The notes under the pieces were generated by a model, which did no database searches, had not been told where the DNA came from, and worked only from the letters and a program-made list of their open reading frames with translations. From NCBI RefSeq assembly GCF_900111165.1, contig NZ_FOGH01000009.1, positions 1 to 64,000 on the forward strand: 64,000 nt of DNA, read 5' to 3'. A program made the position numbers and the translations under genes. This stretch comes from Nitrosomonas sp. Nm51 (GTDB lineage: Bacteria > Pseudomonadota > Gammaproteobacteria > Burkholderiales > Nitrosomonadaceae). Every line of letters starts with the position of its first letter. The first letter of the stretch is position 1. Below are positions 1 through 64,000 of the stretch, one piece after another.

Positions 1-1
1 C

Positions 2-703
2 AATAGCCTGGTTTTAGGTCAGGTTCAAGTAGATGACAAGTCCAATGAAATTACGGCTATTCCCAAGCTGCTTTCTCGTTTAGATATTGCAGGGGCTGTG
101 ATTACAATTGATGCGATGGGTTGCCAGAAGAAGATAGCTCAGCAGATTGTCGAGCAAGGCGGAGATTATGTTTTGAGCCTGAAAGGCAATCAGGAAAGCT
201 TGCATGAAGATGTTGTTACGTATTTTACATCGCCACTATCTCCGGAAGCCGCTAGGGCAACTGTCGATGGTGGGCATGGGCGCATTGAGACACGTACTGT
301 TCGTGTAACAGATGAGATAGCATGGCTAAAAAAACGACATTCCTGGGCGGGGCTGCAGAGCATCATTGAGGTCACAGCAACAAGAGAATCAGAAAATAAA
401 ATAACCGAGGAAACGCGTTATTTCATCAGTAGTCTAAGCGCCAATAATCCGAATAAATTGGAGCATGCTGTTCGCGCTCATTGGGCTATCGAAAACAATT
501 TACATTGGGTGCTTGATATTGCTTTTGATGAAGACAGTAATCGAACGCGCAAAGGCCATAGCGCTGCTAATCTTGCCATTATCAGACATATTGCGTTGAA
601 CCTGATAAAAAAAGAAAAAACGTCAAAAGTTGGTGTAAAAACAAAACGGTTAAAGGCAGGTTGGGATAATGATTATCTGCTACGAATTATTGGAGTAATT
701 TAA
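2..703 (+). CDS. ISAs1-family transposase, 5' end outside window
   Basis: DDE transposase of the ISAs1 family, which moves an insertion sequence by cutting and joining DNA ends. The reading frame is open from base 2, so the N-terminus lies left of the window. An ATG at 98 lies inside the conserved core and is not the true start. Visible signatures are NSLVLGQ, the IDAMGCQKKIA block carrying a catalytic Asp, the LSLKGNQ block, the HWAIENNLHWVLDIAFDED block with the catalytic Glu region, and a complete C-terminus ending KRLKAGWDNDYLLRIIGVI. The visible part has no internal stop or frameshift, so this copy may be intact. A diverged relative of the same family is fused into a remnant near 46.4 kb. 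Confidence 0.93.
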   Translation, partial: NSLVLGQVQVDDKSNEITAIPKLLSRLDIAGAVITIDAMGCQKKIAQQIVEQGGDYVLSLKGNQESLHEDVVTYFTSPLSPEAARATVDGGHGRIETRTVRVTDEIAWLKKRHSWAGLQSIIEVTATRESENKITEETRYFISSLSANNPNKLEHAVRAHWAIENNLHWVLDIAFDEDSNRTRKGHSAANLAIIRHIALNLIKKEKTSKVGVKTKRLKAGWDNDYLLRIIGVI

Positions 704-717
704 GCCCGATTGCCCTG
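704..717. repeat. Probable right terminal inverted repeat of the ISAs1-type element
   Basis: The bases directly after the transposase stop read GCCCGATTGCCCTG. Ends of the CAGGGC type (reverse complement of GCCCTG) are common for this family, so the element probably ends near 717. The left end is outside the window, so neither the inverted repeat nor a target duplication can be confirmed here. Confidence 0.4.
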
Positions 718-805
718 CAGTTCGAATCAATCAACATCTTTGCTTTATCGATAGCTGGAAACAAAAAATTTATGCATGCAGAATTGGTAGGCTATAACAG
801 ATTAT

Positions 806-1003
806 TTGAAGAATTCCCAACGCCTGGATATACTGGTGCTGTCTGCATTCGTTCTGGTCGCGATAATCTGTGTAAGTGTCAGGTTTGTACATATCATTTT
901 TAATCTGTATTACAATTTGTTATCCATCAACGAGTTACCTAATGGTTTCGCTTACGCGAAAACAATAGTTTTCCTAATATTAAAACTGTTTTGGATTGAT
1001 TAG
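806..1003 (+). CDS. Possible small membrane protein (65 aa)
   Basis: A 65-residue open frame from a TTG codon, within an otherwise gene-free 317-base stretch between the IS element and the lipoprotein gene. The translation is strongly hydrophobic, with one likely membrane helix at about residues 8-28 and a second hydrophobic stretch near the C-terminus. There is no clear ribosome binding site and I recognise no family. It could be a real small membrane protein or a chance frame in AT-rich DNA. Nothing else was seen in this stretch. Confidence 0.2.
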   Translation: MKNSQRLDILVLSAFVLVAIICVSVRFVHIIFNLYYNLLSINELPNGFAYAKTIVFLILKLFWID

Positions 1004-1033
1004 TATAGACCCTGTGTTAAACGCGATGGAGAA

Positions 1034-1492
1034 ATGCTAATGAGAGCCATAACAGTTAAATATTTTGCAGTTCTTACGATCTGTATTCTGGTTGCCGCAT
1101 GTGCACAGATGAGTCCGCATGCGTCCGTAGGAAAAGGGACGGAAAATCTTAATCATACAGCGCTGACAAAACACCATGAAAATCTGGCCAGATCAATGCA
1201 GGCCAAGGCAGAAGAACAAAAAAAGATTATTAAAAGCAGATCCCGCTTCAGCAAGTTTGGCAGAAACGCGCAGAGCGCTAAAAAACGTGTTTTATGGAGG
1301 ATTCATAATTATGAAAAAGCCGCCGAAGTGAATTTCGCCAAAGCTGCTTATCATAAAAAAATTGCCCGGGAACAGGGAAGACATGATACACATACAAACT
1401 CAGATGCTACAAAAGAGCAGATCGATAAAGCAAGCTTCAGATTAGACAAAAGTACACCGGTAAATTCAGACGGTTTAGAAGATGCTTTATAA
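1034..1492 (+). CDS. Small exported lipoprotein, unknown function
   Basis: A 152-residue protein with a lipoprotein signal: a hydrophobic stretch followed by LVAAC, giving a lipidated Cys at about residue 22. The mature part is Lys/Ala/Gln-rich and probably helical (HHENLARSMQAKAEEQKK and similar), so it may be a coiled-coil envelope protein. GATGGAG at 1025-1031 supports the ATG at 1034, and a second in-frame ATG lies at 1040. The gene stands alone and is followed by a strong terminator-like hairpin at 1531. I do not recognise a named family and infer only an envelope location. Confidence 0.72.
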   Translation: MLMRAITVKYFAVLTICILVAACAQMSPHASVGKGTENLNHTALTKHHENLARSMQAKAEEQKKIIKSRSRFSKFGRNAQSAKKRVLWRIHNYEKAAEVNFAKAAYHKKIAREQGRHDTHTNSDATKEQIDKASFRLDKSTPVNSDGLEDAL

Positions 1493-1530
1493 AATTCAAT
1501 AACGGGTCGGTTGATACTGTGACAAGATCC

Positions 1531-1570
1531 AAATCTGATCAGACAAAAACATTGTCTGATCAGATTTTTA
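1531..1570 (+). terminator. Rho-independent terminator after the lipoprotein gene
   Basis: A perfect 15-base stem (AAATCTGATCAGACA at 1531-1545 pairing with 1553-1567) encloses a 7-base loop and runs into a T tract. It lies 39 bases past the lipoprotein stop. Confidence 0.85.
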
Positions 1571-1725
1571 TATAAACTACCGGATGTTTTGACGTCGATG
1601 CAGCGGCATTGCCATACCAGCATTCAGAACAAAATCTAATGGTTTCCGTGAGAAATGGTTTAGTTTATAAGCGCTTATTCCATCAATGCGATTTTGTTTT
1701 TTATATAACTTCTCTTTTTTAATGT

Positions 1726-1762
1726 AAGCCGTTTCCAGCCATTATCGACGGCTTGCTTTTTT
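1726..1762. terminator. Weaker hairpin with T tract, between lipoprotein gene and dapE
   Basis: AAGCCGT at 1726-1732 pairs with ACGGCTT at 1748-1754 and is followed by GC and six T. The stem is only 7 bases with a 15-base loop, so this is a modest terminator candidate. The rest of the roughly 440-base gap between 1493 and 1934 contains no gene that I can recognise. Confidence 0.4.
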
Positions 1763-1934
1763 ACGCAGTTCCAGTTAAAAATAGCAGAGCATGTTTTTCA
1801 TGAAAACCGAACTGAAAAATATTGTTGTTGCCTTATGCATTGCTGCTGTGGCTGGAAAATATTTAAAACTGTGCTGACATTGTTTGCAGTATACGTCTAT
1901 GATTTATATATCCCTGTAATGACATTCTGTCAAC

Positions 1935-3068
<1,134 letters not shown>

Positions 3069-3215
3069 TTATCCTTCAAGAAAAAACTGGAGATTAAATC
3101 ACTGTGCGTGCAGCCTGTGTATGTATTTAGCAACACTTTCTGTTCAAAACTGTTATGTGGGTGTAGGGATTTGGCTGATTATCATGTAAATTTAGGGGTC
3201 GTAGCAGAAACTGAA

Positions 3216-3236
3216 TTCTACACGTCTGGTGTAAAA
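3216..3236. promoter_or_regulatory. Inverted repeat upstream of fadE, candidate operator
   Basis: TTCTACAC, five bases, then GTGTAAAA: seven of eight arm positions are complementary. It lies about 65 bases before the fadE start, in the dapE/fadE divergent gap. A 12-base palindrome TGCGCATGCGCA follows at 3246-3257. The dyad suits a dimeric repressor, perhaps one responding to acyl-CoA, but no regulator gene is adjacent and the match to any known operator is untested. Confidence 0.3.
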
Positions 3237-3299
3237 CATGCACCGTGCGCATGCGCAGCAAAGCATACAACTAACTGAATTCGATCATAAGGGGAAAAA

Positions 3300-6032
3300 A
3301 TGCTCGAGTCGCTATTTTTTGTTTTCATATCATTGCTGGCCGTCGCCACTTTAATTTTATTCGTTCCATGGTTAAGGCGGTTGATTATTTCTAATCAATT
3401 TCTCAAAATTTTTCGAAAAATGTTGCCGCCCATTTCACAAACTGAACAGGAAGCGCTTGATGCGGGTACTGTCTGGTGGGATGGCGATCTGTTCAGTGGC
3501 AAGCCGGATTGGAACAAACTTTTGGCTTACCCTAAACCGCAATTGAGCGACGAGGAACAGGCTTTTCTTGACGGCCCGGTTGAACAGCTTTGCGACATGC
3601 TTGATGAATGGCAGATAACACACGATCTGAAAGATTTGCCACCGGATATCTGGCAATTTATCAAAGACAATGGTTTTTTTGGATTGATTATTCCCAAAAA
3701 GTATGGCGGACGTGGTTTCTCGGCGTTGGCGCATTCAGAGATAGTAATGAAAATCGGTTCACGTAGCGGGACGGCCGCGGTAACAGTCATGGTGCCAAAT
3801 TCACTCGGTCCTGCGGAATTACTGCTGCATTATGGTACCGACGAGCAGAAAAATCATTATTTGCCGCGATTGGCGCAGGGACTTGAGGTCCCCTGTTTTG
3901 GCCTGACGTCACCGGACGCGGGATCAGATGCAGGATCCATTCCCGATTACGCGATCGTGTGCAAAGACGAGTTTAATGGCAGGCAGGACGTGCTGGGCAT
4001 GCGCGTTACCTGGGAAAAACGCTATATTACACTGGGTCCTGTGGCTACCATTTTGGGGTTGGCTTTTAAATTATACGACCCTGATCACCTGCTCGGTGAT
4101 CAGGAAAGCCTCGGTATTACGCTGGCCTTGATTCCGACGGATACGCCGGGTTTGCACATCGGGCGGCGTCACTTGCCATTGGATGCAGCATTTCAAAACG
4201 GCCCGAATTGGGGCGAAAATGTATTTATACCGATGGAATGGATTATCGGCGGCCAGAATGGCGTTGGGCAGGGATGGCGCATGTTGATGAATTGTCTGGC
4301 GGCTGGTCGTTCCATTTCACTGCCGGCAACCAGTACCGGCAGTGCAAAATTGGCGGCAAGAACCAGCGGCGCGTATGGCCGGGTTCGTGTGCAGTTTAAT
4401 TTGCCGATCGGTTATTTTGAGGGTATTGAAGAAGCACTGGCACGCATCGGCGGCAATACCTATATGATGGACGCTGCACGCATCATGACAGCCGGTGCAG
4501 TCGATCTGGGTGAAAAACCGTCTGTGATTTCTGCAATCGTTAAATATCACCTGACCGAACGGGCGCGACAGGCCATTGACGATGCAATGGATATACATGG
4601 CGGCAAAGGTATTTGCATTGGTCCGCGTAATTATCTTGGACGCACCTATCAACATATGCCGGTTAGTATAACGGTGGAAGGTGCCAACATTCTGACGCGC
4701 AGCATGATTATTTTCGGGCAGGGTGCGATTCGTTGCCATCCGTATATTCTGCAGGAAATCAATGCAGTGCACGATACAGATAAAAAACGTGCTTCTGTGG
4801 CATTTGACTCTGCGCTGGTCGGCCATATTCTATTCAGCGTGCGTAATACCGTCAACTGTCTGGTATACGGTTTATTCGGCAAATATATTAAAAGCAGTAT
4901 TCCGGATAACTGTAATTCTGAAATTGCGCGCTATTATCAACAGCTCACGCGTTTTGCTGTAAATTTTGCATTTCTTGCTGATATCACCATGATGAAACTG
5001 GGTGGCGCATTGAAACGCAAGGAACGATTATCCGCCCGTTTGGGGGACATTTTTAGTTTGCTGTATCTGTGTTCGGCTACGCTTAAGCGCTTTGAAGACG
5101 ACGGGCGGCCACAAGCTGATTTGCCATTATTGCACTGGTCTGTTCAGGATGCTATATACCGCATTCAACAAATTTTTGACGAATTTTTGAGCAATTTTCC
5201 GGGTAATCAGGTATTTGTGTGGTTGCTGAGAAAATGGATTTTTCCGCTAGGAAAACCGTATTTACCGCCAACCGATAAGCTTGGGCATGAAATATCTCAA
5301 ATGATGCTCGAGCCGAATGAAGCGCGCGACCGGCTGACTGCGGGTATCTATCTGCCCACGGCATCCGGTGAACCTCTGGCAGATCTCGAGGATGCTATGA
5401 CATGCGCAATTGAAAGCGCGCCGCTTGAAGCAAAAGTGCGCAATGCTGTTAAGTCGGGCAAAATTACCGCCCAGCAAGCTGAAAAGCAGATAACACAGGC
5501 TTATCACCTTAACGTGATTACCGTCACCGAAGCGGATCGGCTGCACAAGATGCGGGACTTGCGCAGCCGCGTGATTAAAGTGGACGATTTTTCCCAGGAT
5601 TTCTCTTACGTAGCGCCCGGTACGCTCAATCGTATAGAGCCAAAACCACCAACATCGTCAACAACTGCAGCTGCAACTGCCGCATCGGCAACAGATGTGT
5701 CGGAACAATCCAATGAGCCGGGAGAGGAAACGCGAAGCAGCCAAACCTGCACAAACATCGAGCAGTCAACTTTGTTTGAGTCCGGACAATTGAGTGAAAT
5801 AGCATCATCCGATTTGTTTGCTCACGAGAAACCGGCATCTGAACAGAATAAAGACAGTAGTCAGCCGACTGCATTGAATGCTGAAACAGAAAATGATAAT
5901 GATACCACGTCTGGCGATGAGGATGCTTTGCGGGCAGCCGATGAATCGTCAACTGGCGGAACCAGGCCAGGTATCGCGAAGCACAGCGACGACGATGACA
6001 TAAATGAAGCGAAAACCCATCAAACAAATTAA
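3300..6032 (+). CDS. fadE: Acyl-CoA dehydrogenase, FadE type, with acidic C-terminal tail
   Basis: FAD-dependent dehydrogenase for the first step of fatty acid beta-oxidation (acyl-CoA to trans-2-enoyl-CoA). A membrane helix at residues 4-24 is followed by the large FadE-type catalytic region: IPKKYGGRGF, CFGLTSPDAGSDAGS in the flavin/substrate region, the DAMDIHGGKGICIGPRN segment, and SITVEGANILTRSM with the catalytic-region Glu. At 910 residues it is about 95 longer than E. coli FadE. The excess is a Ser/Thr/Glu/Asp-rich low-complexity tail from about residue 780. AAGGGG ahead of the ATG at 3300 supports the start. It overlaps or abuts the downstream acyl-CoA ligase, so the two are probably co-transcribed. 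The function of the tail is unknown. Confidence 0.92.
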   Translation: MLESLFFVFISLLAVATLILFVPWLRRLIISNQFLKIFRKMLPPISQTEQEALDAGTVWWDGDLFSGKPDWNKLLAYPKPQLSDEEQAFLDGPVEQLCDMLDEWQITHDLKDLPPDIWQFIKDNGFFGLIIPKKYGGRGFSALAHSEIVMKIGSRSGTAAVTVMVPNSLGPAELLLHYGTDEQKNHYLPRLAQGLEVPCFGLTSPDAGSDAGSIPDYAIVCKDEFNGRQDVLGMRVTWEKRYITLGPVATILGLAFKLYDPDHLLGDQESLGITLALIPTDTPGLHIGRRHLPLDAAFQNGPNWGENVFIPMEWIIGGQNGVGQGWRMLMNCLAAGRSISLPATSTGSAKLAARTSGAYGRVRVQFNLPIGYFEGIEEALARIGGNTYMMDAARIMTAGAVDLGEKPSVISAIVKYHLTERARQAIDDAMDIHGGKGICIGPRNYLGRTYQHMPVSITVEGANILTRSMIIFGQGAIRCHPYILQEINAVHDTDKKRASVAFDSALVGHILFSVRNTVNCLVYGLFGKYIKSSIPDNCNSEIARYYQQLTRFAVNFAFLADITMMKLGGALKRKERLSARLGDIFSLLYLCSATLKRFEDDGRPQADLPLLHWSVQDAIYRIQQIFDEFLSNFPGNQVFVWLLRKWIFPLGKPYLPPTDKLGHEISQMMLEPNEARDRLTAGIYLPTASGEPLADLEDAMTCAIESAPLEAKVRNAVKSGKITAQQAEKQITQAYHLNVITVTEADRLHKMRDLRSRVIKVDDFSQDFSYVAPGTLNRIEPKPPTSSTTAAATAASATDVSEQSNEPGEETRSSQTCTNIEQSTLFESGQLSEIASSDLFAHEKPASEQNKDSSQPTALNAETENDNDTTSGDEDALRAADESSTGGTRPGIAKHSDDDDINEAKTHQTN

Positions 6033-7872
6033 TATGAACCAAATAATTTCTGTCGAACAAGCGAAAACTCTGGATGGTTTATTTAAAGAGCGTGTGCTCG
6101 CTGCGCCGCAGGGAGAGGCTTACCGGTATTACGATGATAAGCATGAATTATGGTGTGTCCATACCTGGGAAGCAATGCATGCGCATGTCGCCCAATGGCA
6201 GGCGGCGCTGATCAGAGAATCGCTGACCTTTGGAGACCGCGTTGCGGTGATGATGCGCAATCGCCCGGAATGGGTCATGTTTGACCAGGCGGCATTGGGC
6301 CTGGGCCTGGTTGTTGTTCCATTCTATACTGAAGACCGTGCGGACAATGTAGTATATATGCTTGCAGATGCCGGTGTTAAACTGCTGTTGCTGGAAAAAT
6401 CGGCGCACTGGCGTGAAGTATTTGAAGCCAGTTGCAAAGTGGACAGTCTGCAGCGGGTTGTGCTGATTGAAGCAACCGGAAATCCTGAAACGGATACGGT
6501 GCCGAAGGTGCATCCTGACGACAGCCCGCGTTTGAAGGTTTCTGCGGACTGGCTGTCTGCCGATGCCGATGCCGACGTCAATACAGTCAAGCATATCAAT
6601 GATGACCCTTTCAGCTTGGCTACCATAATTTATACGTCTGGGACTACCGGTCGTCCCAAAGGTGTAATGTTGAACCATCACAATATTCTGTCAAATGCCT
6701 ATGCCAGCCTGCAGGCTGTCCAGGTAAATCCGGATGACTTGTTGTTGTCTTTTTTACCGTTGTCTCATACTTTTGAGCGGACCGTCGGCTATTATCTGCC
6801 TATTATGTGCGCTGCAACTGTTGCCTATGCACGCTCAATTCCCCAGCTGCAGGAAGATTTGCAGATCGTACGGCCAACAATACTGATATCGGTACCACGG
6901 ATTTATGAGCGCATTTATGCGGGTGTCCAGACAAAGCTGGCAGAAAATTCTGCTTTTGCCCGCTGGTTGTTTAACTTTACCGTAGATGTCGGATACAGCC
7001 GTTTTGAATACCGGCAAAAACGCGGGCACTGGCGTCTGGCGTTTTTATTATGGCCGTTATTGAACGCACTGGTGGCCGCCAAATTGATCAGCAAACTAGG
7101 CGGCCGGCTGCGTCACGCCATGAGCGGTGGAGCGGCATTATCGGCTGAGATCTCACGGGTATTTATCGGACTAGGACTCCCGATACTGCAAGGTTACGGC
7201 ATGACAGAAAGCAGTCCGGTTGTCAGTGTTAACCGTCACGACGATAATGTGCCGTCCAGCGTAGGTGTGCCGGTTCCCGGTGTGAAGGTCAAGCTTGGAG
7301 AAGATGGAGCATTGTTAATCCGTGGGCCGAATGTCATGATGGGATACTGGAATAATCCGCAGGCGACCGAAGTTGTGCTGTCTTCCGACGGCTGGTTAAA
7401 TTCGGGCGATGTCGCCACAATTGATTCTCTGGGTCATATTACTATAACCGGACGGCTGAAAGATATTATTGTCCTGTCAACTGGCGAAAAAATTCCGCCT
7501 GGCGACATGGAGGCAGCCATTATGCGTGACATGATATTTGACCAGGCTCTGGTTATCGGCGAAGCGCGTCCTTATTTGTGTGCACTGGTCGTGCTGAATC
7601 CCGAAAACTGGAATAATTTTGCCGAAGAACATAACCTTGATAAAAATGCAACCAATACCGGTCAAAAAGCGCACATTGAAGAAATCTTACTTGATAGAGT
7701 TACGCAACAAACCCGTGAATTTCCAGGTTATGCACGTATCCGCAAGGTTATCGTTATTTCCGAGCCTTGGTCAATAGAAAACGAAATGATGACACCGACA
7801 CTGAAATTGCGGCGATCCAAAATCATGGAACGACATAAAGCCGAAATCGAAAAACTGTATGAAGGTCGTTGA
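6004..7872 (+). CDS. Long-chain fatty acid--CoA ligase (AMP-forming)
   Basis: Activates fatty acids to acyl-CoA through an acyl-adenylate, feeding the dehydrogenase encoded just upstream. The AMP-binding signature IIYTSGTTGRPKGVMLNH lies at about residues 210-227, and GYGMTESSPVVS and GWLNSGDVATID are the usual adenylation motifs. The eukaryote-type long-chain synthetase layout (FAA1/FadD15-like, about 600 residues) fits better than E. coli FadD. If it starts at 6004 it overlaps fadE by 29 bases. An in-frame ATG at 6034, one base after the fadE stop, would give MNQIISVEQAK and is also credible. Neither start has a strong ribosome binding site, which suggests translational coupling. Confidence 0.93.
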   Translation: MKRKPIKQINMNQIISVEQAKTLDGLFKERVLAAPQGEAYRYYDDKHELWCVHTWEAMHAHVAQWQAALIRESLTFGDRVAVMMRNRPEWVMFDQAALGLGLVVVPFYTEDRADNVVYMLADAGVKLLLLEKSAHWREVFEASCKVDSLQRVVLIEATGNPETDTVPKVHPDDSPRLKVSADWLSADADADVNTVKHINDDPFSLATIIYTSGTTGRPKGVMLNHHNILSNAYASLQAVQVNPDDLLLSFLPLSHTFERTVGYYLPIMCAATVAYARSIPQLQEDLQIVRPTILISVPRIYERIYAGVQTKLAENSAFARWLFNFTVDVGYSRFEYRQKRGHWRLAFLLWPLLNALVAAKLISKLGGRLRHAMSGGAALSAEISRVFIGLGLPILQGYGMTESSPVVSVNRHDDNVPSSVGVPVPGVKVKLGEDGALLIRGPNVMMGYWNNPQATEVVLSSDGWLNSGDVATIDSLGHITITGRLKDIIVLSTGEKIPPGDMEAAIMRDMIFDQALVIGEARPYLCALVVLNPENWNNFAEEHNLDKNATNTGQKAHIEEILLDRVTQQTREFPGYARIRKVIVISEPWSIENEMMTPTLKLRRSKIMERHKAEIEKLYEGR

Positions 7873-8009
7873 TTGATAGTTGTCGAATTTTTATGCATCA
7901 ACTATGATTTTCAATCACGATTTTCCGCTTAATTGAATTCTTGTAATCTGACAAAGTAGAATTAAAGTACGCGTATATTTTACATCGGTCCGATCGAAAA
8001 TACTCAGCT

Positions 8010-9053
8010 TTATACTGCTTCTCGCAACTGGTGGCTTACCCAGAGCGACGAAGCAAACAACAACACTGCGCCACCTTGATGTGCTGCAGCCAGGTTAATT
8101 GGTACGACATGCAATAATGTGGCGATGCCAAGGCTGACTTGGACGGCCAGCATCAGCAGAAACGCATGACACGCCAAGCGGGTGGTTCCGGACAGACTGG
8201 ATCTAAAAATGGCCTTGAACCAGAAAAATGGTACGGTAAATATCAATATCCAGGCAATCATGCGGTGATCGAATTGCACCGTTGTCATATTCTCGAAAAA
8301 ATTGCGGTACCAGGGTTCGAGTATGAAGAGATCGGGCGGAATAAAGTGGCCATTCATCAGCGGAAAAGTATTGTAGGCCAAACCCGCGCGGATACCTGCG
8401 ACAAAACCGCCCGACAACACCATGATAAAGATGAGCCATGATAAACCGTGCGCAAAGCGGCGTAAGCTTTTTAATGTCCCGGCATCCCGGCTGGATGTGG
8501 CGGCGCTCGCAGTTGGGGACAATATTCCGAGAGCCACCCAGAACAAGGCTGCAAAAATGATAAATGCGAGCCCTAGGTGAGCGGTGAGGCGGTATTGGCT
8601 GACACGTGGATTATCGACCAGCCCGCTCATGACCATGTACCAGCCCATAAAACCCTGCAGTCCTCCTAGTACGAAAATGCCGGCGAGTTTATAGCCAAGT
8701 GGTTTGTCGATTTTCTTTTTAACCAGAAAATAAATGAATGGTATAAAAAATACCAGACCGATGAGCCGTCCGAGCAACCGGTGAAAATATTCCCACCAGA
8801 AAATGGTTTTGAATTCATCAATACTCATGCCTTTGTTGACCTGCTGATACTGGGGTGATGAGCGGTATTTTTCAAGAAGTTCATCCCAATTTTCTTGCGT
8901 GATCGGCGGTATGGTACCGACCAGTGGCTGCCACTCGACAATAGACAGGCCCGAGTCAGTCAGTCGTGTAACGCCGCCGACAACAATCATGGCAAAAACA
9001 AGTGCGCAACAAATCAACAGCCAGATTGCAATGGGTTTTTTTTCTGAGTTCAT
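8010..9053 (-). CDS. ctaA: Heme A synthase (CtaA/COX15 type)
   Basis: Membrane enzyme that oxidises the C8 methyl group of heme O to give heme A for aa3-type cytochrome oxidases. The 347 residues contain about eight predicted membrane segments. The heme-ligand-type histidines are visible in [25 protein letters not shown] and [10 protein letters not shown]. The long second loop with the WPLVGTIPP-like segment (here [12 protein letters not shown]) and the EYFHRLLGR motif mark the COX15-like type found in proteobacteria and mitochondria. No cytochrome oxidase genes are adjacent. The gene is convergent with the acyl-CoA ligase and lies 51 bases past smpB on the same strand. Confidence 0.95.
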
Positions 9054-9104
9054 GAGATATTACGATTATACGATTTATATAATAAAAGAGTTGATACTGA
9101 TTTC

Positions 9105-9548
9105 TTACTTGGCGCGTATCAGGCGTTGACGTTCACGTTCCCATTCTTTCCGTTTTTCCGTTTCACGTTTGTCATGCTGTTTTTTTCCTTTGGCAAGACC
9201 GGTCTCAAGCTTGATACGGCCAGCCTTGTAGTGCATATCTAGTGGTACTAGTGTATATCCGGCACGCTCGACCTTGCCGATAAGCCGTTTGATCTCTTCT
9301 GCATGCAATAGTAATTTTCGCGTTCGGACCGGTTCAGGGTGAATATGGGTTGATGCTGTTTTCAACGGACTGATATGGCAGCCAATCAGGTATAATTCAC
9401 CTTTTCGGATGATAATATAAGCTTCTTTTAATTGAGCGCGCCCGGCCCGGATAGCTTTCACTTCCCAGCCTTCCAATACTATGCCTGCTTCATATCTTTC
9501 TTCAATAAAATAATCGTGAAAGGCTTTTTTATTGTGAATAATACTCAT
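9105..9548 (-). CDS. smpB: SsrA-binding protein SmpB
   Basis: Binds transfer-messenger RNA and brings it to stalled ribosomes during trans-translation. The 147-residue protein starts [14 protein letters not shown] at the ATG at 9548. An upstream in-frame ATG at 9620 adds 24 residues that are not SmpB-like and was not chosen. The core [19 protein letters not shown] and the basic C-terminal tail [20 protein letters not shown] are diagnostic. It is divergent from ratA, as in many proteobacteria. The ssrA RNA gene is not in this window. Confidence 0.97.
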
Positions 9549-9650
9549 GCAGATGATTAAAAAAGGTGATTGTTCTTTAAATTTTGTGTATTTTATCAGT
9601 TTTCCAGTAATAAACCTCATATAGAAAGAAAGGAGAGGTAATTTACTTTT

Positions 9651-10088
9651 ATGGCAGAAATTGAGAAAACCGTTTTAGTTGAGTATTCGGCTGAGCAGAT
9701 GTTTAATTTGGTGGACAGGGTTGAACAGTATCCGGAATTTCTTCCGTGGTGTGGCGGTACGTCAGTTGATCCGCAGAATGAATCCGTTACCCACGCGACC
9801 ATCAAAATTAATTATCATCATGTCAAGCACAGTTTTACCACTGAGAATAAACGTACACCGCCGGAACTTATTGAAATGACTCTGTTAGATGGACCGTTTG
9901 AACATCTTGATGGCCACTGGCGTTTTATACCTTTATCCGATGAAGCCTGTAAAATAGAGTTCCGCTTGTATTATACTTTCTCGCATAAAATTTTAGAAAA
10001 GTTGGTTGGCCCTGTGTTTCACATGATTGCCAACAGCTTTGTGGAATCGTTTATTGAACGCGCTGAAGCAGTCTATGGCGGCAGATGA
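9651..10088 (+). CDS. ratA: RatA / COQ10-type START-domain protein
   Basis: A 145-residue START-like hotdog-helix protein of the PasT/RatA (COQ10) family. Members bind hydrophobic ligands such as ubiquinone; the E. coli protein was also reported to inhibit 70S ribosome assembly. Signatures are [15 protein letters not shown] near residue 25 and the C-terminal helix [21 protein letters not shown]. The divergent smpB neighbour and the overlap with rnfH downstream are the classic context. A quinone-related housekeeping role is at least as likely as a toxin role. The gene begins with an ATG preceded by AGGAGAGG. Confidence 0.92.
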
Positions 10089-10395
10089 TCGAATCAATCG
10101 AGAAGATCTGACTGAAAGTATTGAAGTCGAAATTGTTTATGCTCTGTCTGAATGCCAATATCTCAAGAAGCTTCGAGTGCCTGTCGGTTCAACCATTGAG
10201 CAGGTAATCGGTCTTTCCAACATCACGGATCAATTCCCAGAAATTGATCTAAATAAAAATCGGCTTGGCGTTTTCAGCAAGCTTGCTGATCGAAAAACTG
10301 TTTTGCAGCCCCTTGATCGTATTGAGATTTACCGGCCGTTGCGCATTGATCCTAAAGAAGCCAGAAGACTGCGCGTAAAGCGAAAACATCAGTAG
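10075..10395 (+). CDS. rnfH: RnfH family ubiquitin-like protein (RatB)
   Basis: A small beta-grasp protein of the RnfH/RatB family, 106 residues from the ATG at 10075. This start overlaps ratA by 14 bases and matches the normal family start. A longer frame from 10027 lies wholly inside ratA and was rejected. The conserved core IEVEIVYALSECQYLKKLRV, GVFSKLADRKTVLQPLDRIE and the EIYRPLRIDPKEARRLR ending are typical. The biochemical role of the family is poorly defined. It is co-transcribed with ratA. Confidence 0.93.
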   Translation: MAADDRINREDLTESIEVEIVYALSECQYLKKLRVPVGSTIEQVIGLSNITDQFPEIDLNKNRLGVFSKLADRKTVLQPLDRIEIYRPLRIDPKEARRLRVKRKHQ

Positions 10396-10430
10396 ACATG
10401 ATGTAAAAACATTTTGAATGAGGACTGGAT

Positions 10431-11093
10431 ATGAGGGCACTGAGTATTATTGCATTGATTTGTGTAACGGCCTTTGTTTCAGAAAATGGTTCGGCACAGT
10501 CAATTTCCTATCTAGGGTTTGAATGTTTGAATGCTGTCAATGTAAATGACCCTACACCAACTGCTTCACGTATTGAAAGCAGGTTTGAAGTTATCGAAAT
10601 ACGCAAAGATGGCATGCTGCGATTAAGTCTGTCAGGGGGGCTACCGAGATTTGTTGACAGCAGTCAGAATATTTGCATAGACAGTGATACTGCCATTGGC
10701 TTTATCGGCACCCCAAATGCTGCCGGAACAGTGGGGTTACCTCTAAAACTGGACCGTATCGAAGCAGTCGCCCGTATTAATGAAGGAGACTTGGTTATCG
10801 TCGTGAATTCGATTTTTACTGATTTAAGTGCGTCTCGAGGAGCGTTTTCTTCATTCAGTACAAGCCGTATACAGCCGGTATCCAACACATTGTTTTTAAA
10901 ATACGATGCTCAGATTGCTTCATTCATTCTGAAAAAAATAATTCATAATAAAGGATTTGTTCAGACGAATGGATCAACTGCAATGTTTCCATTTATTGAG
11001 ATTATTGTACCCATATTTGATGAGGCGGAATCAGAAGAAACCCCGCGTATCCTAACGCCACCGTCTGAAATAGTTTACCGCCTGGACGGTTAA
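10431..11093 (+). CDS. Exported protein of unknown function
   Basis: A 220-residue protein with an N-terminal signal peptide (hydrophobic residues 4-18, possible cleavage after GSAQ). The mature part appears mostly beta-strand, with no motif I recognise. It has only two Cys residues after the signal (ECLN and NICIDS), which could form a disulfide. AGGAC lies 6-10 bases before the ATG. The gene follows rnfH by 35 bases and may be read from the same transcript. Its stop overlaps the stop of flgL on the other strand by four bases, a very tight convergent junction. Confidence 0.7.
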   Translation: MRALSIIALICVTAFVSENGSAQSISYLGFECLNAVNVNDPTPTASRIESRFEVIEIRKDGMLRLSLSGGLPRFVDSSQNICIDSDTAIGFIGTPNAAGTVGLPLKLDRIEAVARINEGDLVIVVNSIFTDLSASRGAFSSFSTSRIQPVSNTLFLKYDAQIASFILKKIIHNKGFVQTNGSTAMFPFIEIIVPIFDEAESEETPRILTPPSEIVYRLDG

Positions 11094-12298
11094 ATAAAAT
11101 CGAATAACGATAAGCCTGAGACTGTTGAGAATGTTTTTTGTGCGGCTTGCAAATATACTTGTTGTCTGTTGAAGTCAGAAATCGCTTTGGCGTAATCCAC
11201 ATCCCGTAATTCGGAGAGCCTTTGCTCGTATTGAATTTCAAGATCGCCTCCGAGCGTTTCGAGCGCTTCGAGCTCTTGTAGTCGTGAGCCGACAGATGCT
11301 CGCGTGGAAAGGATTTTTTCTAAACCGTTATCCATATTTTGCAACGCGGAATTCAGATCGTTCGTTAATCTTGCGCCTCCAGGCTGTCCGCTCGAAGGAG
11401 TCTCCAATGCCGTGATCAAGTCTCCGACCGTTTGAAAGATGCTTTGATTCGTGCTGGGTGAGACTGTAAAAATATCTCCATTTGCTGGATCACCTGTGAT
11501 GCTGAATTCGAGGCCATCAAAGCTGATTGTGTTGGTATTTGAGAATGCGTTACCTGTTGAAAGCGTTGCACCGGTTGTAATGTCAACAACGTCATAAGTA
11601 GTTGCGCCTGCGTTAACAGTAAATGAAACTTCGTAATGATGTCCTGTCAGATTGGCGGGTGAAGGAACGGAGCCTGCACTAATAATGCCACTGCCGGTAT
11701 TGCCGGTATTTGCGGCAGTTGTAAATATTTCATTGCCATTTTTAATACGTTCAAAGATATCTGTCCCGGAATCGCTGACGGCAACTTGGCGTGTTGAGCC
11801 CACCTGGCTGAGCCGCTGTCCTTGATCGCCATCGTATTGTACGTTCAATCCCTGATGTGAGAAAGGCCGGGTGCTTTCTTGAAAACCGGAAAACAAATAG
11901 TTACCTGTTCCGTCTGTAATATTTGCCTGTCCAAGCAGTGCTTCAAAGCGGCCGCGTAACTCTGTTGCCAGACTTCTTCTGTCTGTATCTGTGAGTGCAG
12001 GATTGCCAGCGTTAACGGCAATCTGGCGGATATCCTGCAGATTTGACGTAACATTTTTTAATGTTGTTTCAGCGAGTCCGAGTGATGCCAGCGCGTGACC
12101 GCGATTAACGGAGTACTGTGAATTAAGTGATGAAGCCTGTGACAGATTAAGTGCCTGTGTTGCTGCAATTGGATCGTCAGCCGGAGTCAGAATGCGTCTG
12201 CCGGTTGAAATTTGTTGTTGTGTTTTAATTAAGGCTTCTTGCTGTTGCAGAATAGCCGTTGTTCCTGCATCATAGATTCCATTCGTACTGAAGCGCAT
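11090..12298 (-). CDS. flgL: Flagellar hook-filament junction protein FlgL
   Basis: HAP3, the junction protein between FlgK and flagellin filament, exported through the flagellar type III apparatus. At 402 residues it has the flagellin-like helical termini: TNGIYDAGTTAILQQQEALIKTQ with RRILTPADDPIAATQALNL at the N-terminus, and DYAKAISDFNRQQVYLQAAQ plus TVSGLSLFDFI at the C-terminus. The middle is variable, as is usual. AAGGGAC lies just before the ATG. It is the last gene of the flgBCDEFGHIJKL series. Confidence 0.95.
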   Translation of the reverse strand: MRFSTNGIYDAGTTAILQQQEALIKTQQQISTGRRILTPADDPIAATQALNLSQASSLNSQYSVNRGHALASLGLAETTLKNVTSNLQDIRQIAVNAGNPALTDTDRRSLATELRGRFEALLGQANITDGTGNYLFSGFQESTRPFSHQGLNVQYDGDQGQRLSQVGSTRQVAVSDSGTDIFERIKNGNEIFTTAANTGNTGSGIISAGSVPSPANLTGHHYEVSFTVNAGATTYDVVDITTGATLSTGNAFSNTNTISFDGLEFSITGDPANGDIFTVSPSTNQSIFQTVGDLITALETPSSGQPGGARLTNDLNSALQNMDNGLEKILSTRASVGSRLQELEALETLGGDLEIQYEQRLSELRDVDYAKAISDFNRQQVYLQAAQKTFSTVSGLSLFDFI

Positions 12299-12329
12299 TT
12301 TTGTCCCTTTATGTAAGGCTATTTACTAT

Positions 12330-14243
12330 TTAACCAATTCGTAGGATGGTCTCAAAAAGCGAACTGCTGATCTCGATCACTTTGCTTGAAGCTTGGAATG
12401 CATGCTGATAGCGTAGTAAATTAGCTGCTTCTTCATCCAGGTTAACTCCTGAAATAGCCTGGAGTGAGCGTTCCGTTTGTGTAACCAGATTATTTTGCGC
12501 CTTGCTGGTAACCTCCAGTTCCCGCGTTTTGTTACCGATTGAGCTTACCATCTGGCCATAGGTTTCCTGAAAAGATGCTGTGCCGCCTACCATTGTATTT
12601 TGTGTTTGAAGCCCGGCTAGCAGTAATGCATTGCGGTTGTCAGCACTGCCGTTATGATTGGGTTCAATGGTAAATATATCTCCAGCGGCGGGTTGACCGT
12701 TAATCTGGATGGTCCATCCGTTAAAACTGATATCGGCGCCCTCTGTATAAACCTGATTATTTGCTGGTAGAGCTGATCCAGTGCCGGTAACGTCAAACTG
12801 CCCGTCGTAGGGTGAATGGAATGTGATGGTTACCGGTTGTTGCAGATTGGGATCAAGGGGTAGCGGGTTGATGCTACCTTGGCTGATAGCGGCATTGCTG
12901 GTATTTGATAAGGCCGCTTCGGTACGTACAGGCGCTGCGGCTGCAATTTTTGCTGTATCTGAAATATTGACAACAATATTTTTCGCACCATTAATTGTCG
13001 GTTGGATCAAGAACCGTTCGTTGGCATTGATGGTGGCCGAGCTGATTCTAAGACCGTCCATAATTAACGGTGAACCAGCTGTTGGGGCAGCGGCTGCACT
13101 TACTGATTGGTTGTCAGATAGGCGCGTTAACGTATAATTTATGCCATCAAATGAAAATCGATAATCGCTCGTTGTTAGCGCGCCGACATTGCTAATGTCA
13201 GCAGTAATGTTTGACGCCGGATTATTAGCTGTATGAGAAAAAACCTGTGGTTGAGGCACTGAAAAAAAATCGGTGCCAAGATTTCCGTTGAGATCTAATC
13301 CCAAATTATGTTGTTCGTTAAAAGTTTGAGCGAGGTTGATAGCAATCTGTCCCAATGCGTTTTGCGCTTCACTCAGTGATTCATTTCGAAAACTCAGAGT
13401 ACCGCCCAGACTACCGCCATGGATCAAATGCTCAGGCAAACGCATAGTACTGCTACCGTTAACAAGCCCGATAGTTGTTTTCTGGGGGTTATCAAAGGAG
13501 ACCATCGCTTTGAGTGACATGGATTGATTGCCCACGACTAAAGCCTGGCCGGAACCAATGAAAATATTCAAAGTTCCGTCTCTTTGTTTGACAATATCGG
13601 TATTTACCAGTTTGCTCAATTGATTGGTTAACGCATCGCGTTGGTCCAAAAGATCATTAGCTGGATGACCGCCCGCTGCTCCCTCAGCCAAAAGTATATT
13701 GTGATTAAGTTCAGAAATTTGTTTTGCCAGTGAATTAATTTCGCTTACGCTGCTGCTGATTTCAGTATTAACGGCTTGATGCATTTCAGAAAGCCGCTGA
13801 TCCAGACTGTGGAAACGCGAAACCAAAGCCTGTGCATTACTGATCATTGCTTGGCGTGAGGGAACGGATGAGGGATTGGCCGCTACATCATTGACACCAC
13901 TAAAAAAATCTTGCAATGCCGGTGAAAGCCCCGACACGGGATCTGCCAGTAAATTGTCGATTTGTTTGATTTGATTGTAGTGATTGTCCAGTTGGCTGCT
14001 TTGTGTTTGTACTTGTAACAGTTGCGTGGTTAGAAATTGGCTATGGATACGTTGCACAGTGGTGATGTTAACGCCTCGGCCAATAAAGCCAGCCCCTGTA
14101 GACTGAGGAAAATTTGTGCTTTGAATAACTTGCTGGCGCGTATAACCAGGCGTATCGGCATTGGCGATGTTATGGCTAGTTGTCGTTAAATTGGCTTGAG
14201 CTGCATTTAAACCAGATATGCCTGTGCTTAGAATGTTACCCAT
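12330..14243 (-). CDS. flgK: Flagellar hook-associated protein FlgK
   Basis: HAP1, which caps the hook and connects it to FlgL. The 637-residue protein begins with the flagellar rod/hook motif (ISGLNAAQANLTTTSHNIAN followed by ADTPGYTRQ) and ends with the matching C-terminal helix (LDEEAANLLRYQHAFQASSK). The long central part is Ala/Asn/Thr-rich and more variable. It lies 31 bases upstream of flgL on the minus strand in the normal order. Confidence 0.96.
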   Translation of the reverse strand: MGNILSTGISGLNAAQANLTTTSHNIANADTPGYTRQQVIQSTNFPQSTGAGFIGRGVNITTVQRIHSQFLTTQLLQVQTQSSQLDNHYNQIKQIDNLLADPVSGLSPALQDFFSGVNDVAANPSSVPSRQAMISNAQALVSRFHSLDQRLSEMHQAVNTEISSSVSEINSLAKQISELNHNILLAEGAAGGHPANDLLDQRDALTNQLSKLVNTDIVKQRDGTLNIFIGSGQALVVGNQSMSLKAMVSFDNPQKTTIGLVNGSSTMRLPEHLIHGGSLGGTLSFRNESLSEAQNALGQIAINLAQTFNEQHNLGLDLNGNLGTDFFSVPQPQVFSHTANNPASNITADISNVGALTTSDYRFSFDGINYTLTRLSDNQSVSAAAAPTAGSPLIMDGLRISSATINANERFLIQPTINGAKNIVVNISDTAKIAAAAPVRTEAALSNTSNAAISQGSINPLPLDPNLQQPVTITFHSPYDGQFDVTGTGSALPANNQVYTEGADISFNGWTIQINGQPAAGDIFTIEPNHNGSADNRNALLLAGLQTQNTMVGGTASFQETYGQMVSSIGNKTRELEVTSKAQNNLVTQTERSLQAISGVNLDEEAANLLRYQHAFQASSKVIEISSSLFETILRIG

Positions 14244-14311
14244 CGTCGTAATTGAACATCCAGAAAAAATTAAAAGAAACTTGTTAGTGAAACGGCAATT
14301 TGGTTAAAAAA

Positions 14312-15388
14312 TTAAATGGCTTCCTGGTTGTGTAAAATAGAATTGTTTAAAATACGCAGTAGCTTATCGGCATAGTGTGGGTCTGTTGCGTAGCCGGCTT
14401 GCTGCAGACCATGCGCAAAATCAGTTGCATTTTGTGAATTAATAACGTCAGCGTACCGTGGATTATTGGATAATAAATTTGCATAATCGCGAAAACCTTC
14501 TTCATATGAATTGTACGCACGGAATTTTTCAATCATTTTTTGTGGTACGCCATTGATATATTCCGTTGTTATAGTTTCTACTATTTCGCCTTGCCAACTG
14601 CTGCCAGCCTTAATGCCAAACAGATTATGGCTAGGTGAGTTGTCTGGATGACGTATTTCAAATTTGCCCCAGCCACTTTCCAGTGCAGCCTGTGCCAGCA
14701 TAAAGTGAGCTGGTATGCCGGTAGTCTCAGCTGCGTTGCTGGCATGGGGCATAAGCGCATTGATAAAATGCGCCGTCTTATCAGGCGCAGATACTGTTGA
14801 TGCGGTTTGGGATGTAGTATTGGTTGTTATTTTTGCAGCTATAGTCTGAGTTTCGGGCCAGAGTTGTGCGGATTTATCCGAAGCGGGAGCTGGTTGATGT
14901 GTAGTTTCATTTTTGGAAGGAGGTGTTTCAAATATTGCATGATTATTTAGCCAAAGTTGGGTAGATTGATCAATTGCGGGCGCATTTTGACGGTTATTCG
15001 GTGTTTTTTCAGAGCCGATAAGGCTGGCATCTGTTTTGCTATGCTCAGTGACAGACTCGGGGCGTTGCGAATTCTGGTTGGTGTTATAGGTTCGCGTTAA
15101 CTGCTCGACCATTATGTCTGCCAGGCCGATCCCTTTTGATGACATGGTTTGAGCCAGCTGTTGATCGTACATTTCGGTATAAAATTGTGTTTGCTGGCTG
15201 TCTATCAGACCGCTTTTAAGCGTTGCATCACGCATGCTTTTGATCAGCATTTGTAAAAACAGCGCTTCAAATTGTTGTGCAGCTTGATGTAACGCCTTTT
15301 TGGAATCTTGCTTTGACAGCAGATGAAGGTCGTCAATGTTTTTGCTATCAATGGCAAGCCTGCTGGTTAGATCAGGAGAATTCATCAT
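14312..15388 (-). CDS. flgJ: Flagellar rod assembly protein / muramidase FlgJ
   Basis: A two-domain protein. The N-terminal rod-cap domain (about residues 28-105, QQFEALFLQMLIKSMRDAT and MYDQQLAQTMSSKGIGLADI) helps assemble the rod. The C-terminal glucosaminidase domain (about 215-355) opens the peptidoglycan. The acid residue in AQAALESGWGKFEI is the expected catalytic Glu. A roughly 100-residue linker, rich in Thr/Ser/Asn/Gln, contains a duplicated segment around QSTQLWLN and KSAQLWPE. The total of 358 residues is longer than Salmonella FlgJ (316), mostly because of the linker. Confidence 0.95.
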   Translation of the reverse strand: MMNSPDLTSRLAIDSKNIDDLHLLSKQDSKKALHQAAQQFEALFLQMLIKSMRDATLKSGLIDSQQTQFYTEMYDQQLAQTMSSKGIGLADIMVEQLTRTYNTNQNSQRPESVTEHSKTDASLIGSEKTPNNRQNAPAIDQSTQLWLNNHAIFETPPSKNETTHQPAPASDKSAQLWPETQTIAAKITTNTTSQTASTVSAPDKTAHFINALMPHASNAAETTGIPAHFMLAQAALESGWGKFEIRHPDNSPSHNLFGIKAGSSWQGEIVETITTEYINGVPQKMIEKFRAYNSYEEGFRDYANLLSNNPRYADVINSQNATDFAHGLQQAGYATDPHYADKLLRILNNSILHNQEAI

Positions 15389-15403
15389 AATCCGTATTTA
15401 ATT

Positions 15404-16513
15404 TTATATGATTTCCAATTCAGCGCGTAACGACCCCGCTGCTTTTAATGCTTGTAAAATAGATAATAAATCCTGCGTTGTCGCCCCGATAGCAGTGAGT
15501 GCTTTTACAACTTCACCAAGGTCTGCTCCGGATGGCAGTAACATCAGGTTACCTTCATCGCTGCGAATTTCAACCTGCGCGCGTTGTGCGACGACTGTTT
15601 CGCCACGTTGCGCAAATGGTCCGGGTTGGCTGATAATAGGTTCGTTGTTGATGATGATGGATAAATTTCCATGAGCAATGGCGCTGGATTCCAGTGTGAC
15701 AGACTGGTTCATAGCTACCGAACCGGTGCGCGAGTTTACAATAACTTTAGCGGCGTCTTTAGCTGGTGTTATTTCCAGGCTCTCAATTTGCGAAATAAAC
15801 ATGACGCGTTGATTGCTTTCAATTGGTGCTCTGACCTGAACCATACGTCCGTCTACTGCATTGGCCGAACCTGGGTAAAAACTGTTAATTGCGTTGACGA
15901 TACGCTTGACGGTTGTGAAATTAGTGGAATTAAGCTCTAGATTAATATATTCAGATTGCCCAAGCGAGGCCGGCACTGAACGCTCGACTGTCGCGCCACC
16001 TGTTATTCTGCCAGCATTCAGGTGGTTTACCTGTACACTGCTGCCGGCTGCAGCCGCACCTGCACCGCCCACTGCGATATTACCCTGTGCCATTGCGTAA
16101 ACCTGATTGTCAGCGCCTTTCAGTGGTGTCATCAATAAAGTGCCGCCACGAAGACTTTTGGCGTTACCCATTGACGAGACGGTTACGTCGATTAACTGGC
16201 CCGGTTTGGCAAAAGCCGGCAATGTTGCTGTTACCATTACAGCTGCGACATTGCGTAACTGAAGATTCGTGCCGGGCGGCAGGTTGATGCCTAACTGCCC
16301 AAGCATATTGATAATACTTTGGACGGTGAAAGGCGTTTGAGTCGTCTGATCGCCGCTGCCATCGAGTCCAACGACGAGGCCGTAACCAATTAACTGATTG
16401 CTGCGAACGCCTTGTATACTGGCCAGATCCATAATACGTTCTGCCTGACTGTAACATGGCGACAACAGCATGGTTATTAAAACAATACAAATAAGTTTGC
16501 AGCGAATCATCAT
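15404..16513 (-). CDS. flgI: Flagellar P-ring protein FlgI
   Basis: Forms the periplasmic P ring around the rod. The 369-residue protein has an N-terminal Sec signal (hydrophobic residues 7-18, cleavage near CYSQA). Conserved blocks are RIMDLASIQGVRSNQLIGYGLVVGL and TPFTVQSIINMLGQLGI, a central GGAGAAAAGSSVQVNHLNAGR segment, and the ending DLLSILQALKAAGSLRAELEII. It lies 15 bases before flgJ on the same strand and in the normal order. Confidence 0.96.
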   Translation of the reverse strand: MMIRCKLICIVLITMLLSPCYSQAERIMDLASIQGVRSNQLIGYGLVVGLDGSGDQTTQTPFTVQSIINMLGQLGINLPPGTNLQLRNVAAVMVTATLPAFAKPGQLIDVTVSSMGNAKSLRGGTLLMTPLKGADNQVYAMAQGNIAVGGAGAAAAGSSVQVNHLNAGRITGGATVERSVPASLGQSEYINLELNSTNFTTVKRIVNAINSFYPGSANAVDGRMVQVRAPIESNQRVMFISQIESLEITPAKDAAKVIVNSRTGSVAMNQSVTLESSAIAHGNLSIIINNEPIISQPGPFAQRGETVVAQRAQVEIRSDEGNLMLLPSGADLGEVVKALTAIGATTQDLLSILQALKAAGSLRAELEII

Positions 16514-16555
16514 GGCGTTAATTTCGTTATTGACTGACTGTTCAGTTAACCAGTT

Positions 16556-17260
16556 TTAAAATGGAGATACATTGAGAAAAAAACGCGATAGCCAGCCCAT
16601 TGTTTGTGCTTCATCTATATAGCCATTTGCCCGGTATTCGATACGCGCGTCAGATACCTGAACAGATGAAACGGTATTGTTGATGATATTAATCGGGTTC
16701 ACAATACCGGATAGACGAATGAACTCATGACCCTGATTAATTCCTATCTGTTTTTCTCCACTGACTAACAAATTACCGTTTGGCATCACTTCTATGACCG
16801 TAACTGAAATCGTACCGGTGAAGTCGTTATTGCTGGAGCTTGCGCCCTGGCCATCAAAGTTGTTGTTGGTGGCTGCCTCCACTTCAGTTCCGCCAAGAAA
16901 GTTTAACGGTATGCCCAAAATAGCGGTGGGAATTGAAAAATCAAAACTGCCGGATCGGTCGACATTGCTGCCTGATTGTTTACTGGCATTGGTTTTCTCA
17001 TTTAAGGTGACAATAATCGTATCACCTATTCCGCGTGCGCGCCGGTCTTCAAAAAGCGGTGTATAGCGTGCGCCGGCTGTATGGCTGACACCCTGAAAAA
17101 TGCCGCCGCTGGTATCAAGATTCACTTCTGATTGCTGTGGTCGTGATGTAATCGGCTGATGGATTTTTGTCGTCGGTGTTAATGCGCATCCCGATGCAAA
17201 CAGCATCACCAAAACCATCGAAACTAAAGATGAAAAATTCTTGTGTAATTTCTGTGTCAC
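16556..17260 (-). CDS. flgH: Flagellar L-ring protein FlgH
   Basis: An outer-membrane lipoprotein that forms the L ring. The 234-residue precursor has a lipobox, FASGC, at about residues 21-25. The family core includes the [21 protein letters not shown] block, followed by the [23 protein letters not shown] block and the C-terminal [23 protein letters not shown] block. The ATG is at 17260, just after flgG. Nothing unusual was seen. Confidence 0.96.
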
Positions 17261-17284
17261 GGTTCGATCCAGTTCTCATTCGGA

Positions 17285-18067
17285 CTATAATTGTGCCAAT
17301 CTTTGCAACATCTGATCAGATGTTTCTATTGACTTGGAATTGATCTCATAGGCGCGCTGTGTCTGAATCATGCCTACCAGTTCTTCCACGACATTTACGT
17401 TTGACGTTTCGACAAAGCCTTGATTTAACAAACCAAGCCCGTTGGTGCCGGGTGCATTGGGATTAGCGACCCCGCTGGATGCGGTAGGCAAATAAAGGTT
17501 TTCACCAGCTTTTTGCAAGCCAGCAGGATTAATAAAACTTGCTAATTGAATATTACCAACCTGTATCGGTGTTGCCGAACCGGGCACCAAAGCTGAAACC
17601 GTTCCATCGCGACCAACGGTAATACTTAGTGTGTTGGGCGGAATTGTAATAGCTGGCTGTATAACATAGCCGCTCGAGGTAACAAACTGACCGTTAATAT
17701 CTGACTGGAATGCGCCGTCCCGGGTATAGGCCGTGGTGCCATCCGGCATTAATACCTGAAAAAAGCCTTCTCCCTGTATGGCAATATCACGCGAATTGCC
17801 AGTTTGTTGCAGACTGCCTTGTGTAAAAATGCTCTCTGTCGCAACTGGACGTACGCCAACGCCAAGCTGCAATCCTGATGGTAATTGTGTTTGTTGTGAA
17901 GACTGCGCGCCGGGCTGACGAATAGTTTGATAGAGTAAATCTTCGAAAACCGCGCGAGCACGTTTAAACCCATTGGTGCTGACGTTAGCAAGGTTATTGG
18001 AAATGACATCCATCTTGGTTTGTTGTGCGTCAAGTCCTGTTTTTGAAATCCATAGTGAACGTGTCAT
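17285..18067 (-). CDS. flgG: Flagellar distal rod protein FlgG
   Basis: The distal rod subunit, 260 residues, the normal FlgG length. The N-terminus [19 protein letters not shown] with [19 protein letters not shown], and the C-terminal [20 protein letters not shown] with [17 protein letters not shown], are diagnostic of FlgG. It is the seventh gene of the flgB-L series, with short spacers on both sides. Confidence 0.97.
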
Positions 18068-18111
18068 GATTTACTCCATACTGATTTGATCAACAGTTAC
18101 GTATCTGTCGT

Positions 18112-18855
18112 TTATGCTCTGACTACCATTATTTCACTGGCCTGCTGGGCATTACGCTCAGCACTTTCAAGAATTTTGATATGCATATCGAACTGACGTG
18201 CCAAAGCAATCATGCTGACCATTTCATGCACCAAATTGACATTACTGCCCTCCAAAGCCCCATCAACTAAGGTGACATTGGCATCAGCCAGCGGAACAGT
18301 TTCGTCTTTCATGCGGAACAGACCGTCCGCCCCTTTTATAAGCTGATTTTCTGGCGGATCGACCAGCTTAATGCGGCCAGCGGTGGCAACTGTATTCGGC
18401 AGCGGCGTAATCGGCACAACTGATACAGTCCCGTCTTTGGCAATGGTGACACGATGATCTTGAGGCACGGTAATGATTCCAGTGTCACCTTTGACGTTAA
18501 AGCCATTATGTGTCTGCAGTATCCCGTTCGGGCTGATTTGCAGACTGCCGTGACGCGTGTATGCCTCTTTGCCGCCGGGCAATTCCACTGTAATCCAGCC
18601 TGAACCGCGAATCGCAACATCAAGATTGCGGTCAGTTTGCTGAATCGGGCCTGGGGTGAAATCCGCTCCGGTTGTTGAGTCGACTACAAAAGCGCGGGTA
18701 GGCAAGCCGTCACCATAAACTGGTACGGCGCGGAAAGCATTGTTTTCCGCGCGGTAACCTGTTGTCGATGCATTGGCAAGGTTATGAGAAACCGTTGCCT
18801 TCTGATTCAGCGTATGCGCTGCGCCAGTCATTGCTGTATAAATCAGGCGGTCCAT
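18112..18855 (-). CDS. flgF: Flagellar proximal rod protein FlgF
   Basis: A proximal rod subunit of 247 residues. It begins MDRLIYTAMTGAAHTLNQKA, a FlgF-type start, and has the SHNLANASTTGYRAE rod motif. It ends in NVNLVHEMVSMIALARQFDM and a short C-terminal helix. It is set between flgE and flgG, and its length is normal. Confidence 0.96.
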   Translation of the reverse strand: MDRLIYTAMTGAAHTLNQKATVSHNLANASTTGYRAENNAFRAVPVYGDGLPTRAFVVDSTTGADFTPGPIQQTDRNLDVAIRGSGWITVELPGGKEAYTRHGSLQISPNGILQTHNGFNVKGDTGIITVPQDHRVTIAKDGTVSVVPITPLPNTVATAGRIKLVDPPENQLIKGADGLFRMKDETVPLADANVTLVDGALEGSNVNLVHEMVSMIALARQFDMHIKILESAERNAQQASEIMVVRA

Positions 18856-18868
18856 AATTGTTTACCTA

Positions 18869-20131
18869 CTATAGGTTTACCAATGTTTGTAAAATAGCAT
18901 CCTGTGTTTCGATGGTTTTTGCGTTCGCCTGGTATACCCTTTGGGTCGTGATCATATCAACCAATTCGGCGGTAAGATCAACATTTGCTTCCTCTACCGC
19001 TGCAGATTGAAGCACACCCATTACTCCCGTACCCGGTGTACCGATGAGTGGCTGGCCGGATGCCCTCGATTCGATCCATTGATTGTCGCCGATCGGTGTC
19101 AGACCATGAGGATTACTGAAATTGGCCAGTATCAGCTGGCCAAGCGTCATTGACTCTCCGTTTGTGTAGTTTCCGCTGATTAGGCCTTCTTCATCAATAG
19201 AAAAACCCGCTATTGTGCCAGATGAAAACCCATCCTGACTGAGTGCATTGACGCCAAATGCAGTACCGAATTGTGTGGTTCCATCCAGATCAAGTGTAAA
19301 ATCCAAAGGAGAGGTGGCGCCTAAAGCGGGGTTGATTGCCGCCAAATCAACCGATACCGCGATTGGTGCAGCCGGCGCAGTCAAATTACCATTGGAGTCA
19401 AAGGTTACCGCCTGAGAAGCTCCCCCGCCCAGCGTTACACCAACAGGCACGCCGGCCGGTGTTGTTTCTCCATCAACTGTAGCAAACATGTCCCATGTAT
19501 TGGCCGCATTCTTTTGAAAATAAATTGAAAAGATATGCGAATTACCCAGACTATCATAGATAGTGCCGGAAGTTGTGCCGTTGTAGGTTGCTGGGTCGTT
19601 TGCATCAAACGCTGGCAATGCAGCAGGCACCGTAGTACGTGAGTCAAGGTTTAATGATGTATTAAATTCTGTGGTTGCATCGGGCGTTAAAGCTGCTGTC
19701 GAAATTCTTAAATTGGTGGGATCTGCAGTCAGGATTTCTCCGTTGGCATCTGTTGAATAACCCGTTAAATTTAAATTGTTATTGTTGACAATAAAACCGT
19801 CTGCATCAATGTGGAATTGGCCATTACGGCTGTACGAAACTGCGCCGTCGTTACTCATGCGAAAAAAACCGTTACCGTTAATTGCGATGTCCAGGGGGTT
19901 GTTAGTTGCGGTTATGGTGCCTTGAGAAAATTCCTGCGCTATATTTGCGATTTTTGCGCCCATACCCCTTTGGTCTGCGACGGCTCCAGATAACGCGTTA
20001 GCATAAACATCACTAAATTGCGCCTGTCCTTGTTTAAATCCAACGGTATTGGCATTTGCGATGTTGTTACCGATCACATCGAGACTTTGGGAAGCTACAC
20101 TAAGTCCGCTTAATCCATGTTGAAAACCCAT
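18869..20131 (-). CDS. flgE: Flagellar hook protein FlgE
   Basis: The main hook subunit, 420 residues. It begins GFQHGLSGLSVASQSLDVIG followed by NNIANANTVGFKQGQAQFSD and ends VDLTAELVDMITTQRVYQAN plus AKTIETQDAILQTLVNL. The central domains are Ala/Asp/Thr-rich and typical of FlgE. Hook length would be set by FliK, encoded at 37.7-39.1 kb in this window. Confidence 0.97.
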   Translation of the reverse strand: MGFQHGLSGLSVASQSLDVIGNNIANANTVGFKQGQAQFSDVYANALSGAVADQRGMGAKIANIAQEFSQGTITATNNPLDIAINGNGFFRMSNDGAVSYSRNGQFHIDADGFIVNNNNLNLTGYSTDANGEILTADPTNLRISTAALTPDATTEFNTSLNLDSRTTVPAALPAFDANDPATYNGTTSGTIYDSLGNSHIFSIYFQKNAANTWDMFATVDGETTPAGVPVGVTLGGGASQAVTFDSNGNLTAPAAPIAVSVDLAAINPALGATSPLDFTLDLDGTTQFGTAFGVNALSQDGFSSGTIAGFSIDEEGLISGNYTNGESMTLGQLILANFSNPHGLTPIGDNQWIESRASGQPLIGTPGTGVMGVLQSAAVEEANVDLTAELVDMITTQRVYQANAKTIETQDAILQTLVNL

Positions 20132-20141
20132 GTCTGACTCC

Positions 20142-20816
20142 TTATTTAAATATCTGTTTAATATCTGTCATGCCGACCAGACCAAGTTCGCCCATGTCGA
20201 GTATGGCATCATGTTCACCCGGCGATACGCCGCTAACCTGGCCTAATGCGAGTGGGCTGGTCGTGATTTCCTGATCTCCTTGCGCTGCTTTGATGGCAAA
20301 ACTGTAATTCCCGTTGGCAGCATTGGCTCCGCTATCTGCCGCACCATCCCAAATAAACGTGTTGACACCGGCTGGTTGTGCGCCTAAATCAAGTGTACGT
20401 ACTGCTATGCCTGAACTGTCGAGAATTGTGACGCTCAGCTTGTCTACCGATTGCGGAAGTTCAAACCCGCCAATGGCAGCATTATTTTCAAGCGACAGAG
20501 TGGTGCCGGGAACCAATGCTTTGTGGCCTATAAGATTAGCAGCCTCCAATGTCCGGCTATCTTCGATTCCATCAAGCAATAGCTGTAACGTATCATTGAG
20601 TTTGTCAATACCTGTAACAGTGCTGATTTGTGCCAGTTGGCTGGTTACTTCGGCATTATCAAGCGGATTGAGAGGATCCTGATTTTGCATCTGTGTTACC
20701 AGAAGCTTTAAAAATCGGTCCTGAGGGTTTTCTACGCTGTTTTTATTTTTGTCCGCTGTTGTTGTGGCATTGGTTGTTGCTAATGGGTGTTTATTAACCT
20801 CTTGTACTGAATTCAT
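20142..20816 (-). CDS. flgD: Flagellar hook-cap / hook assembly protein FlgD
   Basis: A scaffold that caps the growing hook and is discarded when FlgK is added. The 224-residue protein has the family N-terminal motif DRFLKLLVTQMQNQDPLNPL with DNAEVTSQLAQISTV. It also has a FlgD Ig-like/tudor C-terminal region ending SPGEHDAILDMGELGLVGMT. It is positioned between flgC and flgE as usual. Confidence 0.96.
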   Translation of the reverse strand: MNSVQEVNKHPLATTNATTTADKNKNSVENPQDRFLKLLVTQMQNQDPLNPLDNAEVTSQLAQISTVTGIDKLNDTLQLLLDGIEDSRTLEAANLIGHKALVPGTTLSLENNAAIGGFELPQSVDKLSVTILDSSGIAVRTLDLGAQPAGVNTFIWDGAADSGANAANGNYSFAIKAAQGDQEITTSPLALGQVSGVSPGEHDAILDMGELGLVGMTDIKQIFK

Positions 20817-20830
20817 GACTGCTCGCCTCT

Positions 20831-21235
20831 TTATTGACCGATTGTGAGTGTTTTTTGCAACAAGGATTTTGTCGTGTTTAACATGTCTACGTTATTTTGA
20901 TACGAACGTGATGCAGACATCATGTTGACCATTTCGTCAACGACGTTGACATTAGGTTTTATGATGTAGCCATCTTCATCTGCAAGCGGGTGGCTGGGCT
21001 CAAAAATTTTTTTCATCGGTGAAGCGTCATGGACAACAGCAGCGACTTTGACGCCGCTGGCACCGTTGCCGTCTGCTTTGAGCGTGCTAAAGACAACTTG
21101 ACGTCCTCGATAAGGTTCGCCCGATGAATTAGTAACGCTATCGGCATTTGCCAAATTGCTTGAGACCACATTCAAGCGCTGAGATTGAGCTGTCATTGCT
21201 GAACTGGCAATATTAAATACTTTAAACAGTGACAT
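20831..21235 (-). CDS. flgC: Flagellar proximal rod protein FlgC
   Basis: A rod subunit of 134 residues, normal for FlgC. It carries the rod motif [20 protein letters not shown] and the FlgC-type ending [20 protein letters not shown] followed by a terminal helix. Only two bases separate its ATG from the flgB stop, so the two are translationally close. Confidence 0.97.
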
Positions 21236-21237
21236 GA

Positions 21238-21642
21238 TTATCGCTCCTGTATAGCAGATAGCAGACCTCTGAACTGTCTGCTGATAAAAGTTAAACTCGC
21301 GTCATACTTGACGGAATTGTCCGCAAAGTGAGTGCGTTCAGAATCCATATCAACTGTGTTGCCATCCGCGCTGGGCTGCTGCGGAATACGGTAAAGAATG
21401 TTACTGCTGATGCCGTTACCTTTATTGCCGCCGATATGCATTGGTGAAGTGGTCGAAAGTGTCGCTGCGGACGTGGTTGTTGCGAGTTTCTCTTTTAATA
21501 CGCTTGAGAAGTCAATATCTTTTGCTTTAAAATTGGGTGTGTCGGCATTAGCAACATTACTGGCGAGTAGCTCCTGCCGTGCGGCTCTGAGACCTAATGC
21601 TTGCTGATGGAAGTTAACAGTCTTATCTAGTTTGCTAATCAT
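21238..21642 (-). CDS. flgB: Flagellar proximal rod protein FlgB
   Basis: The first gene of the minus-strand flgB-L operon, 134 residues. The N-terminal region [20 protein letters not shown] with [20 protein letters not shown], and a C-terminal helix with [15 protein letters not shown], are typical. An AGGA motif lies just before the ATG at 21642. The promoter of the whole operon must lie in the roughly 215-base gap to flgA. Confidence 0.97.
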
Positions 21643-21856
21643 GTGAATTCCTGGTCTGAAATGTTCATTTCATTAATTGCATTTTTCGTGTCAACAATGT
21701 TAGTGCATTTCTCTTGTGAGTAATTGTTTAAAAAGAGCGTGAAATTACTGCTAACTCGAAGCACTTAATTTATTTTTTGACCTTTAGTATATTGTCCGGG
21801 CGGCAATAATTGCCGGAAATAGCAATTAGCAGCAAAAATTTTCAGGACAATATTTA
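21643..21856. promoter_or_regulatory. Divergent flgB / flgA control region
   Basis: A 214-base gap with divergent flagellar genes on both sides, so promoters in both directions are expected. A palindrome CGGCAAT-A-ATTGCCG lies at 21801-21815, about 40 bases before the flgA ATG. I did not find a clear sigma-54 (TGGCAC-N5-TTGC) or sigma-28 box by eye, and a weak sigma-70-like TTGACC lies near 21776. The palindrome is a candidate operator only. Confidence 0.4.
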
Positions 21857-22573
21857 ATGCGACGTAAGACATTTCAACTTTGTATTTTATTGGTGACTGC
21901 AAAATTGTCAGTCAATCTGTTTGCAGAAAGTCATAATTCGTTATCGCAATATCAGGAAATACCACTTATTAAAAAAGCGGTTGAAGATTTTGTTTATAGT
22001 CATGCAAATAATTCCGCGGGTGATATTCAGGTCGAGGTCGGCCAGATTGACCAGCGGATTACATTGCCAAAATGTGAGAAACTTAATGTATTCATGCCGT
22101 CAGGTAGCCGATTATGGGGAAAAACGTCGGTAGGTGTGCGTTGCGATGGGCAAGTATCCTGGACAATTTATGTGCAGGCCGAGATCAGAATCATGGCGGA
22201 TGTATTGCATGTCACACAACCGCTGTCACGTGATCACACGATTAACTATGGTGACCTGGCGCTTCAAACTGTTAATCTGACACAAATCCCTGAAGGTGTG
22301 TTGACAGACTATTCCCAGGCTGTTGGTAAAATTGCAGTAACGAATCTGACAATGGGACAGCCTTTGCGACAAAGTATGCTGCGCTCACCTTATATAATAT
22401 TAAGAGGACAAAACGTAAAGCTAATGATTAATGGGCGCGGGTTCAGAGTCAGCTCAGAGGGGCATGCGTTATCAGACGCATCTGAAGGGCAGATTGTTCA
22501 AGTACGCAACCCGGCAGGCCGTATTATTAGCGGTCTGGCACGACATAACGCGATAGTGGAAGTGAATCCCTAA
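21857..22573 (+). CDS. flgA: Flagella basal body P-ring formation protein FlgA
   Basis: A periplasmic chaperone for P-ring assembly. The 238-residue precursor has a signal peptide at about residues 1-24. The C-terminal SAF/ChapFlgA domain is clear: DVLHVTQPLSRDHTINYGDL, MGQPLRQSMLRSPYIILRGQ, and the ending EGQIVQVRNPAGRIISGLAR. It is divergent from flgB, as is common. The anti-sigma factor gene flgM and chaperone gene flgN, which often follow flgA, are absent; an acyl carrier protein gene comes next instead. Confidence 0.95.
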   Translation: MRRKTFQLCILLVTAKLSVNLFAESHNSLSQYQEIPLIKKAVEDFVYSHANNSAGDIQVEVGQIDQRITLPKCEKLNVFMPSGSRLWGKTSVGVRCDGQVSWTIYVQAEIRIMADVLHVTQPLSRDHTINYGDLALQTVNLTQIPEGVLTDYSQAVGKIAVTNLTMGQPLRQSMLRSPYIILRGQNVKLMINGRGFRVSSEGHALSDASEGQIVQVRNPAGRIISGLARHNAIVEVNP

Positions 22574-22664
22574 AATATTGGCTGGATACGTTTTTATTAT
22601 CAGACATTGCTCTGTTACAATGTGCTAAGCGATTGAATAGTATAAAATTCTGGAAAATTTATAT

Positions 22665-22913
22665 ATGAGCCAAGACAAGGCGGTAACACTCGATCAACTG
22701 GAGTTGATTTTTCAAGATACGTTCACCGAGAATACTTATGCATTCTCGGTTAATACCACGCGTGATGATATTGAAGAGTGGGACAGCTTAAGCCATATCA
22801 GGCTGCTGACCGCTATTGAAGCTAATTTTGGCGTTCAGTTTGATCTGGATGAAATAGGCAATATGACCGATGTCGCCACTATTGTAAATCTTTTACATGA
22901 GAAATTAGTATAA
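22665..22913 (+). CDS. Acyl carrier protein (first of two in cluster)
   Basis: An 82-residue carrier protein. The Ser of EWDSLSHIRLL at about residue 41 is the expected 4'-phosphopantetheine attachment site, and helix II and III sequences (TAIEANFGVQFDLDEI, DVATIVNLLHEKL) fit the ACP fold. It is not the housekeeping AcpP, whose site reads DSLDTVEL. It lies 91 bases after flgA and 26 bases before the FkbH-like gene, and starts the seven-gene cluster. By analogy with FkbH systems it probably carries the activated acyl group made by the next enzyme. Confidence 0.9.
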   Translation: MSQDKAVTLDQLELIFQDTFTENTYAFSVNTTRDDIEEWDSLSHIRLLTAIEANFGVQFDLDEIGNMTDVATIVNLLHEKLV

Positions 22914-22939
22914 ATAATAATTGTCGAACAGAATTTTTC

Positions 22940-24835
22940 ATGTACGATCTTCCCTGGTTACTTGCTCCTCCCGACGACTTCAATGAGCGCTGCGCTCAGT
23001 TGAAGTACCATAAAACTCCCGCTGATGAAGTGCATGCATTAGCGAAATATGCCTTATCTATAAACCAATCCAATCGTTTATATCAGGCCATACGTAAGCT
23101 GAATGCTAATACCCGTTCATTATTAGCTCATACGCTGACACCATTCAAATTAGGCATAGTCAGTAATGCTACTATGGATTTGATGATTCCATCTTTCGTG
23201 ATGGCGGCAATACGGAATGGCGTGGATCTTGAGTTGATAACCACAGATTTTGGGCAAGTGGCACAAGAGGCATTTGATCCTGATTCAAAACTTAATCAAT
23301 CGAAACCGGACGCAGTTTTGGTAGCATTGGATTATCGTGCCTATCCGTTCTTTGGTGATCAATCAGTCGCTTCAGTTCAAATTACACCAAGTGAAAAGGC
23401 GCTTAATTACTTGCAGCAAATCAGAGAATCATTCAAACAAAAGGGCGGCATGATTTGCATTGTGCAAACGCTTGCATGTCCTCCTTATGAATTCAGCGGG
23501 AATTTTGATGTGCAACTTGATGGCATATTACGTAAATCTCTTACCGAATTTAACCGCGCACTGGTCGACGATATTAAAAACAGTCCAGATGTGTTGCTGG
23601 ACGTTGCGGCTATAGTCAATATGGTTGGCGCATGCCATTGGTTCGATGATAGACAATGGTATTTATCCAGGGTACCCATGGCGAATACTTATGTGCCGCT
23701 GTATGCTGAGTATTTGACTAAACTGATTGCTGCGTTACGTGGGAAAAGTAAAAAATGTCTGGTTTTAGATCTTGACAATACTTTGTGGGGCGGAGTGATT
23801 GGGGATGATGGTTTGGAGGGAATTCAGATTGGTCAGGGACATCCGGTTGGTGAGTCGTTTTTAGCGGTACAGCAGTGGGCTAAGACGTTAAAAGATCTGG
23901 GTGTTCTATTGGCGGTATGTTCGAAAAATGATAAGGATATAGCATCAGAGGCGTTTCAGAGACACTCAGGCATGTTATTGAAAAAAAATGATTTTGCTGT
24001 TTTTGTCGCAAACTGGGAAGATAAGGCGTCTAACATCCGGTATATAGCAGAAACATTGAATATCGGTCTGGATGCAATAGTTTTTGTTGACGATAACCCT
24101 GCGGAGCGTGAAATTATCCGGACAATGCTGCCCGAAATAAGTGTGCCCGAACTGCCTAAGGACCCATCGCAATTTTTGCGCATACTCTGTGCAGCGCGCT
24201 ACTTTGAAAAAATCGATTTTACCGATGATGATGCGCAGCGCAATGCACAGTATTCAAGTAACGTCCGGCGTCAGGAAATACAGAAATCCGCTGCCAGTTT
24301 GGACGATTATCTGGTTTCACTTGAAATGCATATCAGTTTTGCACCATTTGATGAATTTGGACGCAAGCGCATCGTACAGCTAATCAATAAAACCAATCAG
24401 TTTAATTTGACAACGCGGCGTTATACGGAAGCCGAAGTGTTACAATTTGAAAATAACGAACAATCTGTAACGCTTCAAGTGCATTTGCAGGATAAATTTG
24501 GTGATAACGGCATGATCAGTGTTCTAATTTGCAAAGTGTATAAAGATCGCTGGGAAATAGAGACCTGGTTGATGAGCTGCCGTGTCATAAAACGCAGAGT
24601 TGAAGATGCTGTCTGTGACGAGCTGGTAGCGCGTGCAAGAAAGAGTGGAGTGAGTAGGCTGCGTGGATTTTATCGACCGACTGAAAAGAATGGTCTGGTC
24701 AAAGAACATTATCGGCGGCTCGGGTTCGAGTGTGTTGGTTCGAGTGACACTGAAGATGTCTGGGATTTGGTCGTTGATCGTTATCAAATAAAAAATCCAC
24801 CTATTAAAGTTACAAAGTCGTCTGTGACTGCATGA
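22940..24835 (+). CDS. FkbH-like HAD-IIIC phosphatase / acyltransferase
   Basis: A 631-residue multidomain enzyme of the FkbH family. An N-terminal SGNH-like region spans about residues 50-265. The HAD domain starts at about 272 with CLVLDLDNTLWGGVIGDDG, which holds the nucleophile and acid/base Asp, and continues through AVCSKNDKD and IVFVDDNPAERE. A GNAT-like C-terminus follows (FGDNGMISVLICKVYKDRWE, ARKSGVSRLRGFYRPTEKNG, then LVKEHYRRLGF). Characterised FkbH proteins take 1,3-bisphosphoglycerate, remove phosphate and load glyceryl onto an ACP. The ACP gene directly upstream supports a similar reaction here, but the substrate is not proven. Confidence 0.9.
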   Translation: MYDLPWLLAPPDDFNERCAQLKYHKTPADEVHALAKYALSINQSNRLYQAIRKLNANTRSLLAHTLTPFKLGIVSNATMDLMIPSFVMAAIRNGVDLELITTDFGQVAQEAFDPDSKLNQSKPDAVLVALDYRAYPFFGDQSVASVQITPSEKALNYLQQIRESFKQKGGMICIVQTLACPPYEFSGNFDVQLDGILRKSLTEFNRALVDDIKNSPDVLLDVAAIVNMVGACHWFDDRQWYLSRVPMANTYVPLYAEYLTKLIAALRGKSKKCLVLDLDNTLWGGVIGDDGLEGIQIGQGHPVGESFLAVQQWAKTLKDLGVLLAVCSKNDKDIASEAFQRHSGMLLKKNDFAVFVANWEDKASNIRYIAETLNIGLDAIVFVDDNPAEREIIRTMLPEISVPELPKDPSQFLRILCAARYFEKIDFTDDDAQRNAQYSSNVRRQEIQKSAASLDDYLVSLEMHISFAPFDEFGRKRIVQLINKTNQFNLTTRRYTEAEVLQFENNEQSVTLQVHLQDKFGDNGMISVLICKVYKDRWEIETWLMSCRVIKRRVEDAVCDELVARARKSGVSRLRGFYRPTEKNGLVKEHYRRLGFECVGSSDTEDVWDLVVDRYQIKNPPIKVTKSSVTA

Positions 24836-24847
24836 CTTTTCATAAAA

Positions 24848-26308
24848 ATGACGAATTGGAATAGAATAGGCGCGTTTCAAATTGATCAGAAGACAAGCTG
24901 CCAATTCGCGCAGGCGTCGGGCGATTATAATCCTTTGCATGTTGATCCTGTACTCGCAAGACGCTACCAGTTTGGAACCACTGTGATGCATGGTGTCTGC
25001 GGTGTTCTTAAGGCACTAGATTGCCTATTCAAGAATTTTGATAACGCTCAATCAATCAATTCGATCAGGGTACAGTTTGTACGGCCGGTTCTGCATGGCG
25101 AGTGTGTCGATGTTTTCAGTCAACAATCCGCTGGGCAAGACTTAAAGCTGAGACTGCTAGTCCAGGGGCGCCGTGTTCAGGACATCGATCTGAAATTAAT
25201 GAGACAATCTGACATAAAACCGGAAATGATTGACTATCAGCCAGTATCAACGGGAAAACCGCAACCTGAAAATTTACAGTTTGAAAATACTGATGATTTG
25301 GAAGGTACGCTGGACTTGGTCTGGATGCCTGATGTTATTCAAGAATTATTTCCATATATAAAAAAATATCTACCGGATAATCAGACTGCGGTATTGCTGG
25401 GTTTGACTCAAATTGTTGGCATGCGCTGTCCGGGACTGCATTCTGTTTTTACTGGGCTGGCTATTCGTTTCGAACAAAAAGCGGCCGCCGGTAATGCAAA
25501 AATGCAATTTAAAGTATTGCATCGCGACAACCGTTTTTCACTGGTAACGATCAGTATAACGCATAATACGGCAAGCGGTGAAATTACCGCGCTATTTCGG
25601 CCCGAGCCTGTATCTCAGGAGAGGTATGCTGAATTACAGGGTACTGTAACTAAAAACCGATTTGCAGATCAGAAGGCACTGATCATTGGTGGTTCGCGTG
25701 GAATTGGTGAGGTGACAGCCAAATTAATAGCGGCAGGTGGCGGTCATTCTGTGATTACATATTATCAGGGAGAACAGGATGCGCAAAAGATCGCCCGCGA
25801 TATCCGCTCACACGGTGGGCGCTGCGATGTTCTATCGTATAATGTCTTGTCTGAATCTGAAACCGGCATTACAAACCGTATTTCAAAAGAACGTTTTTCA
25901 CATATTTATTATTTTGCGTCCCCTTTGATCGAGAAGGGGGAAGGATTAGTGTGGGACGACACGGTGTTTCAGAAATTTTGTCATTATTACCTGAAAGGTT
26001 TTGCGGCGCTGATTGAAAAGTTTTTAAGCGATGCGGTATACAGGAAGCATTCAATGACTGTATTTGTTCCATCGACGGTTTTCTTGGAGCAACCGCAGAA
26101 AGGTTTTGCTGAGTATATTGCGGCTAAAGCAGCTGTAGAAGCTTTTGTTCGGCAATTATCCGCTAAATATCCCGGCTGGACGTTTCATGTACCCAGATTA
26201 CCTAGAATGCTGACCGATCAGACCAGCGGTTTAAATGTAAAGTGGACGCAAACAACAGCCGCAACGATGCTGGATATACTGATGTCGATGAGCGCTACAC
26301 CCAATTGA
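24848..26308 (+). CDS. MaoC-like hydratase fused to short-chain dehydrogenase
   Basis: A 486-residue fusion. Residues about 1-130 form a hotdog MaoC/R-hydratase domain with FAQASGDYNPLHVDP, where Asp26 and His31 are the expected catalytic pair. A second hotdog-like stretch spans about 140-265. The C-terminal part is an SDR reductase with GGSRGIGEVTAKLI (about 278-291) for NAD(P)H and YIAAK (Tyr422, Lys426) as the catalytic Tyr-x3-Lys. This would reduce a beta-keto acyl group and dehydrate or hydrate it, most likely on one of the cluster's carrier proteins. It starts 12 bases past the FkbH-like gene. The fusion is unusual and its product is unknown. Confidence 0.85.
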   Translation: MTNWNRIGAFQIDQKTSCQFAQASGDYNPLHVDPVLARRYQFGTTVMHGVCGVLKALDCLFKNFDNAQSINSIRVQFVRPVLHGECVDVFSQQSAGQDLKLRLLVQGRRVQDIDLKLMRQSDIKPEMIDYQPVSTGKPQPENLQFENTDDLEGTLDLVWMPDVIQELFPYIKKYLPDNQTAVLLGLTQIVGMRCPGLHSVFTGLAIRFEQKAAAGNAKMQFKVLHRDNRFSLVTISITHNTASGEITALFRPEPVSQERYAELQGTVTKNRFADQKALIIGGSRGIGEVTAKLIAAGGGHSVITYYQGEQDAQKIARDIRSHGGRCDVLSYNVLSESETGITNRISKERFSHIYYFASPLIEKGEGLVWDDTVFQKFCHYYLKGFAALIEKFLSDAVYRKHSMTVFVPSTVFLEQPQKGFAEYIAAKAAVEAFVRQLSAKYPGWTFHVPRLPRMLTDQTSGLNVKWTQTTAATMLDILMSMSATPN

Positions 26309-26309
26309 T

Positions 26310-27197
26310 ATGTCAAATAATTTAAGAGTCCATTCTTCTGTTAACGCAACGGTTTTAACTGCAATTTGCAAAGATGATCTCGATGAAGTGGCGCTTTTTT
26401 TGCATCACCATATGAATAATCGCTTTACACAGTCCGAATGGAAGCAGGGCATCAGCCAATCCTGGATGCCCGATGTGCCAAATTACGGCTACATGCTGAA
26501 AAACGATGTGCAGATAGTGGGTGTCTTATGCGCTATTTACTCCGAGCAATTGATTGCCGGTGGTTTGAAACGGTTTTGTAACCCACACAGCTGGTGTGTG
26601 CTTGCTGATTTTCGCAAGCGCAGTATAGAGCTGGTACTGGCTCTGATACGCCAGAAGAGTTACATATTTACTATGTTTTCACCGAATAAGGATGGCCTTG
26701 AAATATTCAGGTATTTAAAATTTCAACCTTTGGATAACCGCGTTTTGATACTGTTGAATATACCATCTATATATGGATCCGGAAAAGTTATCGAACTTCG
26801 GGACAAGCAGCAGGTTAAGCTGCTCTTGCCAGAAACCGCTGTACAGCATTATCTGGATCATATTCATTTTCCATGGCTCAACTTTCTGTTTTTCAGAAAT
26901 AATGATAAATATGGTTTTTTTATTTATAAACGACACCGTTATAAAAGATTAGCCAGCGCATGGATTATGTATATCAGCGATGCTGTGTTATTTCGTCAGT
27001 GCTGGCCGGCCATCAGGACAAGTCTGCTGCTCGAGCATGGGTTGTTTACCAGTAAAATTGAAGCACGATTTTTGGATCAACCAATGAAAACATGGTTTGA
27101 ACCGGAACAAGGGGCTCAGAAGTTTTATTTGAGCGATGAAATATCAGCTGGCCATATTCAAAATTTATATAGCGAACTGGTTGCGTTGGATTTATAA
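26310..27197 (+). CDS. GNAT-like acyltransferase, unassigned substrate
   Basis: A 295-residue protein with one base between its ATG and the stop of the MaoC-SDR gene. The first half resembles a GNAT N-acyltransferase fold: YGYMLKNDVQIVGVLCAIYS on the strand that usually binds acyl-CoA, a helix AIVLALIRQ-type region (IELVLALIRQKSYIF), and FSPNKDGLEIFRYLKFQPL. The second half is less clear. No classic Q/RxxGxG/A acetyl-CoA loop is obvious, so the call is by overall shape and context. It may transfer the ACP-bound group made by its neighbours to a sugar or protein. Confidence 0.55.
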   Translation: MSNNLRVHSSVNATVLTAICKDDLDEVALFLHHHMNNRFTQSEWKQGISQSWMPDVPNYGYMLKNDVQIVGVLCAIYSEQLIAGGLKRFCNPHSWCVLADFRKRSIELVLALIRQKSYIFTMFSPNKDGLEIFRYLKFQPLDNRVLILLNIPSIYGSGKVIELRDKQQVKLLLPETAVQHYLDHIHFPWLNFLFFRNNDKYGFFIYKRHRYKRLASAWIMYISDAVLFRQCWPAIRTSLLLEHGLFTSKIEARFLDQPMKTWFEPEQGAQKFYLSDEISAGHIQNLYSELVALDL

Positions 27198-27230
27198 AAT
27201 TTTTGTTTAGTTTTAAGTGGAACAGGGTAA

Positions 27231-27476
27231 ATGAAACTGGAAAATGAAATAATCAACATCGTGCGCGACGTGCTGGTCCTCGGTGATCGTGCAGATAAAT
27301 TTAATACAACGACAGCATTGATGGGCGATATTCCTGAATTTGATTCTATGTCTGTGGTTGCGATTATAACAGCGCTGGAAGATGAGTATGACTGTGTTTT
27401 TGAAGATGATGAAATCACTGCTGATGTATTCAAAACAATTGGCAGTTTGACGCAACTGGTGGAATCGAAGCTCTAA
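27231..27476 (+). CDS. Acyl carrier protein (second in cluster)
   Basis: An 81-residue carrier protein with the phosphopantetheine Ser in PEFDSMSVVAII (about residue 40) and an acidic C-terminal half. It differs from the first ACP, with DSM instead of DSL, so the two probably carry different intermediates or face different partners. The EFDSMSVV motif resembles ACPs found next to exosortase-system acyl-CoA ligase genes. Its stop lies three bases before the hydrolase start. Confidence 0.88.
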   Translation: MKLENEIINIVRDVLVLGDRADKFNTTTALMGDIPEFDSMSVVAIITALEDEYDCVFEDDEITADVFKTIGSLTQLVESKL

Positions 27477-27479
27477 GTC

Positions 27480-28313
27480 ATGCTTGCGCAATCCAGAATT
27501 GAAGTTGACTTTATTCAGGGTGGTGCCGGGAAACTGTTCGCCTTGCACTACGCGCCTGAAAGTATCACTGACGAGACGGAATGTATTGTTGCTGCCGCAT
27601 CATTTGCAGAAGAAATGAATCGATGCCGTTATATGTGCACACTGTTCGCGCAACAGGTATCACAGTTTAATTACGGTTTCTTATCGGTAGATACTTATGG
27701 TACAGGCGACAGCGAAGGTGAATTCAAAGATTCGAACTGGGAACAAGGCTGTCAGGATTTGCTGGCGGCAATTACGTATGCCGGCACATTGGGCTATCAG
27801 AAAATTTCTATTCTGGGAGTGCGGCTTGGTGCATTGCAAGCCGTGCAAATTGCTGGCGCGATTAAGTGCTTACAGCGTTTGATATTCTGGCAACCTGTTA
27901 TTAACGGACAGGCTGCGTTAACGCAGTTTCTTCGCATCAGAATTGCTGCATCCATGCAGCGTGGAGAACAACAGGAAACTGTTCAGGATTTGGAAAATCA
28001 GATTAACAATGGTCAACATATTAGCGTATCAGGTTATGATGTCGGGCCCGATCTTTTTAAGGGGATCAAAGCTGCAAAATTCAATTCATTTGTTAATTCA
28101 CTTGTTGTTCCTGTTGGCTGGTTTACTGTAATTACCAGTGCAGACAGAAAAACACCACGGGGTGATATGATGATGATCGAAAAGTGGCGCGAAAGAGGTG
28201 CCAGGATTGATCATCAGGAAGTTATCGGCCCGCCATTCTGGCTTGCGCACGAGCGCACGCTGGTTCCAGAACTCGTTGAAGCTACAGTACGTTATGTTAC
28301 TCAGTCATACTGA
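27480..28313 (+). CDS. Alpha/beta hydrolase, exosortase A system-associated hydrolase 2 type
   Basis: A 277-residue alpha/beta hydrolase. The segments FAEEMNRCRYMCTLFAQQV and LSVDTYGTGDSEGEFKDSNW match the hydrolase-2 protein encoded beside exosortase A (EpsH) loci. The usual nucleophile-elbow position reads GVRLGALQA, with Arg where Ser is expected, so it may act differently from a serine esterase or be a chain-release or thioesterase-like partner. The ACP gene directly upstream supports an ACP-related role. No exosortase or PEP-CTERM protein gene is in this window. Confidence 0.82.
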   Translation: MLAQSRIEVDFIQGGAGKLFALHYAPESITDETECIVAAASFAEEMNRCRYMCTLFAQQVSQFNYGFLSVDTYGTGDSEGEFKDSNWEQGCQDLLAAITYAGTLGYQKISILGVRLGALQAVQIAGAIKCLQRLIFWQPVINGQAALTQFLRIRIAASMQRGEQQETVQDLENQINNGQHISVSGYDVGPDLFKGIKAAKFNSFVNSLVVPVGWFTVITSADRKTPRGDMMMIEKWRERGARIDHQEVIGPPFWLAHERTLVPELVEATVRYVTQSY

Positions 28314-29193
28314 AATTCCGGTCGTTTTCCCGTGTAATAACGATTCGCTGGTTGGCGTTATCAGTAAACCAGAGAATTCAAGCAGGATTGGCGTGGTAAT
28401 CGTGGTTGCTGGCGGACCGCAATATCGTGTTGGTGCACACAGACAGTTCGTAACACTGGCCAGACTGCTTGCCAGTCATGCCATAGCGTCTATTCGTTTT
28501 GATCATCGTGGCACGGGTGATAGTACTGGAAACCTGCGTGGTTTTGTCGACATGAATGCAGATATACAAAGTGCGGCTGATACTTTGCTCAGCCGAGTGC
28601 CAGAAGTTGAAAAAATTGTCTTGTGGGGAGAATGTGAATCGGCAACCGCCAGCGCGTTCTACAGTTACTTGGATCCACGTATTCAGGGTATTTTTATGGT
28701 AAATCCATGGATTAGAACTGAAGCGGGATTGGCTAAGACCATGATCAGGCATTATTACTGGCGTCGATTGCTTGAGAAGTCATTCTGGACTAAAGTAATG
28801 TCTGGAAATTTTTCACTAACAGCATCGCTGAAATCATGCATGAAAATGATTAAGTCGACCTGGGCGCGCTCAGGTGGAAAAGCCGATTCTGTTTTCAATG
28901 ATACCTTAGACACATTGCCTTTACCTGAACGGCTGGCGCAAAGTTGCCAGCGGTTTTCTGGTGAGATGTTTATTCTGACAAGCGGATGGGATTATATAGC
29001 AAGGGAGTTCAACGATTATGTTAAATCTTCCAAAATTTGGCAGGAATTAACCGTTTCCGGATGTGTGACGCTGAAAGATATCCCTGAAGCTGATCACACT
29101 TTTTCCCGGCCGGAATGGCGCAAGCAATTATTTGATTATACGATAAACTGGTTAAAACGCATTGAGTCAATTCAAAAAGATACGTCACAATAA
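28294..29193 (+). CDS. Alpha/beta hydrolase, exosortase A system-associated hydrolase 1 type
   Basis: A 299-residue alpha/beta hydrolase starting at the ATG at 28294, overlapping the previous hydrolase by 20 bases. A longer frame from 28198 lies inside that gene and was rejected. The VVAGGPQYRVGAHRQFVTLA and IRFDHRGTGDSTGN segments are diagnostic of the exosortase-linked hydrolase 1. The nucleophile elbow reads LWGECESATAS, with Cys or Glu in place of the usual G-x-S-x-G Ser. EADHTFSRPEW carries the likely catalytic His. It closes the seven-gene ACP cluster. Both hydrolases have non-standard elbows, which is worth noting. Confidence 0.82.
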   Translation: MLLSHTEIPVVFPCNNDSLVGVISKPENSSRIGVVIVVAGGPQYRVGAHRQFVTLARLLASHAIASIRFDHRGTGDSTGNLRGFVDMNADIQSAADTLLSRVPEVEKIVLWGECESATASAFYSYLDPRIQGIFMVNPWIRTEAGLAKTMIRHYYWRRLLEKSFWTKVMSGNFSLTASLKSCMKMIKSTWARSGGKADSVFNDTLDTLPLPERLAQSCQRFSGEMFILTSGWDYIAREFNDYVKSSKIWQELTVSGCVTLKDIPEADHTFSRPEWRKQLFDYTINWLKRIESIQKDTSQ

Positions 29194-29622
29194 AACTTAA
29201 GTCGTCTTTTATGATAGTTTTCTTGAGATTGAGTGTGGAAATGCTTTTATAACCGTCTAATTTTCTGATAATCATTCACACTGTTTACACAGTTCATACG
29301 CCGAGAATTTGCGCATAATAGCAACAAGCAAAGGATCAGGCGGTCATTTTTTATTGCAATGGCGTGAAATGCATGGGTAGTGCCAAAGCTACCGGATTGG
29401 CTGTTCGATGTGACTGGCGTAGCGCATTTTATTACCGAGAAGGTCATAAAGACCGGCAGAAAGTGGATTGCTGAATATATTGTATCAGGCTTTTTCCACA
29501 TATCTGCACCAATACTTTTGCACTAAAACGGTCAAATAAAATAATAATAGGTTTTTTCAGATTTTGCTTCTTTTTTTGGTAAAATATGTGGTTAATCAAC
29601 ACATATATAATTGGAGCAATTG
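29194..29622. other. Gap between ACP cluster and ndk, no gene recognised
   Basis: A 429-base AT-rich gap. A short plus-strand frame (about 29328-29477) encodes GSAKATGLAVRCDWRSAFYY and could be the relic of a gene, but I do not recognise it and it has no start or ribosome site. An antisense frame at 29247-29501 looks like chance. The ndk promoter must lie near the right end; no convincing -35/-10 pair stood out. Confidence 0.5.
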
Positions 29623-30048
29623 ATGGCAATTGAGAGAACTTTTTCCATTATCAAACCTGACGCAGTTGCAAAAAACGTAATTGGTCAGATTTATACGCGT
29701 TTCGAATCAAGTGGACTAAAAATAATTGCCGCACGCATGATACAGCTTTCCAGGTTTGAAGCCGAGCAGTTTTACGCCGTTCATCGTGAGCGCCCGTTTT
29801 TTAACGATCTAGTTGATTTTATGGTATCCGGTCCTGTTATGGTACAGGTGCTTGAAGGGGAAGATGCGATTCGCAAAAATCGAGAATTGATGGGTGCTAC
29901 CGATCCACAAAAAGCGGATAGAGGCACTATTCGCGCTGATTTCGCTGACAGCATTGATGCGAATGCCGTACATGGTTCGGATGGGCCGGAAACAGCTGCT
30001 GTTGAAATTGCCAGTTTTTTCCCGGCACTGGAAATTTATTCCCGCTGA
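29623..30048 (+). CDS. ndk: Nucleoside-diphosphate kinase
   Basis: Transfers the gamma-phosphate among nucleoside di- and triphosphates through a phospho-histidine. The 141-residue protein starts [15 protein letters not shown] at the ATG at 29623, with GGAG at 29613-29616 upstream. A TTG at 29611 would add four residues and was not chosen. The active-site His lies in [15 protein letters not shown]. It opens the conserved ndk-rlmN-pilF-rodZ-ispG-hisS-yfgM-bamB block of betaproteobacteria. Confidence 0.97.
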
Positions 30049-30079
30049 TTCCGATCATTTTGCTGTACTCAAATAAACT

Positions 30080-31216
30080 GTGACAATTAATTTGCTTGAT
30101 TACGACAGAGAAGGTCTCGCTGATTTTTTGACAGAAATGGGTGAGAAGCCGTTTCGCGCCCGGCAAATACTAAAATGGATTCACCAGTCGAATCAGTCTG
30201 ATTTTAATCAAATGAGCGATTTGGCAAAGAACCTGAGAGCAAAACTTTCTAAAATATCTGTCATCACAGTACCTCAGGTAACTCGCGACCATACGGCTGC
30301 CGATGGAACACGTAAATGGTTGTTATCTGTTGGCTCGGGTAACGGCGTTGAAAGCGTTTTTATTCCCGAAGCAAACCGTGGAACATTGTGCGTTTCCAGC
30401 CAGGTCGGATGTGCTCTTGCTTGTGCATTTTGTGCGACGGGTAAACAAGGCTTTAACCGGAATTTATCGGTCGCTGAGATTGTCGGGCAGCTTTGGTTGG
30501 CAAATAAGATGCTGATGGAGAAGAACGGTTGTCAACCACCGGCAAAAACGCGAAACGGTATTCTTGATCCGCAGCCTGTGCTTTTCGCGCGCAGAGTTAC
30601 CAATGTTGTAATGATGGGGATGGGTGAACCGCTTGCCAACTTTGAAAATGTCGTAACCGCGTTAAATATCATGCTTGACGACCATGCATATGGATTGTCA
30701 CGGCGGCGCGTAACGGTCAGTACTTCAGGATTAATTCCCGCAATGGATCGACTGCGAAAAAGATGTCCGGTGGCTTTGGCCGTATCCTTGCATGCACCGA
30801 ATGATGTTTTGCGTGATTATCTGGTGCCGGTTAATCAGAAGTACCCGATCCAGGATCTGTTGGCAGCGTGTCAGCGTTATTTACAGGATGCGCCGCGCGA
30901 CTTTATTACATTTGAATATGTAATGCTTGACGGTATCAACGATAGCGTATCGCATGCGCGTGAACTGATCCAACTCGTCCGGGATGTGCCCTGTAAAATT
31001 AATTTGATTCCGTTTAATGCTTTTCCTGGTTCTGAATTTAAGCGCTCTTCGTCTGAATCGATCCGTGTATTTCGTGATATGCTAATGCAGGCAGGGTTGA
31101 CAACGACGGTGCGAAAAACACGTGGCGATGATATCGCAGCCGCATGTGGCCAGCTGGCAGGGCGGGTATATGACAAAACCCGCCGTTCTACCAGGGGAAA
31201 GTTGGAGGTCATTTAA
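30080..31216 (+). CDS. rlmN: Dual-specificity 23S rRNA / tRNA adenine-C2 methyltransferase RlmN
   Basis: A radical-SAM enzyme that methylates C2 of A2503 in 23S rRNA and of A37 in several tRNAs. The 378-residue protein starts at a GTG. The radical-SAM cluster motif CALACAFC lies at about residues 113-120 and is followed by ATGKQGF. The C-terminal Cys in [10 protein letters not shown] is the conserved mCys acceptor. The usual [13 protein letters not shown] and [20 protein letters not shown] blocks are present. Confidence 0.96.
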
Positions 31217-31245
31217 ATTTGATAAGCGCAATACTGGAAAAAGTC

Positions 31246-32034
31246 ATGCTTATAAAATATGTGAAGCTGTCTGCATTCGTTATTGTATTGAGCTTTTTGT
31301 GGGGCGGGTGTGTCCATGAACCTATAGAAGGACGTTTATCACCCGAACAGAGTGCGGCGCGAGCAGAGAAAAGTGCGCGTATACACACTGAATTGGCTGC
31401 CGAATATTACTATCGCGGACAATATAAAGTGGCGCTGGAAGAAATTGAAACAGCGCTGGAATCAAAACCAAATTATGCGCCAGCTTTTAGCGTGCTTGGA
31501 TTAGTTTATATGACCTTGGGTGAGGATGGCAAAGCGCAGTTTAATTTTGACCGTGCGCTGAAAATTGATCCGGAAAACCCTGAGTTACATAACAATTATG
31601 GTTGGTTTCTGTGCGAGCGTTTTCCCGAACAAATTGACAGAGCGATTAATCATTTTATGACCGCGCTAAAAGATCCTCTTTATGAAACGCGCCATGTGGC
31701 ATACGCCAACGCCGGTATTTGTGAACTGAAACGTAGTAATTTTTCTAAAGCATCCCTGTATTTCGATGAATCTCTGTCGCTGCAGCCCAATTATCGTCCA
31801 GCACTGGTCGGGTTGATCGAGATGGATTTCAAGGTGGGAAAAATTGAGGCTGCTCAGTCGAAGCTGTCTGAATACCTGCAAAAATATCAACCGACAGCCA
31901 GAAGCCTATGGCTTGGGATGCAAATTGAACGGATTGCCGGAAATATCCGCGCAGCAAATAGCTATCTTTTTCAGCTACAAAAAAATTTCCCCAATTCTAG
32001 TGAATATAGGGCTGCGAGAGAAGGTGGTCTTTGA
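31246..32034 (+). CDS. pilF: Type IV pilus biogenesis/stability lipoprotein PilF (PilW)
   Basis: An outer-membrane lipoprotein needed for multimerisation of the PilQ secretin. From the ATG at 31246 it has 262 residues, with a lipobox FLWGGC ending at about residue 21. An upstream TTG (31219) would add nine residues. Several TPR repeats follow (YYYRGQYKVALEEIETALES, APAFSVLGLVYMTLGEDGKA, NNYGWFLCERFPEQ). This gene position between rlmN and rodZ is standard, and most other pilus genes are elsewhere. Confidence 0.93.
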   Translation: MLIKYVKLSAFVIVLSFLWGGCVHEPIEGRLSPEQSAARAEKSARIHTELAAEYYYRGQYKVALEEIETALESKPNYAPAFSVLGLVYMTLGEDGKAQFNFDRALKIDPENPELHNNYGWFLCERFPEQIDRAINHFMTALKDPLYETRHVAYANAGICELKRSNFSKASLYFDESLSLQPNYRPALVGLIEMDFKVGKIEAAQSKLSEYLQKYQPTARSLWLGMQIERIAGNIRAANSYLFQLQKNFPNSSEYRAAREGGL

Positions 32035-32035
32035 A

Positions 32036-33130
32036 ATGGATGAGCGCGATAATGAAAAAGAGAAAAAAGATGAACGCATGCATTTGAACGATGCAATAAT
32101 GAAGAATCTCCATGCAGACGACGTCCGTGCTCACAGTGCTTCCGAAGCAGATAAGTATGCACAAGATACGTTTCAAAATTCACCTGCGATTGGCCGTGAC
32201 ACCGGTGTAACCGACAATATGCAGACAAACGCATTATCTGTTGAGTCGGAATCAGAAATCAGTCACTTTCTAAAGACGGAAAGTCATTCGGATACTCCGG
32301 ATAACCAGGTGTTAAACTCTGCAAGTGTTGTACATGGTGTGGGTCATATGCTGCGCAATGCGCGCGTATCCAGAAATATGAGCATGGAAGATGTGTCTCG
32401 TCAACTCAGGATTTCCGTGCAGCAGGTTGAAGCAATAGAGAAGGAAAGTTTCGATGTACTGCCAGGGCGTACATTTGTTCGCGGGTTTGTACGTAACTAC
32501 GCTAATCTGATGCAATTGGATTCTGATGCAATTGTACAACTGTTGCCAGGACCGACAACGACTGTCTCACATATTGAACACACACCCTTCAAAATTCAAG
32601 AAATGAAGTCTTCATCCAGGAGTGGCAGGGGAATAAACAATACAGTACTGACTATTGTTATTTTGGCGCTTCTGGCAGCGGTTTTGTTCTTTCTCCACGA
32701 TAAATTACTGTTTTGGCGATCAGCGGTACAAAGTACCGATCTGGCAGTTCAGCAAGAAAATGGTCAGGCATCCGTGGAGCTGCAGCTTCCATTATCTTCA
32801 TTAAAATTATCAGATAAACCTGATAAAACTACTCAATTCAATCAAGATTCCTTAACGGGATTAAACAACGCTTCTGCAATAAATACCTTCGGTACGCTGA
32901 CCTTGAATTTTACTGCAGAGGCGCATGTAAAAGTAACCGATGGTAACGATGATATAATTTTTGAACAAAATAATGCCAGTGGTACTCAACAAAGAGTCAG
33001 CGGCAGAAAACCCTTGTCGATTGTTATCAGTGATGCATCAGCGGTTGAGGTTACATATAATGACCGTCTGATCGATATTAAGCCTTATACCAATACTCAA
33101 AATGGCAGCGCACAATTAATGCTTGAATAG
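32036..33130 (+). CDS. RodZ-like helix-turn-helix membrane protein
   Basis: A cytoskeletal adaptor of the RodZ type, which links MreB to the membrane. The start is the ATG at 32036, one base after the pilF stop with AAGGTGG upstream; longer frames run antiparallel through pilF and are not supported. The N-terminal roughly 100 residues are acidic and low-complexity. An HTH (XRE/HTH_25) domain follows at about 102-165 ([35 protein letters not shown]). A membrane helix at about 202-222 and a C-terminal DUF4115 domain complete it. The 364-residue length is typical of proteobacterial RodZ. Confidence 0.88.
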
Positions 33131-33183
33131 TTTCCAGTCATGTTAACTGGCGCTGCTTCCATGCCCTAAATGAAAATGTACGT

Positions 33184-34425
33184 ATGATGTCTCCAAATCG
33201 TTTAATTTCACAACGCCGTAACAGTATTGGCGTCAACGTTGGTACCGTTAAAATCGGCGGAGGCGCGCCGGTTGTCGTGCAATCCATGACCAATACCGAT
33301 ACTGTCGATGAAACTGCAACCGTCGAGCAGGTATCGCAACTTGCGCGTGCCGGTTCTGAACTGGTACGTATCACAGTAAATACAGCCGAGGCGGCAAAAG
33401 CAGTCCCCGCTATACGACAGCGGTTGGATGATATGGGTTGCCATGTGCCGCTAGTCGGCGATTTTCATTTTAATGGACATAAACTGCTGACGAGTTATCC
33501 TGAATGTGCGCAATCCCTGGCTAAGTTTCGAATTAATCCCGGGAACGTTGGAAAAGGAAAAAAGCGCGACGAGCAGTTTGCTACCCTGATTGAGACAGCC
33601 TGTCGGTATGACAAGCCTATTCGTATCGGTGTTAATTGGGGCAGTCTGGATCAGGAAATGCTGGCGCGCATCATGGATGAAAATGCCGGCTCAAACGACC
33701 CGAAAGACGCGGCCTATGTGATGCGTGAGGCATTAATAACGTCTGCACTGGAAAGTGCTGCAAAAGCGGAAGAAATTGGACTGCCACGTAGCAGAATTGT
33801 ACTGTCCTGCAAGGTCAGTGGCGTACAGGATTTGATCTCGGTTTATCGCGAACTTGCCCTGCGGTGTGATTATGCTCTACATCTGGGATTGACTGAGGCT
33901 GGAATGGGGTCCAAGGGAATTGTGGCTTCGGCAGCTGCTTTGGCGGTACTTTTACAAGAAGGCATTGGTGATACAATTCGTATTTCATTAACGCCGGAAC
34001 CCGGCGGATCACGCTCGAGGGAAGTGATTGTTGCGCAGGAAATACTGCAAACCATGGGATTGCGTGCATTTGTGCCATTGGTTGCTGCATGCCCCGGGTG
34101 TGGGCGTACGACAAGTACATATTTTCAGGAATTGGCTGAAAGTATTCAAGGTTATGTGCGTGACGAAATGGTTGTCTGGCGTGATCAGTATGAAGGTGTG
34201 GAAAACATGTCGCTGGCGGTAATGGGATGCGTAGTGAACGGGCCTGGAGAAAGTAAACATGCCAATATTGGTATCAGTTTGCCGGGTTCTGGCGAAAGTC
34301 CGGTGGCACCGGTCTATGTGGATGGCGAAAAAACGGTCACTTTAAAGGGCGATAATATAGCGGGTGAATTCCGTCAGATTGTCGAAAACTATGTTCGGGA
34401 AAAATATCCTAAGAAAGCTGGGTAA
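33184..34425 (+). CDS. ispG: 4-hydroxy-3-methylbut-2-enyl diphosphate synthase
   Basis: The 4Fe-4S enzyme of the MEP isoprenoid pathway that reduces ME-cPP to HMBPP. The 413-residue protein has [20 protein letters not shown] with QSMTNTDT at the start. It has the Fe-S ligand region [11 protein letters not shown] plus the later Cys and Glu in [10 protein letters not shown]. It overlaps hisS by one base (TAATG), suggesting coupled translation. Confidence 0.97.
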
Positions 34426-35684
34426 TGGCTAAAGTTGCGAAGGCAGTTCGCGGGATGAATGATATTCTTCCCGAAGAAGCGCATCAGTGGCAATTTTTCG
34501 AACGGACTGTACAAGATTGGCTGGCTATGTATGGTTATCGCTCTATACGAACGCCTATAGTCGAACACACTGATTTATTTGTTCGCTCCATTGGTGAGGT
34601 GACTGATATTGTTGAAAAAGAGATGTACAGTTTCGTTGATCACCTCAACAATGACAGACTGGCGCTGCGGCCAGAAGGCACTGCTTCCTGCGTTCGGGCT
34701 GTCATCGAACACAATCTGTTGTATGAAGGACCGCAGCGCCTTTCCTATTCCGGAGCAATGTTCCGGCATGAAAGACCACAAAAAGGGCGTTACCGACAGT
34801 TTCATCAAGTCGGTGTAGAAGCACTGGGCTATTCCGGCCCGGATATAGATGTCGAATTAATTGTCATGTGCGCACGTCTGTGGCAAATGCTCGGTATCAC
34901 CGGTCTGCGTCTTGAAATTGGCACACTGGGAAGTATGGAATCTAGGGCACTGCACCGGGCGAAGCTAATCAAATATTTTGAGCAAAACGTCAAACATTTG
35001 GATGAGGATGCCAGCAGGCGGTTGCATACAAACCCGTTGCGAATCCTGGACAGTAAAAATCCGAAAATGCAGTCGGTTATCGAACAGGCGCCCAGACTGA
35101 TCGACGACTTGGATGAAGCGTCGCGTATTCACTTCGAAACGTTGCAGTTTATGCTGCGCGAGCAGGATGTTCAATTTGAAATCAATTTGCGCTTGGTCAG
35201 AGGGCTGGATTACTACAACCGTACGGTTTTTGAATGGGTTACTGATAGACTCGGGGCGCAAAGTACGGTTTGTGCTGGAGGCCGCTATGACGGGCTAATA
35301 GAGCAGATAGGCGGCAAACCAGCACCTGCTTGTGGGTTTGCCATGGGTGTAGAACGTTTGCTGGCATTGGTGCATCAATGTGGCAAAGAAATAATGCCAC
35401 CGATTCCCGATGCCTATATTGTGCATCAGGGCAAACAAGCTATGAGTTTCGCATGGAAAACCGCGGAACTGTTACGTGAAGCAGGCTGTCAGGTCATTCT
35501 GCATTGCGGAGGTGGCGGCTTTAAATCACAGATGAAAAAAGCGGATGTCAGCGGTGCACGTTATGCAATCATTATTGGTGATGATGAAGCATTGGCGGGA
35601 GAAGTCACTTTAAAGCCTTTACGCGTGGCTACCGATCAAACCAGAATAGATTTGCATGCAATTGGTGATTTGATAAAAACATAG
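34425..35684 (+). CDS. hisS: Histidyl-tRNA synthetase
   Basis: A class II aminoacyl-tRNA synthetase. The 419-residue protein has the N-terminal [37 protein letters not shown], motif-2-type [31 protein letters not shown], and motif 3 [10 protein letters not shown]. Its ATG shares a base with the ispG stop codon. Normal length, no anomalies. Confidence 0.98.
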
Positions 35685-35794
35685 CAGGCATGTTGTTTGT
35701 TTTGGCAGACTGACTAAAACAAAACATGAGATTTAAACAGATATTGATTGTGTTTGAATTTTGATGTGAACAGAGATTCTTTCAGGATAATACA

Positions 35795-36433
35795 ATGGCG
35801 ACATATAATCGAGAAGAAGAAGAAAAAATTGAAGGCATTAAAGCATGGTGGGACAAGTATGGAACTATTATAACAATAGTTTTGGCGACAATGGTTGCAA
35901 CCATCGGTGCCACGCAGGTATGGAAATATTATCAGCAACAACAAGCGCATCAGGCGGCCGATTTATATGCTTTGTTGAAGCAGGTTCAGTCAACTCAAGA
36001 TATTGAGAAAATCGGCGATGCCGCATATTTGTTAACAGAAGGATATCCGTCCAGCGGGTATGCGCCGCGTGCCGCACTGATAGCCGCTAAGGCCAGTGTG
36101 GATGCAGGTGACATGCAACGCGCAAAACAGCAACTAGAATGGATACTTGATCATGCCAAAGAACCCGAGATGAGAGATTTGGCCAGGTTGAGACTTGCCA
36201 GTGTTTTATTGGATGAAGAAAACTACAGCGAAGCCTTACGGCATTTAAACGCTGAGCATTTAGATTCTTTCTCCGGTTTGTATGCTGATTTAAAAGGTGA
36301 TGTTTTGCTGGCGTCAGGAGAAACGGAAGAGGCCCGTTTATCTTATCAAGCGGCCATTGATAAACTGAATAAAAATAACAGTTATTTCAATATCGTCCAA
36401 ATGAAACTGGATGCACTGGGTGAATCAGAATAA
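35795..36433 (+). CDS. YfgM-like TPR membrane protein
   Basis: A 212-residue inner-membrane protein with a membrane anchor at about residues 22-42 (YGTIITIVLATMVATIGATQ) and a C-terminal periplasmic TPR region (tetratricopeptide_21 type). YfgM in E. coli is a chaperone partner of the SecYEG/PpiD complex. AGGATAATACA lies before the ATG. It sits between hisS and bamB as in other proteobacteria. Confidence 0.9.
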   Translation: MATYNREEEEKIEGIKAWWDKYGTIITIVLATMVATIGATQVWKYYQQQQAHQAADLYALLKQVQSTQDIEKIGDAAYLLTEGYPSSGYAPRAALIAAKASVDAGDMQRAKQQLEWILDHAKEPEMRDLARLRLASVLLDEENYSEALRHLNAEHLDSFSGLYADLKGDVLLASGETEEARLSYQAAIDKLNKNNSYFNIVQMKLDALGESE

Positions 36434-36447
36434 TCGATTGTATACTA

Positions 36448-37665
36448 TTGAGAACCAGCGTGCTTGGACGAAGCAGATCATTATGGGTTTTATTTTTGGT
36501 ATTCCTATTAAACGGTTGCAGTAGTCTGCCATTACCATTCGATCCCCGTATATTTGATTCGCTGGGATATCAAATTACCGAACTCTTTGAAGGAGAAGAA
36601 AAAGAAGTAATCGATGAGGCGGAATTGGAAGCATTGAATGCACTTGATGAAATTCCGCTTCTATGGAAAAACCGCGTCGGTGATAGCGAAGTATCCCGTT
36701 TTATTGTTGCCTATGAAAATGATGCTGTTTATGTGGCTGACGAAGAAGGCCGGTTGACCAGACTGGAACCGGAGACAGGCGAGAAAATCTGGGATGTTAA
36801 GACTAAAAATCCGTTTTCAGCCGGTGTCGGAGTCGGAGAAGGTACGGTACTGGTAGGAACGTCTAAAGGTGAAGTGTTTGCCTTCAATGAATCGGGCCAT
36901 ACGGTATGGAAGGCACAAGTCAGTAGTGAAGTACTAGGTCCTCCCCAGGTTAAAGACAATATGGTCGTTGTACGTACGGCCGATGGACGGATTTATGGTC
37001 TCGATGCGCTGGATGGCAGTCGCAAATGGTTTTTTCAAGGTGCAACGCCTGCTCTGACAGTGCGCAGTTCAGCGGGGGTGGCCATTACGCAAGGTGCGGT
37101 ATTTGCAGGATTTGCCGGTGGCAAATTAGTAGGGATGAGTCTGTTTACCGGGAATGTGGGTTGGGAGGCCGTGGTATCACAACCGCGGGGTGTGACCGAG
37201 TTAGAGCGAATGACTGATATTACCAGTTCACCGGCTGTCGACGACCGCCTGATTTGTGCCGTTGCTTATCAGGGGCGAGTGGGCTGTTTTCAGATTATCG
37301 ACGGAACACAGATTTGGGCGCGTGAATCATCCAGTAGTGCGGGACTGGCAATGGACAGCGATTATGTTTATGTTTCCGAAGATAATGGTGTATTGGCTGC
37401 CTACGACAAAAGAAGCGGTGCCGGTATGTGGAAGCAGGTGCGGTTGGGCAGCAAAAATTTAACCGCACCTTTGGTAGCTGGTCACGTTGTAGTGATTGGT
37501 GATGATAAAGGTTACGTCAATATTCTGAGAAATTATGATGGCGTGGTGTTGGCACGTGCAGCAACGGATGGCAGTGCTATTTTATCGCGCCCGCAGCGCA
37601 TTCCTGACGGATTTGTCGTGCAGACTGTTGAAGGCGGTATATTTGCCTTCAGCACACAGTTATAA
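36448..37665 (+). CDS. bamB: Outer membrane assembly lipoprotein BamB
   Basis: An outer-membrane beta-propeller lipoprotein of the BAM complex, which inserts beta-barrel proteins. The 405-residue precursor has a lipobox, FLLNGC, near residue 24. PQQ-type propeller blades follow (VYVADEEGRLTRLEPETGEK, VGTSKGEVFAFNESG, VVRTADGRIYGLDALDGSRK). The start is a TTG at 36448; a GTG at 36460 is an alternative. It ends the conserved block; der, which usually follows bamB, is replaced by the flagellar fliK gene on the other strand. Confidence 0.95.
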   Translation: MRTSVLGRSRSLWVLFLVFLLNGCSSLPLPFDPRIFDSLGYQITELFEGEEKEVIDEAELEALNALDEIPLLWKNRVGDSEVSRFIVAYENDAVYVADEEGRLTRLEPETGEKIWDVKTKNPFSAGVGVGEGTVLVGTSKGEVFAFNESGHTVWKAQVSSEVLGPPQVKDNMVVVRTADGRIYGLDALDGSRKWFFQGATPALTVRSSAGVAITQGAVFAGFAGGKLVGMSLFTGNVGWEAVVSQPRGVTELERMTDITSSPAVDDRLICAVAYQGRVGCFQIIDGTQIWARESSSSAGLAMDSDYVYVSEDNGVLAAYDKRSGAGMWKQVRLGSKNLTAPLVAGHVVVIGDDKGYVNILRNYDGVVLARAATDGSAILSRPQRIPDGFVVQTVEGGIFAFSTQL

Positions 37666-37679
37666 ATTTTCCCGTTCAT

Positions 37680-39083
37680 TTAAGCAAAGGTATTAACGAT
37701 GCCGTTGTGTCTGCCTATGGTAATCCCACCTTCCCGGCTTGTGTCAGAATTATTATGTGCGCTAATTACGGGTGTATTCCTATCTGGATGATTTGCCTGC
37801 TGTTCAGCTTTATCCTGCTGTTGAAATGATTCAGCTCCGACCATGACATCCCCAAGCTGAATACCACTTTCAGCCATTAATTCACGTAATCTCGGTAAGG
37901 CCGCCTCTATCGCTTCGCGTACTGCCAAATGTGGCGATACAAATTGGGCCGATGCTTGCGTGCCGTTGTCATTTGTAAGATTTAACATGATTTCCACCGG
38001 GCCGAGGTGGGCCGGATTCAGGCGAAGTTCAGCAAACTGATGCTGCTGGCTGGCAAGCCAAACGATTTTTTGCGTGAACTCACCATTCCATTTGGGTTGT
38101 CCGATTTGAGCGTCAATATCGATATGTTGCGAGGCAGTTGCATGCGTGGCGGTTTGAGAAAGTGTTTGTGACAAGTTATTTAATCCAGTTTGGAATATTG
38201 TATCTGAATCTGTTTGAAGAAGTGAACTGGCTTCGGTCAGCCTTGCCAGAAAGTCACCGGCATCTGTTGAAAATTCTGAAATTTTGTCACTACTACTGGT
38301 AACATTCGCTGCTTGTAATAATTGTCCCCAATCCTGATTTCCCAACAGGCTTTGCATTGTATCAATCGAAAATTGCGGCATACTTCCGTTGCGAGCTGTG
38401 TTAACTGGGTTTGCATTATTTAGTAAGCCGCCGTTTCCTAAATTATTACCGGAGAGATTGGATAGGAACGGCAATTTCTTGCCGTCACCGGCAGAATTGT
38501 CTGCTTGTGATAGTTGTTGCCATGGGTATTGGTTCGTTGGCATTCTGTGTTTATCGTTCTGCTGTATCTCCGATTGAGACTGCAAAAGTATCGAGGTCGA
38601 GACTGAAGCGTGTCCGAGGTTTGTGTTATTTGCATGTATCCCTGACTGATTAGGTGATATTCCTGGCACCTGTACTGTCTGCAGCGGTGGTATTATTGTG
38701 TTATCGGTGTTGTTTTCTGTTAATTCGATTTGCGCTGTGTCATTTTCTTGGCTTGACTCTTGCGCAAGGTCAGACTTTGTTTGAGACGATGATTTTGCTG
38801 TATTGCCGGAATCTGAGTTATCGGTTTTATTAACTGTATTTTCTTTGCTTTCGGTGTTGCCGGCTGATTTTGCATCGACGCTATTTGCGTTTCCTGGGTC
38901 GCGGTCAGTTGCTGCCGGTTGTTTTTTATTTTCGACTTCACGCGCCAGAACGTTGTCAAATTGTTTTCCTTCAGTCTCGTTGGACTCATTGGTGCGTATC
39001 AAATCAGTACGATTGACTGCTGGCTGCTTTGTCGGTATCTGTGCTTGAATGGGAAAGGATGAATTTAACATAGTTGATCTCAT
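37680..39083 (-). CDS. fliK: Flagellar hook-length control protein FliK
   Basis: A molecular ruler that sets hook length and switches export specificity. The 467-residue protein has the long low-complexity N-terminal part rich in Asn/Thr/Gln/Ser that is usual for FliK. Its conserved C-terminal domain is at about residues 330-430: QIGQPKWNGEFTQKIVWLAS, LRLNPAHLGPVEIMLNL, and AALPRLRELMAESGIQLGDV. The first ATG is at 39083, and an ATG at 39071 is an alternative. It lies 14 bases from the bamB stop and is convergent with it. Confidence 0.93.
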   Translation of the reverse strand: MRSTMLNSSFPIQAQIPTKQPAVNRTDLIRTNESNETEGKQFDNVLAREVENKKQPAATDRDPGNANSVDAKSAGNTESKENTVNKTDNSDSGNTAKSSSQTKSDLAQESSQENDTAQIELTENNTDNTIIPPLQTVQVPGISPNQSGIHANNTNLGHASVSTSILLQSQSEIQQNDKHRMPTNQYPWQQLSQADNSAGDGKKLPFLSNLSGNNLGNGGLLNNANPVNTARNGSMPQFSIDTMQSLLGNQDWGQLLQAANVTSSSDKISEFSTDAGDFLARLTEASSLLQTDSDTIFQTGLNNLSQTLSQTATHATASQHIDIDAQIGQPKWNGEFTQKIVWLASQQHQFAELRLNPAHLGPVEIMLNLTNDNGTQASAQFVSPHLAVREAIEAALPRLRELMAESGIQLGDVMVGAESFQQQDKAEQQANHPDRNTPVISAHNNSDTSREGGITIGRHNGIVNTFA

Positions 39084-39148
39084 TAAAATTGTTGGTGTTT
39101 ATTCTGTAGTTAAGCAATGCCTGTACCAAGCTGTTAGTGTATGTGGCG

Positions 39149-39604
39149 TCATTTGGTTGAATTTGAATTGCGATGGGCAAACCGGTTACTGGTAAATTCA
39201 TCAAGCGCTTTTTGCTCTATTTTTTTTTGCCGTGTATTTTCCGATTCCTGATGGCGCTGAAATAATGTGGCGTAGGCGTTAAGTTTACGTTGACAGGATT
39301 GATATTCGCCGCTGCCAGTCTTGCGGTTGTTTTCTGTGTATTCGACTGCTAATCGCTGCTCAGAAATGGCATTATCGAGCTTGTTAATAAATGTGGTGAA
39401 ATTTTGCCACTCAACATGCCCCATACCACTTTGTATAGCATTTTGCAAACGGTCCTGATAGCTTTGCCGGTACTGTAGTAATAAATTAAGTTTTCTTTCG
39501 GCTTCCAGGTGTTGATAATTCAGTCTTCCCAGATTTTTCGCCGAATCGTCGCTCTGTTTCTGTGCAAGATTCAGCAATTTTATTAATGGCGACATATCCG
39601 GCAT
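39149..39604 (-). CDS. fliJ: Flagellar export chaperone FliJ
   Basis: A coiled-coil export protein, 151 residues, that works with the FliI ATPase. The translation is mostly charged and helical (LIKLLNLAQKQSDDSAKNLG, RLNYQHLEAERKLNLLLQ), matching the FliJ family, which is poorly conserved in sequence. It is placed between fliI and fliK in the normal order, with a 15-base spacer to fliI. Confidence 0.88.
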   Translation of the reverse strand: MPDMSPLIKLLNLAQKQSDDSAKNLGRLNYQHLEAERKLNLLLQYRQSYQDRLQNAIQSGMGHVEWQNFTTFINKLDNAISEQRLAVEYTENNRKTGSGEYQSCQRKLNAYATLFQRHQESENTRQKKIEQKALDEFTSNRFAHRNSNSTK

Positions 39605-39619
39605 GTGTGGCTCGTATCG

Positions 39620-41056
39620 TTACTGGTTGTCTTGATTATTAAAGAGTGCAAACAAATTTCTAATGCTGTTGTCGTAATTTTCCCGCTGCGCCATGCCTTG
39701 TTGCAAAAAGTGACTTAGCGCCGGATAAATTTTAATTGCCCGGTCAAGTACCGGATCGGAACCTGAAACATAAGCGCCGACACTGATCAGGTCGTGGTTG
39801 CGTTGATAATGCGAATAAATATTTTTAAATTTTCTTGCAGTCTCGAGGTGTTCCATTGATACAATGTTGGCCATGACACGGCTGATGGATGCCTCAGTAT
39901 CAATTGCCGGGTAGTGGCCGGATTCCGCCAGTCGGCGTGAAAGTACAATATGCCCGTCTAAAATAGCGCGCGCACTGTCGGCTATTGGATCATTGTGGTC
40001 ATCTCCCTCGGTAAGAACAGTATAAAAAGCGGTAATTGAACCGCTGTCATGCTTGCCATTACCCGCACGCTCGACCAGTTGGGGTAGCCGCGCAAATACA
40101 GAAGGTGGGTACCCCTTTGTGGCTGGCGGCTCGCCGATGGCCAGTGCAATCTCTCTTTGTGCCATGGCATAACGTGTCAGCGAATCCATTATCAGCAGAA
40201 CATGCTTGCCTTCATCACGGAAAAACTCTGCAATCGCAGTGGCGTAGGCGGCGCCCTGAAGCCGGAGTAAGGGTGATGTATCAGCAGGTGCCGCAACAAC
40301 TACTGAACGTGTAAGGCCTTCGTGCCCCAATATATTTTCTATGAATTCTTTTACTTCACGCCCGCGTTCTCCTATTAGGCCAACAACAATGACATCCGCA
40401 GCAGTGTAACGTGCCATCATGCCCAAAAGAACGCTTTTGCCGACACCGCTTCCGGCAAAAAGTCCCATGCGTTGTCCCCGGCCAACGGTCAATAATGTAT
40501 TGATTGCGCGTACGCCAACGTCAAGTGGCTGGCAGACCGGTGTTCGTTCCAATGGATTAAACGGTCTGCTGTAAAGCGGAACGCTTTTCTCGGTTTCGAT
40601 TAAACCTAAATGATCGAGTGGTTCGCCGAGTCCGTTGAGTACACGCCCGAGCAATCCTTCGCCGACATTAACATGCTTGGTTTGGTCAGAAGCGCGTCTT
40701 TGCGGATGCTGTTTTTTTCCAATTTTAGGCGGCTCCGCCGCGACTTCGGTGGATATCACTTTTGCGCCGGGCGTTAATCCAAAAATTTCACTGGTTGGCA
40801 TTAAGTACAGGCGTTCGTCTGAGAACCCGACAACTTCTGCTGATACATTGTTTCCATTGGATAAAAAAATGGTACAACTGCTGCCGATTGCCAGTTTAAG
40901 CCCGGTTGCCTCCATAACCAGTCCGGTAACGCGTGTAATGGTTCCATTCAGTAAGACCGGTTTTGAAGCCGTGACGAGTTGATTGCAATTATTTAAATAA
41001 TTGCGCCAATTTTCATGATGATTGTGCATTTGAAAATTATTGATCGATCCAGTCAT
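39620..41056 (-). CDS. fliI: Flagellar export ATPase FliI
   Basis: The hexameric ATPase of the flagellar type III export apparatus, related to F1 beta. The P-loop [14 protein letters not shown] lies near residue 200, and [20 protein letters not shown] carries the Walker B Asp. [19 protein letters not shown] is also typical of flagellar FliI. The start at 41056 has GGTGA upstream and overlaps fliH by 20 bases. A longer frame from 41083 and a shorter one from 41029 are possible. Confidence 0.95.
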
Positions 41057-41750
41057 TATTTTCACCAATGGCCGCCAGTGCACGTCGCCACCGCGTTTCT
41101 AAACTTGCGTCAATTTCGCTTCCATCCGCCTCTAAACGGCAGCCGCCACGCTCCTGATGTGTGTCTTCGTGAATTGTCCAGCTTTCTTGTGGCGACTTTT
41201 CCGACAGGTATTGACGAATGATTTTTGCGTCCTCCGGGTTGAGAAAAAGGCGTAGACGCTGTTCGGAACCGGGAAGGTGACGGGCTGCCTCCTTAACAAT
41301 GGGCAAGATTAATTCGGGGTGTATGGTAAGTGCCTGCGTGATCATTTTTTTGGTTAAACTAATCGCCAGCGCTAAAATATCTTGTGCAATTTGCTGTTCA
41401 ATTGATTGGATTTGCTCATTCAGGTTATTAAATACGGAATTGATTTGATTGAGTTCTGCCTTAACCTCTGATTCACCTTGCTGCCTCCCCTCTTGGTGAC
41501 CGTGACTCCGGCCTTCTTGAAAACCATTTTTATAGCCTTCTTCATAACCTTGTTTGAGACCGTCTTCCTTTGCTGCTTGAATTACAGATTCGGTTTCCTG
41601 TGTTACGGCAGATGGGGCAGGATTCTGGGCTGAAACGCATGATTGCGGATTCTCGGCGGATGCTTCCGCGATGGGTATGTCAAACGTGTCCAGCTTCCAG
41701 CGCTCGTATGATGCCAGCTTAGCTTTTGGAATAACAGTGGTTGTATTCAT
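41037..41750 (-). CDS. fliH: Flagellar export regulator FliH
   Basis: A regulator of FliI, 237 residues. It carries the Gly-rich repeat typical of FliH at about residues 68-95 ([20 protein letters not shown] with [12 protein letters not shown]), where Gly recurs every four residues in GxxxG pattern. The C-terminal domain is [20 protein letters not shown]-like. There is a 100-base gap to fliG, with no other gene. Confidence 0.93.
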
Positions 41751-41850
41751 CTGGATGCTTCCGGTTTTTTTATGTAAATGGCGTGCCGTTGAACGAAGAC
41801 AGTTTTAGCGGATCATGTGAAATAACCGGTAGACTGTGTTGCAACGTATG

Positions 41851-42852
41851 TTAAATATAACTGTCATCCCCTTTGCCGCCTAAGGCAATCTGTCCGCTCT
41901 CGGCCAGCTGACGCAGCACCTTGAGTATTTCTTTTTGTTCGGCTTCAACTTCAGATACGCGTACAGGTCCTTTGCTTTCTATATCTTCTTTCAGGGATTC
42001 TACAGCCCGCTTGGACATGTTCCGGAAAACTTTTTCGCGGATTTCTTCTTGCGAGCCTTTCAGTGCAATGACCAGAGATTCCGACTGAACTTCTCTGAGT
42101 AACAGTTGAATGCCCTGATCATCGATATCCACCAGGTTATCGAACACAAACATTTCATCCATAATCTGCTGCGCCAGTTCTTCGTCGTATTGTCTGATAT
42201 TATCGATTACACTGGTCTCCTGAACTGTGGGCACATAGTTAAGGATTTCCGCCGCGGCACGGACGCCGCCCATAGGTGCTTTCCGGATATTGTTACTACC
42301 AGACAACAACTTGGTCAGCACATCGTTAAGTTCCCGCAACGCATCGGGTTGAATGCTGTCCAGCGTTGCAATGCGCAGTAATGTATCATTGCGCAGGCGT
42401 TCCGCAAAAAGGCTGAGTATTTCGCTGGCATGATCGCGTTCAAGATGCACAAGAATGGTGGCGATGATCTGCGGATGCTCGTTTTTAATAAGTTCAGCTA
42501 TCGATGGCGCATCCATCCACTTCAATCCTTCGATTCCACTGGTGTCGCCACCATGTAGAATCCGGTCGATAAGATTGGCGGCTTTTTCGTCGCCTAGCGC
42601 ATTGGTTAATACCTTGCGGATATAGTCACTCGCGCCTTGACCCAATGCAGTTTTTCCATTGGCCTGTGTATTAAATTCTTCAATGACATGCTCGATTTCA
42701 CCTTGGGTAATGTTGTTCAGGCCGGACATGGCGCTGCCAAGTTTTTGAACTTCTTTGGGCGACAAAAACTTGAAAACCGAAGCTGCTTCATCTTCGCCGA
42801 GCGACATGAGCAGTATTGCACTTTTTTTCAAACCCATGTCATCCATTGCCAT
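41851..42852 (-). CDS. fliG: Flagellar motor switch protein FliG
   Basis: A switch-complex protein that contacts the MS ring and the stator. The start MAMDDMGLKKSAILLMSLGE at 42852 (or 42846) gives about 333 residues, the normal FliG length. An upstream frame from 42933 lies inside fliF and was rejected. The EHPQIIATILVHLERDHASE segment and the torque helix region EDLVDIDDQGIQLLLREVQS-like (here FDNLVDIDDQGIQLLLREVQ) are clear. It overlaps fliF by 14 bases. Confidence 0.95.
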   Translation of the reverse strand: MAMDDMGLKKSAILLMSLGEDEAASVFKFLSPKEVQKLGSAMSGLNNITQGEIEHVIEEFNTQANGKTALGQGASDYIRKVLTNALGDEKAANLIDRILHGGDTSGIEGLKWMDAPSIAELIKNEHPQIIATILVHLERDHASEILSLFAERLRNDTLLRIATLDSIQPDALRELNDVLTKLLSGSNNIRKAPMGGVRAAAEILNYVPTVQETSVIDNIRQYDEELAQQIMDEMFVFDNLVDIDDQGIQLLLREVQSESLVIALKGSQEEIREKVFRNMSKRAVESLKEDIESKGPVRVSEVEAEQKEILKVLRQLAESGQIALGGKGDDSYI

Positions 42853-44581
42853 TGACCCACTCTTTGACAACATTGGCAACAATCGCCGGCTCGTCGATAG
42901 CCAGCTGCTTGGCTTTCTGAAGATTTTTATCAAATACTTCTTTTCTGATTGATTCTTCAGAAGGTTTTTTATTCAACAAAGGTGTTCCATCCTCGGCAAG
43001 TTGCACCGGCTGCTTTGATGCATTGGCGGCTGCAGTGCTATCCGTCAATTCTGCGGTCTTTTTCTTGTCCTGCTCAGTATCTTGCGTCAATGATCTGAGA
43101 AATGGACGTAGAATTTTTAGCAAAAAGAACAGTACAATCGCGGCAATTAATAATTGTTTCCCGGCTTCCTGTGCCAGCGCGATAATTTCCGGATCATTCC
43201 ATAGCGGTATATTCTTTAGCGCATGGTCTGAATCGGTAAATAAATTATTGGTAACCGTTAAGGTGTCGCCACGCTCCTCATTAAAACCCATTGCGTCTTT
43301 TACCAGCTCATTAATTTCCTGAATTTCTTTATTGGATAGTGGTGAATGCGTGACATTACCTTCCTCGTCAATTGTTTTACGGTAATTGACAACTACGGCA
43401 GCTGACAAACGCTTAATGTTGCCGGTAGGCAGATGCGTATGTTGAACCGTTTTATCGACTTCATAATTGATGGTTGATTCTTTACGTTGATCAGTCGGCA
43501 GCGGTTCTGGTTTTATACCGTCGGCCGCGTCTTCATCATTAATCTCGATAGGCGCAATTGCCGGTTCAGGTGGTCGATTGGTTAATGCACCCGGAATGCC
43601 GCCATCAATTTTGTTACCGGTTGAAACCGACTCCATTGTTTGCTGGCTGCGAATTGATGCCGCTTCGGTATCCGTATTATTCGGACGGTAAATTTCCTCG
43701 GCACGCTCGATTCTGGAGAAATCCAGATCGGCAGTGACCTGAGCGCGTACATTTGCAGCACCGGTAATCGGTGACAGTATCGCTTCGATACGTTTTGTAT
43801 AGCTTTCTTCAAGCTCGTGTATATACTCCAGCTGTTTGGCGTCGAGTTTAGATTCATTTTTGGGACGTTCCTGACCGCTGAGCAAATTACCATCCTGATC
43901 AACAACAGTGACATTCTTAACGGGCAGATTGGGAATACTGCTGGAAACAAGATGGACAATAGCGCTGACCTGTTCTTCTCTAAGTATTCTGCCCGGATAT
44001 AAATTCAGCAATACTGAAACACTGGGTTTTTGTCTTTCTCTGGCAAAAACGGATGGTTTGGAAATGGCCAGGTGTACACGTGCGCTTTGCACTGCTGAAA
44101 GAGACTGTACGGATCGCGACAATTCCCCTTCCAGGGCGCGTTGATAATTGACCTGTTCGAGAAATTGACTGATGCCGAATTTCTGATTTTCCATTAATTC
44201 AAACCCGACCAGCCCCCCTCGCGGTAATCCCTGGCCTGCCAGGCGTATGCGTGCTTCATGCACCTGGTCACTGGGTATCAGTATTGCGCCACTATTGTGT
44301 GAAAATTTGTATGGAACATTTCCTTGTTGCAGTACGCTGATAATTTCGGCGCCATCCTGATCGGAGATATTTGAGTAAAGTACCCGGTAATCGGGTGACT
44401 GGCTCCACATCCAGGCGGCGGCAAGCAACGCAATGCTTGCCGCCGCAGCGAGCATAACTCCCAGTTTTTTCTGGCTGGGCAGCTGATTGAATTTGCCTAA
44501 TACAGAAGCCATGCCGGGCGGTGGAATTTTTGCTGTGTTGGTTTCGTTAGGTACTGTGGCCACAAATATACTCCTGCTCAA
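42839..44581 (-). CDS. fliF: Flagellar MS-ring protein FliF
   Basis: The inner-membrane MS-ring subunit, 580 residues. It has two membrane helices, near 41-60 (VMLAAAASIALLAAAWMW) and near 470-490 (LLIAAIVLFFLLKILRPFL), and a periplasmic region between with YRVLYSNISDQDGAEIISVL and GFELMENQKFGISQFLEQVN. The acidic C-terminal cytoplasmic tail binds FliG. It is the first gene of the minus-strand fliFGHIJK run, and its usual upstream partner fliE is on the opposite strand about 1 kb away. Confidence 0.96.
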   Translation of the reverse strand: MSRSIFVATVPNETNTAKIPPPGMASVLGKFNQLPSQKKLGVMLAAAASIALLAAAWMWSQSPDYRVLYSNISDQDGAEIISVLQQGNVPYKFSHNSGAILIPSDQVHEARIRLAGQGLPRGGLVGFELMENQKFGISQFLEQVNYQRALEGELSRSVQSLSAVQSARVHLAISKPSVFARERQKPSVSVLLNLYPGRILREEQVSAIVHLVSSSIPNLPVKNVTVVDQDGNLLSGQERPKNESKLDAKQLEYIHELEESYTKRIEAILSPITGAANVRAQVTADLDFSRIERAEEIYRPNNTDTEAASIRSQQTMESVSTGNKIDGGIPGALTNRPPEPAIAPIEINDEDAADGIKPEPLPTDQRKESTINYEVDKTVQHTHLPTGNIKRLSAAVVVNYRKTIDEEGNVTHSPLSNKEIQEINELVKDAMGFNEERGDTLTVTNNLFTDSDHALKNIPLWNDPEIIALAQEAGKQLLIAAIVLFFLLKILRPFLRSLTQDTEQDKKKTAELTDSTAAANASKQPVQLAEDGTPLLNKKPSEESIRKEVFDKNLQKAKQLAIDEPAIVANVVKEWVNGNG

Positions 44582-44870
44582 CTTGCAAGATTATTGTTGA
44601 TAAAAATTGTTTTAAACATTATTAGTGATGCAATTAGTCGTTTGCTTATACGTCTTTTGGTCGTCAAAAATCGACTGATGCCGCGTAATGATATCCAATC
44701 TGGATTACATTCTCAGCGAACGTATTATCAAGAATTCTCATTTTTCTTGAATGCTCAAATAAAGCAAATTTGCTTGTCTTATTCTAGCCATAACAATACT
44801 TTCCTTTAATGCTATGCTGCGCTTCATCATCAGCAATTGTTATTGAATTTCGAATATAGATGTCAATCAC
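44582..44870. promoter_or_regulatory. fliF / fleSR-remnant divergent gap with palindromes
   Basis: A 289-base AT-rich gap. A perfect 14-base palindrome AAGCAAATTTGCTT lies at 44762-44775. A hairpin-like repeat (TCAAGAA at 44728-44734, TTCTTGA at 44744-44750) lies just left of it. Either could be a binding site controlling fliF. No clear sigma-28 or sigma-54 box was found by eye. Confidence 0.35.
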
Positions 44871-45548
44871 ATGAATGTAGCCGAACCATTGCCGGATATG
44901 CCGGGCCAGGAACAGTTGGAAGTTGCATCCACTGTATTTAATGCGGCCTCTGAACAGCTGTCGGGCGCGTATCGGGATTTGCAGCTGCAGGTGGAGCGGT
45001 TGACGCGTGAGCTGATGCTGGCTAATGGCGGACTGCACCGGCAATTGGCGGCGAAAGAAGCGTTATCTCAGAAACTGGCTTTGTTATTGCGTGCATTGCC
45101 TGGCGGTGTCATTGCATTGGACCCCGATGCATGTGATATGTCTGAGATGGTCAAGCGCAAAAAATTCAGGGAAGATTTATATTACCGTTTAAACGTTTTT
45201 CCGATTGAAGTGCCGGCGCTAAGACAAAGACCGCTTGATATCGAGCCGTTGGCACGGCGTTTTGTGAAATGGATTAAGATGGTCGCACAGCATTGCTGTG
45301 CCCGCAGCCTGTCGCAGGATGCAATTAACATTCTTACGCACTATCACTGGCCTGACAATGTTCTGGAACTTGAAAACGTGATGCAGCGCGCCATACTACC
45401 GGTTGCCGGCACTAATTCCCGGCAGACTGATATTTCTGTAGAAGCTGCATCACTGGATATGAAAGCGCTGGAGCGCAAGCATATTCTGGATACACTTCGG
45501 CATAAATCACAGCCATTGTGTCGGGGAATTCTGAAATTAGGGTTTTAA
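44871..45548 (+). pseudogene. FleS-FleR (FlrB-FlrC) collapsed chimera, not a working regulator
   Basis: A 225-residue frame joining pieces of two flagellar regulators. Residues about 1-83 match the N-terminal part of the FleS/FlrB sensor kinase (YRDLQLQVERLTRELMLANG, LPGGVIALD). Residues from about 86 match the late AAA+ part of the FleR/FlrC sigma-54 activator (KKFREDLYYRLNVFPIEVPA, LRQRPLDIEPLA, HWPDNVLELENVMQRAILP). The kinase domain, receiver domain, Walker A/B and the GAFTGA loop are absent. The frame then loses the Fis-like DNA-binding part after [15 protein letters not shown]. So two deletions have fused what was fleS-fleR, upstream of fliE. The joined frame is still open, but I infer it cannot activate sigma-54 promoters. 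Confidence 0.8.
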
Positions 45549-45550
45549 TT

Positions 45551-45874
45551 ATGGATAGATCTGGAATTGATAATGTATTTGAACAATTAAATGCGGCCTC
45601 AGCACTGACCTCAGGTGTAAAGAAACCGGAAGAAAATAATGAAACAGCCGGGGTTGACTTCAGCGGGACATTAAAAGCCGCGATCGACAAGGTCAATGAC
45701 GTACAGCAGACAGCGGGGCAGCTAAGCAGGGACTTTGTCAGCGGCGATTCCGATACGGACCTGCATGAAGTGATGATTTCATTGCAAAAGGCCAATGTAT
45801 CTTTCCAGTCCATGGTACAGGTTCGTAATAAACTCGTCACGGCTTATCAGGAAATAATGAATATGCAGGTCTGA
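45551..45874 (+). CDS. fliE: Flagellar hook-basal body protein FliE
   Basis: Links the MS ring to the rod. The 107-residue protein starts [20 protein letters not shown] at the ATG at 45551; a longer frame at 45518 is not supported. The conserved C-terminal half is [20 protein letters not shown] and [21 protein letters not shown]. It is on the plus strand, just after the FleSR remnant and divergent from fliF, so it has its own transcription unit. Confidence 0.95.
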
Positions 45875-46001
45875 ATTTGAACGAGGGCATTCATAATTCT
45901 GTGTCAACCTAACGCCTAACGCGCTTCGCTTGTTGAGTCACTTCAACCGATCACCCAGACAGCGATCGTTTTCAGCGGCGATATAAAATTCGGCAACGAA
46001 T

Positions 46002-46364
46002 TTACAAATCCAGTGCAGCATCCAAGCGGCCCTCAAAATATATCGCCAGTTGGGACAATGTCAAATTCCAGTTTGGAAATGGCATTGCCTATTTTCTGCT
46101 GGCGTTCTTGATACCAACGTACAATAATTTCAACAGACTGATTTTATTTGGAAATACGTCTTTGATCTTGGTTGATTTCCGAAACTGACGAGGCACCGCT
46201 TCATTGGCGTTGGTTGTATACATTATGCGGCGTATCGGCTCAGGGTATTTGAAGAATACCGATGAATTGTCCCATTTGCTTCGCCATGATTCGATCATAG
46301 TAGGATACTGTTTTCCCCATTTTGCCTCCAGTGTATCAAGCGCACTCTCGGCGGCTTTTTTGGT
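46002..46364 (-). pseudogene. IS256-family transposase C-terminal remnant
   Basis: The reading frame matches the C-terminal quarter of an IS256-type transposase (WGKQYPTMIESWRSKWDNSS, PEPIRRIMYTTNANEAV, then an FPNKISLLKLLYVGIKNASR segment). A premature TAG at 46089-46091 interrupts it. After the stop the same frame continues with NWNLTLSQLAIYFEGRLD, the usual family ending, to a TAA at 46002-46004. In the family the interrupted position is usually Trp, so TGG to TAG is likely. The N-terminal three quarters are missing; in their place lies an ISAs1 fragment. Confidence 0.85.
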
Positions 46365-46628
46365 CTGGTTGCCTTTCAGACTCAAGATATAGTCCGCGTC
46401 TTGCCGGACAATCTGGCTGGTTATTTTCTTCTGGCAACCCATCGCATCAATTGCGATCACCGTTCCTGTAAGATCCAGACGGGAAAGCAGTTTGGGAATG
46501 GCCGTAATTTCATTGGATTTTTCACCCACTTGAGCCTGACCCAAAACCAGACTATTGCGCTGCGCCCATGCGCTAACCATATGGATCGCCGCCTTTTTTG
46601 GAACCCTGTCAATACTACGCCTGGTCAT
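46365..46628 (-). pseudogene. ISAs1-family transposase internal fragment fused to the IS256 remnant
   Basis: An in-frame block similar to the middle of the ISAs1 transposase at the left window edge (TRRSIDRVPKKAAIHMVSAW, QRNSLVLGQAQVGEKSNEIT, LTGTVIAIDAMGCQKKIT). It stops right after LSLKGNQ and continues directly into the IS256 block in one reading frame, so this is a chimeric remnant with no working transposase. It is diverged from the left-edge copy (VGEKSNE here, VDDKSNE there). Nothing like terminal repeats is visible. Confidence 0.85.
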
Positions 46629-46721
46629 GTTAGGTATCCAGCTTGACACTGACAATACTTTAATGTAGAAAGTGTTGGTGTTTAGAGAAAATTATTTATT
46701 GTCAAATAAAATCAAATTCTA

Positions 46722-47087
46722 GTGACTGGAAGATCAGGCAGAATACTTTTGGTTTTAATCATGTTTTGGTTGCCATTGCAAGGAGCGTTTGCTTTTGGGC
46801 AGTTGCCGTGCGTACATGAAGAAAATACAGTTAATAAAATCAATGCCGTTGATGCTCCTCCTATAACTGATGGCCACCAGCATGCGCTTCATTTCAAAGA
46901 AACAAGTAACACGGCTTCCGGCCAAGAATGTGAGGTGGACACCTTATGTCATGTAAGCTGCAGCACTTATATACCTTCTATACTTTCTGATCCATCCTCC
47001 CCCGATTGCATTTCCTGTAATTTCTCGGTTACAGCTCAATCAGATTCGTTTATACCTGAACAATTTCAACGCCCTCCTCTCGCATAA
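46722..47087 (+). CDS. Small exported Cys/His-containing protein, upstream of Cu/Ag efflux genes
   Basis: A 121-residue frame from a GTG with a signal peptide (LLVLIMFWLPLQGAFAF). The mature part has scattered Cys and His (QLPCVHEEN, DGHQHALHF, GQECEVDTLCHVSCST, SPDCISCNF), about eight Cys in all after the signal. The spacing suggests metal ligation or disulfides, and similar small proteins sit at the head of heavy-metal efflux operons. I do not recognise a family with confidence. The start is weakly supported, since no clear ribosome site is seen. Confidence 0.55.
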   Translation: MTGRSGRILLVLIMFWLPLQGAFAFGQLPCVHEENTVNKINAVDAPPITDGHQHALHFKETSNTASGQECEVDTLCHVSCSTYIPSILSDPSSPDCISCNFSVTAQSDSFIPEQFQRPPLA

Positions 47088-47252
47088 TTCACCCTGAGCA
47101 GTAACAAGAAACCCACTGGCTTAAAGGTGGTTAGGCGCTATCTATTATATTGAGCTTGATGGATTTCATCGGTGGCCGAATAAATTTCATTCTGATCCTG
47201 GCTAGATGCACGACAAAAGCATTTGACAGGTTAAGGCATAGTTTCCTTCACG

Positions 47253-47408
47253 TTAAGGAGCCGTGAATAAATAAGCGTGACAATTGGGCGCGTCTGGCGG
47301 GATGCAAGGCGAGAGGTGAGTCATCAAGCTACGGCGGCGGCGAACAACGCCGCAGTGTGCCCGCCAGATGCGAACCAGGTGTTACAGTTATTTATGAACG
47401 ACTCCTAA
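47253..47408. mobile_element. About 156-base hairpin element, MITE-like
   Basis: Two roughly 49-base arms (47253-47301 and 47360-47408) are imperfect inverted repeats. The left begins TTAAGGAGCCGTGAATAAAT and the right, read in reverse complement, begins TTAGGAGTCGTTCATAAATA. Both end in the identical TCTGGCGGG block. The roughly 58-base centre holds a GGCGGCGGCG/CGCCGC region. The element has no gene and lies between the small exported protein and the efflux operon. The shape fits a non-autonomous element or a large palindromic repeat. The rest of the gap (47088-47252) shows nothing I can name. Confidence 0.65.
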
Positions 47409-47436
47409 GGCTTTTATATTACGAGTATGGCGCATT

Positions 47437-48726
47437 ATGTTTTCACTTCTTATTATTCTAAACAGCGTTACTTTAGGTTTGTTGTTACTTGTAAACGATG
47501 TGTTCGCCGGAGCAGACCATGATTTTTTAACACTAAAATCGGCGACAGAAATAGCGATCCGGAACAATCCGGATTTGGCGCAAATGCGCGCGCGCGCCGA
47601 GGCAATGGCAGCGATCCCGCCACAGGCAGGCACGCTGCCTGATCCTGAAATCAGTTTCAGTGCTGCAAATCTGCCTGTCGATACATTCAATACTGCTCAG
47701 GTGGACATGACGCAAATCGGCCCGGGCATTTCGCAGGTAATCCCTTTTCCGGGAAAACTGGCATTACGCAGCTCAGCGGCAAGTTTTGAAGCAAAAGCTG
47801 CATTCGAGAATGTAACGGAAGCGCGGTGGTGGTTACTCAGTAACGTTAAACAGGTCTGGTGGCAAATTTTCTACCTGGACCATGCGCTACAAGTCGTAAA
47901 AGACAATCAGCTGCTGCTGGAGCAGTTTATTCAGATCACACGTACAAAATATGAAGTGGGTGAAGGGCTGCAGCAAGATATTTTATTGGCACAACTGGAA
48001 CTGTCCAAACTACTGGATCAACAGCTCAGGCTGGAGGGCGCGCGACATAATTCCGTTGCGAAACTGAATGTATTACTGGATAGAGCTGCCAACCAATCAA
48101 TAACATTACTTGAAGAAATAGCAGAAGAATTGCCGGCCATTCTTTCTGAAACGGCATTGTACCAACTGGCCGAACACTCCAGAGCTCTGCTGGCATCGAA
48201 ACATGAGTCTGTCAATGCTGCAAGGGCCCGTGTTGATCTGGCTAAAAAAGATTTTTATCCGGACTTTAAGTTACGGGCTTCTTATGGATTCCGGCGTGAC
48301 AACCCAGCAGGTATTGATCGGGATGATTTTTTAACCCTTGGTTTGAGTATGAACGTTCCGATTTTTTTGGACCGCAAGCAAGCGAAGGCAGTCGATCAGC
48401 GAAACAGTGAGTTGATGCAGCAGAAATATATGCTACAGGACGAATGGAATAAGGTGCGTGCCGAGATCTCACAAAGCTATAGCGATTTTCAACGCGCCTC
48501 GAAACAGACGGTATTGTTCAAAACCGGGATTATTCCTCAGGCAAGACAGACTGTGGCATCCATGCTGGTTGGTTATCAGGTCAACAAAGTCGATTTTTTG
48601 AATCTGGTCCGCAGCCAGATTACTTTATTAAATAATGAGCTGCAATATTGGAGTGCTTTTGCTGAAGCCAATCAGGCTTTGGCAAAATTAGTGGCCGCAG
48701 TTGGCAAGGAAGAAATTTATGAATAA
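47437..48726 (+). CDS. Outer-membrane factor of a Cu/Ag-type efflux pump (CusC/CzcC)
   Basis: A TolC-family outer-membrane channel, 429 residues, with a signal peptide (cleavage near VFAGADH). The family pattern of two helical repeats is clear: LTLKSATEIAIRNNPDLAQM and, in the second half, QAKAVDQRNSELMQQKYMLQ with ISQSYSDFQRA. It overlaps the adaptor gene by eight bases. It forms the outer part of the tripartite pump with the CusB- and CusA-like proteins encoded next. Confidence 0.9.
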   Translation: MFSLLIILNSVTLGLLLLVNDVFAGADHDFLTLKSATEIAIRNNPDLAQMRARAEAMAAIPPQAGTLPDPEISFSAANLPVDTFNTAQVDMTQIGPGISQVIPFPGKLALRSSAASFEAKAAFENVTEARWWLLSNVKQVWWQIFYLDHALQVVKDNQLLLEQFIQITRTKYEVGEGLQQDILLAQLELSKLLDQQLRLEGARHNSVAKLNVLLDRAANQSITLLEEIAEELPAILSETALYQLAEHSRALLASKHESVNAARARVDLAKKDFYPDFKLRASYGFRRDNPAGIDRDDFLTLGLSMNVPIFLDRKQAKAVDQRNSELMQQKYMLQDEWNKVRAEISQSYSDFQRASKQTVLFKTGIIPQARQTVASMLVGYQVNKVDFLNLVRSQITLLNNELQYWSAFAEANQALAKLVAAVGKEEIYE

Positions 48727-50065
48727 ACCATTAATAATCGTTGCTGTTGTGATGTTGATAATAGGTGTCGGTGGGGGCTGGTTGGCTAACGATTATATAC
48801 AGCCGGCGGTCACACAGCACCAGCAGGGAAACAGCCAGGCTGTGCACTCGGAACAAAACAGGCAACCGCTTTTCTACCGTAACCCGATGAATCCATTGAT
48901 TACCTCTCCCGTTCCCGCAAAAGATACAATGGGCATGGACTATATACCGGTTTACGCCGACAATAACGGTGAAGACGGTCAGCCAGCGGGTACAGTCAAA
49001 ATTGATCCGGTCGTTGCGCAAAATATAGGGGTGCGTACTGCGATTGTTAAAAGAGACGTGCTGTCGCATATCGTTCGAACAGTCGGCCGGGTGGGCTATG
49101 ATGAAGAACGTATCGTTCGGTTACATCCTAAAGTCGAAGGGTGGATTGAAACCATGCGTGTAGACAAAACCGGTGAGGAGGTTAGGAAGAATCAGAATTT
49201 ACTGAGTATTTATTCTCCCCAGCTGGTTGTCAGCCAGCAGGAATATGTCCTGGCCTTAAACCATCTTCACATACTAAAACAAAGTCCCATTGCAGACATT
49301 CGCCGCGGTGCGGAAGAACTGGCCAGCAGCGCGCTCGAACGGCTAAAACTCCTGGATGTTCCGCAACATCAACTGCATGATCTGACACAAGACCATAACA
49401 TACATAAAACCTTGCATATTCATAGCCCGGCTTCCGGCATTGTGGTTAATGTAGGCGCCCGAGAAGGCCAATACGTGACGCCAGCTACTGAGATTTACAT
49501 GATCGCTGACTTGTCCGCAGTCTGGGTATATGCCGATATCTACGAAAATGAATTGCCCTGGGTGCAATTGGGCGATCTGGTTGAAATGCGGCTGGCAGGC
49601 ATTCCCGGACGTGTTTTCAGAGGACACCTGGCCTTCATTTACCCATATGCCGAAGCCAAAACACGCACAATCAAAGTGCGTCTTGATTTTAAAAATACCG
49701 AATCGTTATTAAAACCGGACATGTTCGCCGAAGTGTCAATCTATGCAAGCAAACAAAAAAGTGCATTAGTGATTCCGTCCGAGGCGGTCATCCGTTCAGG
49801 CACACGCGACAAGGTACTGGTTGCGCGTGGCGCTGGAAAATTTGAACCGCGGACAATTACAACAGGCGTGGCAGCTGATGGAAAAGTGGTTGTGCTGCAT
49901 GGATTGAATGAAGGTGAGGAAGTCGTTACTTCATCCCAGTTCCTGATTGATTCTGAATCCAGTTTGCGTGAAGCCACAGCCAAAATGATAAAACCGGGAC
50001 TAAAAGAAAAAGACTCCAGACCCAACCCGTTACAGATAGAGGAAGGACCGCATCAACATGATTAA
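48719..50065 (+). CDS. Periplasmic adaptor of Cu/Ag efflux pump (CusB-like)
   Basis: A membrane-fusion protein, 448 residues from the ATG at 48719 (AAGGA upstream); a TTG at 48701 gives a longer alternative. It has an N-terminal anchor at about residues 4-23. A heavy-metal-binding motif, RNPMNPLITSPVPAKDTMGM, follows at about 54-73. The barrel-sandwich hybrid regions include DVLSHIVRTVGRVGYDEERI and ASGIVVNVGAREGQYV. Met residues in the motif suggest Cu(I)/Ag(I) binding. It overlaps the RND gene by eight bases. Confidence 0.92.
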   Translation: MNKPLIIVAVVMLIIGVGGGWLANDYIQPAVTQHQQGNSQAVHSEQNRQPLFYRNPMNPLITSPVPAKDTMGMDYIPVYADNNGEDGQPAGTVKIDPVVAQNIGVRTAIVKRDVLSHIVRTVGRVGYDEERIVRLHPKVEGWIETMRVDKTGEEVRKNQNLLSIYSPQLVVSQQEYVLALNHLHILKQSPIADIRRGAEELASSALERLKLLDVPQHQLHDLTQDHNIHKTLHIHSPASGIVVNVGAREGQYVTPATEIYMIADLSAVWVYADIYENELPWVQLGDLVEMRLAGIPGRVFRGHLAFIYPYAEAKTRTIKVRLDFKNTESLLKPDMFAEVSIYASKQKSALVIPSEAVIRSGTRDKVLVARGAGKFEPRTITTGVAADGKVVVLHGLNEGEEVVTSSQFLIDSESSLREATAKMIKPGLKEKDSRPNPLQIEEGPHQHD

Positions 50066-53000
50066 TGCCATCATCAATGGATCGCTAAATAATCGTTTTA
50101 TGGTTCTGCTGGCGGTAGTTGTACTGGCAGCGGCAGGATACTGGTCTTTTAAAAATATTTCGTTAGACGCTATTCCAGACCTGTCGGATGTACAGGTCAT
50201 TGTGTTTACTGAATACCCCGGACAAGCACCCCAGGTAGTGGAGGATCAGGTTACCTATCCGTTGACCACAGCGATGCTGGCGGTGCCGCATGCAAAAGTG
50301 GTGCGCGGTTATTCTTTCTTTGGACTGTCATTCGTTTATATCATTTTCGAAGATGATACCGATATGTATTGGGCCAGGTCCAGGGTGCTGGAATACCTCA
50401 ACTATGCTAATGCACGGCTGCCGCAGGGGGTCAGTCCATCACTGGGACCGGATGCAACCGGTGTCGGCTGGATTTACGAATATGCACTGGTTGATCGAAC
50501 GGGCAAGCACGACCTGGCGCAATTGCGTTCCATACAGGACTGGTATTTACGCTACCCGTTGCAAACAGTACCGGGCGTGTCAGAAGTCGCGTCAGTCGGC
50601 GGTTACGTCAAACAATATCAGATAGAAGTTAACCCGAATGCATTACTCGCCTATGGTATTCCCTTGTCCAAAGTGAAATATGCCATTCAACGCTCGAATA
50701 ATGATGTCGGCGGCAGAGTAGTCGAAATGGCCGAAACTGAGTATATGGTACGTGGTTTAGGCTATATCCAATCGCTTGATGATATCAGAAGCATTCCGGT
50801 TGGTGTGGACGCCAATGGCACGCCCATCCGCCTGGAAGACGTCGCGCAGGTACAAATCGGCCCCGAGCTGCGCCGAGGTGTCGTCGAGTTAGACGGTGAA
50901 GGCGAAGTCGCCGGTGGTATTGTCATCATGCGTTATGGTGATAACGCGCAGGCGACCATACTGGGAGTGCGTGAAAAACTGAATGGACTCAAGCAAGGGT
51001 TACCGGAAGGTGTCGAGATTATTCCTGTCTATGACCGTGGCGCATTGATTGAACGCGCGGTAGCTACATTAAATACAGTGCTGGTCCAGGAATTGATTAT
51101 CGTTTGTGTACTGGTTGGCTTGTTTTTACTGCACCTGCGTTCGTCACTGGTCATTGTTATTACACTGCCACTGGCTGTATTGATGGCATTTATTGTTATG
51201 AAATGGCAGGGCATCAATGCCAATATCATGTCTTTAGGGGGCATTGCCATCGCGATTGGCGACATGGTCGATGGCGCCATTGTGATGGTGGAGAACGCCC
51301 ATAAACATCTGAGTGAAGCAGTCGCCAGGAAAAAGGCCGGGTTAACCAAAAGAGAACGTTGGCAGGCCATAGGCAAAGCTTCCCGTGAGGTAGGGCCCTC
51401 ACTGTTCTTTTCATTACTCATCATTACCGTATCATTTATACCTGTTTTTGCGATGGAAGCACAGGAAGGCCGGCTGTTCAGTCCACTGGCCTATACCAAA
51501 TCCTATGCGATGGCCGCAGCAGCCATCCTAACTATTACCGTTATACCCGTATTGATGGGTTATTTTATTCGCGGCAAAATTATTCCCGAGCAAAAAAATC
51601 CTGCCAACCGCTTCTTGCATTTCATTCATTCGCCGATACTCAAGCTGGCCATGCGCTGGCGGGCAGTGACATTGGTACTGGCCATGCTGCTATTGGCTTC
51701 AACCTTTTATCCGTTATCCAAAATCGGCAGTGAGTTTATGCCGCCGCTGGATGAGGGCGATATACTCTACATGCCCAGTACATTCCCCGGCATTTCCATC
51801 ACCAAAGCTAAAGAGCTTTTGCAACAAACTGATAAGATCATTAAGACCTTCCCTGAAGTGCACCATGTCTTTGGGAAAGTCGGTCGCGCCGAAACCGCAA
51901 CGGACCCTGCCCCCTTATCGATGATAGAAACGACCGTTCGGCTTAAACCCCGCTCGGAATGGCCCGATCCAAACAAAACTACGCAAGAACTGATGTCTGA
52001 AATGGATCGGGCCATTAATTTCCCCGGCGTAGCCAACGCCTGGACCATGCCAATCAAAACACGTATCGATATGCTGTCGACCGGTATTAAAACACCTGTC
52101 GGCATCAAAGTTTCCGGGCCTGACCTGGACAAATTGCAGCAATTGTCTGAACAGATTGAACAAGTCATGAAGACCATGCCGGAAACACTATCTGCTTTTG
52201 GCGACCGGGCCGCTGGCGGATATTATCTGGACTTCGATATCAAACGCGATGAATCCGCCCGTTATGGTTTAACGGTGGGCGACGTTCAAGACGTGATTCA
52301 AAGTGCAATTGGCGGCATGAACATTACTGAAACGGTAGAAGGCCTGGAACGTTATCCTGTCAATCTGCGTTATCCACGTGAATTGCGGGATGATCTGGAG
52401 AGTCTGAAGCGTACGTTGATTCCTACCCCAATCGGCGCGCAAATCCCGCTGTCACTGGTGGCCGATCTTACGCTAAGGCGTGGCCCGCCTTCAATTAAAA
52501 GTGAAGATGCGCGTCCTAATGCCTGGATTTATGTAGACCTCAAAACCGCTGACATCGGCGGTTTTGTGACAAAAGCAAAAACGCTTATTGAAAACCAGGT
52601 GAGGCTTCCTGCTGGCTACACCATCAGCTGGTCCGGTCAGTTCGAATACATGGAGCGGGCTGCAGAAAAACTTCGCATTATAGTGCCGTTAACACTTGTA
52701 CTGATTTTCTTTTTACTCTACCTGACCTTTCGCAACATGGTTGAACCTATTATCGTGATGCTGACCGTTCCTTTCGGTCTTATTGGTGGCATATGGTTAG
52801 TATACGGTCTCGGATTTAATCTTTCTGTCGCGGTCTATGTTGGTTTTATAGCGCTGGCCGGGACGGCTGCCGAAACGGGCGTGATGGTATTAAATTTTAT
52901 CGATATCGAAATTGCCAGATTGCGCAAACGAAAACAGACGCTGCTATCTCCTTCTGAAATCAAAGAAGCGGTTGAAGCGGCGACAGCTATGCGTGTGCGG

Positions 53001-53207
53001 CCAGTTTCAATTACAGCATTCTCTACTATGATCGGCTTAATACCCATCATGATGGCCACCGGCAGCGGCGCAGATGTCACCCATCGCATTGCGGCGCCGG
53101 TATTAGGCGGTATGTTTACAGTACTTATTCTGACGCTGCTGGTGTTTCCAGTCATCTACAGTCTGGTGCTGCAATTCCAGGAAGAGCGCAAGCAATTTGT
53201 CTCGTAA
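50058..53207 (+). CDS. cusA: Heavy-metal RND efflux transporter, CusA type
   Basis: An inner-membrane proton-driven exporter, 1049 residues with about 12 membrane helices. PDATGVGWIYEYALVDRTGK and AIGDMVDGAIVMVENAHKHL are diagnostic of the HME-RND family. The central porter domain has Met-rich sites (GDILYMPSTFPG, ANAWTMPIKTRIDMLSTGIK), the kind of methionines that bind Cu(I)/Ag(I) in CusA. A CzcA-type divalent metal pump lacks this pattern, so Cu/Ag is the likelier substrate. No cusRS-type regulator or cusF is adjacent. Confidence 0.94.
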   Translation: MINAIINGSLNNRFMVLLAVVVLAAAGYWSFKNISLDAIPDLSDVQVIVFTEYPGQAPQVVEDQVTYPLTTAMLAVPHAKVVRGYSFFGLSFVYIIFEDDTDMYWARSRVLEYLNYANARLPQGVSPSLGPDATGVGWIYEYALVDRTGKHDLAQLRSIQDWYLRYPLQTVPGVSEVASVGGYVKQYQIEVNPNALLAYGIPLSKVKYAIQRSNNDVGGRVVEMAETEYMVRGLGYIQSLDDIRSIPVGVDANGTPIRLEDVAQVQIGPELRRGVVELDGEGEVAGGIVIMRYGDNAQATILGVREKLNGLKQGLPEGVEIIPVYDRGALIERAVATLNTVLVQELIIVCVLVGLFLLHLRSSLVIVITLPLAVLMAFIVMKWQGINANIMSLGGIAIAIGDMVDGAIVMVENAHKHLSEAVARKKAGLTKRERWQAIGKASREVGPSLFFSLLIITVSFIPVFAMEAQEGRLFSPLAYTKSYAMAAAAILTITVIPVLMGYFIRGKIIPEQKNPANRFLHFIHSPILKLAMRWRAVTLVLAMLLLASTFYPLSKIGSEFMPPLDEGDILYMPSTFPGISITKAKELLQQTDKIIKTFPEVHHVFGKVGRAETATDPAPLSMIETTVRLKPRSEWPDPNKTTQELMSEMDRAINFPGVANAWTMPIKTRIDMLSTGIKTPVGIKVSGPDLDKLQQLSEQIEQVMKTMPETLSAFGDRAAGGYYLDFDIKRDESARYGLTVGDVQDVIQSAIGGMNITETVEGLERYPVNLRYPRELRDDLESLKRTLIPTPIGAQIPLSLVADLTLRRGPPSIKSEDARPNAWIYVDLKTADIGGFVTKAKTLIENQVRLPAGYTISWSGQFEYMERAAEKLRIIVPLTLVLIFFLLYLTFRNMVEPIIVMLTVPFGLIGGIWLVYGLGFNLSVAVYVGFIALAGTAAETGVMVLNFIDIEIARLRKRKQTLLSPSEIKEAVEAATAMRVRPVSITAFSTMIGLIPIMMATGSGADVTHRIAAPVLGGMFTVLILTLLVFPVIYSLVLQFQEERKQFVS

Positions 53208-53239
53208 CGCTTGGCGAAATGACCGCACCTGAATATCCA

Positions 53240-53425
53240 GTATAGGCCATGGTATCCACCGAATGTCTGGGAGTTATATGAAATGCATGGCAATGTTTGG
53301 GAATGGTATTGGGACCGGTATGATGATTATCCGTCAGAGTCCGTGGCTTCTCCGCAAGGTCCGCGAAACCGAAGGCGGGCGCGTGTTGCGCGGCGGCTTT
53401 CGTCTTGCCCGAGGTCATGAGCTCA
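53240..53425 (+). pseudogene. Degraded C-terminal remnant of an FGE-like protein (copy 1)
   Basis: Between cusA and the RAYT gene the frame reads NVWELYEMHGNVWEWYWDRY and PSESVASPQGPR. A frameshift then moves the reading to GGRVLRGGFRLARGHELKPV. These are the C-terminal blocks of the FGE-like paralogs at 54.1 and 55.8 kb. The segment that normally separates RVLRGG from FRLARGH (SWIINGRNCRSAFR and the rest) is missing, and the joint shows a CGGCT shared by both ends. No start or complete domain remains. Confidence 0.8.
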
Positions 53426-53463
53426 AGCCGGTCAGAGTTTTAGGTAGTTTGACGTTTGTTTAT

Positions 53464-53492
53464 GGTGCAATGCGCTTCGCTTATTGACACCC
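53464..53492. repeat. REP-like palindrome A, upstream of the RAYT gene
   Basis: GGTGCAATGCGCTTCGCTTA followed by TTGACACCC. It is one arm of the same repeat found at 54053-54128 and 56624-56703. The motif can fold through GGTGCAAT and a TTGNCACC end. It lies 28 bases before the RAYT ATG. Confidence 0.7.
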
Positions 53493-53519
53493 TGCTATGT
53501 GTATTTGGGGAATGACAGC

Positions 53520-54050
53520 ATGCCAAATTATCGCCGCCTGTGGCATCCGGGCGGGACTTATTTTTTTACAGTGAATCTGTTGCAACGGCAAGGAAATGAT
53601 TTGCTCACGCGGCATATTGATTTGTTACGGAAATCTGTTTCGGTGGTACGAAAGACGCATCCGTTTGTCATTCATGGTTGGGTTGTGCTGCCGGATCATC
53701 TGCATTGCGTGATCGAATTGCCGTTGAACGATGCGGATTTTGCGACGCGCTGGCGGTTGATTAAAATGGGGTTTTCCAAAGGGCTGCCACAAAACGAAGC
53801 ACGCGGAGCTTCTCGAATACGCCGTGGCGAACGGGGCATCTGGCAACGGCGGTTCTGGGAGCATCTAATCCGGGATGAATCCGATTTTAATGCGCATATG
53901 GATTATGTGCATATCAATCCCGTGAAGCATGGCCTTGTCAAGCGTGTAGCCGATTGGCCACATTCGACATTCCACAAACTGGTGGAAGACGGTGTTTACC
54001 AACTGGATTGGGCGGGTGGCAATGAGGACACGGCGAATTACAAAGAGTGA
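53520..54050 (+). CDS. REP-associated tyrosine transposase (RAYT)
   Basis: A single-strand transposase of the Y1/IS200-like RAYT family, which acts on REP palindromes. The 176-residue protein starts MPNYRRLWHPGGTYFFTVNL at the ATG at 53520; an earlier frame at 53484 was not chosen. The HUH-type metal-binding pair is in VLPDHLHCVIELP. The catalytic Tyr is probably in AHMDYVHINPVKHGLV. The gene is flanked on both sides by REP-like repeats, the hallmark of these elements. It appears intact. Confidence 0.93.
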   Translation: MPNYRRLWHPGGTYFFTVNLLQRQGNDLLTRHIDLLRKSVSVVRKTHPFVIHGWVVLPDHLHCVIELPLNDADFATRWRLIKMGFSKGLPQNEARGASRIRRGERGIWQRRFWEHLIRDESDFNAHMDYVHINPVKHGLVKRVADWPHSTFHKLVEDGVYQLDWAGGNEDTANYKE

Positions 54051-54052
54051 AA

Positions 54053-54128
54053 GTAGGGTGCGATACCCGCAGGGCATTGCACCATTAAACATACTATGGT
54101 GCAATGCGTTTCACTTATTGCACCTTAC
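54053..54128. repeat. REP-like inverted pair B, downstream of the RAYT gene
   Basis: Two inverted copies of one roughly 31-base unit. The left (54053-54083) starts GTAGGGTGCGATACCCGCAG and ends GGCATTGCACC. The right (54098-54128) reads GGTGCAATGCGTTTCACTTA and ends TTGCACCTTAC. It begins three bases after the RAYT stop and ends nine bases before the FGE-like gene. It forms a BIME-like cassette with the RAYT gene. A degenerate fifth arm (GGGTATTGCACCAGTTAACC) lies at about 54974-54993. Confidence 0.8.
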
Positions 54129-54136
54129 AATATGCC

Positions 54137-54943
54137 ATGATCAACATCCGCAAACACACCATATTTCCCGAGGAATTCCCGGAAAGCTGGGCGTCCGACT
54201 GGGGCGAGGACGAATTCGGGCTGTGGATGGCGTTTACCTACAAAGGCGTGCGTCAGGCGTTCCGCTGGTGCGAACCGGGGACGTTTTTGATGGGTTCGCC
54301 GGAGGATGAACCTGAACGGGACGACGATGAGCCGCAGCATGAAGTCACTTTAACCAAAGGATTCTGGATTGCCGGCACAACTGTGACCCAGGCGTTATGG
54401 CAAGTGGTGATGGGCGAGAATCCGAGTCGTTTTCAAGGTGAAGAGCGGCCGGTTGAAACTGTCAGTTGGGAGGATGCGCAGGCGTTTATCTCCAAAATGA
54501 ACGGGTTGAAAGCGGAGTTGAAGCTCTGCCTGCCAACGGAAGCGCAATGGGAATATGCCTGCCGTGCCGGAACGACAACGCCATTTAGCCGGGGCGACCA
54601 GATCGACTCATCACTGGTTAATTTTGACGGTAATTATCCCTACAATAATGGCCAGCACAGTGAATACCGGGAACAAACCGTCGATGTGAAAGCATTGCCA
54701 TGTAATGACTGGGGGTTGTATCAGATGCACGGTAACGTGTGGGAATGGTGTCAGGACTGGTATGGTGATTCCTCGCCAAAGCCGGTAACCGATCCACAAG
54801 GCCCGGATACAGGAGACAGTCGCGTGTTGCGCGGCGGCTCGTGGATCATCAACGGCAGGAACTGCCGTTCTGCTTTCCGCTCCCCCGACGATCCGTCCCT
54901 TCGCAACGTCGACTTCGGCTTTCGTCTTGCCCGAGGTCACTGA
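54137..54943 (+). CDS. FGE/C-type-lectin-fold protein (SUMF1 family), intact copy 2
   Basis: A 268-residue protein of the formylglycine-generating-enzyme superfamily; the start at the ATG at 54137 matches the third copy. It begins INIRKHTIFPEEFPESWASD, then DEFGLWMAFTYKGVRQAFRW, and has FLMGSP, LPTEAQWEYACRAGT, GLYQMHGNVWEWCQDW and RVLRGGSW. There is no signal peptide. True FGE needs two active-site Cys; only one (NCRSAF) lies near that site, so catalysis is doubtful. Proteins of this fold also serve as targets of diversity-generating retroelements (DGRs), and the RVLRGGSW-to-GFRLA segment resembles such variable regions. It may be a binding protein. Confidence 0.88.
   Translation: MINIRKHTIFPEEFPESWASDWGEDEFGLWMAFTYKGVRQAFRWCEPGTFLMGSPEDEPERDDDEPQHEVTLTKGFWIAGTTVTQALWQVVMGENPSRFQGEERPVETVSWEDAQAFISKMNGLKAELKLCLPTEAQWEYACRAGTTTPFSRGDQIDSSLVNFDGNYPYNNGQHSEYREQTVDVKALPCNDWGLYQMHGNVWEWCQDWYGDSSPKPVTDPQGPDTGDSRVLRGGSWIINGRNCRSAFRSPDDPSLRNVDFGFRLARGH
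54841..54920 (+). other. Candidate variable-region (VR-like) segment of FGE copy 2
   Basis: Codons from Trp-Ile of GGSWII through VDF of NVDFGF. Most of the exposed positions use NNC codons (ATC, AAC, TTC, TCC, GAC, GTC), as expected if adenines of AAC codons in a template repeat had been randomised. This is a pattern argument only. No template repeat or reverse transcriptase is present in the window. Confidence 0.35.
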
Positions 54944-55250
54944 GCTCAAGCAGGACGGGCTGCAATGGCCGGAGGGTATTGCACCAGTTAACCGGAGCAG
55001 GCCAGCAGCCGGCTGACCGTAGCGCGACGGAGCGCGCGAAGGCTCAGGCGGGGGATGGGCTGCGGGGGTGGTGCGTGTGAAACCTAAGCATCAAGGAAAA
55101 TCATCCGGAGTTTTTAACGATTCGTTTTGATTATGTATTTAAAGTAATGCTGCATTACAGCATTATTTCAGTTTCTTAATATTGATTGCGTACTTGATAG
55201 GGAGTACATTTGTGGTGTACTTTCAAAGAGCAATTCTAAAGCATACAAAA
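54944..55250. other. GC-rich hairpins and paired palindromes before the toxin-antitoxin genes
   Basis: A roughly 307-base gap. The first part is GC-rich and holds a palindrome CAGCCGGCTG (55006-55015), followed by GCGCG/CGCGC arms (55022-55037). The second part has two overlapping inverted repeats: GTAATGC-T-GCATTAC at 55144-55158, and TAATGCTG (55145-55152) pairing with CAGCATTA (55158-55165), followed by a T-rich stretch, so a terminator is possible. AGTACA/TGTACT arms at 55203-55208 and 55216-55221 lie about 30 bases before the antitoxin ATG and may be an autoregulatory operator. Confidence 0.5.
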
Positions 55251-55514
55251 ATGAGCCATAAAAACGACCGTGTACAAGTCAGGATTGAGCCGGAACTCAA
55301 ACAGGCTGCGGAAACCATTTTCAGTCAACTGGGAATTACTTCAGGTGAAGCCATCCGAATGTTTTACGCGCAGGTCAAAATGCGTGGTGGTATTCCATTT
55401 GAGATTGTTATCCCGAACCAGGACACCTTGAGTGCTATGGAAGAAGCCGAACAATCGAATGATCTGGAAAAATTTGATTCTTTTAAGGATTTACGTAAAA
55501 AACTGGGTGTTTAA
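55251..55514 (+). CDS. DinJ/RelB-family antitoxin
   Basis: An 87-residue antitoxin of the RelB/DinJ family, which binds and neutralises the RNase encoded next and usually represses its own operon. The start is the ATG at 55251. A longer frame from 55182 lacks support. The ribbon-helix-helix-like N-terminus reads NDRVQVRIEPELKQAAETIF, and SQLGITSGEAIRMFYAQV is typical. The C-terminal acidic part (LEKFDSFKDLRKKLGV) probably wraps the toxin. Its stop lies three bases before the toxin start. Confidence 0.93.
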   Translation: MSHKNDRVQVRIEPELKQAAETIFSQLGITSGEAIRMFYAQVKMRGGIPFEIVIPNQDTLSAMEEAEQSNDLEKFDSFKDLRKKLGV

Positions 55515-55517
55515 GCT

Positions 55518-55793
55518 TTGTTTTCCGTGGCTTCAACCAGCCGCTTCAAGCGCGACCTGAAACGTCTCCATCGCCAAAACAAAACTATCGACAAGCTGGA
55601 ACTGCTGATCAATCTTATAGCAACCTGCTCGCCTTTACCGCCCAAAAACAAGGATCATGGTCTGATCGGAAATTATGCGGGTTACAGGGAATGTCATATT
55701 GAACCCGATTGGTTGTTGATTTATCGTATTGACAACAAAAAGAAAACCATTATATTAGTCCGCACCGGCTGTCATGCTGAATTGTTCCGCTAA
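55518..55793 (+). CDS. YafQ-type RelE-family mRNA interferase toxin
   Basis: A ribosome-dependent RNase of the YafQ group, 91 residues from a TTG (a GTG at 55527 is an alternative). The residues known to be needed in E. coli YafQ are all recognisable: His in KDHGLIGNY, His and Asp in ECHIEPDWLLIYRI, and His and Phe in RTGCHAELF. It should therefore be active unless held by the upstream antitoxin. The pair lies between two FGE-like paralogs and may help to stabilise the accessory region. Confidence 0.94.
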   Translation: MFSVASTSRFKRDLKRLHRQNKTIDKLELLINLIATCSPLPPKNKDHGLIGNYAGYRECHIEPDWLLIYRIDNKKKTIILVRTGCHAELFR

Positions 55794-55827
55794 ATGAAGG
55801 GCGCACACTAGCAAAAAATTCATTGCT

Positions 55828-56621
55828 ATGGTTATCCGCAAACATACCGTATTCCCTGATGAGTTTCCCGAAGCCTGGGCGTCCGACTGGAGCGAGGACG
55901 AATTCGGGTTGTGGATGGCGTTCACGTATAAAAGCGTGCGTCAGGCGTTCCGATGGTGCGAGCCGGGGATATTTTTGATGGGTTCGCCAAAAGATGAATC
56001 GGAACGGAACGACGATGAGCCGCAACATGAAGTTACATTAACCAAAGGTTTCTGGATTGCTGACACAACTGTGACCCAGACATTATGGCAAGTAGTCATG
56101 GATGAAAATCTCAGTGAATTTAAAGGGGAAGAACGGCCGGTAGAACATGTCAGTTGGGGGATGCGCAGGCGTTTATCTCCAAAATGAACGGCCTGAAAGC
56201 GGGATTGAAGTTGTGTCTGCCAACGGAAGTGCAATGGGAATATGCGTGCCGGGCCGGAACAACGACACCATTTTGTTGGGGCGACCAAATTGATTCGTCG
56301 CTGGTTAATTACGACGGGAATTATCCCTATAGCGATGGCCAACGCGATGAATTCCGAGAACAGACAGTTGACGTGAAGGCTTTGCCTTGCAACGACTGGG
56401 GGTTGTACCAGATGCATGGCAACGTAAGGGAATGGTGTCAGGACTGGTTTGGTGGTTACCCGTCAGGACCAGTGACCGATCCACAAGGCCCGGATACTGG
56501 TCACGACCGCGTGTTGCGCGGCGGCTCGTGGATCCTCCACGGCATGCATTGCCGTTCTGCAAGCCGCAGCTTCGATCCGTCTTATCGCCGCTACAATACT
56601 GGTTTCCGTCTTGCTCGATAA
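55828..56621 (+). pseudogene. FGE/C-type-lectin-fold protein, copy 3, frameshifted
   Basis: A close paralog of the copy at 54137. The first frame (IRKHTVFPDEFPEAWASDWS onward) runs to about 56187 in a wrong tail. The true continuation (DAQAFISKMNGLKAGLKLCL to GFRLAR) is in another frame from 56154. The break is at a run of five G (56156-56160): copy 2 reads TGGGAGGATG where this one reads TGGGGGATG, one base fewer. The C-terminus (GGSWILHGMHCRSASRSFDP) differs from copy 2. It may be inactivated, phase-variable through the G run, or an error in the sequence. Confidence 0.85.
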
Positions 56622-56623
56622 TC

Positions 56624-56703
56624 GTAGGGTGCAATAACCAAGGGGCATTGCACCATTGGGCGCATCTTTAAGGCGCAATGCGCTGCGCTTATTGGCACCC
56701 TAC
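56624..56703. repeat. REP-like inverted pair D, after FGE copy 3
   Basis: The left unit (56624-56654) begins GTAGGGTGCAATAACCAAGG and ends GGCATTGCACC. The right unit (56672-56703) begins GGCGCAATGCGCTGCGCTTA and ends TTGGCACCCTAC. Read in reverse complement, the right unit begins GTAGGGTGCCAATAAGCGCA, so both are copies of one unit. It starts two bases after the copy-3 stop and ends 21 bases before yicC. Confidence 0.8.
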
Positions 56704-56724
56704 AAAGCATCCTACAAAACTTTT

Positions 56725-57591
56725 TTATTCAATATTCTGTACCTGCTCACGCATCTGTTCAATCAGGACCTTTAGTTCCATGGCGATTTTGGAGATGTCG
56801 ATATCGACGGATTTGGAGCCGATGGTATTCGCCTCGCGGTTGAGTTCCTGCATCAGAAAATCGAGGCGCTTGCCGACGGTTCCGCCGGTGTTCAGAATGC
56901 GTTCGACTTCGTCCAGGTGGGTTTGCAGGCGGGAAAGTTCTTCGTCGATGTCGATTTTGGCGGCGTAAATGGTGATTTCCTGGCGGATGCGTTCGTCATC
57001 AAGATGGTTAAGCGCCTCTTGCAGGCGCGTGCTGAGTTTTTCCTCGAATGCTGCGATCAAGGCGGGTATGCGCGGCAGAATTGCGGCGACATGCTGGCGC
57101 ATACGGGTAACGCGCTCAAGCAATACCGCTTGCAGTTTCTCGCCTTCGCGCATACGGGCCGCTTTTAAGTCCGGCAGAACCGCCTGCAACAGTGTAAGCG
57201 TGCTTTGATGTAATGTACCGGTGGACAGCGTGTTGTTGCCGAGCATGCCGGGCCAGTTCAAAATCTCGGCAACAGACAAACCGGCGGTTTCAGGCAATGA
57301 GGTTTTGACTGCTGTGTTTAATTCCAGCAGTTTTTGCAGTAACGCCGAATTGAGTGCCTGCGGATTTTCAATGGCCGAATGCGGCGTGAAGTTCAGGCGG
57401 CATTCGATTTTTCCGCGGGATAACTGTTGCGCGATGTGCTCGCGGATTTTGGGCTCCAGCGCCCGAAAATCGTCCGGCAGGCGTAACTGAATATCCAGAA
57501 AACGATTGTTGACCGCGCGTAATTCCAGCGTCAGTGTGCCGTCGGGAGTGGATTGCGACCGGTTTGCATAACCGGTCATGCTGCTGATCAT
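56725..57591 (-). CDS. YicC-family endoribonuclease
   Basis: A 288-residue YicC/YloC protein. The N-terminal MISSMTGYANRSQSTPDGTL and LRAVNNRFLDIQLRLPDDF are diagnostic, as is the C-terminal GKRLDFLMQELNREANTIGS with KSVDIDISKIAMELKVLIEQ. Members have been described as RNases that act on small RNAs. It marks the return to core genes after the accessory region and is on the strand opposite the FGE genes. Its start is at 57591. Confidence 0.93.
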   Translation of the reverse strand: MISSMTGYANRSQSTPDGTLTLELRAVNNRFLDIQLRLPDDFRALEPKIREHIAQQLSRGKIECRLNFTPHSAIENPQALNSALLQKLLELNTAVKTSLPETAGLSVAEILNWPGMLGNNTLSTGTLHQSTLTLLQAVLPDLKAARMREGEKLQAVLLERVTRMRQHVAAILPRIPALIAAFEEKLSTRLQEALNHLDDERIRQEITIYAAKIDIDEELSRLQTHLDEVERILNTGGTVGKRLDFLMQELNREANTIGSKSVDIDISKIAMELKVLIEQMREQVQNIE

Positions 57592-57617
57592 AGGGAATGT
57601 GTCCTGTGTGTAAAAAA

Positions 57618-59219
57618 TTATTGCGTTTGAAAAACCAGCCCGGCATGCTCGCGCATTTTATGAAACTGCACGGACGGCCAGTTTTCTTCGGCGACGCTGA
57701 TTTCAGCGCCGAATGAAGCCAGAAATGTCGGCGCGTCTACAGCGTCATAGGCAATGCGGTGGGCGTTGGCTTCTATAAAGCGCTGCAGTTCGCGCGGATC
57801 GTCCGCCGTCACCCAGCGCGCCAGCTGATATTTGGCCGGTGCGATCCGGGCGGCGACGGCGTATTCATGCTGCAGCCGGTGCGCGACAACTTCAAATTGC
57901 AGAATGCCTACCGCGCCGAGTAGCAGCATGTTGCCGAGATGCGGACGGAATACCTGGATCGCACCTTCTTCGCCGAGCTGCGTCAGCCCGAGTTTGAGCT
58001 GTTTGCTGCGCAGCGGGTCGGCCACTTCGACTGTGCGGAAAATTTCCGGCGCAAAAAAGGGCAGGCCGGTAAACTGCAGCGATTCACCCTCGGTCAGGGT
58101 GTCGCCGAGCTGCAGGGTGCCGTGATTGGGTATGCCGATAATATCGCCGGGATAGGCTTCTTCAAGAATGTCGCGGCGCTGCGATAAAAACGACACCACG
58201 GTGTTGGTGCGGATATCTTTGCCGCTGCGTGCGACTTTAAGATTCATGCCGCGCTTGAACTGACCGGAACAGATGCGTAAAAAAGCAATGCGGTCGCGGT
58301 GCGCCGGGTTCATATTGGCCTGGATTTTAAAGACGACGCCGGAAAATTTCTGCTCATCGGGCAGTACTTCGCGTTGCATCGCCTGGCGGGGTTCGGGTGG
58401 CGGCGCCAGGTCTACCAGCGCGTCCAGCACTTCGCGTACGCCGAAATTATTGATAGCAGAACCAAAGAAAACCGGAGTCTGCCGACCGGCAAGAAACGCC
58501 GCGTGGTCAAATGTGTGCGTGGCGCCTTCAATCAGTTCGATTTCCTGCTGCGCGTCGCTCAGGGCGGAGCCGAAACGCATTCGTACATCGTTATCGTCCA
58601 GATTTGTGATGAACTCGTCTGCGGTGCCGGCACGGTCGGCGCCCGGTTTGAAAACACGCAGCCCCTGTTTGCGCAGATCGTATACGCCCTGAAAAGCGCG
58701 GCCCATGCCGATCGGCCAGGTGAAAGGCACCGCATCCATGCCGAGCGTGCGTTCAATTTCGTCGATCAGATCAAGTGGCGGCTGCACCTCGCGGTCCATT
58801 TTATTGATAAAGGTCAATATCGGTGTATACCGTGCACGGCAGACTTCCAGCAGGCGCAAGGTCTGCTCCTCGACGCCGTTGGCGGCGTCAATCACCATTA
58901 GTGCCGCATCGACGGCGGTCAACACCCGGTAGGTATCCTCCGAGAAATCCTGGTGGCCGGGCGTATCCAGCAGATTGATCACGCAGTCGCGGTATTCCAT
59001 TTGCATGACCGAGCTGGCTACGGAAATGCCACGCTGCTTTTCGATTTCCATCCAGTCCGAGGTGGCGTGCCGGCTGGCTTTGCGTGCTTTGACGCTGCCG
59101 GCGATATGAATTGCTCCGGCATACATTAGCAGTTTCTCAGTAAGCGTCGTTTTACCTGCATCCGGATGGGAAATAATGGCGAACGTGCGCCGCCGCGTAG
59201 CTTCATTTCTAATGCTCAT
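57618..59219 (-). CDS. prfC: Peptide chain release factor 3
   Basis: A GTPase that recycles RF1/RF2 from terminating ribosomes. The start MSIRNEATRRRTFAIISHPD at 59219 gives 533 residues, normal for RF3. A frame from 59384 runs into the ABC gene and was rejected. GTPase motifs are ISHPDAGKTTLTEKLL, LLDTPGHQDFSEDTYRVLTA and FINKMDREVQ. One base separates the ABC-ATPase stop from this ATG. It lies 26 bases before yicC. Confidence 0.97.
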   Translation of the reverse strand: MSIRNEATRRRTFAIISHPDAGKTTLTEKLLMYAGAIHIAGSVKARKASRHATSDWMEIEKQRGISVASSVMQMEYRDCVINLLDTPGHQDFSEDTYRVLTAVDAALMVIDAANGVEEQTLRLLEVCRARYTPILTFINKMDREVQPPLDLIDEIERTLGMDAVPFTWPIGMGRAFQGVYDLRKQGLRVFKPGADRAGTADEFITNLDDNDVRMRFGSALSDAQQEIELIEGATHTFDHAAFLAGRQTPVFFGSAINNFGVREVLDALVDLAPPPEPRQAMQREVLPDEQKFSGVVFKIQANMNPAHRDRIAFLRICSGQFKRGMNLKVARSGKDIRTNTVVSFLSQRRDILEEAYPGDIIGIPNHGTLQLGDTLTEGESLQFTGLPFFAPEIFRTVEVADPLRSKQLKLGLTQLGEEGAIQVFRPHLGNMLLLGAVGILQFEVVAHRLQHEYAVAARIAPAKYQLARWVTADDPRELQRFIEANAHRIAYDAVDAPTFLASFGAEISVAEENWPSVQFHKMREHAGLVFQTQ

Positions 59220-59220
59220 G

Positions 59221-61275
59221 TCAGTCGGTATCGTGCTCCTGTGAATAAAGATAACAATGTGTATAGTGCGTTGGGCTGATTGTGCTGACTGCCGGATAAG
59301 ACTGGCTGCAGACAGGCATGGCATGCGGGCATCGCGGGTGAAAATGGCAGCCGGCCGGTGGCGAGGCGGGGGAGGGCAAATCACCTTTCAATTTTATCAT
59401 GGATACAGCGGAGGATGCATCGATGACCGGAACGGCGGACAATAACGCCTGGGTATACGGATGCAGGGGATTTTCAATCACTTCGTCAATTCGCCCGCAT
59501 TCAACAATACGGCCCAGGTACATGACGGCGATTTCATCAGCCAGATATTCGACAACCGAAATGTTATGCGTAATGAACAAAAAGGCGAGCCGGAATTCGT
59601 CCTGCAATGTGTTCAGCAGATTCAAAATCTGCGCCTGAACCGAGACGTCCAGCGCACTGGTCGGTTCGTCGCAGATCAGCAGTCTGGGATTGACCGCCAG
59701 CGCTCTGGCGATTGCTATCCGTTGACGCTGGCCGCCTGAGAATTCATGTGGATAGCGCCACTTGGCTTCACTAGGCAAACCAACGCAATCAAGTAGTGCA
59801 TCGATTGCTTTTTCGCGCGACAGTGGTGTCTGCGATGCCTGCGAATTCACTGCCGGTGCGTCGATATTCAGTGCATTCATGCCTTCCTCAATAATATCGA
59901 TGATACGCATCCGCGGATTCAGTGAAGAATAAGGATCCTGAAATACGAATTGAAGCTGTGAGCGTAACGGGCGTAACTGTTCACGTCGCATGCCTATCAG
60001 TTCGTTGCCGTTATAGCGGACATTGCCCGCCGTCGGTTCAATCAGCTGGAGAATGCTTTTACCGACAGTGGTTTTTCCGCAACCCGATTCGCCGACCAGC
60101 GCCAGCGTTTTTCCTGCAAAGATGTTCAGTGAGACGCCATCGACAGCCTTGACTTGTCCGACTGCGCGTTTGAACAGTCCTTTGCGTATCGGGAAATGAA
60201 CCTTAAGCCCGGCGACTTGCAACAAAGGTTCGTTGGCCGGTGATTGCGGCGGTGCCGCTGCAGTTTTCAAAGCGGTACCGGAAATCGGTTTGTCTTGGAC
60301 AGGCGCTGCAGCCGGATCGTAAAGATGACAGCGGACTTTATGGTTGCCGGCAATGGCGTGCCATTGCGGTTCGGTATCGTGACAGCGTGCAAGAGCATAC
60401 GTGCACCGGTCTGCAAAGCGGCAGCCTGTAAATTTCCGTGACAGCGAGGGTACCGTGCCGCTGATGACAGCCAGTTCCTGATGGCGTTTTTGTTTCGCCG
60501 GAAGTGATGCGAACAACTGCTGTGAATACGGGTGCGCAGGCTGTGCGAAAAAGCTTTGCCGCGGGGCTTGTTCGACGATTTCTCCCGCATACATGACCGC
60601 AACGACCTGCGCCATTTCGCTGACGACGCCAAGGTCGTGCGTAATCAGTAAAATGGCCATGTGACGTTGCCGCTGCACCCGGCGCAGCAGCGCCAGCACC
60701 TGCGCCTGGATGGTGACATCAAGTGCGGTCGTGGGTTCGTCCGCAATCAACAGTTCCGGCTGGCCAGCGAGTGCCATGGCGATCATCGCCCGTTGCTTCA
60801 TGCCGCCTGAAAACTGAAATGAAAATTCATGCATTCTCCGCTGTGCGTCAGGAATGCCGACCTGTTCCAGCAGTTCCGTGATACGGTGTTGCGCGTCTTC
60901 GTTATTCAGCCTTAAATGCTGTTTTAACACTTCATTAATCTGATCCGCAATGGTCATGACCGGATTGAGGCTGAGCATGGGTTCCTGGAAGATCATGCTG
61001 ATCAGTTTGCCGCGGATCCGGCGCATCAAAGTTTCGGGTAACTGAAGGATGTCGTTGCCGCTGAGTTTGACCGTGCCCGACAGAATCTCGCCTGTGTCGG
61101 GCAATAACCGCATGATGGACAGTGCCGTCATGGATTTGCCGCAGCCTGATTCCCCAAGCAGGGCGAAAGTCTCTCCTTTATTGATGGCTAACGAAAGTCC
61201 ATCGACAGCGCGCACCGGATTGCCGCCGGTGTGCAGTACCGTTTTCAGATTTTCTATTTCCAGGAGAGCGCTCAT
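59221..61275 (-). CDS. Peptide ABC transporter, fused ATP-binding protein (YejF/DppDF-like)
   Basis: A 684-residue protein with two ATPase domains. The first has the Walker [17 protein letters not shown], signature [16 protein letters not shown] and Walker [14 protein letters not shown]. The second has [34 protein letters not shown] and [13 protein letters not shown]. Each is followed by the Cys-rich oligopeptide/dipeptide C-terminal motif ([32 protein letters not shown]). It overlaps the permease gene by four bases. The binding protein and a second permease are not here. Confidence 0.94.
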
Positions 61276-62810
61276 GGCTGCGGCGGTCGGTTGACAGTAC
61301 CGGCTGAGGCCGGTGTGGCAGTTGACTGTGTTGCAGCAGCCTGTTGCGTTGTTGCGGGAGCAGCGCTATGGCCTGTGTTTGCTGGATGATTGTAATGCCG
61401 ATACGTTTTGATGCGCGGATCGAGTGCTTTTTGCACCGCGTCCGCAAACAGGTTTGCACACAGCACCAGGGTAAACATGAATACAAACGCAGCCAGCAAG
61501 GCCCACCATACCATGGGCTCCCGGGCCATTTCCAGACGTGCCGCATTGATCATGGTGCCGAAACTGATCATGGAAGGGTCAACGCCTACGCCGACATATG
61601 ACAGTACGGCTTCGGCGAGCACCAGGCCGCTGAAATCCATCACAGTGGCAATCAGGACAATGTACATGACATTGGGCAGAATATGGCGGCTGACGATGCG
61701 CCAGTGTGAAACGCCGAACGCGTGCGCGGCCTGAATATATTCCATTTCCCGCAGCTTCAGCGTTTCTCCGCGCAATAACCGGCACAGGCTGGTCCAGCTG
61801 GTAATCCCCAGTATAATACATAAAAAAAGCAGACGGATATCGGCGCGTGCAGCGATCGTATCAAACATTTCCGGATGGGTCTCAATGTAGACCTGCATCA
61901 TGAGAACGGTTGCGGCAATCAACAGAACACTGGGGATTGAATTCAACGTGGTGTAAATATACTGAATCACATCGTCGATCCAGCCGCGGAAATAGCCCGC
62001 CGCTATACCCAGCAGTAATGCGAAAGGTAGCATGATTAAAGTGGTCAGGGTGCCGATGATCAGCGCTATGCGTATACTCTTGAGTGAAAGATACAGCACA
62101 TCCTGTCCGACCTTGTCGGTACCCAGTACATGATAGTGTGCAGCAAGCATGCCGATAACACCGGTCAGAACGGTGATAATCGCCAGCGTAATGAGAACGG
62201 CGTACCAGGGAATTTCTGTGGTACGCCGCCAGACGGCCTGAAAACACTGCGCAAAATTATTGCTTGAACGGCGCGCCATCAGCAGGCAAAGTATGGCATG
62301 CAGACCGCACCACACCAGTAATCCCAGGCCGGCACCGGCGGCAGCGCGCCAGCCGATATCCTGCAGATGCTCTGTTTCCGGGTTTTGAAGGTGCGCGCCG
62401 CCGAATTCAAGTCTGGCAAAAGTGCGTATCTGGCTGCCGTCTGGCAGATCGACGGTTTCTTTGGTATGTAAATGCGTTGCCAGTGGCGCCGAATATGTTT
62501 TTTCAACGTTGGCTCGCAACGGTGTGAGCATGATATCGAGCACGCTGAGCACTTCAACACTGTATACACTTTTTCCGGCACTGTCTGTATGCGGCAGAGC
62601 GGGCCGGAAGTGCAGCGTGTCCAGCAATCCGATAAAAATAAAAACCAGTAAAACGGTAAGTGCGGACATGCCGCTGGCGCTGTGTCCGACTCTTCTCCAT
62701 GGCGCAAGTAAATGTTCATTGCTGCGGACATGCCATATGGTAACGAGCACGATAAAAACCACTAGAAAAACCAGTGCATCTGTCCAGAGAATAACGGGTT
62801 TAAATGGCAT
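61272..62810 (-). CDS. Peptide ABC transporter permease (DppC/YejE-like) with long N-terminus
   Basis: A 512-residue inner-membrane permease. The conserved DppC/OppC part is at about 180-490, with GTDKVGQDVLYLSLKSIRIA and LPNVMYIVLIATVMDFSGLV; the EAA loop is AFGVSHWRIVSRHILPN. An N-terminal extension of about 190 residues holds two helices and a periplasmic-like loop. A C-terminal Ala/Thr/Pro/Gln-rich tail of about 40 residues follows. YejE is about 340 residues, so this protein is unusually long. The 4-base overlap with the ATPase gene (ATGA) indicates one operon. Confidence 0.9.
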   Translation of the reverse strand: MPFKPVILWTDALVFLVVFIVLVTIWHVRSNEHLLAPWRRVGHSASGMSALTVLLVFIFIGLLDTLHFRPALPHTDSAGKSVYSVEVLSVLDIMLTPLRANVEKTYSAPLATHLHTKETVDLPDGSQIRTFARLEFGGAHLQNPETEHLQDIGWRAAAGAGLGLLVWCGLHAILCLLMARRSSNNFAQCFQAVWRRTTEIPWYAVLITLAIITVLTGVIGMLAAHYHVLGTDKVGQDVLYLSLKSIRIALIIGTLTTLIMLPFALLLGIAAGYFRGWIDDVIQYIYTTLNSIPSVLLIAATVLMMQVYIETHPEMFDTIAARADIRLLFLCIILGITSWTSLCRLLRGETLKLREMEYIQAAHAFGVSHWRIVSRHILPNVMYIVLIATVMDFSGLVLAEAVLSYVGVGVDPSMISFGTMINAARLEMAREPMVWWALLAAFVFMFTLVLCANLFADAVQKALDPRIKTYRHYNHPANTGHSAAPATTQQAAATQSTATPASAGTVNRPPQP

Positions 62811-62992
62811 TTCTGTTCAAACCAGGTGGCAAAATCAAAGATGGATGTGTCAGGTCAGTGGTTATAACATAATTGTGTCCGGTTCACCATTAACTTGTCA
62901 CGATCCGGCCGATCATGCGTCAGCCTGACGTCCCGGGCACCTTTTTCTGAACGGGCTTTGGGCGCATATTGTCTGAAGACTGCCAATACAGC

Positions 62993-64000
62993 TTACTCGG
63001 TATGCAGCGCATCGACCGGATTCAGTCGGGCGGCGCGCATGGCAGGGACCACACCGGCCGCCAGGCCTATCAGTATGGAGATGGCCAGAGCGCCCAGAAC
63101 ATAGTCCCAGGGTATATTCACGGGCAAGTTGACCACAAAAATTTTAAGCAAACCGGCCAGACTCGAACCGGCGGCAAGTCCCGCCAGCCCCCCCAGCGTT
63201 GATAACACGGTCGACTCAATCAAAAACAGAATACGTATACGCGCGCGCGTCGTTCCCAGTGCGGTTAATAATCCGATTTCAGCCACACGTTCCGCGACTG
63301 CGATATGCATCAATGTCACCATACCGACAGCACCTACCAGCAGAGAAATACCGCCCAAAGCTGCAACAGCGAATTTGAGTACGTTCAGAACGGTTGAGAG
63401 CGTGCTGAGCATTTGCTGTTGCGGTGTCACCGTAAAGTCCTCGCGCCCGTGCCGTGCGGTAAGAATATCCTTCAGCGCATCGACAACGGCTTCCAAGGGT
63501 GCATCGGGCCGATAGGATATATTGATTTCCATCACGCCTTCCCGGTTAAAAACTTCCAGCGCCCGTGTGGTTGGTATGTACACTGTGTCATCCAGGTCGA
63601 ATCCAAGCACATGTCCTTTCGGCGCCATGACGCCGATGATCCGGAAACGGGATCCTCCGGCCTGAAGAATTTCGCCCAAAGGGTTATCGCTGCCGAACAA
63701 TTCCTGATGTACCTTGGCGCCGAGTACAGCATAAGCGCGCGGATTACGCGGATCGTCATCGGGCAGGAATCGGCCGATAGCAACCTGCATATTGAATGCG
63801 CGCGAAAAATCGGGGCTCTGGCCGTACAACGTAACGCGCCTGCCGAGTCCGTTGGCCTTGATTTCCGCATTGCCCATAACACTTGCGTTGGTATACTGTA
63901 CATAATGGGAATTGCCCAGCGCAACCGCGTCGTCGATGGTCAACAGGCGCGCACTGCCGATAGCGCCCAGCGATCCGCCGTGCGTTGTGATTTTGCCGGG
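62993..64000 (-). CDS. MacB-like ABC transporter permease (FtsX family), N-terminus outside window
   Basis: The frame is open to base 64000, so the N-terminal part is missing. Visible are a MacB-type periplasmic core domain (QVAIGRFLPDDDPRNPRAYA, VLGAKVHQELFGSDNPLGE, AGGSRFRIIGVMAPKGHV). A C-terminal FtsX permease region with three helices follows: AALGGISLLVGAVGMVTLMH, AERVAEIGLLTALGTTRARI, and ALAISILIGLAAGVVPAMRA. It ends NPVDALHTE. MacB proteins move lipoproteins, toxins or antibiotics, so the substrate here cannot be told. The gap to the peptide permease gene (62811-62992) holds nothing recognised. Confidence 0.9.
   Translation of the reverse strand, partial: PGKITTHGGSLGAIGSARLLTIDDAVALGNSHYVQYTNASVMGNAEIKANGLGRRVTLYGQSPDFSRAFNMQVAIGRFLPDDDPRNPRAYAVLGAKVHQELFGSDNPLGEILQAGGSRFRIIGVMAPKGHVLGFDLDDTVYIPTTRALEVFNREGVMEINISYRPDAPLEAVVDALKDILTARHGREDFTVTPQQQMLSTLSTVLNVLKFAVAALGGISLLVGAVGMVTLMHIAVAERVAEIGLLTALGTTRARIRILFLIESTVLSTLGGLAGLAAGSSLAGLLKIFVVNLPVNIPWDYVLGALAISILIGLAAGVVPAMRAARLNPVDALHTE

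Follow-up and report, generated by a model that had tools for sequence, protein, structure and literature searches.

Gene content and organization of the locus

The window analyzed here, a stretch of 64,000 nucleotides from Nitrosomonas sp. Nm51, contains a run of seven open reading frames, all on the plus strand, that occupies positions 22665-29193 (ORF coordinates). The run begins with a carrier protein of the FkbH type (ACP1, 22665..22913) that contains a WDSL motif, followed by an FkbH-type glyceryl loader with FkbH_N, HAD IIIC and C-terminal domains (22940..24835), a fusion of a MaoC (hotdog) dehydratase with a short-chain dehydrogenase (MaoC-SDR, 24848..26308) and a putative GNAT-like acyltransferase of 295 aa from an unnamed family (26310..27197). 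The next genes encode a carrier of the exosortase A set with a DSM motif (ACP2, 27231..27476) and two exosortase A system-associated hydrolases, namely, hydrolase 2 (27480..28313), with Arg at the nucleophile position, and hydrolase 1 (28294..29193), with a Cys nucleophile elbow. The upstream neighbor on the same strand (21857..22573), which, following the first-pass annotation, we take to be flgA, lies outside the proposed system.

The intergenic gaps, calculated from the coordinates, are 26, 12, 1, 33 and 3 bases, followed by a 20-base overlap of hydrolase 2 with hydrolase 1; because of this overlap, 28294 is most likely the start of hydrolase 1. The first-pass description of a plus-strand run with spacers of a few bases is borne out. 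Of the gene identities that it proposed, FkbH, MaoC-SDR and the two hydrolases are confirmed by family profiles and the two carriers by weak profile matches, whereas the GNAT-like protein probably belongs to the GNAT acyltransferases, given profile matches of 4 of the 13 members of its alignment. The operon consists of two joined modules, A (ACP1, FkbH, MaoC-SDR and GNAT) and B (ACP2, hydrolase 2 and hydrolase 1).

Comparison of gene neighborhoods in relatives, an idea of the first-pass annotation, reveals the full set, in identical order and behind flgA, in four genomes (G009, G019, G020 and G073), and given this recurrence, the arrangement is not due to chance. Across 14 tested gene pairs, which include six of the seven window genes (all but hydrolase 1) compared with G020 at high synonymous divergence, pN/pS ranges from 0.07 to 0.24, indicating purifying selection. 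A flgA relative is present in 12 of the 16 genomes searched, with varying genes downstream of it, and the cluster does not always follow flgA. A scan of the window for sigma-54 sites gave 41 matches with at most 2 mismatches against 46.9 expected by chance, and therefore no sigma-54 claim is made; the sigma-70 scan (19 matches against 16.2 expected) and the terminator scan (8 against 5.8) likewise support no claim of a transcript boundary.

The carriers, the loader and the hydrolases

The PP-binding score of ACP1 is weak (18.3 bits, below the Pfam cut-off of 20.8), and the WDSL motif is present in 9/9 FkbH-linked carriers among the 18 carriers aligned. FkbH matches TIGR01686 with 316.6 bits (cut-off 146.65) in addition to FkbH_N, and its residues 65-429 match PDB 3slr (E 1.7e-67). 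In FkbH proteins, catalysis relies on two HAD Asp residues, and a conserved Cys serves the thioester step; Asp277, Asp279 and Cys547 are invariant in all 18 aligned FkbH homologues. Both domains of MaoC-SDR score above cut-off (PF01575 and PF00106), with D26 and H31 of the MaoC domain and S409, Y423 and K427 of the SDR domain invariant in 9/9 aligned proteins. With its catalytic motifs intact, module A should make glyceryl-ACP and, judging by domain content alone, perhaps lactyl-ACP. The combination of FkbH with a dehydratase and a reductase has a precedent in the lactyl starter of bryostatin. In polyketide pathways, FkbH and stand-alone ACPs load glyceryl, for example, Mad7/Mad8 and Mad14/Mad12, with 1,3-bisphosphoglycerate as the proposed source (PMC7489565), whereas here the neighbors in the operon are MaoC-SDR and an acyltransferase, without a polyketide synthase or O-methyltransferase. 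A methoxymalonyl extender pathway, in which FkbH works with an O-methyltransferase and two dehydrogenases, was rejected given that none of the seven genes has a methyltransferase match and the operon contains no polyketide synthase.

FkbH, ACP and MaoC-SDR recur together in Acetobacteraceae L021, in G071 and in G047, with MaoC-SDR 36-38% identical, and as split genes in G074; a MaoC-SDR search of named genome contigs yielded a single locus, L021. G071 also contains an FkbH-GNAT set without an adjoining MaoC-SDR, which speaks against the lactyl step. FkbH-ACP pairs adjoin differing acyltransferases, namely, Antibiotic_NAT (G071), hexapeptide (G093) and MBOAT (G124), and such cassettes are also found in sugar clusters that have no link to XrtA. 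In the open-access literature, we found no paper joining exosortase with FkbH, none joining exosortase, acyl carrier protein, exopolysaccharide and hydrolase, and none on FkbH with glyceric acid in O-antigen; matches for FkbH in polysaccharide acyltransferase gene clusters were all off-topic by their titles and the starts of their abstracts.

Module B is the usual XrtA set. ACP2 is a weak PP-binding match (22.1 bits, cut-off 20.8), and carriers 43-94% identical to it adjoin hydrolase 2 and hydrolase 1 in other loci; hydrolase 2 matches TIGR03101 (219.2 bits, cut-off 202.75) and hydrolase 1 matches TIGR03100 (301.9 bits, cut-off 168.45). Arg occupies the nucleophile position of hydrolase 2 in 43/43 aligned rows, within G-x-R in 39 rows and within A-x-R in the other 4, and none of the positions conserved at 90% in these rows is a His, suggesting that this protein is probably not a catalytic hydrolase. 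Hydrolase 1, in which the Cys is Cys114, has G-x-C in 43/43 rows, and conservation reaches at least 90% at H268 and D233. The non-standard elbows pointed out in the first-pass annotation are thus real, Cys in hydrolase 1 and Arg in hydrolase 2, but, being present in every row examined, are family traits rather than peculiarities of this cluster, and the special chain-release role read from them was rejected. The ligase (TIGR03098) and the decarboxylase (TIGR03099) are not adjacent to the hydrolases of the window; both are encoded on contig 113 of the genome. An adjoining ligase and decarboxylase are a usual trait of exosortase A hydrolase sets, the first-pass annotation naming an acyl-CoA ligase, and this pair is presumably comparable to BtrI/J/K; NodA/NodB may provide another comparison.

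The GNAT-like protein and its neighbors in other genomes

The 295-aa protein matches no Pfam family and no NCBIfam family at E up to 0.1, including, among NCBIfam profiles, the VimA-like PEP-CTERM FemAB family TIGR03019; FemAB is encoded by a gene of its own in the XrtA locus. Among the 13 members of its alignment, 4 match Acetyltransf_1 (PF00583), with the best E of 9.1e-5. The alignment has no PDB match at E up to 1, and a single-sequence AlphaFold2 model has a mean pLDDT of 34.1 and is not usable. The p246 family, found beside some XrtA hydrolase sets, was considered as a relative and rejected, profile comparison showing no relation. ACP-using acyltransferases linked to exosortase genes are known, namely, the FeeM-type N-acyl amino acid synthases (Craig 2011, as cited in PMC4897644); those described use fatty acyl chains, whereas the 295-aa protein matched no named model.

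In 16 of the 19 genomes found with the GNAT, the gene lies in one run with a carrier loader, intact or relic, although distant copies may be missed in the order sample, which was searched with the first alignment, the class sample being searched with a wider one. The GNAT family adjoins exchangeable carrier-loading machines: FkbH, AMP ligase, E1-E2 and NRPS. Intact FkbH accompanies the GNAT in 8 genomes, seven from the family (G000, G009, G019, G020, G071, G073 and G075) and one from another family of the same class (G814), where FkbH, ACP and GNAT stand in tandem; G056 contains relics of both FkbH and the GNAT. In 2 genomes (G057 and G060), the neighbors are the AMP ligase TIGR03098 and ACP2, and in 4 (G047, G210, G250 and G320), PDH/transketolase-like E1-E2-ACP genes, which in the latter three are divergent from the GNAT. 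In one genome without an exosortase (G221), the GNAT is located beside an NRPS, and the 5.5-kb GNAT contig of G603 contains no carrier. The G060 genome retains an FkbH relic beside an intact GNAT that evolves under purifying selection (pN/pS 0.12 against G057), and in G057 and G060 the neighboring ligase may have been added late, next to a GNAT that had been left behind.

The E1-E2-ACP genes beside the GNAT resemble in parts, by description rather than by sequence, the glycolicacyl-ACP machineries QncN/QncL/QncM and SclQ1-4, which combine ThDP E1-type and lipoyl E2-type parts with an ACP (PMC6335953); machinery of this type is absent from the window. The G047 genome ties the GNAT to the XrtA locus through a one-strand run that consists of ATPase, deacetylase, FemAB, a 398-aa gene, XrtA, stp2, E1, E2, ACP and GNAT, the last cut by the contig end.

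Relationship to the exosortase A system and proposed function

The window cluster does not adjoin XrtA; exosortase A (TIGR03109, 350.1 bits, cut-off 208) is encoded on a different contig of the genome, which also contains the XrtA ligase, decarboxylase, deacetylase, FemAB and stp2, along with 14 PEP-CTERM matches. The first-pass statement that no exosortase, ligase or PEP-CTERM gene is present holds for the contig of the window but not for the genome. In its gene complement, with both hydrolases above cut-off and the same kind of ACP2, the genome resembles the XrtA/PEP-CTERM system (TIGR03098, TIGR03099, ACP, TIGR03100/03101), the difference being that here an FkbH loader, MaoC-SDR and GNAT belong to the operon of the hydrolase set, and the ligase and decarboxylase lie on another contig.

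Among the 125 family genomes, 47 have a hydrolase 1 above cut-off, and 46 of these 47 encode exosortase A; outside the genome of the window, exosortase A was distinguished on the basis of reading-frame length and similarity. The picture of a cluster free of the exosortase system does not survive this comparison; conversely, the cluster does not always stand next to a complete exosortase locus, the finding named at first pass as refuting the proposal, because the window cluster is not adjacent to one, but its genes are tied to the system genome-wide. Exosortase A is present in 12 of the 13 GNAT genomes of the family (raw co-occurrence, with shared descent ignored), and in the single exception the cluster has decayed and exosortase A is a fragment; in the genus with E1-E2 that lies outside the family, 3/3 GNAT-carrying genomes have an exosortase A-like locus. 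The GNAT is present in only 12 of the 50 family genomes with exosortase A and is therefore an accessory rather than a core part.

Given the observed gene content, order, conservation, intact motifs and co-occurrence, as well as the physical linkage of the GNAT to loaders and, in G047, to XrtA, we favor, with moderate confidence, the view that the operon provides the exosortase A (XrtA/PEP-CTERM) exopolysaccharide system with a short hydroxyacyl group bound to an ACP and with a GNAT acyltransferase. The transfer of a small C3 acyl group onto a glycan through FkbH and ACP, as proposed at first pass, stands as the best reading. We infer the following chemistry, acyl group, acceptor and hydrolase roles. 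FkbH would take 1,3-bisphosphoglycerate and load glyceryl on ACP1; MaoC-SDR probably removes the 3-hydroxyl, yielding enol-pyruvyl- and then pyruvyl-ACP, and then probably reduces the 2-keto group, yielding lactyl-ACP. The GNAT would transfer the carrier-bound acyl group to an amine; the most likely acceptor is an amino sugar that the XrtA polysaccharide deacetylase has freed. In module B, the usual XrtA carrier set, whose ligase and decarboxylase are encoded elsewhere in the genome, hydrolase 1 is a putative Cys enzyme of acyl transfer or editing, with hydrolase 2 as its candidate non-catalytic partner.

XrtA is, to our knowledge, not PorU. In type IX secretion, the linking sugar of sorted proteins comes from the Wbp/Vim pathway (PMC7468200); it is an N-acylated amino sugar produced by a deacetylase (VimE), an N-acyltransferase (the aminoacyl transferase VimA) and an amidotransferase (WbpS). 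The same paper relates VimA to the XrtA FemAB family, speculates that XrtA species may have a sugar modified with an amino acid and calls the compound to which exosortase A joins its cargo unidentified. The system proposed here differs in a carrier-protein acyl donor and a GNAT-like transferase family. The association of exosortase A with an acyl donor on a carrier and with a transferase opens the cargo-attachment question to direct testing and offers a likely job for an unnamed protein family and for two hydrolase families so far known only as exosortase-associated.

A broader version of the favored view, which we advance tentatively and consider rather unlikely, is that exosortase A systems bear an exchangeable carrier-made acyl tag on the PEP-CTERM-linked sugar or the retaining exopolysaccharide: glyceryl/lactyl with FkbH, glycolyl with E1-E2 and aminoacyl with AMP ligase. 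If one GNAT family places all these carrier-made tags, lineages would acquire a different tag through replacement of the loader, with the transferase retained.

An unlikely alternative is that the operon is a standard cassette for acyl sugars of O-antigen or capsule and has nothing to do with exosortase A, with the co-occurrence stemming from descent within the genus; related FkbH-ACP cassettes standing with WbqC, aminotransferase and acyltransferase genes, and the patchy presence of the GNAT among exosortase A genomes, are in line with this, whereas the G047 run, the exosortase A-like loci in the other genus, and ACP2 with both XrtA hydrolases in the operon itself argue against it. We consider it quite improbable that modules A (glyceryl/lactyl) and B (XrtA hydrolases) are unrelated and adjacent by chance: they are separate in G075 and G071 but joined with small gaps in five genomes, and the GNAT is also near the hydrolase module, with the ligase in between, in G057 and G060. 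The least probable reading, in which the location behind flgA is functional and flagellin or a flagellar glycan is the substrate that the cluster acylates, draws on the full set behind flgA in five genomes, four of its genes there in G075, the G056 relic there too and other carrier-related genes following flgA in G018 and G023, but the flagellar link suggested at first pass is weak, with the operon containing no glycosyltransferase gene by Pfam and NCBIfam profiles, the GNAT and flgA on different contigs in G047, G057, G060 and G071, and the tie to exosortase A stronger than the flagellar one.

The cluster behind flgA and its conserved residues

The seven plus-strand open reading frames proposed in the first-pass annotation are all present. 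They encode a carrier protein, ACP1 (22665-22913; a weak PP-binding match of 18.3 bits), an FkbH protein with a TIGR01686 family score (22940-24835), a MaoC-SDR fusion with scores for both families (24848-26308), a 295-aa protein (26310-27197), a second carrier, ACP2 (27231-27476; likewise weak, 22.1 bits), and two hydrolases with family scores for TIGR03101 (hydrolase 2, 27480-28313) and TIGR03100 (hydrolase 1, 28294-29193). The successive spacers are 26, 12, 1, 33 and 3 bases, followed by a 20-base overlap of the hydrolase genes. The window's 295-aa protein has no family match in family-profile scans and is termed GNAT-like (hereafter, GNAT) because 4 of the 13 members of its alignment match Acetyltransf_1 (best E 9.1e-5).

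The residues Asp277, Asp279 and Cys547 of FkbH are invariant (18/18), as are Asp26 and His31 of MaoC and Ser409, Tyr423 and Lys427 of SDR (9/9). The attachment Ser is present in both ACP1 and ACP2 and does not vary among the 18 carriers aligned; all nine FkbH-linked carriers share a WDSL motif. We presume that these conserved FkbH, MaoC-SDR and carrier residues have catalytic roles. The non-standard nucleophile elbows that had been singled out in the two hydrolases are real but not peculiar to the cluster: hydrolase 1 has G-x-C in 43 of 43 sequences (taken from 50 over-cut-off matches), and in hydrolase 2 Arg occupies the nucleophile position in 43 of 43 rows (G-x-R in 39, A-x-R in 4). Being constant in all 43 rows of each hydrolase, the elbows are old family traits. 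Hydrolase 1 is probably a Cys enzyme, with hydrolase 2 as its putative non-catalytic partner. In three exosortase A (XrtA) sets, ACP2-hydrolase 2-hydrolase 1 is preceded by a gene of the p246 family (235-252 aa; L061:12517-13257, L063:5846-6577, L085:9784-10542), in which YQEDEVR is invariant among four aligned members; the members scanned have no Pfam or NCBIfam match, and p246 is unrelated to the GNAT profile.

The full set lies behind flgA in the window's genome (G000), G009, G019, G020 and G073. In G075, flgA is followed by ACP1-FkbH-MaoC-SDR-GNAT, and about 0.2 Mb from this run lie both hydrolase genes (2 and 1), together with a carrier and the TIGR03099 decarboxylase; in G071, ACP1-FkbH-GNAT, devoid of MaoC-SDR, follows a transporter gene; and in G048, ACP1-FkbH lies at one contig end and the end of GNAT at another. 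A search in 16 relatives detected flgA in 12, with variable downstream genes. Because relatives vary in this way, with the set elsewhere or other genes after flgA, flgA is a frequent, not a fixed, neighbor of the cluster. Carrier-related genes seem to gather at this position behind flgA, which holds a p246-like gene in G018 (L124:2252-2959) and an ACP2-like carrier, 47% identical, in G023 (L121:1076-1354), a genome without exosortase A by the frame-length cut.

Association with the exosortase A system

The first-pass annotation described the cluster as lacking exosortase, ligase and PEP-CTERM genes. This holds for the window's contig (contig 58), which has none of the genome's matches of these kinds, but not for the genome, where all three lie on other contigs; the statement is thus limited to the contig. 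In this 3.24-Mb, 131-contig assembly, contig 73 encodes exosortase A (TIGR03109, 350.1 bits), the XrtA ATPase, the XrtA polysaccharide deacetylase, a FemAB protein and the glycosyltransferase TIGR03088; contig 113 encodes the XrtA ligase TIGR03098, the decarboxylase TIGR03099 and the regulator kinase PrsK; and there are 14 PEP-CTERM matches (E up to 0.01). The TIGR03108 amidotransferase, which comes immediately after the stp2 glycosyltransferase gene in G057, G060 and G093 (and, judged by similarity, in three genomes from another genus), is here on another contig, contig 77 (99156-101036).

Among the 125 Nitrosomonadaceae genomes, 50 have exosortase A, called where an exosortase match lies in an open frame of roughly 520 aa (G108 and G033 were scored positive from partial or split pieces). 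Hydrolase 1 is over cut-off in 47 genomes; 46 of these also have exosortase A, and G002 does not. Four genomes with exosortase A (G017, G061, G077, G108), three of them 75-80% complete, are without hydrolase 1. The TIGR03108 amidotransferase co-occurs with exosortase A in 49 of 50 genomes over cut-off, and GNAT in 12 of 13. Fisher values for co-occurrence, computed on the 125 genomes, ignore shared descent. The ligase TIGR03098 is over cut-off in 104 of 125 genomes and is therefore not specific to exosortase A. The GNAT exception, G056 (91% complete), retains decayed cluster pieces behind flgA (L064:134-2060), including a broken GNAT, and, close to a contig end, a piece of exosortase A that covers residues 188-243 in two frames (L097:6594-6763). 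These remnants possibly reflect joint loss of the cluster and exosortase A; a fragmentary assembly is a possible alternative.

A constant putative acyltransferase with changing carrier loaders

The searches recovered GNAT from 19 genomes, of which 13 belong to the family, four are additional ones from the order sample (6/399, two counted before) and two are additional ones from the class sample (4/369, two counted before). A carrier loader, intact or relic, stands with it in 16 of the 19. Intact FkbH and a carrier accompany GNAT in eight genomes, seven in the family plus G814, from another family of the class, with FkbH-ACP-GNAT in tandem; in G056, an FkbH relic accompanies the broken GNAT. 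The AMP ligase TIGR03098, ACP2 and both hydrolases are the partners in G057 and G060, and E1-E2 proteins with a carrier in G047, G210, G250 and G320 (E1_dh, transketolase, lipoyl and 2-oxoacid acyltransferase domains, from scans of G047 and G250). In G221, an NRPS module (C-A-PCP-TE) stands ahead of a 123-aa gene and a remote relative of GNAT (L103:5417-10685). The remaining three are G048 (contig-end pieces), G061 (short contig) and G603, with no carrier on the 5.5-kb contig of GNAT.

In G047, the genes for ATPase, deacetylase, FemAB, a 398-aa protein, XrtA, stp2, E1, E2, ACP and GNAT form a one-strand run in which the contig end cuts GNAT; the first three are named by 72-76% identity to XrtA-locus genes of G000. 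An exosortase check of G210, G250, G320 and G221 yielded exosortase A-like loci in the first three and no match in G221. These loci share 38-40% identity with that of G047 and include relatives of FemAB, the deacetylase and the amidotransferase. In the GNAT tree, rooted by choice on G221 and with some inner nodes at support 34-80, the ligase pair G057/G060 groups with the FkbH members, apart from the E1-E2 group. An FkbH relic adjoins the intact GNAT of G060. That GNAT is under purifying selection (pN/pS 0.12 versus G057) and so seems to have stayed functional once FkbH was lost.

FkbH-ACP also stands beside other acyltransferases. In G071 its neighbors are an aminoglycoside N-acetyltransferase-like protein and a MaoC-SDR that shares 38% identity with the one in the window; in G093 they are a hexapeptide acyltransferase, WbqC and an aminotransferase (G097 and G098 have a similar layout, judged by gene length); and in G124 an MBOAT is the neighbor. 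The second FkbH-ACP cassette with MaoC-SDR, in G071 and G047 (L113:3358-8931 and L114:5338-10914), has the same layout in both, domains having been scanned in G071, and its FkbH and MaoC-SDR are 31-38% identical to the window genes. In G074, FkbH and ACP precede a MaoC gene and a gene SDR-like by similarity. Mainly because of this two-way exchange of loaders and acyltransferases, we read FkbH-ACP as the probable donor maker and GNAT as the probable transferase.

The G071 second cassette also includes a polysaccharide deacetylase. Of 23 genomes of a neighboring genus, 11 have an FkbH-domain protein (match confined to about residues 260-600) that match coordinates place roughly 8 kb away from exosortase A; BLAST detected no adjacent carrier at the two loci L108:6279-8120 and L109:12373-14211.

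Proposed chemistry and acceptor

FkbH proteins, XrtA hydrolases and sugar cassettes with FkbH-ACP are all of familiar types. An open-access literature search did not find FkbH, XrtA hydrolases and an exosortase A-travelling GNAT in one operon. We consider it rather unlikely, though a real possibility, that the cluster exposes an exchangeable acyl tag of exosortase A systems.

According to PMC8949500 and PMC7489565, the FkbH family loads glyceryl from 1,3-bisphosphoglycerate onto a carrier. Judging from domain content, the MaoC dehydratase could convert glyceryl-ACP to pyruvyl-ACP, and SDR could yield lactyl-ACP. The E1-E2-ACP-GNAT loci seem to fit the set that PMC6335953 describes for glycolicacyl-ACP (QncN/L/M) or proposes for it (SclQ1-4), a likeness drawn from the described components. 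The acceptor is the weakest step of the proposed mechanism; the XrtA deacetylase could supply a free amine for it. According to PMC7468200, an amide bond links type IX cargo to an N-acyl amino sugar, VimA of that system is related to the XrtA FemAB family, and exosortase cargo is speculated to be joined to an amino-acid-modified sugar. The cluster described here would bring an acyl donor, bound to a carrier, into that idea. Nitrosomonas eutropha is among the organisms that this text considers.
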